Shown: positions 1-34,585 of the stretch, piece by piece
Layout: each line of letters opens with the position of its first letter
How positions within the stretch are numbered: position 1 is the first letter of the stretch
Assembly (NCBI GenBank): GCA_023245215.1
Contig: JAHFKS010000010.1
Coordinates: 1-34,585, forward strand
Length of the DNA stretch: 34,585 bases
Reading direction: 5' to 3'
Source of the DNA: Candidatus Microgenomates bacterium
GTDB lineage: Bacteria > Patescibacteriota > Microgenomatia > UBA1406 > GWC2-37-13
The notes under the pieces: generated by a model
Seen by the model: the letters and a program-made list of their open reading frames with translations, nothing else
Told to the model about the DNA's origin: nothing
Databases searched by the model: none
Made by a program: the position numbers and the translations under genes

Positions 1-1
1 A

Positions 2-577
2 TTTCTCCGGCAGGATCCGAACATAATTTTGGTCGGTGAAATCCGAGACAAAGAAACCACCCAGTTGGCAATTCAAGCAGCATTGACGGGACATTTGGTT
101 TTTTCCACACTGCACACCAACGATTCGGCCACGGCGATCCCCAGACTGATTGATCTCGGCGCCGAGCCTTTTTTGATCGCTTCGGTATTGACCGCAGTAA
201 TGGCCCAACGTATCTGCCGGCGCATCTGTCCTCACTGCAAGACAACTTATGAACCGATCGCCCAGGTCAAAGAAAATATTAAAGCAATTTTGGGGCCTTT
301 TTTGCCAAAAATCTATGAAACCCAGTCCATAAAACTCACCAAAGGAGCGGGTTGTGTTGAATGTAATCAGACCGGTTATTTAGGAAGGATTGCCATTTTT
401 GAAGTTTTAAAAGTCTCGTCTTCTATAAATAAAATGATTTTACAACAGGAGTCAGCCAGGAATATAGAAGAACAGGCAAAAAAAGAAGATTTAATCGTAA
501 TGAAGCAGGACGGATATCTCAAGGCTCTTGAGGGTATTACGACAATTGAAGAAGTGTTGAGAGTCGCTGAAACATAA
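2..577 (+). CDS. pilB: Type IV pilus assembly ATPase PilB/GspE, C-terminal part (cut by window edge)
   Basis: Hexameric ATPase that powers pilus extension at the inner face of the membrane. The reading frame is open from base 2, so the gene enters from the left and only the last 191 codons are present. Visible in order: the Walker B segment ([15 protein letters not shown]), the His box ([11 protein letters not shown]), and a four-cysteine zinc site typical of the PilB/GspE C-domain, formed by CPHC and, about 45 residues later, CVEC followed by [12 protein letters not shown]. That cysteine pair arrangement separates it from PilT. The Walker A part lies outside the window. The stop is one base before pilT, and pilC follows, so the three form one operon for extension, retraction and the membrane platform. 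Confidence 0.95.
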
Positions 578-578
578 T

Positions 579-1643
579 ATGGAATTAAATAAACTATTGC
601 AATTAGTGATTGATAAACAGGCTTCGGATCTGCATCTCGTTCCTGAATATTTTCCGACAATCAGAGTGGCGGGTGAACTTTTCCAGCTATCGACGATGAC
701 TAAAATATCCGCACCGATGGCAGAACAGATGCTGCTGACTCCTTTAAGCGGCGAGCAGAAGGAAAGTTTTCTGGCCAACAGGGAGCTTGATCTGGCGCTT
801 ACTTATAATAATAACCGTTTCCGCGTCAACTTATATTATGCCAAAGGAGTCATTTGCGGCAGTTTCAGATTGATACCGTCAACCATCAAAAGCATCGAAG
901 AGCTGGGTCTTCCGGCGATATTAAAAAAATGCGTTGATTTCCGACAGGGGCTTGTCCTTTTGACAGGCCCGACAGGAGAGGGTAAGTCGACTACCCTGGC
1001 TTCCATTATCAATGAGATAAATCATAAATATGCAAAACACATCATCACAATTGAGGATCCTATCGAATATATTTATTCTGTTTCAAAATCAATTATTTCC
1101 CAAAGAGAACTCCATCAAGACACTCATTCCTGGAGCTTATCTTTAAAATCGGCTTTGAGAGAAGATCCGGACGTTATTCTTGTCGGAGAAATGCGGGATT
1201 TTGACACAATTTCCTTGGTTTTAACAGCCGCCGAAACCGGCCATTTGGTTTTTTCCACGCTTCATACAAATTCAGCACCGGAATCGATCGACAGGATTAT
1301 TGACATTTTTCCACCGCACCAGCAAAATCAGGTTAAAAACCAGCTGGCAACAGTTTTAAAAATGATAGTTACTCAAAGACTAGTCCCAAAGCAGAACAGC
1401 ATTGAAAGAATTCCAGCTTCGGAAATTCTTATCAGCAATTCGGCCGTGTCAACGACCATAAGAGAAGGAAAAACTTACCTGATTAATAATATTCTTGAGA
1501 CTTCAGAAGGAGAAGGGTTTATCCTTTTTGAAAAAAACCTCCTCTCCCTTTATAAGGCCGGCTTGATATCAAAAGAAACCGCATTTTCTTATGCAATCAG
1601 GCCAAAGGAACTGGAGAAATTTATAAAAATAACCCGCTCTTAA
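579..1643 (+). CDS. pilT: Twitching motility / pilus retraction ATPase PilT
   Basis: 354-residue RecA-fold ATPase that drives pilus retraction. The N-terminal domain carries the PilT-like ASDLHL motif (residues 15-20). Walker A is GPTGEGKST (130-138), with Glu where most PilT proteins have Ser; this still fits the P-loop pattern. The Asp box is TIEDPIEY (157-164), Walker B ends in ILVGEMRD (200-207), and the His box [10 protein letters not shown] is at 222-231. There is no four-cysteine zinc module, and the C-terminal region resembles the PilT AIRNLIRE-type segment (NSAVSTTIREGK), so PilT is preferred over a second PilB. It starts one base after the pilB stop without a Shine-Dalgarno sequence, which points to translational coupling. 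Confidence 0.93.
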   Translation: MELNKLLQLVIDKQASDLHLVPEYFPTIRVAGELFQLSTMTKISAPMAEQMLLTPLSGEQKESFLANRELDLALTYNNNRFRVNLYYAKGVICGSFRLIPSTIKSIEELGLPAILKKCVDFRQGLVLLTGPTGEGKSTTLASIINEINHKYAKHIITIEDPIEYIYSVSKSIISQRELHQDTHSWSLSLKSALREDPDVILVGEMRDFDTISLVLTAAETGHLVFSTLHTNSAPESIDRIIDIFPPHQQNQVKNQLATVLKMIVTQRLVPKQNSIERIPASEILISNSAVSTTIREGKTYLINNILETSEGEGFILFEKNLLSLYKAGLISKETAFSYAIRPKELEKFIKITRS

Positions 1644-1647
1644 ATCC

Positions 1648-2850
1648 ATGATTTTCAAATACAAAGCTCTCAAAGGCACGGAGATGATTGAAAAACAGAT
1701 TCAAGCTGTTTCGAGCGACTCTGTTGTTGATTATTTAAAGAAAAATGGTTATTTTCCTGTTTCTGTTACTGAAGTCAAAGAGCAGCAGTTGAGTTTTCTT
1801 AACGCATTAAATAACAAAGTAAATTTTAATGACGTTGTCGATTTTACCCGTCAAATTGCCATAATGCTCAATGCCGGACTGACATTGATAGATGCCTTGG
1901 AGATTTTGAAAAAACAGATTAGTAAGCCGGGTATGCAAAAAATGGTCAATGATATTGATTCGGATATAAAAGGCGGAGGTTCTTTTTCTTCTGCCTTGGG
2001 AAAATATCCGAATAATTTTTCCGGCCTTTATATTGCTTTGGTCAGGTCGGGTGAAGCATCGGGGAAATTGGGCGAAATCCTGCTCCGCTTGGCCGACAAT
2101 CTTGAAAAAGAAAGAGAGTTTAAAAGCAAGTTAAAAGGAGCGCTGATTTATCCTTCTTTAATTTTGGTTGGTATGTTTGTCGTCATGTTTATAATGATTA
2201 CTTTTGTCATTCCTAAACTACTGAACCTATATAAGGATTTTAACGTCGAACTGCCGATGACAACGCAAATTTTAATTCTTATTTCTTCTTTTTCTGTCAA
2301 ATTTTGGCCGTTGATGGTTATCGGCATTTTCGCCGGAAGCTATTTTGTAAGAAAATACCTAAAAACAAAAAATGGAAAGCTTAATTTCGACAGACTGGCT
2401 CTTAAGCTGCCTGTAATGGGCAAAGTAATTTCCATATCAGCATTGGTTGATACGACAAGAACTTTGGCGATACTTATCGGTGCTGGAGTTTCGATTCTCG
2501 ATGCATTATCAATAGTCATTGATACGACGGAAAATATGATTTATCAGAAAGCCTTTATCAGCGTTAGCCATAAAGTAGAAAAAGGCCAGTCACTGGGAGT
2601 CTCACTTGATCAGGAGGGAATTTTTCCGCCGATTTTAGTCCAGATGAGCCAGGTGGGAGAGCAAACAGGCAATCTTGACGATACTTTATTTCGCCTTTCA
2701 AAATATTTTGAAATGGAATCAGAAATTTCCATTAAGTCGATGACGACTTTGATTGAGCCGATGATTCTGGTGATTTTAGGATTCGGCGTCGGTTTTCTGG
2801 TTTTATCCGTCATTACTCCTATTTACAACCTGACGTCTTCGTTTAAATAA
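1648..2850 (+). CDS. pilC: Type IV pilus inner-membrane platform protein PilC/GspF
   Basis: 400-residue polytopic membrane protein of the GspF/PilC family, the platform on which PilB and PilT act. The N-terminus (MIFKYKALKGTEM) has the usual F-Y-A-x-G-like opening. Two GspF repeats are visible: the first around residues 65-190 (FTRQIAIMLNAGLTLIDAL) with a strong membrane segment near 168-192, the second from about 270 (TRTLAILIGAGVSILDAL) ending in a hydrophobic segment near 370-392. A third membrane segment sits near 215-235. It starts four bases after pilT. Its stop codon is directly adjacent to the stop codon of recG on the other strand, with no base between. No pilin or prepilin peptidase is in the window. 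Confidence 0.94.
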   Translation: MIFKYKALKGTEMIEKQIQAVSSDSVVDYLKKNGYFPVSVTEVKEQQLSFLNALNNKVNFNDVVDFTRQIAIMLNAGLTLIDALEILKKQISKPGMQKMVNDIDSDIKGGGSFSSALGKYPNNFSGLYIALVRSGEASGKLGEILLRLADNLEKEREFKSKLKGALIYPSLILVGMFVVMFIMITFVIPKLLNLYKDFNVELPMTTQILILISSFSVKFWPLMVIGIFAGSYFVRKYLKTKNGKLNFDRLALKLPVMGKVISISALVDTTRTLAILIGAGVSILDALSIVIDTTENMIYQKAFISVSHKVEKGQSLGVSLDQEGIFPPILVQMSQVGEQTGNLDDTLFRLSKYFEMESEISIKSMTTLIEPMILVILGFGVGFLVLSVITPIYNLTSSFK

Positions 2851-4857
2851 TCAATCCCTGGCAACTATCCCCTTTTGGTAGTTGTCGACCTTTTTTTTTA
2901 ATAACCGGTAATTTGTAATTGAAAAATGGCTGTCGAAATATCCGACGGCTTTTTTGGTTTTATCAATCAAAGCATAGTCTCCGAATGAAGCAATTTTCAG
3001 TTCTATAAATCCGTGTTGTTTCATTCCATAAATGTCACCCGGGCCGCGGATTTTTAAATCCTCTTCAGCCAATTTATTTCCGTCGGAAGTCTGAGAAAAA
3101 AATCTCAATCTTTCGATTACGGGTAGAGAATCGGTTTCAGAAAACAAAAAACAATATGATTGTTTATCACCTCTCCCGACCCGACCTCGTAACTGGTGCA
3201 GTTGGGCCAGGCCGAAACGTTCTGCTCCCTCTATCAGCATGATAGTCGCATTAGGGATATCGACGCCGACTTCAACGACCGGCGTCGCCACGAGAATGTC
3301 GGTTTTCCGGTTGTTAAAGTCTTCCATTATTTTATTTTTTTCTTTACCTTTTATTTTTCCATGAAGCAGACCGATTTTAAAATCCGGAAAGATTTTTTTG
3401 AGATTTTCGTATTCGGCTTTGGCGGCTTTGACAGATTTCATAGTTTCTATTTCAGACTCTTCAATCAGGGGGCAGACAATAAAGATTTGAGATTGATGAT
3501 TTAAGATTTCAGATCTCATCCATTGATATCCGGCCTGTCTTTTTTCTTTTGAAACATAGAAAGTTTTTACACGTTTTCGTCCAGGCGGCATTTCATCTAT
3601 GATAGACAGGTCCAACTCTCCATAAAGAGTCAGCGCGACCGTACGGGGTATCGGTGTTGCCGTCATCGACAGCAGATGAGGAGTTATGCCTTTATTTTTT
3701 AATTCAGCCCTCTGGGCGACTCCAAATCGGTGCTGTTCGTCGACTATAACTAAGCCGACTTTTTCCAATTTAAATTTTTTACTCACCAAAGCATGAGTTC
3801 CGACTACAATGTCATTTCCGTTTATTTTCTGTGAACCAGTCTGCAGCCCGATTTTGACAGGAAATTTTTTAAATAATTTAACTAAAGTTTGATAGTGTTG
3901 CGTTGCTAAAATTTCCGTAGGAGCCATTAAGAGCGACCTGTATCCGTTGAGGTACGCCAGATAACAGGTCAAGGCGGCGACGACTGTCTTTCCCGACCCG
4001 ACTTCTCCCTGTAAAAAGCGGTTCATCGGATTGTCCTTTTTTAGATCGCTAGATATTTCTTTCCAAACCCGATGTTGAGCTTTTGTTAACTTAAAAGGAA
4101 GGCTTTCTATAAATTTATTGATTAACTTTTCATTTTTACCAGTCAAGATAAATTTATTGGTCACTTTTTCTTTTTCCCATTCTTTTTTAACCAGCCTTGA
4201 AGACAGCTGAATAGTAAATAGTTCGTCAAAAGCCAGTCTTTCCCTGGCTTTTTTTTCAGATTCTAAAGAATCGGGGAAATGAATTTGCTGGTATGCGGTT
4301 GGTTCACCCATAAGATTATTGAATAAAATTATTTTTTCCGGAAAAATCTCTTCGGGGAAACTCTCTATAAACATCATTTTTTCCCTGATGGTTCTCGAAG
4401 ATAATCCTTTCTTTTCCGGATATATCGGAATAATTCTGGCCGTATGAACTCTCTTTCCATTGACTTCATACTCTTTCGGTTTTATCGACAGTTTTTTGCC
4501 GTATTGTTCGATGATTCCGGCGGCGCTTATATTCATTCCTTTTTTTAGCAGCCGCAGTAAATAAGGCTGGTTGTAAAATCCAAGCTCTATCTCGCCAGTT
4601 CCGTCATCCAACTTAAATACCTGGATTTTTAAACCGGTTCTGGTAATTTGGTATTTTGATTGTGAGATTACTCCTTCAACCGTCACAGTTTCTCCGGGCT
4701 GCAGTCTGTTTATTTTTGAAACTATGGAGTAGTCCTCATAACGGAATGGGAAATAGTTGATTAAATCAAGATAAGTATTAATTTCCAAAGATTGGAATTT
4801 TTTGATAGTAACAGAACTGGTCCTTGGAAGCGAAGAAATTGGTTCTGATAAGTTCAT
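2851..4857 (-). CDS. recG: ATP-dependent DNA helicase RecG
   Basis: 668-residue superfamily 2 helicase that reverses stalled forks and branch-migrates Holliday junctions. The N-terminal wedge/OB domain (about 50-135) is followed by helicase motifs: Walker A GEVGSGKT (284-291), DEQH (373-376), SMTATPIPRT (397-406), and motif VI QLRGRVGRG in the second RecA lobe. The C-terminal region ends in the family's usual short domain. The ATG at 4857 has TAAAAT seven bases upstream, a possible leaderless promoter, but a 36-codon membrane peptide gene stops only ten bases upstream and could be co-transcribed. It ends in TGA, which supports the standard code. RecG, RuvA and RuvC all occur in this window, in separate places. 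Confidence 0.96.
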   Translation of the reverse strand: MNLSEPISSLPRTSSVTIKKFQSLEINTYLDLINYFPFRYEDYSIVSKINRLQPGETVTVEGVISQSKYQITRTGLKIQVFKLDDGTGEIELGFYNQPYLLRLLKKGMNISAAGIIEQYGKKLSIKPKEYEVNGKRVHTARIIPIYPEKKGLSSRTIREKMMFIESFPEEIFPEKIILFNNLMGEPTAYQQIHFPDSLESEKKARERLAFDELFTIQLSSRLVKKEWEKEKVTNKFILTGKNEKLINKFIESLPFKLTKAQHRVWKEISSDLKKDNPMNRFLQGEVGSGKTVVAALTCYLAYLNGYRSLLMAPTEILATQHYQTLVKLFKKFPVKIGLQTGSQKINGNDIVVGTHALVSKKFKLEKVGLVIVDEQHRFGVAQRAELKNKGITPHLLSMTATPIPRTVALTLYGELDLSIIDEMPPGRKRVKTFYVSKEKRQAGYQWMRSEILNHQSQIFIVCPLIEESEIETMKSVKAAKAEYENLKKIFPDFKIGLLHGKIKGKEKNKIMEDFNNRKTDILVATPVVEVGVDIPNATIMLIEGAERFGLAQLHQLRGRVGRGDKQSYCFLFSETDSLPVIERLRFFSQTSDGNKLAEEDLKIRGPGDIYGMKQHGFIELKIASFGDYALIDKTKKAVGYFDSHFSITNYRLLKKKVDNYQKGIVARD

Positions 4858-4867
4858 TGAAAGTATT

Positions 4868-4978
4868 TTACCTGATAAATAAAGGCGCTAACGATGACAA
4901 AATCAAAAGCAGTGAAGAAACAACGACGATTACTTTCCACAAAGAATCTCTTTTTATTTTCCTGCCCATTATTTTCAT
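4868..4978 (-). CDS. 36-residue single-pass membrane peptide upstream of recG
   Basis: A short open frame that a length filter would miss. Translation gives a basic N-terminus (MKIMGRKIKRDSLWK), then one hydrophobic segment of about 20 residues (VIVVVSSLLLILSSLAPLFI) and a final Arg, consistent with a single-pass membrane peptide, Lys/Arg side in the cytoplasm. Support for it being real is the promoter: TATAAT at 4986-4991 on this strand, exactly seven bases from the ATG, sharing its bases with the divergent promoter of the penicillin-binding protein. It stops ten bases before recG. I do not recognise the family and propose no function. The alternative is that this is only the recG leader. 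Confidence 0.6.
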   Translation of the reverse strand: MKIMGRKIKRDSLWKVIVVVSSLLLILSSLAPLFIR

Positions 4979-4985
4979 TAGATTT

Positions 4986-4993
4986 ATTATACT
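4986..4993. promoter_or_regulatory. Bidirectional -10 element ATTATACT (membrane peptide/recG and PBP)
   Basis: The eight bases ATTATACT read TATACT (4988-4993) on + and TATAAT (4991-4986) on -. Each -10 box is seven bases from an ATG: 5001 on + and 4978 on -. Neither side has a convincing -35 box. The start codons are only 22 bases apart, so transcription in both directions would have to be mutually exclusive at any moment. Confidence 0.65.
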
Positions 4994-5000
4994 ATTTTTT

Positions 5001-7547
5001 ATGTATTTATCCCGTCGCCTTCGTTTTCGGCAGCAATATTCCCGCCAAAGACTTTTGGCCTATGCCTTGATTATTGCCACTGCCATGGTAATTGTCGGTT
5101 TTATTTTTTCTTTTGGTCTTTTTGCCTGGTATGCTAAGGACTTACCTTCACCGAGCAAGCTCTCCCAAGTGACCGGTTACTCTACTGTTTTTCAGGACAG
5201 AAATGGAAAGATTCTTTATGATATGTATAAAGATAAAAACCGGGTTCCTGCCTCATTCGACGAGATTCCAAGTTATTTAAAACAGGCAACAATATCCATC
5301 GAAGACAAAAATTTTTACAAGCACGGTGGAATTTCTCAGTTTGGAATTATCAGAGCTGGTATCAACATTTTGCTCGGTCGCGGCCTCCAGGGCGGGTCGA
5401 CAATCACTCAGCAGCTGATAAAAAATGTATTGCTTACTTCAAGGCAGACTATATCCAGAAAAATACAGGAAATGATTTTGGCAATGGAGGTGGAAAGGCG
5501 CTACAAAAAAGACGACATATTATTAATGTATCTTAACGAGTCGCCTTACGGCGGTAGTTTTTGGGGCGTGAAGACGGCGGCTAAAGGTTATTTCGGCAAA
5601 GACGTCAAAGATTTAAATCTGGTCGAGTCGGCGATTCTGGCTGGATTGCCCCAATCACCGAGCAGCTATTCGCCCTTTATAGGCAAAAATGACGCTTGGC
5701 GCGGTCGCGCAAAAGACGTTTTGAGGAGGATGAGGGAAGATCAATATATTACTAACGATCAGGAAAAAACCGCTCTTGCCAGTCTCGCGAAAATCAAATT
5801 TACTTCACCCAAACTTGTTATTGATGCGCCGCACTTTGTTTTTTATGTTAAAGACCAAATCGATAAAGAATACGGCGAAAAATTAATCGACCAGGGAATA
5901 AAAATAAAAACCACCCTTGATTTAGACGTTCAAAAAACAACGGAAAAAATTGTCGCTGAAGAAATAGAAAAACTCAAAGGATTGAATGCGACAAACGGCG
6001 CAGTAGTTGTTTTGGATTCCAAAACAGGCGACATCTTGGCAATGGTTGGTTCCTATGATTTTAACGACGAGAAATTCGGCAAGTTCAATGCTGCTTTGGG
6101 TTTAAGGCAGCCGGGTAGCGCGATAAAACCGGTTACTTACGCAACGGCGTTTGAAAAAGGCTATACTCCTTCGACAGTATTGATGGATGTAAAAACGGAG
6201 TTTTCTTCCGGGTCCACAGGTGACAAGCCGTATACGCCGGTTAACTATGATGGAAAATTCCGGGGGCCGATGCAGGTCAGGTTTGCTTTGGGCAACTCGG
6301 AAAATATTCCTGCCGTAAAAATGCTCGCTATGGCCGGCCTTCGTGATTTTTTACAGAAAGCAAACGATATGGGTTTAACGCAGTTCGCGCCGACGGATGA
6401 AAACTTAAGGAGATTTGGACTTTCGGTAACTTTGGGAGGCGGAGAAACAACTTTGCTCAATCTGACTTCGGCTTTTTCGGTTTTTGCCGCCGGCGGTCAA
6501 AAAAAAGACACTTCTTCAATATCGGAAATAACCGACTTCAAAGGAAAAACGATTTATAAACAAGTCAGGGTAAGGGAAAAACAGGTAATATCACCGGAAG
6601 TAGCATTTTTGCTTTCCCATATTTTGTCAGACAACAACGCAAGGTTAGATATCTTTGGACCGAATTCTTATCTCAATATTCCCGGAAAAACAGTTTCCGT
6701 CAAAACCGGAACGACCGATGACAAGCGCGACAACTGGGCTGTCGGTTATACAAAATCTATTACCGTCGGCGTCTGGGTGGGAAATAACGATAACACTCCT
6801 ATGAATCCGAAAATCGCTTCTGGTGCAACCGGCGCCTCCCCCATTTTTTACAGATTGATGAGAGAGTTGCTGAAAAATCACGAAGACGGAATCATGGATA
6901 AGCCGGATAAAGTAAAGGCTCTCACAGTTGATGCTTACCTTGGCGGTTTGCCGAAAGACGGCTACCCTACCCGGAGCGAGTATTTTATAGAAGGAACAGA
7001 ACCGAAAGACGTCTCTCCTTATTATAAGAAACTAAAAATATCCAAAAGCACCGGCAAATTAGCTAACGACGTTGAGGTGAAAAACGGGAACTATGATGAA
7101 AAAGATTTTATTGTCATTACTGAAAGCGACCCGGTCTCCGCCGACGGAAAAAACCGCTGGCAGGAAGGAATAGACGCCTGGGTAAAAGACCAGGGCGATT
7201 CCAAGTTCCATCCGCCGACCGAGACTTCAGATGCATCGTCCGAAGACGTAGTTGTTTCCATTAAGAATCCCTCTGGCCAACAAAGCGTCAATTCAAACAA
7301 CGTGGAAATCAAAGCCAAAATAATAAGTATTGCCAAAATAAAAAACGTCAAAATCAAAATAAACGGCTCTGATGTGAAATCAATCGACGGAGACAATAAA
7401 GATATAGATGAAACGATAAATTTAACTGATGGAGCATATGAACTTCAGGTAGTGGCGACTAATGAAAAAGATAAGCAGGGTGAGTCAACGATTAAATTTG
7501 GAGTAAACAAGCCTTGGGATTACGTTACACCGACGCCGACTCCATAA
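5001..7547 (+). CDS. Class A penicillin-binding protein (bifunctional transglycosylase/transpeptidase)
   Basis: 848-residue peptidoglycan synthase. From the chosen ATG: short basic cytoplasmic tail, one membrane anchor (about 20-43), GT51 glycosyltransferase with catalytic Glu101 in EDKNFYKHGG and the GGSTITQQLIKN motif, then a transpeptidase with SAIK (Ser373-Lys376), SEN (433-435) and KTGT (568-571). After the catalytic part comes an Ig-like extracellular tail (about 750-840) ending in TPTPTP. An upstream frame is open to 4824, but the ATG at 5001 is chosen because it gives the normal short tail plus anchor and lies seven bases after TATACT, as in other genes here. It indicates a peptidoglycan wall. 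A weak hairpin overlaps the convergent pheT end. Confidence 0.95.
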   Translation: MYLSRRLRFRQQYSRQRLLAYALIIATAMVIVGFIFSFGLFAWYAKDLPSPSKLSQVTGYSTVFQDRNGKILYDMYKDKNRVPASFDEIPSYLKQATISIEDKNFYKHGGISQFGIIRAGINILLGRGLQGGSTITQQLIKNVLLTSRQTISRKIQEMILAMEVERRYKKDDILLMYLNESPYGGSFWGVKTAAKGYFGKDVKDLNLVESAILAGLPQSPSSYSPFIGKNDAWRGRAKDVLRRMREDQYITNDQEKTALASLAKIKFTSPKLVIDAPHFVFYVKDQIDKEYGEKLIDQGIKIKTTLDLDVQKTTEKIVAEEIEKLKGLNATNGAVVVLDSKTGDILAMVGSYDFNDEKFGKFNAALGLRQPGSAIKPVTYATAFEKGYTPSTVLMDVKTEFSSGSTGDKPYTPVNYDGKFRGPMQVRFALGNSENIPAVKMLAMAGLRDFLQKANDMGLTQFAPTDENLRRFGLSVTLGGGETTLLNLTSAFSVFAAGGQKKDTSSISEITDFKGKTIYKQVRVREKQVISPEVAFLLSHILSDNNARLDIFGPNSYLNIPGKTVSVKTGTTDDKRDNWAVGYTKSITVGVWVGNNDNTPMNPKIASGATGASPIFYRLMRELLKNHEDGIMDKPDKVKALTVDAYLGGLPKDGYPTRSEYFIEGTEPKDVSPYYKKLKISKSTGKLANDVEVKNGNYDEKDFIVITESDPVSADGKNRWQEGIDAWVKDQGDSKFHPPTETSDASSEDVVVSIKNPSGQQSVNSNNVEIKAKIISIAKIKNVKIKINGSDVKSIDGDNKDIDETINLTDGAYELQVVATNEKDKQGESTIKFGVNKPWDYVTPTPTP

Positions 7548-7572
7548 GTCTTATTAGTCTTATTAGACTAAT
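7547..7572. repeat. Nine-base repeat pair plus inverted copy at convergent gene ends
   Basis: Two tandem copies of AGTCTTATT (7547-7555, 7556-7564) are followed by AGACTAAT, which is complementary to the second copy. ATTAGTCT (7553-7560) and AGACTAAT (7565-7572) form an 8-bp stem with a TATT loop. It covers the PBP stop region and the pheT stop codon, so it may act as a weak two-way terminator, although neither strand has a long T run. The same nine-base unit (AATAAGACT on the other strand) occurs inside the PEP synthase gene near 31076. Confidence 0.5.
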
Positions 7573-9440
7573 TTGTCCAATTCCCCTTTGGCTTCTTCTT
7601 CGATGAGGTTGCGATCCATTGAAGAGTAATAAAAGCGGAGAGTGAGTTTGTTATTGAATTGTGAAACAACCTCGACATTTATCAATAATTTTGAACTCAA
7701 AGCTTTTTCTTTTAATGATCTATAAGTATTATTTTTATCCAGGATAAAAGTTTTATCCAGCTTAATCACCGAATATTGGTTTAATTGTTTGAATTTCGGA
7801 ACCGACTGATAATTTTTAATCAGCTTGGATAATTCTATTTCCGTTACGAAAATGCCGTTTTTTTCTTTAATGTTTTCTGTAACGTCAAGCTTTATATTCA
7901 ATTCTTTATAAACTGCTTCTACTATTCCTTTTAAATCAAAATAATCGGTATTAGTTGCAATTCCCAGACGATAGTTTTCTTCTGGCAGGTCATTTTTTCT
8001 GGGAAGATAGACTTTTCCGATTTCAAAAAACCTCATGATGTCTTTTTTTCCTATATTGTCTTTGATGTTTTTGTACAAAGAAGGAAATAATGTGATCCGC
8101 AGGTATTCTATGTCTTCAGATATGCTGTTGGATAGCCTTAAGTGGTCTTCAATCTTTAATCCTGAATCCTGAATCATTTCTTTGGAAACCATCGAATAAT
8201 TTATCACCTCGTTTAGTCCAAGGTGTTTGAGCAATAATTTTATTTTGTTTTGAAAAACAAACAGGTCTTCCATTTCTTTTGGCTGTTCGACATAAGAGGG
8301 CGCCTGCAAACGTGAAGGAATATTTTGGTAACCATAGATTCTCGCTACTTCTTCAACCAAATCTTCCGGAATTGAAATGTCATATTTGCGGTAGGAAGGA
8401 ACGGTAACAGTCAAAAAATCCTTTTTTTCTTCCGCTCCAAATCCTAAGTTGGTTAGAATTTCCCTAATTTTTTTCCTGTCAATTTTTATACCAATCAATT
8501 TCTCGAAAGTTTCAAGCTTTATAACTATCGTCTTTTTTTTATAAGGGTTGGGGTAGATATCGTATATCTTTGAAGCCAGTTTTGCCGAAGCGTATTTTTG
8601 CAAGAGTTCCGTGCCGTAAACCAAAGTGGCTTCAACCCTTTCTTCATCGAGGCCTTTTTCAAAATAAGTCGCTGCCACGGTTCTGACTCCAGTGTTCATG
8701 ACGGTTTTGCGGACTTTTTCTTTGTTGTAGGTTTGGACAAAAAGGATAATGCGTTTGGTTTTGTTAGAAATGGCGGAATTGAGTCCGCCCATGATTCCGC
8801 AAAGGTCAACCAGCCTTCCCGATCCGTCTTCAATGACGATGTCTCCGCCAGGCAGGGTGATTTCCTGCTCGTCAAGGGTGGTAATTTTTTCGCCTTTTTT
8901 AGATTCACGCATTATCATGGTTTGTTTTTTGATTTCATCATAATCAAAGACATGGACGGGTTGCCCCAGAGTTAACATCAGATAGTTTGAAACATCAACG
9001 GCGTTATTGATGGATTTAATTCCAGCGGCAAGAACTCTTTCAGAGATAAATTTTGGCGAAGGGCCGATTTTGACATTGTCAAAAATAACCGCCGTAAATC
9101 GGGAGCACAGGTTTTTATCCTCAATTTTAACGTTTAAGGATAATCCGGAATTATTCTCTTTGATTTTTGTAAACTTATAAGCTGTTAATGGGTCAAACTT
9201 CAATTTAGCTTTTTTTCCGAACATCGGCAGGATGGCGGCTGCTTCCTGGGAAATGCCCAAAACCGACGCATAGTCTATTCGGTTGGAAATTATTTCAATG
9301 TCATAGACCCAGTCCCCATCAACTTTAGTTGCAGATTCTACAGATGGGCCGCACAAGGAAAGGTATTCTCTTATTTGGTCAGCCGTAGCGTCAGTTTCCA
9401 AATATTCCAGCAACCAATTATGAGTGATCTTTATATTCAT
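7563..9440 (-). CDS. pheT: Phenylalanyl-tRNA synthetase beta subunit, short form
   Basis: 625 residues, against about 800 in most bacteria. The start MNIKITHNWLLEYLE matches the bacterial B1 opening, but after about 40 residues the protein goes straight to YDIEIISNRIDYASVLGISQEAAAIL, the segment that normally follows the B2 EMAP/OB-like tRNA-binding domain. That domain (roughly 100 residues) is therefore absent. The B3/B4 editing region, the B5 domain and the synthetase-like core follow, and the C-terminal 85 residues fit a divergent ferredoxin-fold anticodon-binding domain. It forms an (alpha-beta)2 enzyme with PheS, whose gene ends two bases upstream. Co-transcribed with pheS. Confidence 0.93.
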   Translation of the reverse strand: MNIKITHNWLLEYLETDATADQIREYLSLCGPSVESATKVDGDWVYDIEIISNRIDYASVLGISQEAAAILPMFGKKAKLKFDPLTAYKFTKIKENNSGLSLNVKIEDKNLCSRFTAVIFDNVKIGPSPKFISERVLAAGIKSINNAVDVSNYLMLTLGQPVHVFDYDEIKKQTMIMRESKKGEKITTLDEQEITLPGGDIVIEDGSGRLVDLCGIMGGLNSAISNKTKRIILFVQTYNKEKVRKTVMNTGVRTVAATYFEKGLDEERVEATLVYGTELLQKYASAKLASKIYDIYPNPYKKKTIVIKLETFEKLIGIKIDRKKIREILTNLGFGAEEKKDFLTVTVPSYRKYDISIPEDLVEEVARIYGYQNIPSRLQAPSYVEQPKEMEDLFVFQNKIKLLLKHLGLNEVINYSMVSKEMIQDSGLKIEDHLRLSNSISEDIEYLRITLFPSLYKNIKDNIGKKDIMRFFEIGKVYLPRKNDLPEENYRLGIATNTDYFDLKGIVEAVYKELNIKLDVTENIKEKNGIFVTEIELSKLIKNYQSVPKFKQLNQYSVIKLDKTFILDKNNTYRSLKEKALSSKLLINVEVVSQFNNKLTLRFYYSSMDRNLIEEEAKGELDKLV

Positions 9441-9442
9441 AT

Positions 9443-10480
9443 TTAAAACTGTTCAAGAAAACGAATATCACCGCCATAATAATTCCTGATGTCGTCCAAA
9501 CCGTATTTCATCATGATTACTCTTTCGATGCCGAAGCCAAAAGCCCAGCCGGTAAATTCGTTTGGATTTATTCCGCCCTCCTTTAGGACATTCGGGTGGA
9601 CCATTCCGGTGCCGCCGAGTTCAAGCCAGCCGGATTTGCAAACTTTGCACTTTTTTCCGTTTACTTTGGCGCTTCCTTTGCAGACGGTACAGGTGACGTC
9701 GACTTCAAAAGATGGTTCGGTGAACTGAAAGTGATGAGGGCGGAGGCGCGTCTTGGTCCCTCGGCCAAAGTATTTTTCGGCAAAATAATCAAGCGTGCCT
9801 TTGAGATTAGTAATGTTGATATCTTTATCAACACAAAGGCCTTCAAACTGGTAGAACATCGGCGTATGGGTGGCGTCCCAATTCGGCCGGTAGCATTTTG
9901 ATATGTTTATCATCCTTATCGGCGGGTTTTTGACGCGCCTCATTTCGCGGTTCTGGCCGTTTGAAGTATGTGGCGTTAAAACCATCTTCCCGAATTTTGG
10001 ATGAGGAGGCGTATCGATGTAGGAGGTTTCAAAATCGTCTCTGGCCGGGTGGCCTTTCGGCATATTCAAAGATTCGAAAGCGGAATATTCCCAGTCGACT
10101 TCTGGGTAAGAAACTCGGATGAAAGAAATCTTTTCAAAGATTTTTGTAATTTCTTCAATGGCATAAGAAATAATGTGCGAGCTTCCCTTAGGATACTGTT
10201 TTCCAGGCATTGTTTTGTCAAAAAATTTGTCCGATTTCTTTGAAGACAGTTCCTTAGTCTTAGCGTTGATTTTTTCCTCAATTTCTTTCTTGAGTAAATT
10301 TACTTGGGTTCCATATTGTTTTTTTTCTTCATTGGGAATTTCCTTTATTTTTTTCAATAAATCATTGATGAGTCCATTCCGCCCCAGATATTTAATATGA
10401 AGAGCAGTCAATTGTTCTGAATTGGAAATTTGCGAGAGATTTTTATTGAATTCTTGCTTTAAATTATCAAGATTAGACAT
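9443..10480 (-). CDS. pheS: Phenylalanyl-tRNA synthetase alpha subunit
   Basis: 345-residue class II synthetase subunit that charges tRNA-Phe together with PheT. The N-terminal coiled coil (1-85) binds tRNA. The catalytic core has the motif 2 region (REMRRVKNPPIRM), the conserved GMVHPNVL stretch (292-299) and motif 3 GFGIERVIMMKYG near the end. An insertion between FTEPSFEVDV and the GMVHP stretch carries two CxxC pairs (Cys264, 267, 278, 281), a likely zinc knuckle of a kind known in a subset of bacterial PheS proteins. The ATG lies seven bases after an extended -10 (TGCTATAAT, 10488-10496), so pheS-pheT can be transcribed separately from the ribosomal protein genes upstream. Confidence 0.96.
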   Translation of the reverse strand: MSNLDNLKQEFNKNLSQISNSEQLTALHIKYLGRNGLINDLLKKIKEIPNEEKKQYGTQVNLLKKEIEEKINAKTKELSSKKSDKFFDKTMPGKQYPKGSSHIISYAIEEITKIFEKISFIRVSYPEVDWEYSAFESLNMPKGHPARDDFETSYIDTPPHPKFGKMVLTPHTSNGQNREMRRVKNPPIRMINISKCYRPNWDATHTPMFYQFEGLCVDKDINITNLKGTLDYFAEKYFGRGTKTRLRPHHFQFTEPSFEVDVTCTVCKGSAKVNGKKCKVCKSGWLELGGTGMVHPNVLKEGGINPNEFTGWAFGFGIERVIMMKYGLDDIRNYYGGDIRFLEQF

Positions 10481-10487
10481 GAAGAAA

Positions 10488-10496
10488 ATTATAGCA
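10488..10496 (-). promoter_or_regulatory. Extended -10 promoter for pheS-pheT
   Basis: Reading on the minus strand, TGCTATAAT sits in the 21-base gap between rplT and pheS, seven bases before the pheS ATG. The TG one base upstream of the hexamer is the classical extended -10 feature, which can replace a -35 box. The predicted transcript starts at or next to the A of the start codon. Confidence 0.6.
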
Positions 10497-10501
10497 GAAG
10501 T

Positions 10502-10846
10502 TTATTTTACTTTCTCGACGACTTTTTCAAAGACTTTCGGGTAATCCAAGGCCAATTTGGAAAGAATTTTTCGGTCAATGCCGACTTTTTTGGCATTTAA
10601 TTTTTGGATAAACTGGCTGTAAGTCAGTCCGAGCGTCCGGACAGCGGCGTTGACGCGGATAATCCAAAGCTTCCTAAACTCTCTTTTTTTGCTTTTTCGG
10701 CCTTTAAAGGCATACTCTCCGGCATGAAGGACAGCCTCTTTAGCTTTTTGAAACTGCTTATGCCTCGTCATCCAATAACCCTTGGCAAGCTTCAGTACTT
10801 TTTTATGTCTTCTTTTGCTCTGGAGCCCTGATTTTACCCTAACCAT
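10502..10846 (-). CDS. rplT: 50S ribosomal protein L20
   Basis: 114-residue basic protein that binds 23S rRNA early in 50S assembly. The length and the sequence (MVRVKSGLQSKRRHKKVLKLAKGY, AVRTLGLTYSQFIQKL) match L20 throughout. The gene starts one base after the rpmI stop, in the conserved infC-rpmI-rplT order. In many bacteria L20 represses this operon by binding its leader; there is no long leader here that would allow the usual mechanism. Confidence 0.98.
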   Translation of the reverse strand: MVRVKSGLQSKRRHKKVLKLAKGYWMTRHKQFQKAKEAVLHAGEYAFKGRKSKKREFRKLWIIRVNAAVRTLGLTYSQFIQKLNAKKVGIDRKILSKLALDYPKVFEKVVEKVK

Positions 10847-10847
10847 A

Positions 10848-11051
10848 TTATTTTCTGCCCAACATTTTTAAAAGTTTTCTCTTGTATTTTCCCTCGACTT
10901 TATTCATTTTCTTCATGCGCCTCAACCACTTTTTGTTTTTCTTGGCTTTTAGATGCCTGAATCCTTTAGAGCGGTGGAGCACCTTTCCACGCGCGGAGAC
11001 TTTAAATCTTTTCACAGCCGATTTCCTGGTTTTTTGCTTGTTTTTAGCCAT
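10848..11051 (-). CDS. rpmI: 50S ribosomal protein L35
   Basis: 67-residue, strongly basic ribosomal protein with the family pattern KTRKSAVKRFKVSARGKVLHRSKGFRH. It lies between infC (24-base gap) and rplT (one-base gap). The gap upstream contains TATAAT at 11064-11069 on this strand, 12 bases before the ATG, so a separate start for rpmI-rplT with a leader of about five bases is possible besides read-through from thrS-infC. Confidence 0.97.
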   Translation of the reverse strand: MAKNKQKTRKSAVKRFKVSARGKVLHRSKGFRHLKAKKNKKWLRRMKKMNKVEGKYKRKLLKMLGRK

Positions 11052-11063
11052 ATTGAAGTTTTT

Positions 11064-11069
11064 ATTATA
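11064..11069 (-). promoter_or_regulatory. Possible -10 box for rpmI-rplT
   Basis: TATAAT on the minus strand in the infC-rpmI gap, 12 bases before the rpmI ATG. No clear -35 box. The spacing is longer than the six or seven bases common in this window. Confidence 0.35.
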
Positions 11070-11075
11070 ACTTTC

Positions 11076-11612
11076 TTACTTCTTTTTTGCAACCACACTT
11101 CGAATCACCCTACCTTCAAACCGGGGCGGTTTGGAGACGTTGACTTCGCCGAGAGAGGCAATATACTTGTTTACCAAATCGTAAGCCATCTGTTTTTTTC
11201 CCATTTCCCTTCCCCTCAAGGTCAAATTTATTCTTACCTGGTGTCCTTCGCTCAAGAATTCTTTTCCTTTATTTTCCAGGCGGGCAAGGTCTCCGGCGGC
11301 GATAAATAAACCCAAACTGACATCTTTCGTAGTGCTTTTTTTGATGCCTTTTTTAGCTTCTTTGGCTTTTTTCTCTTCCTGGTACAAAAACTTTTTAAAA
11401 TCAATTATTTTTGCTACAGGCGGTACGGCTTTTGGGGCAATTAAAACCAAATCGAGTTCTAGTTCCTGGGCCTTTCTCAAAGCTTCTTCTTTTGTGATGA
11501 CTCCTACCTGTTCTCCTTTTTCATCAATCACCCTCAAGGTAGGCGCCTCAATCCTGTAGTTGATAAAATAGTATTTTCGCGGTTGATATCTTGGTCTATG
11601 AAAAGTTCTCAA
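11076..11612 (-). CDS. infC: Translation initiation factor IF-3
   Basis: 178 residues with both IF3 domains: the N-domain (YRIEAPTLRVIDEKGEQVGV to KIIDFKKFLYQEEKK), a Lys-rich linker (about 85-95), and the C-domain that binds the 30S platform (VSLGLFIAAGDLARLENKGK, EGHQVRINLTLRGREMGKK). There is no ATG or GTG in the N-terminal region; the best start is the TTG at 11612, which overlaps the last 17 bases of thrS. Non-AUG starts are known for infC (AUU in E. coli), where IF3 represses its own synthesis by rejecting weak start codons. An ATC or ATT farther in is the alternative start. Confidence 0.94.
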   Translation of the reverse strand: MRTFHRPRYQPRKYYFINYRIEAPTLRVIDEKGEQVGVITKEEALRKAQELELDLVLIAPKAVPPVAKIIDFKKFLYQEEKKAKEAKKGIKKSTTKDVSLGLFIAAGDLARLENKGKEFLSEGHQVRINLTLRGREMGKKQMAYDLVNKYIASLGEVNVSKPPRFEGRVIRSVVAKKK

Positions 11613-13338
11613 TTTGAGCTTTTAGTTTTGATACAAACTCGGAAATTGTAACTGTTCCTAAGTCTTTGCCTTCGCGTGTCCGCAAAGCAATTTTTTCCGA
11701 TTTGACTTCCTTTTCCCCTATTATAACCATGTAGGGAATCTTTTGCAACGTCGTTTCCCTTATTTTCGCTCCCAAGGTTTTGTTATCGTTGTTCAGTTGG
11801 ACGCGAACATTAACATCCTCCAACTGTTCTTTAACTTTTAAGGAATAATCCTGAAATTTGTCTGAAACCGGCAAAATCGATATTTGAACAGGCGTCAGCC
11901 AGAGCGGGAACGCACCGGCAAAATGTTCAATAAGGATTGCCAAAGTTCTCTCAATTGAGCCCGTTAACCCCCGATGAAGAATTACAGGGTGTTTTTCTTT
12001 TCCGTCTTCGTCGATATATGTCAAATTCAATCTTTTACCCATAAAAAGATCAAGCTGCAAGGTACTCATCTGCCATTCGCGGCCTAGTGAATCCCTAACA
12101 ATAAAATCAATCTTTGGTCCGTAAAAAGAAGCTTCGCCTTTAGCAATTTTGTACTCGAGGTGATTGTCTTTGACTATTTTTTCAAGTTTTTCACCGGCCT
12201 TTTTCCAGGTATCATTGTCGGCAATATATTTAACAGCGTTTGATGGATCAGCTAAAGATAGACGGACATAAAAGTCTTTAAGGTGAAAAGCAACAAACAT
12301 TTTTTTAACCAGTTCGATGCATAGTTTAAATTCTTTTTCGATTTGGTCTTCCGACATTAAAATATGACTATCATCTATTGTCAGAGCGCGCACTCTCAGA
12401 AGTCCAGCCAGTTCTCCGGTTTTTTCAAAACGGTAGCACGTTCCTGGTTCAGTCAACCTTATAGGTAAATCCTTATAACTCCTTGGTTTTGAAGTGTAAA
12501 TCATATAATGGTGAGGGCAGTTCATTGGTTTTAATACATATTCTTCACCGTCAATGCCGAAGGGAGCGTACATGACATCTTTATAATGTTGCCAGTGGCC
12601 GGTTTTTTTATACATTTCGCTTCGGGCGATATGTGGAGTGGAAACGTGCTGAAATCCGGCACGTCTTTCTAATTCATATTCAAAATCCAAGATTTGCTTC
12701 TTTATTAAAGTTCCTTTAGGTGTTAAAAGCGGTAATCCTTTTCCGATGTTTTCAGAAATGACAAATAAATCTAATTCTTTACCCAATTTTCTATGATCTC
12801 TTTTTTTCGCTTCCTCAAGCATTTTAAGGTGGTTTTCGAGTTCTTCCTTGCTTGGGAAGACAGTTCCATAGATCCGGGTTAGCATTTTATTCTTTTCGCT
12901 CCCTCGCCAATAAGCTCCGGCAACCGATAAAAGCTTAAAATGTTGGAGTTCTTTTGAAGGATTGTCAACATGGCCCATCTTGCACAGATCTAGAAAATCG
13001 CCCGGATCATTTGTTTGGAGTTTTTTCCCCTGCTTTGCAAATTCCGTTGCCATTTCTACTTTGTATTTATTATCTTTGAATAATTTTTCTGCTTCGGAGA
13101 GGGTCACTTCATTGAATGTAAATTTTTGCCAAGTTGGTAGTATTTCTCTCATCTTTGCTTCGATTTTAGGAAAATCGCCTTCAGAGATATTCCATTTACC
13201 CATATCAAAGTCCTGATAGAACCCGTTTTCGATAGCTGGTCCTATCGCGTTTAAAGCCCCGGGATACAATTGTTTTACCGCATGTGCCAGCAAGTGTGCG
13301 CAAGAATGTCTTAAACTGTCTAAATTTTTAGATTCCAT
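11596..13338 (-). CDS. thrS: Threonyl-tRNA synthetase lacking the TGS domain
   Basis: 580-residue class II synthetase. It begins directly with the N2 editing domain, so the N-terminal TGS domain (about 60 residues) of most bacterial ThrRS is missing. Editing-site residues are present: His11 and His15 (HSCAH) and Cys119/His123 (LCKMGH). The catalytic zinc ligands are Cys274 (MNCPHH), His325 (DDSHI) and His455 (ILHRG). The anticodon-binding domain occupies the last 100 residues. The ATG at 13338 is six bases after TATAAT (13345-13350), a leaderless promoter that would drive thrS-infC-rpmI-rplT. infC overlaps its 3' end by 17 bases. Confidence 0.95.
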   Translation of the reverse strand: MESKNLDSLRHSCAHLLAHAVKQLYPGALNAIGPAIENGFYQDFDMGKWNISEGDFPKIEAKMREILPTWQKFTFNEVTLSEAEKLFKDNKYKVEMATEFAKQGKKLQTNDPGDFLDLCKMGHVDNPSKELQHFKLLSVAGAYWRGSEKNKMLTRIYGTVFPSKEELENHLKMLEEAKKRDHRKLGKELDLFVISENIGKGLPLLTPKGTLIKKQILDFEYELERRAGFQHVSTPHIARSEMYKKTGHWQHYKDVMYAPFGIDGEEYVLKPMNCPHHYMIYTSKPRSYKDLPIRLTEPGTCYRFEKTGELAGLLRVRALTIDDSHILMSEDQIEKEFKLCIELVKKMFVAFHLKDFYVRLSLADPSNAVKYIADNDTWKKAGEKLEKIVKDNHLEYKIAKGEASFYGPKIDFIVRDSLGREWQMSTLQLDLFMGKRLNLTYIDEDGKEKHPVILHRGLTGSIERTLAILIEHFAGAFPLWLTPVQISILPVSDKFQDYSLKVKEQLEDVNVRVQLNNDNKTLGAKIRETTLQKIPYMVIIGEKEVKSEKIALRTREGKDLGTVTISEFVSKLKAQIENFS

Positions 13339-13344
13339 GTTTTT

Positions 13345-13350
13345 ATTATA
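13345..13350 (-). promoter_or_regulatory. Leaderless -10 box of thrS operon
   Basis: TATAAT on the minus strand, six bases before the thrS ATG. The position where a -35 box would fall overlaps the T run and hairpin of the upstream gene's terminator; no clear -35 sequence is seen. Confidence 0.6.
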
Positions 13351-13372
13351 AACTATTAATAGATTGTAGCAT

Positions 13373-13395
13373 AAAAAAACCCTCCTCTCGGAGGG
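13373..13395 (-). terminator. Intrinsic terminator
   Basis: On the minus strand, CCCTCC-GAGA-GGAGGG forms a perfect 6-bp GC-rich stem with a four-base loop (13380-13395), followed by seven Ts (13373-13379). It ends the transcript of the 13414-14106 gene, just before the thrS promoter. Confidence 0.9.
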
Positions 13396-13413
13396 AAGGT
13401 TATTGTCAAGAAC

Positions 13414-14106
13414 TTATTTTCTTTTTTGTAATCTAAATGGAATTCCAGGATTAATAAAACCGGCCTCATCCGTCAAGAAACGTTTAAAATCATTTGGAGA
13501 TTCTGCCCCGACTGACTTAAAGCGAAACCTTCTGGCGTTTTTAGTCAAATCTACCATTGCCTGTGTAATAAAACCTGCGCTTTCAATATTAAATCCGCCC
13601 AGATCGCTCGTTGACTTAATTCCTAATGAGGTATCACCAGCTTTTGAATCAGGTATGCCGATATCACAACCTGCCAGATAATAGTTCCCGTCAATCTCAG
13701 ATTGTTTATAAGACGCAGCAATTATTCTGTTGCTTAAAGTCCCTGCCAGATTAATTCTTGAAACCCCGTCTTTGCCGGATTCAACCGCCATGGTAGCAAA
13801 ACCTTGGTGGACGGAACTTAATGGTTCATAATCGTTAAACATAAAAGCAAAGAAACCGCCCCGGTTGGATTCGGTAGCTATTTGTATAGGAAAGCCTGGA
13901 GTAGAAAAACCAAAGAGGCTGACTAAAGTTTCCAGTTCTCTTACATCTATCGGAAGTTCGCTTTTAAAGAATTTAAGTCTTTCCGAAGGTCCTCTCTTCA
14001 AAAGATTAACATTTTTTGTTTCATCAGTCTCGAGGCCTTTAAGTTTATTTTCAACTTGGGGAAGGAAAAAATCAAAATAAATTGGAATACTTTTTTCAGA
14101 AGCCAT
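13414..14106 (-). CDS. Uncharacterised soluble protein, 230 residues
   Basis: I do not recognise this protein. It has no signal peptide or membrane segment. The sequence is of mixed alpha/beta character, with a Gly-rich core (ATESNRGGFFAFMF, SRINLAGTLSNRIIAASYKQ) and a basic C-terminus (FRLQKRK). It stands alone, with its own -10 box (TATAAT, 14112-14117, five bases before the ATG) and its own strong terminator at 13373-13395. That makes it a genuine single-gene transcript rather than a chance frame. The tRNA-Val gene lies 39 bases upstream on the same strand. Confidence 0.75.
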   Translation of the reverse strand: MASEKSIPIYFDFFLPQVENKLKGLETDETKNVNLLKRGPSERLKFFKSELPIDVRELETLVSLFGFSTPGFPIQIATESNRGGFFAFMFNDYEPLSSVHQGFATMAVESGKDGVSRINLAGTLSNRIIAASYKQSEIDGNYYLAGCDIGIPDSKAGDTSLGIKSTSDLGGFNIESAGFITQAMVDLTKNARRFRFKSVGAESPNDFKRFLTDEAGFINPGIPFRLQKRK

Positions 14107-14145
14107 GGGATATTATATTTCAGCTTGTTGTGAAAGTCAATTCTG

Positions 14146-14219
14146 TGGTCGCGACAGGACTTGAACCTGTGACCTTTTCAATGTCAATGAAACGCTCTAG
14201 CCAACTGAGCTACGCGACC
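14146..14219 (-). tRNA. trnV: tRNA-Val (anticodon GAC)
   Basis: 74 bases. Acceptor arms GGTCGCG and CGCGACC pair perfectly with discriminator A. The anticodon stem TTTCA/TGAAA encloses TTGACAT, giving anticodon GAC (codon GTC/GTT). The T arm is ACAGG-TTCAAGT-CCTGT. CCA is not encoded. The 5' end is only four bases after the mtaB stop codon, so the tRNA is probably cut from the mtaB transcript. Confidence 0.96.
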
Positions 14220-14223
14220 AATT

Positions 14224-15528
14224 TCAGTCAATTTTACCAAAAAGCCTGCCCTTTTTAAAATCCATTATTTTAACTCGTCGTATATTTCCAGGAGCTGTCA
14301 GGTTGCCAGGTTGATCAGAGACAAAAATCGGCAGCTGGTTATCCAACAATCCTTCTCGGTAACTGTTGAAAGTCTTTTCTAAGAATAAGACTGACGAGCT
14401 TCTTCCGACGTTTTTTCGCAAAAAATTTGACAGCTTTTTTTGACCGAGCTTGATCAAAGCCTCTGCCCTATCTTCTTTTTCCATTGCCGTAGGTTCTTTA
14501 AGCCGGCGCGCCATGTAATCGGCAGACGTCTTTGCCCTTCTGGAAAAGCGGAAAACGTGGAATTTATTAATCGGTGATTCTTTCAGGAAATTGTAGGTAT
14601 CCTGGAAATCAGCCTCTGATTCTTCCAGAAACCCGACGATTATGTCCGTGGCAATCAAGGCGTATTGGTTGATAGCTCCAAGTTCCCTAAGTTTGCTGAC
14701 GAATTCTTCTCTTGTATATCCCCGTTTCATAAGACCAAGTATCTTATTTGAGCCTGATTGGAGCGGTATATGGAAAAAGTCCGCCAATCTTTTTTTTTGG
14801 GCGTATTGTCGGTAAAAGGTAAAAAAATCATCGTTTACGCTCCACGGGTGAACTGATCCGAGGCTGATTTTAGGAATATCAGTCTGGTCTATGGCTGATT
14901 TTAGCAAGTCTATAAAAGACTCCTTGGAGTCGAAGCCGAATGCCTGGGTGTTTATGGCTGTGAGAACAACTTCTTTGACTCTATTCTGTTTTGCCAACTG
15001 TTTAATCTTTTTGACTATTTCGCTGATTTTGCTTGATTTAGGCATGCCCCGGAGATAAGGAACGATGCAAAAGGTGCAAAATCTTTGGCAGCCGTCCTGG
15101 ATTTTTATCATAATCCTGCCAGAACCGATAAACTTATTCGATACAGCCTCATTAACTCCTATAAACTTGCCTACATTTTTATTAATAAGCCTTTTTCTGA
15201 TAATGTCGACAAGGTATTCTTTATTGACATTGTCGATAATGAGGTCAGCGGGAATTTTTTCAGCCTGCCTGTTTTTCTGCCAGTAGGTGGCCGCGCACCC
15301 CGTAACGACGATTTTGCTTTCGGGCAGGCGTTTTTTTGTTTGATACACAAGCTGGCGGGCTTCTCTGTCAGCCTTACTAGTAACAGAGCAGCTGTTTATG
15401 ATAAAAATATCAGGCTTGTTTTTGTCGAATTTGAAACCCCGGGCAGCCATTTTACGGTCAATTTCTTCTTTTTCAGCCTCATTTACCCGGCAGCCGAAGC
15501 TAAAACTGTAGAAGGTAGCTGGTTTCAT
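14224..15528 (-). CDS. mtaB: Threonylcarbamoyladenosine tRNA methylthiotransferase (MtaB type)
   Basis: 434-residue radical SAM enzyme that adds a methylthio group to t6A37 of tRNAs reading ANN codons. The first cluster site uses Cys13 (FGCRVN), Cys47 (NSCSVT) and Cys78 (VTGCAA). The radical SAM cluster is Cys147, Cys151 and Cys154 (CQRFCTFC). A TRAM-like domain ends the protein. The GCRVN motif, rather than GCQMN, favours MtaB over MiaB. The ATG at 15528 has TATAAT (15537-15542) eight bases upstream. The tRNA-Val gene follows by four bases. The modified tRNA-Lys in this window would be a typical substrate. Confidence 0.9.
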   Translation of the reverse strand: MKPATFYSFSFGCRVNEAEKEEIDRKMAARGFKFDKNKPDIFIINSCSVTSKADREARQLVYQTKKRLPESKIVVTGCAATYWQKNRQAEKIPADLIIDNVNKEYLVDIIRKRLINKNVGKFIGVNEAVSNKFIGSGRIMIKIQDGCQRFCTFCIVPYLRGMPKSSKISEIVKKIKQLAKQNRVKEVVLTAINTQAFGFDSKESFIDLLKSAIDQTDIPKISLGSVHPWSVNDDFFTFYRQYAQKKRLADFFHIPLQSGSNKILGLMKRGYTREEFVSKLRELGAINQYALIATDIIVGFLEESEADFQDTYNFLKESPINKFHVFRFSRRAKTSADYMARRLKEPTAMEKEDRAEALIKLGQKKLSNFLRKNVGRSSSVLFLEKTFNSYREGLLDNQLPIFVSDQPGNLTAPGNIRRVKIMDFKKGRLFGKID

Positions 15529-15601
15529 AGATGTCTATTATATCGATAAAAAACGGCAAATTGTAGTTTCTAATTTAATATAGGGTTAAACTTAAGTATT
15601 C

Positions 15602-15630
15602 TTGACATACCTATAGTTATATGCTATAAT
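15602..15630 (+). promoter_or_regulatory. Consensus sigma-70 promoter
   Basis: TTGACA (15602-15607), 17-base spacer, TATAAT (15625-15630), with TG one base before the -10. This is the only promoter in the window that matches both hexamers exactly and also has the extended -10. Predicted transcription start is near 15637, two bases before a long hairpin. Confidence 0.93.
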
Positions 15631-15638
15631 ACTTCCAG

Positions 15639-15686
15639 ATCCTAAGGTTTTTCAGATTTTTCTTGAAAAGCTTTAGGATTTTTTTT
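15639..15686 (+). terminator. Terminator-like leader hairpin (attenuator or small RNA) before the lysozyme-like gene
   Basis: The arms 15639-15655 and 15663-15679 form a 17-bp stem without mismatches (three G-T wobbles) around a seven-base loop. Eight Ts (15679-15686) follow, and the next base is the A of the ATG. The structure fills the whole leader between the predicted transcription start and the gene. As drawn it is an intrinsic terminator, so most transcripts may stop here as an RNA of about 50 bases unless something prevents the fold. Confidence 0.75.
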
Positions 15687-16250
15687 ATGAAAAGAACTAT
15701 CTTGATGCTAATCATTACAGGACTGTTTCTCTTCAAAAGCGGCCTTGTCATGGCGGAAAACCAGGCTGGCAATTCTGCCCAGCTGGCTTTATCTGTAAAA
15801 TTTAATAAAGAAGAACAGGAAGCTCTAGATTTGAAAAGAAAAGAGTTAGCTATAAGAGCCGTTCTCAATCGTTATGATTCTCCTATGGCTGGACAGGAAA
15901 AAAGCTTTATAGAGGCTTGTAAAAAATACAACTTGGACTGTTATCTCCTTCCGTCCATTGCCGGATTGGAATCGACTTTTGGAAGATTCATATTACCAAA
16001 TTCTTATAATCCTTTTGGCTGGGGCCGTGGGTACTTAATGTTTAACGGCTGGCCGGAATCGATTGATGCTGTGGGCCAAGGCTTGAGGAATAACTATATA
16101 AACCGTGGGGCCGAAGGCGTCTATGGAATAGGGCCTATTTATTCTGAAAGCCCTACTTGGGCTGTTAGAGTAGCTTGGTTTATGAACGAATTCGAAAAAG
16201 AAGAAGGAAAAATATCATTGCTTTCTTCTGATTTTCCTGTAAAATTATAA
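15687..16250 (+). CDS. Secreted lysozyme-like (glucosaminidase-type) protein A
   Basis: 187 residues. A signal peptide (MKRTILMLIITGLFLFKSGLVMA) is followed by a linker and a lysozyme-like fold: LNRYDSPM, then YLLPSIAGLESTFGRF with the probable catalytic Glu in the ES pair, NSYNPFGWG, and SIDAVGQGLRNNYINRG. This pattern fits the glucosaminidase/transglycosylase superfamily that cuts peptidoglycan. The ATG at 15687 is chosen over an in-frame TTG at 15663, because the TTG lies inside the leader hairpin and would spoil the signal peptide. A paralogue sits at 17749-18339. The trigger-factor-like gene begins five bases after its stop. Confidence 0.82.
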   Translation: MKRTILMLIITGLFLFKSGLVMAENQAGNSAQLALSVKFNKEEQEALDLKRKELAIRAVLNRYDSPMAGQEKSFIEACKKYNLDCYLLPSIAGLESTFGRFILPNSYNPFGWGRGYLMFNGWPESIDAVGQGLRNNYINRGAEGVYGIGPIYSESPTWAVRVAWFMNEFEKEEGKISLLSSDFPVKL

Positions 16251-16255
16251 ACTAA

Positions 16256-17122
16256 ATGTACAGCTACAAACTTAAAAAACTGCCTAAAAACAGCCTGGAA
16301 ATCAACCTAACTATTCCTGCAGCTGATATAAAGAAAGAAAAAGAAGGTGCTTTCTCAAGACTTCAGCAAGAACTGACAGTTGAAGGCTTTAGAAAAGGAA
16401 AAGTACCATTGCCTATCGCCCAAAAACATCTTTCTCCTGAAGCTGTTCTCCAAGAAATGATCAAGGTTTTGCTGACAAGAATCTATGAAGAAATCATAAA
16501 AAAAGACTCTTTAAGGCCGATAATCAACCCTAAAGTTGAACTTGTCAAAGTGCAGGACGGCCAGGATTGGGAAGTCAAATTGACCTTGGCAGAAAAACCA
16601 GTAGTCGAGCTGAAAGAATACAAAAAAGTCGTCAAAGAAACTATTGTTGAAGGAAAAAAAGCCGATATCTGGGTGCCGGGAAAAGATAAACCGGCTGATA
16701 AGAAACCAGAACAGGACAGGAGCAAACTTATGAATCTGATTCTTGAAGCGGTTTTGAAAGAAGTAAAAGTCGAGGTTTCGGACTTGATAATTAATGAAGA
16801 GCTTGATCTCAGGCTCTCACGTTTAGTAGATGACGTTGAAAAAATAGGTCTGACAACTGATGCTTATTTAAAATCAAAGAACCTGACTATGGATCAATTG
16901 AAGACTACTTACCGCCGGGAAATTGAAGATACTTACAAGCTTGAATTTGTTTTGTCAGAAATTGCCGACAAAGAAAATATCAAAGTCGAAAAAGAAGACC
17001 TGGACAAACTTTTTGTCAACATTAAGGATGAAAAAGAAAGGAAAGCGGCCGCAGAAAATAGCTACTATTATGCCTCGATTTTGAGGAAACAAAAGACGCT
17101 TGACTTCCTTCTCACCCTATAG
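16256..17122 (+). CDS. tig: Trigger factor-like chaperone without PPIase domain
   Basis: 288 residues, against about 430 in typical trigger factor. The N-terminal ribosome-binding domain (1-115) includes the signature GFRKGKVP near residue 45, which docks on ribosomal protein L23. The FKBP-type prolyl isomerase domain that should follow is replaced by a short charged linker (about 130-160), and the helical C-terminal chaperone arms follow. It should bind nascent chains at the exit tunnel but not isomerise prolines. The start is five bases after the lysozyme-like gene, so the two are co-transcribed, linking a secreted product and a chaperone. Confidence 0.85.
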   Translation: MYSYKLKKLPKNSLEINLTIPAADIKKEKEGAFSRLQQELTVEGFRKGKVPLPIAQKHLSPEAVLQEMIKVLLTRIYEEIIKKDSLRPIINPKVELVKVQDGQDWEVKLTLAEKPVVELKEYKKVVKETIVEGKKADIWVPGKDKPADKKPEQDRSKLMNLILEAVLKEVKVEVSDLIINEELDLRLSRLVDDVEKIGLTTDAYLKSKNLTMDQLKTTYRREIEDTYKLEFVLSEIADKENIKVEKEDLDKLFVNIKDEKERKAAAENSYYYASILRKQKTLDFLLTL

Positions 17123-17128
17123 TAAAAT
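17100..17128 (+). promoter_or_regulatory. Leaderless promoter of the 17135 gene
   Basis: TTGACT (17100-17105), exact 17-base spacer, TAAAAT (17123-17128), then six bases to the ATG. It overlaps the 3' end of the trigger-factor-like gene. Confidence 0.75.
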
Positions 17129-17134
17129 CTTTGT

Positions 17135-17746
17135 ATGCAGAAACCAGCTTCAACTCAAAAATCACAAAACACTATTCCTTATAAAAATCCCTTAGAAAGT
17201 CTTCGTGACTTAGGCACAAATACGGCTAAAAAGACCGCCGACGCCTTTGGAAAAATTGGCGGAGGCATGCTTGATCAATTCTTCGGCGACTACGAATCAG
17301 ATGAAGAAAAAAGCCAAGATTTGTCAATTGATAAAGAGGCCAAAAAAGGACAAAAAAAACAGGAAGCAAAAGTTTTTAACTACCAGGAATATTACGAAAA
17401 TACCCTTGTTAAACGCCAGATTGCCGAACTGACAGAACAGATTAAAAAAGAAATTGAAGCTATTAAAAAAGCCGATTCTTCTCTTATTCAGGACGTCAAA
17501 GATATTGAAAAACTTACAGTTGATCAGCTTCCGGAAAAACCGGGAGTTTACCACATCCGCTTCCTGGAAATAGTTTTGAATATTTTGCGAGTTCTTAGGG
17601 CAAAGGTTGGCGAGTCAAAAACCTGGCTACAGGCTTTGATGTCGCGCAGAAAAAAAAGAGGCTCTTTATTTGCCTCAAGAAGCAAAAAATCAGGAACACA
17701 ATACTCGCTTTCACAAGAACTTCAATCAGCAAGAAGCGTTCAATAA
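17135..17746 (+). CDS. Uncharacterised charged coiled-coil protein, 203 residues
   Basis: I do not recognise the family with certainty. Residues 1-85 are polar and probably disordered, with a Lys/Glu-rich stretch; 85-125 form a likely coiled coil (ENTLVKRQIAELTEQIKKEI); the C-terminal 70 residues look like the conserved core, with GVYHIRFLEIVLNILRVL, ESKTWLQALMSRRKKRG and a final GTQYSLSQELQSARSVQ. There is no signal peptide or membrane segment. The strong -35/-10 promoter ending six bases before the ATG supports this start. Its stop is two bases from the stop of the convergent lysozyme-like paralogue. Confidence 0.8.
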   Translation: MQKPASTQKSQNTIPYKNPLESLRDLGTNTAKKTADAFGKIGGGMLDQFFGDYESDEEKSQDLSIDKEAKKGQKKQEAKVFNYQEYYENTLVKRQIAELTEQIKKEIEAIKKADSSLIQDVKDIEKLTVDQLPEKPGVYHIRFLEIVLNILRVLRAKVGESKTWLQALMSRRKKRGSLFASRSKKSGTQYSLSQELQSARSVQ

Positions 17747-17748
17747 GA

Positions 17749-18339
17749 TTATTCCAGCGCTTTCAAGAAGGTATTGACTCCGTGAGACCAGCTTCCTGGT
17801 GAAGACGGCGTATATTTGCTCATAATTGCAGAAGCAGTCACGAGGCCTTTGTCTATATATTCTTCTTTGATGCCTTTTGCCACAGTATCTATGGCTTCGC
17901 CATAAGTGTCAAATTTAGTCACTGTAGAACCGTAGATGCCCCATCCCCAGCAGTTGTGGGAGTCGTCGGGTATGACCCGGCAGAGGTTTGATTCCTGCAT
18001 GGCAATTGCCGGTAAAAGTCTGTAATCAAACTGATAGCGATCAGACATGGCTACAATTCTGTCAGCCCATTCATAAAGGGGAGAATTATATTTTCTGAAA
18101 AAGGCTTTTAAGTTGCCGGTTCTTGCATCAGCCACAGAGACTTCAGTATTATATCCTGAATTATCGATTGGAGCGCTTGATGAATAAAACTGGCTGTTTT
18201 TGTTTTCATTGATGTCGGCGAGGATTTTTTCTATTTTTGCCTGCTTGTCAAAAAGGGCATAAGCTTTTATTGTCAGAAAAAAGTTCAGACCGGCCAAAAC
18301 AAAAAAAAGAACAAAATAAACAACGCTTTTTTTAAGCAT
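17749..18339 (-). CDS. Secreted or membrane-anchored lysozyme-like protein B
   Basis: 196 residues. An N-terminal hydrophobic signal/anchor (about 5-29) is followed by a linker and the same fold as the protein at 15687: FRKYNSPLYEWADRIVAMSD, then YRLLPAIAMQESNLCRV with the likely catalytic Glu in ES, SHNCWGWG, EAIDTVAKGIKEEYIDKG and IMSKYTPSSPGSWSHGV. The two share the Y-SP, LLP-IA-ES and N-GWG landmarks but differ in the loops, and this copy has a Cys pair (CRV and NCWGWG). It is probably a peptidoglycan hydrolase. Its promoter region (TTATAG or TATTAT, seven to nine bases before the ATG) is in the gap shared with the divergent HD gene. Confidence 0.8.
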   Translation of the reverse strand: MLKKSVVYFVLFFVLAGLNFFLTIKAYALFDKQAKIEKILADINENKNSQFYSSSAPIDNSGYNTEVSVADARTGNLKAFFRKYNSPLYEWADRIVAMSDRYQFDYRLLPAIAMQESNLCRVIPDDSHNCWGWGIYGSTVTKFDTYGEAIDTVAKGIKEEYIDKGLVTASAIMSKYTPSSPGSWSHGVNTFLKALE

Positions 18340-18380
18340 AGTTTAACTATAATAAAGCTCCAAAAGAAAGTCAAATACCT

Positions 18381-18386
18381 TATAAT
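18381..18386 (+). promoter_or_regulatory. -10 box of the HD-domain gene
   Basis: TATAAT ten bases before the ATG at 18397, giving a leader of about three bases. No clear -35 box. The 57-base gap also serves the divergent gene at 18339. Confidence 0.5.
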
Positions 18387-18396
18387 ATCTATCCTT

Positions 18397-19065
18397 ATGG
18401 AAAGGTCTCGCTATACAGGAAAACAGACAGAATATTTTTATAAAACTTATCGGAGTTTAAGGTCTTTGGCAAGTCTTCCGGAAAAAGAAAAGCTGTTCGA
18501 ATTAGAGCAATTATTAAGGCTTCATGACCCGATTACTCACAGACATTCTTCCCAGGTAGGCGACATTGCCCAGCAGTTGGCTCTTCTTTCCGGATTGAGA
18601 CAGTATGATTCTCACAGAATATATTACGGCGGTTTATTTCATGACATCGGCAAAGTTTTGGTGCCCCAGTCATATATAAACAGATTGAGTCAAAGCGACC
18701 TGTTAAAAGAACAAAACGACTTATTGATATCCCATGGCGTTAAAGGTGCTTTTATCATGCGCCATCTCGTAAATATGGATGAGTCTTTTGCCAGCATATG
18801 CGATCAGCATTGGATTGGAGAAATACCCGAAAAACCACCGTCACAGCAGGATGTTGACAACAGGCATTGGTATGTACCATTTGTTACGATAGCTGATTTA
18901 GTTGCCAGCGCTTTTGACTACAATAGAAAATATCAGATAAAATACAAGCGTAAGGACGTTACTAATTACGTAAATGACAGATTTGAAAACGGAGTTTTTC
19001 CCGAATATATCCGCCCAGCCTTTAATAAATTAATGCTCAACAACAGATATTTAAGATATTTGTAA
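18397..19065 (+). CDS. HD-domain (HD-GYP-like) phosphohydrolase
   Basis: 222 residues with a full set of likely HD metal ligands: His50 (THRHSSQVG), His82-Asp83 (FHDIGK), His113, His138 (CDQHWIGEIP) and Asp167 (IADLV). HDIGK and the position of the QHWIGEIP stretch recall HD-GYP domains, which hydrolyse cyclic dinucleotides, but the GYP triplet is changed to EIP, so the substrate cannot be named. There is no signal peptide, membrane segment or receiver domain. The tRNA-Lys gene on the other strand begins four bases after its stop. Confidence 0.8.
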   Translation: MERSRYTGKQTEYFYKTYRSLRSLASLPEKEKLFELEQLLRLHDPITHRHSSQVGDIAQQLALLSGLRQYDSHRIYYGGLFHDIGKVLVPQSYINRLSQSDLLKEQNDLLISHGVKGAFIMRHLVNMDESFASICDQHWIGEIPEKPPSQQDVDNRHWYVPFVTIADLVASAFDYNRKYQIKYKRKDVTNYVNDRFENGVFPEYIRPAFNKLMLNNRYLRYL

Positions 19066-19069
19066 TTAG

Positions 19070-19142
19070 TGAGTCCGGAGAGACTCGAACTCTCAACCAA
19101 TGCCTTAAGAGGGCACTGCTCTACCAGTTGAGCTACGGACCC
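19070..19142 (-). tRNA. trnK: tRNA-Lys (anticodon CTT)
   Basis: 73 bases. Acceptor GGGTCCG/CGGACTC with one G-T pair and discriminator A. The anticodon stem GTGCC/GGCAT encloses CTCTTAA, so the anticodon is CTT (codon AAG). The T arm is TGAGAG-TTCGAGT-CTCTC-like. CCA is not encoded. It has its own promoter at 19155-19183. Confidence 0.95.
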
Positions 19143-19154
19143 AAGACTTTAGAT

Positions 19155-19183
19155 ATTATATCAACAGCCACACTTACTCACAA
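19155..19183 (-). promoter_or_regulatory. Promoter of tRNA-Lys
   Basis: On the minus strand: TTGTGA (19183-19178), 17-base spacer, TATAAT (19160-19155), ending 12 bases before the tRNA 5' end. The predicted transcription start is five or six bases upstream of the mature tRNA. Confidence 0.75.
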
Positions 19184-19219
19184 GCTAACAATTAATAAAT
19201 TGACGTCTGATATTCCTTA

Positions 19220-19248
19220 TTGTGCCAAGTTTTGTAAAATGTTAAGAT
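19220..19248 (+). promoter_or_regulatory. Leaderless promoter of the small membrane protein
   Basis: TTGTGC (19220-19225), 17-base spacer, TAAGAT (19243-19248), then seven bases to the ATG at 19256. Confidence 0.6.
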
Positions 19249-19255
19249 TTTATCA

Positions 19256-19540
19256 ATGTTTGTAGGGGATACTTTAATAAATATTGTTGGACTGTTAATA
19301 GGGCTATATTTTATAGGATTTTCTATTAATCTTATTATTCGTTGGATTAATGGAGACGATTTAGAAAAAATAAATAATACTATTGAATTTAAATGGTATC
19401 CTGGATACGGCGGCGGTCTGCATCATGGCAATAAACCTCCTGTCGAAAGAATCTATTTCATAATAAATTTAACTGTTTTTTTGATATTTGGTTTTGCTTT
19501 TACCTATTATTCATTCTTAGGCTTATTTAATATTAAGTAG
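19256..19540 (+). CDS. Small two-pass membrane protein, 94 residues
   Basis: I do not recognise it. Two hydrophobic segments (about 7-28 and 68-90) flank a polar middle with a Gly/His-rich patch (WYPGYGGGLHHGNKPP). A promoter with correct spacing seven bases before the ATG supports it as a real gene. Base composition is more AT-rich than its neighbours. A weak AT-rich inverted repeat follows the stop (about 19537-19560) and might end transcription. Confidence 0.6.
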   Translation: MFVGDTLINIVGLLIGLYFIGFSINLIIRWINGDDLEKINNTIEFKWYPGYGGGLHHGNKPPVERIYFIINLTVFLIFGFAFTYYSFLGLFNIK

Positions 19541-19578
19541 AAATTTTTTAAATTTTACTGCTCTACGGTTAATCACGA

Positions 19579-20358
19579 TTAGTCAAAAATTGTTTTGGTT
19601 ACAGCAGTTGGTTTTAAGACGATTGATTCAAGAATTGATTTAATTGCATTGTTTGAAGACACAGATTTAACACCAACCCAGCCAATCCGAGTCAAAGTAA
19701 TATATCTTTGATCCTTATATTTTTCGCAAACTGTTTGGAATGAAGTAGAAGTATCTTTATTTTTACTAATTCTCCAGGGGGCTGGTTTATCTAACTGGGT
19801 ATACGAAATGTAATATAATCCTGTACCGCTAAAATTTGTGTAGTCTGGGTCATCGTAATATACACATGTTCCGGCCAAACCGTTTTCCTGAGTAATTACA
19901 ATTATATCTCCATATTGATTCACTAAAGTTACATTCAAACCTTTTGGATCCACCAGACTATATTTATCGGCAAGCTGCCAATCAGACGGATAGGTTATTT
20001 GAAACGAATAGAAATCATTTCCAATAACAGGGGATGTATAAGTTTTAAAACCAGGCGTTGGCGTGGGTGTTATCGTTGGACTTAGTGATGGAGTAGGTGC
20101 CAGGGTGGGTTTTGATGATGGCTTTGGAGTTGGTGTAGTCGTTGCTGTCGTAATGGGAGTAATGGTTGGAGTCATAGAAGATGCGGTAACTGATTTTTTT
20201 GTTGGCTGTTTATTTATAAAATTTAATGAAACATTAATAATGATAAGGAGAGCGCCGAAAAATAATAACGCGGGTAGGGCAAATTTTTGTTTAGGATTGG
20301 AGACCGATGGGTCAAGATATTTTTCGGGAAGAGGTGTAAAATTTGCTGAAGATGACAT
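19579..20358 (-). CDS. Membrane-anchored protein with T/P-rich stalk and extracellular domain
   Basis: 259 residues. A short cytoplasmic N-terminus is followed by one membrane segment (about 28-48), a Thr/Pro/Ser-rich stalk of about 45 residues (TPTPKPSSKPTLAPTPSLSP and similar), then a domain of about 150 residues beginning with YTSPVIGNDFYSFQITYPSDWQL. The F-x-I-x-YP-x-x-W pattern resembles the lipoprotein-like PsbP-type fold, but I cannot name a function. The stalk would span the cell wall, like the TP tail of the penicillin-binding protein. The ATG is only five bases after the 3' end of tRNA-Arg, with no room for another promoter, so it must share the tRNA transcript. Confidence 0.75.
   Translation of the reverse strand: MSSSANFTPLPEKYLDPSVSNPKQKFALPALLFFGALLIIINVSLNFINKQPTKKSVTASSMTPTITPITTATTTPTPKPSSKPTLAPTPSLSPTITPTPTPGFKTYTSPVIGNDFYSFQITYPSDWQLADKYSLVDPKGLNVTLVNQYGDIIVITQENGLAGTCVYYDDPDYTNFSGTGLYYISYTQLDKPAPWRISKNKDTSTSFQTVCEKYKDQRYITLTRIGWVGVKSVSSNNAIKSILESIVLKPTAVTKTIFD
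20055..20165 (-). repeat. Low-complexity Thr/Pro-coding repeat
   Basis: Degenerate tandem ACN-CCN codon runs encoding the T/P stalk of the 19579-20358 protein. Length variation here by slippage in triplet multiples of six would change stalk length without breaking the frame. Confidence 0.6.
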
Positions 20359-20363
20359 ACGAG

Positions 20364-20435
20364 TGCGCCCTGGAGGAATCGAACCCCCATCATCTGTTCC
20401 GAAGACAGATACTTTATCCGTTAAGCTAAGGGCGC
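20364..20435 (-). tRNA. trnR: tRNA-Arg (anticodon TCG)
   Basis: 72 bases. Acceptor GCGCCCT/AGGGCGC pairs perfectly with discriminator A. The anticodon stem TCTGT/ACAGA encloses CTTCGGA, giving anticodon TCG (CGN codons). The T arm is GGGGG-TTCGATT-CCTCC. CCA is not encoded. TATAAT on this strand (20458-20453) lies 17 bases before the 5' end. A coding gene begins five bases after the 3' end. Confidence 0.95.
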
Positions 20436-20452
20436 TAAAAAAGCTTAAATAT

Positions 20453-20460
20453 ATTATACT
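20453..20460. promoter_or_regulatory. Bidirectional -10 element ATTATACT (tRNA-Arg and methyltransferase)
   Basis: ATTATACT gives TATACT (20455-20460) on +, six bases before the ATG at 20467, and TATAAT (20458-20453) on -, 17 bases before tRNA-Arg. It is the same eight-base motif as at 4986 and 25114. Confidence 0.65.
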
Positions 20461-20466
20461 AAAAAG

Positions 20467-21021
20467 ATGCTTATCTTAATTCTATATTTGAGCGCAGTAT
20501 TACTGCTTCTTCTCTTCCTGATTTCGATGAGCGTTTACACTCTTTCCCTGATATATTCTTCCATGAAAGGCTCGCCTTATGTCGCCACAAGGAAGCAAAC
20601 GACTAAGGAAATTCTGAAAGGAGTCCCGCTGAAGAAAGGAAAGTTATTTGTTGAGTTGGGCAGCGGCGACGGAAGAATAGTCAGGACGGCTGCGAGGTTA
20701 TATAAAATCAAAGGAATAGGGGTCGACGTCAATCCCCTGCTCGTGTTTTGGTCGGGATTTCTTTCAAGATTGGATGGCACCAGAAAGGACGTGGCTTTTT
20801 ACAAAAAAAATATCTTTGAGACCGATTTGACAAAAGCCGACTACGTCTATATTTTTCTTATGCCCAAGTTAATCGAAGAATTGACAGTAAAGATGGACAA
20901 GGAAGTAAAAAAAGGCGCCACTGTCATTTCCCATGGTTTTCCCATAAAGGTTTGGAAGAATAAACTTTTTAAGAAGGTTGATCGGAGTCCGTTTCCCACC
21001 TATTACTATAAAGTTAAATAA
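20467..21021 (+). CDS. Membrane-anchored class I SAM-dependent methyltransferase (FAM173-like)
   Basis: 184 residues. An N-terminal membrane segment (about 2-29) precedes a Rossmann methyltransferase: motif I FVELGSGDGRIV (61-72), GIGVDVNPLLVFWS around 83-96, and a motif IV region YVYIFLMPKLIEEL (127-139) without NPPY. The GSPYVATRK segment after the membrane helix, GSGDGRIV, and the FLMP-then-GATVIS-FP order resemble the FAM173 / ATP synthase c-subunit lysine methyltransferase family, so a protein lysine target in the membrane is a reasonable guess, not a proven one. The leaderless -10 box fixes the start. Its last eight bases overlap the 3' end of the convergent gene. Confidence 0.8.
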   Translation: MLILILYLSAVLLLLLFLISMSVYTLSLIYSSMKGSPYVATRKQTTKEILKGVPLKKGKLFVELGSGDGRIVRTAARLYKIKGIGVDVNPLLVFWSGFLSRLDGTRKDVAFYKKNIFETDLTKADYVYIFLMPKLIEELTVKMDKEVKKGATVISHGFPIKVWKNKLFKKVDRSPFPTYYYKVK

Positions 21022-22621
21022 TCTCTTCTTTTCTTTTCCTGACGAAAGTTATCCACTCTTCCACTACTTCAAAAAGCAGTTTGAACGGGGCTTCGATTAT
21101 GAAGTCGAAAATAAAAATAAAAAAATTCAAGCGGGCGATCTCCTGGGAGAAAAATTTACCCAATGACAAAATCGGCATAAAGAAAAAATCAGCTATCGGC
21201 GTCAGAATATTTTCTTTGATATCGAGCGTCAGTTCTTTGGTAATCTGTCTTATCCGGTAGGAGAAAAACGTCACCACGCTGACAAAGAATATAAAAATAG
21301 CCTGGCTGACCATATTAAAGTTTAACTTTGTTAGGAATTCATAGATTAAAGTCAAGGTGATAAAAAAAGTCAAGGAATAGAATATGGTAAATCCAAAAAT
21401 GAGCAGCGGCCTGCGCGGTGCCGATTTCTTTGGAACAAACGCCATTTTGGTTTCAAAAGTCCGGTTGGAATCAATAATTTCTATTATCCGCTCGTAGATT
21501 TTTTTTGTATTGCTTTCACCGGGAACACGGAAAAAAGCCAGGATAATCGCCATTAAAATCGGCGGAAAAAGAGTATTGATAAATATTGACTCATAATTGA
21601 CCTCTCCGTAAAAATACTTGGAAAGCGGGAATTCCAAAATCAGAGCAAAGACCATTTTTGTCAGAAGGATATAGATGAAACTCCTTATTGCCAGGTTTCT
21701 TATTCTTGTCCCCATCTGCTGGTATTTATCCCGGCATGTCTGATCGACTTCGGTCCAAAGTTTTTCTTTATCGGTCAAAATTGAACTTACATCCTGGAAT
21801 TTATTTTTTAGCAAATCAAAAAGAACCAGGAAGGGAGGCAGCTGTTTGCGGGTAAACTTGATAAGATTTTCTACGTACGGGTTGGCAACCATATCATCGA
21901 TTTTTTTAAAGATAGAAGGAAGATTGTGGGAAAGCGTATCCAGTTCGGCGTTTGTATAACCGGCCAAGGGTTTATAGAAAGTAATAAAGAGGTGGTAGTG
22001 GAGATAAGACCTGTCGCTCCGGCCGAAAACTTTTTCTATGGCGACGAGGAAAAAAGCGTCTTTTTGATCTTCTTTCAGGTCTTCTATCTTTATTTTTTTT
22101 CGCAAAACCTGGTAGATAAAGAAAGTCAGATTGGCCTGGCGCTGGGCTGACTCCGGCTTAAGCAACTCTTCGATTTCGCAGGTGAGAAGGTCGAGAAGAA
22201 ACTGGTTCAGATAGGTCTGCATTTCGACAGCCCGGCCGACGACTAGCTTCCGTCTCAAAGACAGGTATTTATCTATCAATTCCTGGATTTTGATTATATC
22301 TTCGCCTCCGAGGCTGCTGTTGTCGAAATACCTGGCCCAAAGGAGTTCCCGGATCAAATTCTCCCCTTCTCCCCGGCCGTCCGGATTGAGGGAAAAACGG
22401 CGCCTCAAGACTCTTTCAATGGCAGCCCGGAGAATAAGATGGTCTTCGCGGAACTCAACTGCATTCCTCACTTTTTCATAAACCAAAGCAAAAAAAGATA
22501 CGGTTTGAGAAACAGAAAGGGCAGAAATGTCGTCAGGCCGGCTTTTGCCTTTGATGGCATTTAAAGCGCTCAATAGGGCGCTCGTATACTGGGAAAGAAC
22601 AATCTTGTTGTCTTCAGCCAT
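21014..22621 (-). CDS. Large uncharacterised membrane protein, 535 residues
   Basis: Function unknown. The N-terminal 300 residues are soluble and helical, with many charged residues (ALSVSQTVSFFALVYEKVRN, EFREDHLILRAAIERVLRRR). Hydrophobic segments then follow near 310-325, 345-360, 405-430 and 440-455. The C-terminus is amphipathic (FFFMPILSLGKFFSQEIARL, EEWITFVRKRKEEII). There is no signal peptide, so the large N-terminal part is probably cytoplasmic. TATAAT (22632-22637) is ten bases before the ATG. The gene overlaps the convergent methyltransferase by eight bases. The long uninterrupted frame and own promoter make it a firm gene call despite the unknown role. Confidence 0.85.
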   Translation of the reverse strand: MAEDNKIVLSQYTSALLSALNAIKGKSRPDDISALSVSQTVSFFALVYEKVRNAVEFREDHLILRAAIERVLRRRFSLNPDGRGEGENLIRELLWARYFDNSSLGGEDIIKIQELIDKYLSLRRKLVVGRAVEMQTYLNQFLLDLLTCEIEELLKPESAQRQANLTFFIYQVLRKKIKIEDLKEDQKDAFFLVAIEKVFGRSDRSYLHYHLFITFYKPLAGYTNAELDTLSHNLPSIFKKIDDMVANPYVENLIKFTRKQLPPFLVLFDLLKNKFQDVSSILTDKEKLWTEVDQTCRDKYQQMGTRIRNLAIRSFIYILLTKMVFALILEFPLSKYFYGEVNYESIFINTLFPPILMAIILAFFRVPGESNTKKIYERIIEIIDSNRTFETKMAFVPKKSAPRRPLLIFGFTIFYSLTFFITLTLIYEFLTKLNFNMVSQAIFIFFVSVVTFFSYRIRQITKELTLDIKENILTPIADFFFMPILSLGKFFSQEIARLNFFIFIFDFIIEAPFKLLFEVVEEWITFVRKRKEEII

Positions 22622-22671
22622 AAGATGCTATATTATATAAAAAACAGGCTCCAGTTACAAGTTAGCGTTGC

Positions 22672-22677
22672 TATAAT
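22672..22677 (+). promoter_or_regulatory. Leaderless extended -10 of the 22684 gene
   Basis: TGCTATAAT (22669-22677) with TATAAT ending six bases before the ATG. The TG dinucleotide makes it an extended -10; no -35 box is seen. The same TGCTATAAT occurs before pheS and in the 15625 promoter. Confidence 0.65.
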
Positions 22678-22683
22678 AAATGA

Positions 22684-23016
22684 ATGTCAGAACAGCCATT
22701 ACCATCACCTGAACCTTTAAGGATAATGAGGCCACAAGCGGAAAGAATTGCCAAACAAATTATCAAACAAGAAGCCAGATTAATGGATCCGGAAAAGAAA
22801 AAGAAACTTGATTTAGAGCCGGAATTGACAGAATTCCAAGCAAAAAGCATTCTAGAAGGAATTCACAAAAAAGCAAATAAAAGGGGCTGGCAGGTTTATG
22901 GTGAAGAATCCTTATTTAATACTAAAAAAGTTAAAGTGAAGGTGAATCCCCGGTTTATGTTCATTGTCACAAGCCAAGAAGTGTATGAAGAAATAAATGA
23001 TATCCTACCTGCTTAA
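22684..23016 (+). CDS. Uncharacterised small soluble protein, 110 residues
   Basis: Not recognised. The N-terminus is polar (MSEQPLPSPEPLRIMRPQAE), the middle strongly basic and helical (AERIAKQIIKQEARLMDPEKKKK), and the C-terminal half looks alpha/beta (RGWQVYGEESLFNTKKVKVK, FMFIVTSQEVYEEIND). There is no membrane segment. The leaderless promoter directly before the ATG supports expression. It is a single-gene unit that ends three bases from the stop of the convergent phosphohexomutase. Confidence 0.7.
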   Translation: MSEQPLPSPEPLRIMRPQAERIAKQIIKQEARLMDPEKKKKLDLEPELTEFQAKSILEGIHKKANKRGWQVYGEESLFNTKKVKVKVNPRFMFIVTSQEVYEEINDILPA

Positions 23017-23019
23017 TGT

Positions 23020-24408
23020 TTAGTGTTCAGCTCTGGCGCCGTGGGAGATAATTTTACTTGTTACTTCTTCGAGTTTTTGTTTCATTAAAACTTCAGTGTC
23101 GGCTTCCAAATTGAGTCTAATTAAAGGTTCGTTGTTCGAGCCACGGATGTTAAAGCGCCAATCAGGATAGTCAACTGTTAATCCGTCCATCCAATTGACC
23201 GTACCGTCTTTAAAAAATTCTGATAATTTTTTCAAAAAGCCTTCATTTGTTTCTCCTATTGGAAGTTCAAAATTAAATTCGCTAGATTCATAAGAGGAAA
23301 ACAAATCGCCTATTATTTGAGATAAAGGTTTACCCGATTTAGATAAGGCATTTAATAAATAATAAATTACTCTAACTGAGCTTTCAGTGCCTCCGGTTTC
23401 CCGAAAAAAATAGTGTCCTGATGATTCACCGGAAAATGCCCCGTTTTCCTTATTGAGTGTTTCGGTGATTAAGGCATGTCCAACCATATTGATTATTGGT
23501 TGGCCGCCGTATTTTTTCACAACTTTAACAGTATTTCTTGTATAACGGATGTCAACGAGAATCTTCTCATTTTTATTTTTTGAAAGAATTTCTGTGGCAA
23601 TTAGTGCTGATATTAATGTCGAAGGAATAATTTGACCTTTTTCGTCTATGAAAAATATTCTATCACCGTCGCCGTCTGTGGCAATGCCGAAGTCTGCCTT
23701 TTCTTCCACAATTCTTTTTTGAAGGTCTTTTAAAGTTTCGAATTTAATCGGATTGGCTTCGTGAGCCGGCATATTTCCGTCGAGTTCAAAATTCATCCTG
23801 ATCAGTTCACAGTTTGTCCTTTTGAAAATTTCTTCAAGATATAAAGAACCCATGGCGTTTGCAGTATCTGCGACGATTTTAAATTTATTTATTTTGGGAT
23901 TAACGAGATTATAAGCATAATCGACTTCGTCTTTGACCACTTCCTTTTTAATTAATTTACCGTTATTTGTTGGCGGATCGAACTGATTTTTTAAAGCTAA
24001 ATCGCGTATCTCGTTCATGCCGGTGTTTTTTGCGACTTTAATAAGTTTGTTTCCACTTTTATAAAAAAACTTTATTCCATTCCACTGTTTAGGATTATGG
24101 GAGGCAGAAATCTGGATTCCGGCGTCGTACTGAAAGTGGTAGACAGAAAAATAAACAGTCGGTGTAGAAGATAATCCAATATCGACTACTGTCGCTCCCG
24201 ACTGCATAAGTGTCTTTTGGACAACTTGGCTAAGAGCCGGCGATGAAAGTCGCATATCTCTTCCCAAAACAATTGTCAGATCTTTTTTGTTGAGTTTTTC
24301 GGAAAAAAATTTGAGGATTGCTTTTGTGACCGTGACTATGTTTTGTTCATTGAGCTCGGTCGGGTATACTCCTCTAATATCGTAGGCTCTAAAAATTGAT
24401 GGGTCCAT
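23020..24408 (-). CDS. manB: Phosphomannomutase/phosphoglucomutase
   Basis: 462-residue alpha-D-phosphohexomutase that interconverts hexose 1- and 6-phosphates for sugar nucleotide synthesis. All four landmarks are present: active-site Ser103 in SASHNPKQWNG, the metal loop DGDGDR (245-250), the sugar-binding GESSGH (327-332), and the phosphate-binding RGSNNEPLIRL in domain 4. The ESSGH type suggests a PMM/PGM of dual specificity rather than GlmM. It starts nine bases after the holA-like stop, so the two form one operon driven from 25114-25119. Its own 3' end is three bases from the convergent 22684 gene. Confidence 0.93.
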   Translation of the reverse strand: MDPSIFRAYDIRGVYPTELNEQNIVTVTKAILKFFSEKLNKKDLTIVLGRDMRLSSPALSQVVQKTLMQSGATVVDIGLSSTPTVYFSVYHFQYDAGIQISASHNPKQWNGIKFFYKSGNKLIKVAKNTGMNEIRDLALKNQFDPPTNNGKLIKKEVVKDEVDYAYNLVNPKINKFKIVADTANAMGSLYLEEIFKRTNCELIRMNFELDGNMPAHEANPIKFETLKDLQKRIVEEKADFGIATDGDGDRIFFIDEKGQIIPSTLISALIATEILSKNKNEKILVDIRYTRNTVKVVKKYGGQPIINMVGHALITETLNKENGAFSGESSGHYFFRETGGTESSVRVIYYLLNALSKSGKPLSQIIGDLFSSYESSEFNFELPIGETNEGFLKKLSEFFKDGTVNWMDGLTVDYPDWRFNIRGSNNEPLIRLNLEADTEVLMKQKLEEVTSKIISHGARAEH

Positions 24409-24417
24409 GAAGTCTAA

Positions 24418-25107
24418 TCATAAATAATAAACGCTTAATATGTCAAGGGATTTCTTTAGAGAATAAGGATTTGCAGAGGTTTTTTGCGAAACATCGATCT
24501 TATGAAAGGAATCGTAGAAATTTGCCAATTTATCTATCTGCCAGTGGGCAGCTTGTGATTTTAGTTTAGCCACCTGCCAAGGTTGCAGCCTTGAAGAAAC
24601 AGCTCCGGATTTAATTAGCAATAAATTTCTCAAATGACGTAGAAGCATAATGAATATAAAAGTTTCGTCGACAGAGGCGGATAGTTCGTTGATTATCGAT
24701 AAAAAATTTTTCAGATTTCCCGGATAAAGACTATCCTGGAGTTTGAAAATGTTCTGTGAAGGTTTGAATTCTTTTACCTGTGGACCTTTTGGAAATTTAA
24801 GTTCGCGGGAGGAAATCTCTTCTTCCCAGGTGACGACTTCCAAAGTTTTGTCCTTAATCAATATTTCAACTACCCGGTTTATTTTTAGATTTAATTTTCT
24901 GGACAGTTTTTTGTTGACATTTTGTGTAAAAAAAACTTTTTTTTGGGAAAAAAGCGATTGGGAATCCCCCATCCAGGAAGTAATGTTTTCCAGGACAGAA
25001 GAGTTAACGTCAAGTATCTCATTATTCTTGTCCTGATAGGCTTTTTTAAGAGAAGAATAATAATTGAAAGACGCCACCGAATCTTCTCCGCAGATAATGG
25101 TCAACAT
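24418..25107 (-). CDS. holA: DNA polymerase III delta subunit-like protein, short form
   Basis: 229 residues, compared with about 340 for typical HolA, the clamp-loader subunit that opens the sliding clamp. The N-terminus MLTIICGEDSVASFNYYSSL has the delta-type opening (I-x-G-E-D-x-x-x-S). The C-terminal helices (LQPWQVAKLKSQAAHWQIDKLANFY and KTSANPYSLKKSLDIL) fit the delta collar region. The middle part is much reduced, and no P-loop is present, as expected for delta. The match is weak over the N-domain, so this is a family-level call. The ATG is six bases after TATAAT; its first codon is 14 bases from that of the divergent kinase. Confidence 0.65.
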   Translation of the reverse strand: MLTIICGEDSVASFNYYSSLKKAYQDKNNEILDVNSSVLENITSWMGDSQSLFSQKKVFFTQNVNKKLSRKLNLKINRVVEILIKDKTLEVVTWEEEISSRELKFPKGPQVKEFKPSQNIFKLQDSLYPGNLKNFLSIINELSASVDETFIFIMLLRHLRNLLLIKSGAVSSRLQPWQVAKLKSQAAHWQIDKLANFYDSFHKIDVSQKTSANPYSLKKSLDILSVYYL

Positions 25108-25109
25108 GC

Positions 25110-25121
25110 TATTATTATACT
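25110..25121. promoter_or_regulatory. Overlapping divergent -10 boxes in a 14-base gap
   Basis: The whole space between two divergent ATGs (25107 on -, 25122 on +) is 14 bases. On - TATAAT (25119-25114) lies six bases before the ATG; on + TATTAT (25110-25115) lies six bases before the ATG. The motif ATTATACT (25114-25121) is included. Any -35 contacts and all upstream elements must fall inside the opposite gene. Confidence 0.65.
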
Positions 25122-26024
25122 ATGTACGATATTATCTCCGTAGGCAATATAAGCATTGATTTATATTACAAAGGAGCTACTTTTACCCACAGTAGAGATA
25201 GATTTAATTTAGCTATCGGAGGCAAATATTATGCCGATTTTTTTCACGAAGATATCGGCGGAGGCGCAGTAAATGTTGCAGCGGGGTTGGTTAAACTCGG
25301 ACTCAGGCCGGCGGTTTTCGGTAAAATCGGTGACAATCCTTACAAAGAAGTTATTCTGAAAAAACTAGCCGATAAAAAAATATCTTCCGAGTTCTGTCAA
25401 ATAGAGGACGACTATTACAAAATATCCTCCATACTTCTGACGGATAAGGGAGAAAGAACCATCATCCATTACGAGACTCCGACCCACCTGCTCAAAGAAT
25501 TTTTTCTCCACAAAGATTTAAAAAAAGCCAAACATATTTATTTTTCTCCTTTGGAAAATTTAGACTTAAAAGAAAAAAAGAAAATGATCAGCTATTTAAA
25601 GGGTGATCAAACTCTAACTTTCGTAAATCTGTCGGCGGTCGACTGTCGAAGACCGATAAAAGATTTGACGGCTTTTTTTGATGCTCTCGACGTTTTGATA
25701 ATCAACGCCCATGAATTTTCGGATTTAATAAAACGGCCTTATGAAAAAATCGATTTCAAAAAATTAGAAATAAAACTTCCCTATCTGAAAGACAGGATTT
25801 TAATTGTCACTGATTCAGCAAAAGGCAGCTATGGTTATTTACGGGGGCATATTATTTTCCAGGAAGCAGTCAGATCCAAAAAAATCGTTGATACGACGGG
25901 TTGCGGTGATGCGTATACTGCTGGTTTCATTGCTCAATATATAAAAACAAAGAGTGTAACTCTAGCAATGCAGAAGGCAGCTGAATACGCAGCAAAAAAA
26001 TTAGGCCGAATCGGGGCGAATTAA
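25122..26024 (+). CDS. PfkB/ribokinase family sugar kinase
   Basis: 300-residue kinase of the ribokinase superfamily. The N-terminus MYDIISVGNISIDLY is the typical first strand. The substrate-binding PfkB signature 1 is GGGAVNVAAGLVKLG (46-60), and signature 2 is DTTGCGDAYTAGF (257-269), with the anion-hole Gly run and catalytic Asp263. A lid insertion follows the first strand. The substrate (sugar, nucleoside or sugar phosphate) cannot be decided from sequence alone. The N-terminus matches the family, so the ATG only 14 bases from the divergent gene is right. The last 24 bases overlap the 3' end of ruvC. Confidence 0.9.
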   Translation: MYDIISVGNISIDLYYKGATFTHSRDRFNLAIGGKYYADFFHEDIGGGAVNVAAGLVKLGLRPAVFGKIGDNPYKEVILKKLADKKISSEFCQIEDDYYKISSILLTDKGERTIIHYETPTHLLKEFFLHKDLKKAKHIYFSPLENLDLKEKKKMISYLKGDQTLTFVNLSAVDCRRPIKDLTAFFDALDVLIINAHEFSDLIKRPYEKIDFKKLEIKLPYLKDRILIVTDSAKGSYGYLRGHIIFQEAVRSKKIVDTTGCGDAYTAGFIAQYIKTKSVTLAMQKAAEYAAKKLGRIGAN

Positions 26025-26462
26025 GTTATAGGCCATACCGCAGGCGACTGCGTCGGCCTCATCATCCTGTTTGATGTCAATTCCCATTTCGAGTTTTATC
26101 ATCTTCTGGACCGATTTTTTGTCAGCCTGTCCGTATCCGGTTATTGATTGCTTGATTTGTAGCGGAGTCAGAAATTCCACTTTGATTTTGTTTTGCGCGG
26201 CTAACAAAAGAGATACTCCTTGAGCCTGCGCTACCCTAATAAAAGTTTTCTGGTTTTTAAAATACAACAGTTGTTCAAGAACAACGACCTCAGGCTTATA
26301 TTTGATAAAAACCTGTTTCAATTTTGAATAAATCTGCTCTAAACGAGCTTCGGTTGATTCGGTTTTTAGCGTTTTTATAAGCGCGGAAGTGACGTACTTC
26401 TTGTTCCTGAAAATTGCGTACCCGGTTTTTTCTATACCGGAATCAATTGAAATGATAATCAT
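26001..26462 (-). CDS. ruvC: Crossover junction endodeoxyribonuclease RuvC
   Basis: 153-residue Holliday junction resolvase of the RNase H fold. The catalytic acidic residues are in place: Asp7 (ISIDSGIEKTGYA), Glu63 (VVLEQLLYF), Asp134 and Asp137 (DDEADAVA). The QAQGVSLLLAAQ and GYGQADKKSVQKMI segments match RuvC (G-N-G-x-A-D-K in most), separating it from YqgF. It begins seven bases after the 23S processing stem and has no promoter of its own in that A-rich gap, so it is probably made from the rRNA transcript. ruvA lies separately at 33619, and ruvB is not in the window. Confidence 0.93.
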   Translation of the reverse strand: MIIISIDSGIEKTGYAIFRNKKYVTSALIKTLKTESTEARLEQIYSKLKQVFIKYKPEVVVLEQLLYFKNQKTFIRVAQAQGVSLLLAAQNKIKVEFLTPLQIKQSITGYGQADKKSVQKMIKLEMGIDIKQDDEADAVACGMAYNLIRPDSA

Positions 26463-26468
26463 TTTTTT

Positions 26469-26482
26469 TGATAATCAAGAGC

Positions 26483-26491
<9 letters not shown>
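26469..26491 (-). ncRNA. 3' arm of the 23S processing stem
   Basis: Pairs with 29379-29400 to give 22 base pairs with one bulged A and one G-T wobble. The inner nine pairs are probably helix H1 of mature 23S; the outer part is a likely RNase III site. Cleavage here would also free the downstream ruvC mRNA with a short leader. Confidence 0.8.
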
Positions 26492-29378
<2,887 letters not shown>

Positions 29379-29387
<9 letters not shown>

Positions 29388-29400
29388 ACTCTTGTTATCA
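29379..29400 (-). ncRNA. 5' arm of the 23S processing stem
   Basis: Complementary partner of 26469-26491 (see there). It precedes the mature 23S 5' end. Confidence 0.8.
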
Positions 29401-29469
29401 ATTAAACATTACTAACATTCATTGCTAAAACCTACTTTTTTTCTCAACAACCGGATTGTTAATGTGCGG

Positions 29470-29542
29470 TGGACCTATGGGGATTTGAACCCCAAACCTT
29501 CTGAATGCAAATCAGACGCTCTAGCCGTTGAGCTATAGGCCC
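29470..29542 (-). tRNA. trnA: tRNA-Ala (anticodon TGC)
   Basis: 73 bases. Acceptor GGGCCTA/TAGGTCC with one G-T pair and discriminator A. The anticodon stem TCTGA/TCAGA encloses TTTGCAT, anticodon TGC. The T arm is TTGGGG-TTCAAAT-CCCCA-like. The genome encodes ACCG rather than ACCA after the stem, so CCA must be added. This tRNA is normally found in the 16S-23S spacer; here it is left as the first element of a transcript without 16S. Confidence 0.96.
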
Positions 29543-29703
29543 AGATTTAAACTCAAAAGTCAAAATTCAAAGTCCAAAAAAAATAACCACAAAACGTTTT
29601 GATCTTTAAATTTTATCTTTAGTTTCTGATGAAGGCTGTTCGGAGTGCAAGTTGTGCATCCAATGGTGCCTTTAAGAAAGCGAAATTTTCATTGGTAACA
29701 AGA

Positions 29704-29732
29704 ATAATAACAGATGTTTTTAGGCTTGTCAA
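29704..29732 (-). promoter_or_regulatory. Promoter of the tRNA-Ala / 23S / ruvC transcript
   Basis: On the minus strand: TTGACA (29732-29727), 17-base spacer, TATTAT (29709-29704). The transcript would have a leader of about 155 bases before tRNA-Ala. That leader (29543-29697) holds an inverted repeat CCAATG/CATTGG near its start and no open frame longer than 14 codons. I saw no clear boxA antitermination motif. Confidence 0.85.
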
Positions 29733-29741
29733 TATGTTTTT

Positions 29742-29972
29742 TTAAGGAAGGATATTGGTTCCACCGAGATACATCATTGTAGCAAGACCCAGCAAGCCGC
29801 AAATAAGCACTAATCCTCCAGCAGCAACCCATCTCATTGCAGCGTTTATTGGTTCTTTGCTACGGGTGGGAATGCCATTGACAGGTGGCCTGAAGTTTGG
29901 TTCGTTTAGATGTGGATTTGGGATCACACGGTTGGGGTGAGGATGTGCATTTTTCAATCTAGAAGTTTCCAT
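29742..29972 (-). CDS. Small protein with C-terminal membrane anchor, 76 residues
   Basis: Not recognised. The first 48 residues are polar and rich in Pro, Asn and His (NAHPHPNRVIPNPHLNEPNF), the rest is one membrane segment (MRWVAAGGLVLICGLLGLAT) with a very short tail, a tail-anchored layout. The ATG is preceded at six bases by TATAAT (29984-29979), with TTGTTT 17 bases farther upstream, which supports expression. The stop is ten bases before the -35 box of the rRNA promoter, and no terminator lies between, so its transcription may run into the rRNA unit. Confidence 0.6.
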   Translation of the reverse strand: METSRLKNAHPHPNRVIPNPHLNEPNFRPPVNGIPTRSKEPINAAMRWVAAGGLVLICGLLGLATMMYLGGTNILP

Positions 29973-29978
29973 GAGTAA

Positions 29979-30007
29979 ATTATATCAAAAAGACGAGTAT
30001 TAAACAA
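29979..30007 (-). promoter_or_regulatory. Leaderless promoter of the 29742-29972 gene
   Basis: On the minus strand: TTGTTT (30007-30002), 17-base spacer, TATAAT (29984-29979), then six bases to the ATG at 29972. Confidence 0.65.
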
Positions 30008-30013
30008 ATTCCC

Positions 30014-30042
30014 TTGACTTGAAAGGAAAACTTTTTTACTCT
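30014..30042 (+). promoter_or_regulatory. Leaderless promoter of ppsA
   Basis: TTGACT (30014-30019), 17-base spacer, TACTCT (30037-30042), then seven bases to the ATG at 30050. The AAAGGAAAA stretch in the spacer is not at a ribosome-binding distance (over 20 bases from the ATG). Confidence 0.75.
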
Positions 30043-30049
30043 TAGTTAA

Positions 30050-32386
30050 ATGGCGAACAAAAAAACCATTGTTTGGTTTGAAGAAGTTGGAAAAGACGAC
30101 ATCGGGCTGGTCGGAGGCAAGGGAGCCAATCTCGGTGAAATGACCAATGCCAGGCTGCCAATACCATACGGATTTATAATAACTTCCCAGGCTTACTTTG
30201 ATTTCATTGAAAAAGCCGGTATAAAGAAAAGAATCAGCAATCTCCTTGAATCAGTTAACTATGAAAGGCCAAACGAACTGGAGCAAGTATCAGGCTTAAT
30301 TAGGGAATTAATCAATAAGGCATCTCTCCCCGATCAATTAGTAAGACAGGTTATCAAATACTACGATGAACTGACAGTCAAAGAAAACCATTTTTATAAC
30401 TCAGGCAGTAATATTATTAGCCACGGGCTATCAAAAGTTAAGTCTTTATACAGCCCGCCGTTGGTGGCAGTCCGTTCTTCAGCTACCGCCGAAGATCTGC
30501 CAGGGGCTTCGTTTGCCGGACAGCAGGAAACCTTTTTAAACGTCCGCGGTGAAGCCCATTTATTAACCAAAATCAGGGAATGTTTTGCCTCGTTATTTAC
30601 AGAAAGGGCGGTATATTACCGCCACCAGCAGCATTTTGACCATACTAAAGTTGGTTTGGCCGCGGTCGTGCAAAGAATGATACAGTCAGACAAATCAGGG
30701 ATAGCTTTTTCCATTGACCCGGTCTCCAATGACAAGAACAAGATTGTCATCGAAGCCATATACGGTTTGGGAGAGTATATCGTCCAGGGAAAAGTTACTC
30801 CCGATCACTATGAAGTCAGCAAAAAGTCATTCGTTATTATCAATAAAGAGATCAAGAAGCAGACGATTAAGATGGTTAAATCTAATATCTATAACCGCGA
30901 AGTGCCTGTTGATGCTGTTGGAAGACTTCAAAAACTTTCTGACGAGGAAATAGTCAAAGTAGCGATTCTTGTCGCCGATATTGAAAAACACTATTATTTT
31001 CCCCAAGATATCGAGTGGGCCATTGAAAAAGGCAGAGTCTTTATAGTTCAGTCGAGGCCTGTCACGACAACCCATAAGACTAATAAGTTCAATAAGTCCA
31101 ATGAAGCTTATGAGACTCGTACTCCCATCCTGATCGGCGCCCCGGCATCACCGGGCATCGGTGTCGGGCCGGCAAAGATTATTTTTTCTCCAAAAGAAAT
31201 CGATAAAATCAAGACGGGTGATATTTTAGTGGCGCCTCAGACTAATCCCGACTATGTTCCGGCCATGAAAAAAGCCAGCGGCATAGTGACTGAAAAAGGC
31301 GGTCGGACATCCCACGCTGCAATAGTTTCCCGCGAGCTGGGAATCCCGGCTGTAGTCGGTGCAGAAAGAGCGACAAAAATTATCAAAGATGGCGAAGTAG
31401 TTACTGTTAACGGAGCCAGCGGTGAGGTTTACAAAGGAAAAGCATTGGTGCCTTCGGTTACCGCAAAACCGAAACAAGTGACGAAGAAACTACAGACAAT
31501 TACCAAAATCTATACGAATCTTGCCCAGCCTAGTGAAGCCTCAACCGTGGCAAAAAAACATGTTGACGGCATCGGATTGCTCCGCGCGGAGTTTGTCATC
31601 GCCGAGATAGGGGTGCATCCGAAACAGTTCATTAAGCAAAAAAAAGAAAATATTTTCATCAACCGTTTATCGCGGGAACTCTTAAAATTTGTCGTTCCCT
31701 TTTCTCCCCGGCCGGTAGTCTACCGGGCGACGGATTTTAAAACTAATGAATACCGCAATCTCGCCGGTGGAAAAGAATTCGAGCCCCATGAAGAAAACCC
31801 GATGTTGGGATTCCGCGGCGCATATCGTTATATCGCCAATCCGGAAGTTTTCAATCTAGAATTGGCAGCTCTAAAAAAAATTTGGGAAAAAGGCTACCGG
31901 AATCTTCAGTTGATGATTCCTTTTGTAAGAGTTCCCTGGGAGTTGATAAAAATCAAAAGCTTGATTGAAAAAGCCGGACTTTTTAACTATCCGGAATTTA
32001 AACTCTGGATTATGGTTGAAGTTCCTTCAGCAGCATTAAATTTAGAAGAATTTATTAAAGTCGGAATTGACGGAGTTTCTATTGGAACAAACGATTTGAC
32101 TATGATGTTGCTTGGTGTTGACCGCGATTCTGAAGAGGTCTCTCATGTTTATGATGAAAGAACGCCTATCGTTCTCTCGGTTTTAGAGTATATAGTAAAA
32201 ACCTGCCAAAAATATGGAATTACTTCTTCGATTTGCGGTCAGGCGCCTTCTGATTATCCGGAAATTGTTGAAAAATTAGTAAAAGCCGGAATTACTAGTC
32301 TTTCTGTTTCACCCGATGTCATTGACAGGACTAGGCAGACTGTTTTTGATGTTGAAAAAAAACTCTTTCTTCAAAAGAAAAAATAA
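30050..32386 (+). CDS. ppsA: Phosphoenolpyruvate synthase
   Basis: 778-residue enzyme that makes PEP from pyruvate and ATP (to AMP and phosphate). The N-terminal ATP-grasp domain includes GGKGANLGEM (22-31) and VRSSATAEDLPGASFAGQQET (141-161). The swivelling domain carries the phospho-histidine His422 in GGRTSHAAIVSRE. The C-terminal PEP-binding barrel has EVPSAALNLEEF, IGTNDLTMMLLGVDRD and catalytic Cys729 in CGQAPSDYPE. The ATP-to-AMP PpsA type fits better than PPDK because of length and the GRTSHAAI context. The linker at about 342-353 is encoded by nine-base repeats. The enolase-like gene and ruvA follow on the same strand. Confidence 0.94.
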   Translation: MANKKTIVWFEEVGKDDIGLVGGKGANLGEMTNARLPIPYGFIITSQAYFDFIEKAGIKKRISNLLESVNYERPNELEQVSGLIRELINKASLPDQLVRQVIKYYDELTVKENHFYNSGSNIISHGLSKVKSLYSPPLVAVRSSATAEDLPGASFAGQQETFLNVRGEAHLLTKIRECFASLFTERAVYYRHQQHFDHTKVGLAAVVQRMIQSDKSGIAFSIDPVSNDKNKIVIEAIYGLGEYIVQGKVTPDHYEVSKKSFVIINKEIKKQTIKMVKSNIYNREVPVDAVGRLQKLSDEEIVKVAILVADIEKHYYFPQDIEWAIEKGRVFIVQSRPVTTTHKTNKFNKSNEAYETRTPILIGAPASPGIGVGPAKIIFSPKEIDKIKTGDILVAPQTNPDYVPAMKKASGIVTEKGGRTSHAAIVSRELGIPAVVGAERATKIIKDGEVVTVNGASGEVYKGKALVPSVTAKPKQVTKKLQTITKIYTNLAQPSEASTVAKKHVDGIGLLRAEFVIAEIGVHPKQFIKQKKENIFINRLSRELLKFVVPFSPRPVVYRATDFKTNEYRNLAGGKEFEPHEENPMLGFRGAYRYIANPEVFNLELAALKKIWEKGYRNLQLMIPFVRVPWELIKIKSLIEKAGLFNYPEFKLWIMVEVPSAALNLEEFIKVGIDGVSIGTNDLTMMLLGVDRDSEEVSHVYDERTPIVLSVLEYIVKTCQKYGITSSICGQAPSDYPEIVEKLVKAGITSLSVSPDVIDRTRQTVFDVEKKLFLQKKK
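31076..31104 (+). repeat. Nine-base repeats inside ppsA linker
   Basis: Three imperfect units, AAGACTAAT, AAGTTCAAT and AAGTCCAAT, encode K-T-N, K-F-N and K-S-N in the linker between the ATP-grasp and swivelling domains. The first unit is the same as the repeat at the pheT/PBP 3' ends (7547-7572). Confidence 0.55.
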
Positions 32387-32388
32387 TC

Positions 32389-32394
32389 TATAAT
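32389..32394 (+). promoter_or_regulatory. Internal -10 box for the enolase-like gene
   Basis: TATAAT begins two bases after the ppsA stop and ends seven bases before the ATG at 32402. It contains the first two bases of an earlier in-frame ATG (32393), which is therefore unlikely to be the start of a transcript from this promoter. No good -35 box. Confidence 0.5.
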
Positions 32395-32401
32395 GGTTTT
32401 T

Positions 32402-33622
32402 ATGGCAACAATTAAGAAAATTAACGCTACGGAAATAATCAACTCGCGCGGTTATCCGACGATTTTTGGAAAATTGACTTTAGACAACGATCGAGATGTG
32501 ACAATTAGCGTTCCTTCACTTGAAAGCATCAATGATTATCAGACGGTTGAATTAAAAGACAATGATGAAAAACGATTTAACGGCAAGGGAGTGACAAGGG
32601 CCGTTTCATACATAAATAATTTAATCGGTCCGAAACTAAAAGGAGTCTCTCTGAATAAGCAGTTTGAAATCGACGCCTGGTTGATGAATACTGATAAAAC
32701 TAAAAATAAAAGCGAATTGGGTATAAATACTCTTTTAACCGTTTCCTGCTTGGTCGCCAAAGCCGGCGCTAAAGAGCAAAAAATGCCTCTTTTTAAATAT
32801 TTAAACTCGCTTTTTAATAAAATTTCCCAGCCGGCCTTAACTATAGATAAAATGCCTTCACCAATTTTTCCCCTGCTTATGGGAGGAAAACACGGGCAGG
32901 TCGACCTTGATTTTAAAGAATTCCAAGTGATTCCCTCCTCGTCTTTTTCCTACTCCCGCTCATATCAAGTTGGCGTTGATCTATATCACTTATTGAGGGA
33001 GCTGTACAAATACAAATTTAATTATAATTTGGACGTCATCGATTCTATTAAAGATACGGTAGAAAAAAAAGGCCTGGTATTTGGGCGCGATATCTTTTTG
33101 GGAATTAATTTCGGAGCGCCATTCTTTTTTGCCGGAAAGCGTTATTCTGTCAAAGACAAACAACAGCCTGTGTTAAGCGATGAGTATTTAAATTTTCTCG
33201 AAAAATCCATAATCAGCAAATATTATCCATTGATGATAACCGACTGTTTTGCCAATGAAGATTGGCAGGGTTGGAATAAATTAAACGGCTTGGTTTCCAA
33301 AGAAACCTATCTAGTGGCCGATGAATTAATAGGTTCAAATAAGGAGCGCTTAGAAAAGGCCATCAAAGAAAAATCCTGTTCTGCGGTAGTGTTCAGGCCG
33401 AACCAGGTAGGAACAATTACCGAAACTTTCAGATTGATTGATATAGCAAGAAAAAACCAGATAAACTACCAGATTGCTTCTGACCTCGGTGAAACCGACG
33501 ACAATTTTATCGCTGATTTCAGCGTTGGAGTCGGCACGGAATTCGTCAACTTCGGTCCGCCAGTGCACGGTGAGAATGTCGCCAAATACAATAGATTATT
33601 GGAAATAGAAAAAGAAATATGA
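32402..33622 (+). CDS. Enolase homologue with lost active site (pseudoenolase)
   Basis: 406 residues, enolase fold from end to end: ATEIINSRGYPT at the start, KNKSELGINTLLTVSCLVAKAGA, GGKHGQVDLDFKEFQVIP, NEDWQGWNKL, NQVGTITETFRLIDIA, LGETDDNFIADFSVG and VAKYNRLLEIEKE at the end. The catalytic parts are gone. The SGASTG loop reads SLESIN; the GDEGGFAP segment with the general acid Glu is deleted; the metal Asp in the IALD motif is Asn; IEDP is ITDC; the catalytic Lys345 is Arg332; SHRSGET is ASDLGET; Lys396 is Asn. It should not convert 2-phosphoglycerate. It lies between ppsA and ruvA (4-base overlap). The earlier ATG at 32393 is less likely than 32402. Confidence 0.88.
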   Translation: MATIKKINATEIINSRGYPTIFGKLTLDNDRDVTISVPSLESINDYQTVELKDNDEKRFNGKGVTRAVSYINNLIGPKLKGVSLNKQFEIDAWLMNTDKTKNKSELGINTLLTVSCLVAKAGAKEQKMPLFKYLNSLFNKISQPALTIDKMPSPIFPLLMGGKHGQVDLDFKEFQVIPSSSFSYSRSYQVGVDLYHLLRELYKYKFNYNLDVIDSIKDTVEKKGLVFGRDIFLGINFGAPFFFAGKRYSVKDKQQPVLSDEYLNFLEKSIISKYYPLMITDCFANEDWQGWNKLNGLVSKETYLVADELIGSNKERLEKAIKEKSCSAVVFRPNQVGTITETFRLIDIARKNQINYQIASDLGETDDNFIADFSVGVGTEFVNFGPPVHGENVAKYNRLLEIEKEI

Positions 33623-34191
33623 TTGGAAAACTAAAAGGAAAACTGGCAGAAATTTCCGGCAATGTTGGTTTAATCGAGACTGCTTCCGGAGTTTTTTATG
33701 AAGTTTATCTTACTCCGAGTTTAATTTCCAAAACTGGCGCAAAATCGTCTATAGAAGTTTATACTTTCTTGCAAGTCCGGGACGACGCCTTAGTTCTTTT
33801 TGGATTTGAGACGCGTCAGCAATATGAATTTTTTAAACTGCTTCTTTCTGTTTCCGGCGTCGGTCCGAAGACCGCATATAATGTAATTTCATTTGTCAAA
33901 TTGGATTCATTAGTCTCATTTGTGAAGAATAACGAAGTAGACGGTTTGACGCAGGTACCTGGACTAGGTAGAAAAACGGCCATGAAAATCATCTTGGAAC
34001 TATCGACAAAACTGAAGTCTGAATTTGACATGAAAAATATGGTGATGTCGGAAGAAGATAAGACCTTTGTTGATGCGCTTGTTTCCTTGGGTTATAAATC
34101 CTTTGAAGCCAAAAAACTTCTTTCCAAACTGCCTAAAAATCTTTCCTTGGAGCAAAAAATCAAAGAAGCGCTAAAAAATAACAAAAAATAA
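33619..34191 (+). CDS. ruvA: Holliday junction DNA helicase subunit RuvA
   Basis: 190-residue junction-binding protein that loads the RuvB motor. Domain I is an OB fold (MIGKLKGKLAEISGNVGLIE), domain II has two helix-hairpin-helix motifs (LLSVSGVGPKTAYNVISF and LTQVPGLGRKTAMKIILEL), and domain III is a short helical C-terminus (VDALVSLGYKSFEAKKLLSKL) that contacts RuvB. The start ATGA overlaps the stop of the enolase-like gene by four bases, so it is translationally coupled to it. The convergent small gene ends three bases after its stop. Confidence 0.95.
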   Translation: MIGKLKGKLAEISGNVGLIETASGVFYEVYLTPSLISKTGAKSSIEVYTFLQVRDDALVLFGFETRQQYEFFKLLLSVSGVGPKTAYNVISFVKLDSLVSFVKNNEVDGLTQVPGLGRKTAMKIILELSTKLKSEFDMKNMVMSEEDKTFVDALVSLGYKSFEAKKLLSKLPKNLSLEQKIKEALKNNKK

Positions 34192-34194
34192 TAA

Positions 34195-34413
34195 TTATTG
34201 TGAAGGAGGTTTAGGTTGTTCTTTTCCTTTAACTTTACTTTTATCAGGTGTAATATGTATCGTTGGTAGCGGGGTTGAGTTAGCTGGTTTTGGTGGGTTT
34301 ACTACTCTTTCTAGTTTTTGATCAAGTAAAGAATCACCTGTTTTAATTGGTTGTCCTGTTCTTCTTCGTAAAATTTTTGCTGCCCATTGTAAAAATTGTT
34401 CTGCTGACGGCAT
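34195..34413 (-). CDS. Small uncharacterised protein, 72 residues
   Basis: Not recognised. A short helical N-terminus (MPSAEQFLQWAAKILRRRTG) is followed by a Pro/Lys-rich, probably disordered tail (NPPKPANSTPLPTIHITPDK). There is no membrane segment. The ATG at 34413 is used instead of an upstream in-frame TTG at 34431, because the TTG overlaps the -10 box. The promoter is TTGAAT (34451-34446), 17-base spacer, TACAAT (34428-34423), nine bases before the ATG. Confidence 0.55.
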   Translation of the reverse strand: MPSAEQFLQWAAKILRRRTGQPIKTGDSLLDQKLERVVNPPKPANSTPLPTIHITPDKSKVKGKEQPKPPSQ

Positions 34414-34422
34414 AGTAAGATA

Positions 34423-34451
34423 ATTGTACAAACTTTTCTTAATTAATTCAA
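34423..34451 (-). promoter_or_regulatory. Promoter of the 34195-34413 gene
   Basis: TTGAAT-N17-TACAAT on the minus strand, nine bases before the ATG, giving a predicted leader of two or three bases. Confidence 0.6.
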
Positions 34452-34474
34452 ATCTATCTTATATAAGTAATCTC

Positions 34475-34503
34475 TTGACAAAAGATTTTAATTCTAATAT
34501 TCT
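34475..34503 (+). promoter_or_regulatory. Promoter of the gene at the right edge
   Basis: TTGACA (34475-34480), 17-base spacer, TATTCT (34498-34503). The predicted start near 34510 leaves a leader of about 20 AT-rich bases without a Shine-Dalgarno sequence, one of the few non-leaderless units here. Confidence 0.7.
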
Positions 34504-34530
34504 GAATGTTAATTAGCAATTTTTAAAAAT

Positions 34531-34585
34531 ATGCCTAAAAGAAAAGTTTCTTCGGTAAAAAGGGCCTCGGCCAAAATGAGCCCGG
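34531..34585 (+). CDS. Start of an unknown gene (cut by window edge)
   Basis: ATG at 34531 opens a frame that runs to the window end: MPKRKVSSVKRASAKMSP, very basic. The promoter at 34475-34503 points into it. Only 18 codons are visible, so neither family nor function can be given. Confidence 0.5.
   Translation, partial: MPKRKVSSVKRASAKMSP

Follow-up and report, generated by a model that had tools for sequence, protein, structure and literature searches.

A conserved single-helix microprotein gene precedes recG in Microgenomatia

Does a reading frame of only 36 codons, lying directly before recG in a Microgenomates genome, encode a protein and, if so, what might that protein do? The window analyzed here is a 34,585-nucleotide stretch of a contig whose host is a Roizmanbacteria-type Microgenomates, the closest relatives of the host genome carrying the label Candidatus Roizmanbacteria. 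The frame encodes the 36-residue microprotein MKIMGRKIKRDSLWKVIVVVSSLLLILSSLAPLFIR on the minus strand at 4978–4868, from an ATG at 4978–4976 to a TAA stop codon at 4870–4868, with a basic N-terminus, then one transmembrane helix, and a C-terminal end that reads -APLFIR. Ten nucleotides (4867–4858) separate the stop codon from the ATG (4857) of the downstream gene, recG (2851–4857, minus strand), which encodes an ATP-dependent DNA helicase and matched TIGR00643 and NF008168 above cut-off. A TATAAT −10 box (4986–4991, minus strand) precedes the microprotein ATG by 7 nt (4985–4979), and the divergent neighbor is a gene for a class A penicillin-binding protein (PBP) of the PBP1A type (5001–7547, plus strand), whose start we moved from TTG 4824 to ATG 5001. 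The original prediction, which left the strand unstated, had described a frame below the usual length cut-offs with a basic N-terminus and one membrane segment, a stop ten bases before recG, and a TATAAT exactly seven bases upstream of the ATG; the coordinates above and the hydrophobic stretch that follows the basic N-terminus bear out this description. At its other end, recG abuts a convergent plus-strand ORF (1648–2850) at 2850/2851 with zero intergenic bases.

A single-sequence search with the window peptide found microprotein matches in 63 of the 72 genomes of the host family, with E-values mostly of 1e-7 to 1e-16 within the genus. A profile built from alignment A1, which has 45 rows with the window peptide among them, matched 74 of the order's 83 genomes and 172 of the 373 genomes sampled from the class; its E-value was 3.7e-18 in the host genome, where the window peptide is itself a profile row, and 1e-9 to 1e-12 in class genomes outside the profile. 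All genomes are drafts, mostly metagenome-assembled genomes (MAGs), and matches to so short a transmembrane profile were accepted mainly on genomic position; at family and class loci, the relatives' microprotein is nearly always encoded 5′ of recG in the same orientation. In class genomes that gave no profile match, a similar small transmembrane ORF was found within 60 nt of recG in 16 of the 23 loci tested and within 150 nt in 20 of them. By the 60-nt criterion, such an ORF preceded recG in 16 of 17 loci from named Microgenomates, compared to 1 of 26 control loci from other CPR classes and 1 of 46 from non-CPR bacteria. The features that define the family are an A1 profile match, a position directly 5′ of recG, a basic N-terminus, one transmembrane helix, and the residues L25, S29, and P32, and the window peptide has all of them. 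The microprotein is a new, recG-linked family of Microgenomatia. Conservation of the frame upstream of recG in the lineage, on which the original prediction had been made to depend, is evident from the family, order, and class counts, and inspection of close homologues for frameshifts and stops left the frame standing.

The aligned relatives share an architecture as well as a position. Residues L25, S29, and P32 in the hydrophobic stretch are near-invariant, all 44 aligned relatives have a higher net charge ahead of the transmembrane segment than behind it, and AlphaFold predicted a single helix spanning residues 4–35 (mean pLDDT 84). By the positive-inside rule, the basic flank of a membrane segment lies on the cytoplasmic side; the N-terminus of the microprotein is therefore expected to be cytoplasmic, and we infer a single-pass inner-membrane topology with the C-terminus out. 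Profile searches of Pfam, NCBIfam, PHROGs, and the PDB found no relative above cut-off, and the weak, scattered matches that did appear, such as DUF2516 in 3 of 44 members (best 1e-3), are typical of bare transmembrane helices. A literature search found no paper on the microprotein.

The box in front of the start codon recurs among relatives. With start codons chosen blind to the promoter and at least five of six matches to TATAAT required, a box was present 4–10 nt before the ATG in 46 of 63 relatives compared to 6.7 in shuffles, and perfect TATAAT boxes were present in 22 of these relatives compared to 0.8 in shuffles; windows shifted upstream contained only 3–7 boxes. The conserved box lies mainly 6–8 nt upstream of the ATG, and 6 nt was the commonest spacing in a related scan whose choice of starts favored a −10 box. 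In that scan, Shine–Dalgarno-like motifs before the microprotein were not enriched (4 vs 4.4). In the wider class the −10 signal was weaker (14 of 39 vs 5.5 expected). Because a conserved TATAAT-like box sits so close to the ATG, the mRNA is probably leaderless, with a predicted transcript start at ~4979 on the minus strand; on this sequence evidence, we regard leaderless expression of the microprotein as very likely. The pattern TATAATN5–9ATG occurs 170 times in the host genome compared to 53 times for the reversed pattern, which suggests that leaderless mRNAs may be common in this organism. Within the window, TATAAT also stands 5–9 nt before ATG at starts such as 10480, 13338, 14106, and 15528 (all minus strand), 22684 (plus), 25107 and 29972 (both minus), and 32393 (plus). 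Our literature search on leaderless genes in CPR bacteria returned only passing mentions.

Two further promoter-like elements flank the microprotein gene. On the plus strand, a TATACT −10 box (4988–4993) lies 7 nt before ATG 5001 of the PBP1A gene and overlaps the microprotein −10 box by 4 bp, and the two start codons are 22 bp apart; divergent −10 boxes overlap in this way in the window and five relatives (6 of 50 loci), the start sites being predicted only. We therefore designate 4986–4993 a putative bidirectional promoter for the microprotein and PBP1A genes. On the minus strand, a TAAAAT (4865–4870) that contains the microprotein stop codon lies 7 nt before the recG ATG, and the closest relatives also have TAAAAT about 7 nt before recG with the stop codon inside it. 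Scanning upstream of recG found −10-like boxes in 23 of 60 loci compared to 9.6 in shuffles. Thus, recG may have its own start too, and in the closest relatives the TAAAAT could be a second promoter that is proximal to recG.

In most family loci, the PBP gene is divergent and the microprotein and recG genes follow each other on one strand, microprotein first, as in the window. Across the class, among 59 loci (L211 and L262 being the same place), the gene immediately upstream of the microprotein is that for tyrosyl-tRNA synthetase in 35, giving the order tyrS–microprotein–recG, with the PBP gene divergent and farther out where it is within reach; the PBP gene is divergent and directly adjoins the microprotein in 13. 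At the locus in the window, tyrS is absent.

Could the frame be a chance ORF, or the shadow of a longer PBP1A N-terminus encoded on the opposite strand? The plus-strand frame at 4868–4978 itself is full of stops, and the idea arises from a mechanically called plus-strand ORF that begins at TTG 4824, stays open through the region, covers the microprotein bases, and runs into the PBP1A gene. Among 17 ungapped sequences from the genus, differences at codon positions 1, 2, and 3 of the microprotein frame numbered 1441, 462, and 2622, respectively. The closest pair differs by 15 nucleotide changes and only 3 amino-acid changes, compared to 10 expected from random placement of the same nucleotide changes (p=2e-4). 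Values of dN/dS on the aligned codons were 0.06 to the closest relative and ~0.14 as a median over the pairs whose dS is finite, dS in these pairs approaching saturation; these values are well below 1, indicating purifying selection. The antisense frame joined to the PBP is often open because of the wobble positions that it has in common with the microprotein frame, but 19 of the 63 relatives have a broken version of it; moreover, the microprotein is still present in most other class families, where the PBP gene is >1 kb away, and the PBP1A gene has its own −10 box and the more likely start at ATG 5001. We therefore rejected an N-terminal extension of PBP1A on these grounds. Profile E-values, dN/dS values well below 1, and a fixed position in very many genomes together place the frame beyond chance; a chance or shadow origin is scarcely credible, and the frame is almost certainly that of a translated, selected protein. 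The small membrane protein that the original prediction had thought might be real is thus upheld by residue conservation, purifying selection, the kept frame, start, promoter, and position, and the predicted single helix. As a matter of annotation, automatic procedures could wrongly lengthen PBP1A by 59 residues across the microprotein gene (4824–5001, plus strand).

The other function offered by the original prediction was that of a leader peptide coupled to recG, in which translation of the short frame would mainly deliver or regulate ribosomes for recG by coupling or attenuation and the peptide itself would be of little use. This role fits the 26 of 60 family loci in which recG begins within 10 nt of the microprotein stop, with 4-nt overlaps in three, and also the fact that Shine–Dalgarno-like motifs are only slightly in excess before recG (9 vs 3.1 expected). 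However, the transmembrane residues are conserved under purifying selection, the distance from stop to recG ranges from −4 to 240 nt in family loci, and peptidase S51, antitoxin/toxin-like, or opposite-strand genes intervene in some loci; these genes vary from locus to locus and did not point to any shared function. In one MAG (G050), which may be mis-binned, the microprotein gene follows a thioredoxin-like ORF on contig C49, and recG is on contig C51 with no small transmembrane ORF upstream. A leader acting only in cis should never be kept without its downstream gene, an expectation contradicted by G050 and by the intervening genes elsewhere. This separation in one MAG, and the genes between the two in others, thus argue for a trans-acting protein and not merely a recG leader, and a leader function as the main one is unlikely. 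The near-constant adjacency of recG could mean that regulation in cis matters too, and translational coupling is possible as a side effect where the ORFs overlap by 4 nt or lie within 10 nt of each other. By analogy with SidA of Caulobacter and YneA of Bacillus, the microprotein might alternatively serve a DNA-damage checkpoint, blocking wall synthesis or division at the membrane during recG-dependent repair. It shares the size class and single-helix design of SidA and sits between the gene for a DNA-repair helicase and that for a synthase of the cell wall, but size and neighborhood are all that speaks for this role and are weak evidence, and tyrS rather than the PBP gene is the usual upstream neighbor in much of the class; we consider a checkpoint role improbable, more so than a leader. 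Type I toxins are generally short and hydrophobic with a basic N-terminus, and the microprotein fits in length, N-terminal charge, and hydrophobicity, yet it is a single-copy core gene with fixed neighbors in nearly all genomes, an unsystematic look noticed no antitoxin RNA, and we hold a toxin-like function to be very improbable.

The explanation that we favor, and regard as probable when taken as a whole, is that the microprotein gene belongs to the core gene set of Microgenomatia, passed on by vertical inheritance, and that its product is a trans-acting, single-pass inner-membrane protein, expressed from a leaderless transcript that continues into recG and serving as an accessory subunit beside a larger membrane protein. 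The transcript would originate from a symmetric −10 region that also serves the divergent PBP1A gene, start at the microprotein ATG or 1 nt before it, and then run on into recG. The protein would act in trans as an accessory or regulatory subunit next to a larger membrane protein, against which the helix face that carries its small residues (SS...SS..P) might pack. For the accessory-subunit role considered separately, we put the chances at about even. Gene neighborhood is the basis for our guess that the partner is PBP1A or another envelope complex.

Outside the class, the lone positive among the 26 recG loci from other CPR classes was genome G515, in which a 37-residue transmembrane peptide precedes recG. 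Relatives of this peptide are present in 32 of 86 genomes of the G515 class, lie directly before recG in all ten loci read (L298–L307), and are 36–43 residues long (alignment A2). The G515-class peptide resembles the microprotein in its position before recG, length, charge pattern, and lysine-to-proline spacing, and hhalign of the two peptide profiles gave an E-value of 3.2e-4 over 31 ungapped columns; in contrast, sequence similarity is weak, with 10% identity and a probability of 39%. Shared ancestry of the two peptides is plausible from these comparisons. A far broader reading would make the microprotein an ancient protein of at least two CPR classes, tied to recG and linking DNA repair to wall growth or division, with leaderless expression from a promoter shared with PBP1A; we give this combination little credence.

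Length cut-offs in automatic annotation would miss this gene, which nearly all examined Microgenomatia appear to keep. A gene this widespread in genomes of ~0.8 Mb is probably important to the cell, and its description defines a family of small proteins in bacteria for which genetics hardly exists. The −10 box at the start codon and the genome-wide enrichment of the same arrangement point to leaderless transcripts as a probable routine in the lineage.

Among known systems, single-helix accessory microproteins of the CydX, KdpF, and AcrZ kind serve defined larger membrane complexes. The microprotein is like them in size, in having one helix, and in its expected action as a small subunit; it differs in its conserved neighbors, which are recG, tyrS, and PBP1A. 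SidA of Caulobacter crescentus is a 29-residue inner-membrane division inhibitor that is SOS-induced and binds FtsW (PMC4211646). The microprotein is likewise very short with a single transmembrane segment, and its link to DNA repair is one of neighborhood only; whereas SidA is characterized by its induction and its partner, the microprotein is known here from sequence, and we claim no sequence relation between the two. Symmetric −10 boxes are known as bidirectional promoters elsewhere (PMC10268837). The divergent −10 boxes in the window overlap in the same way, and their predicted starts, ~21–22 bp apart, fall within the 7–25 bp that define such promoters; unlike those promoters, for which 18 bp is the commonest spacing, the pair described here appears to produce two leaderless mRNAs, from start sites that are predicted only.
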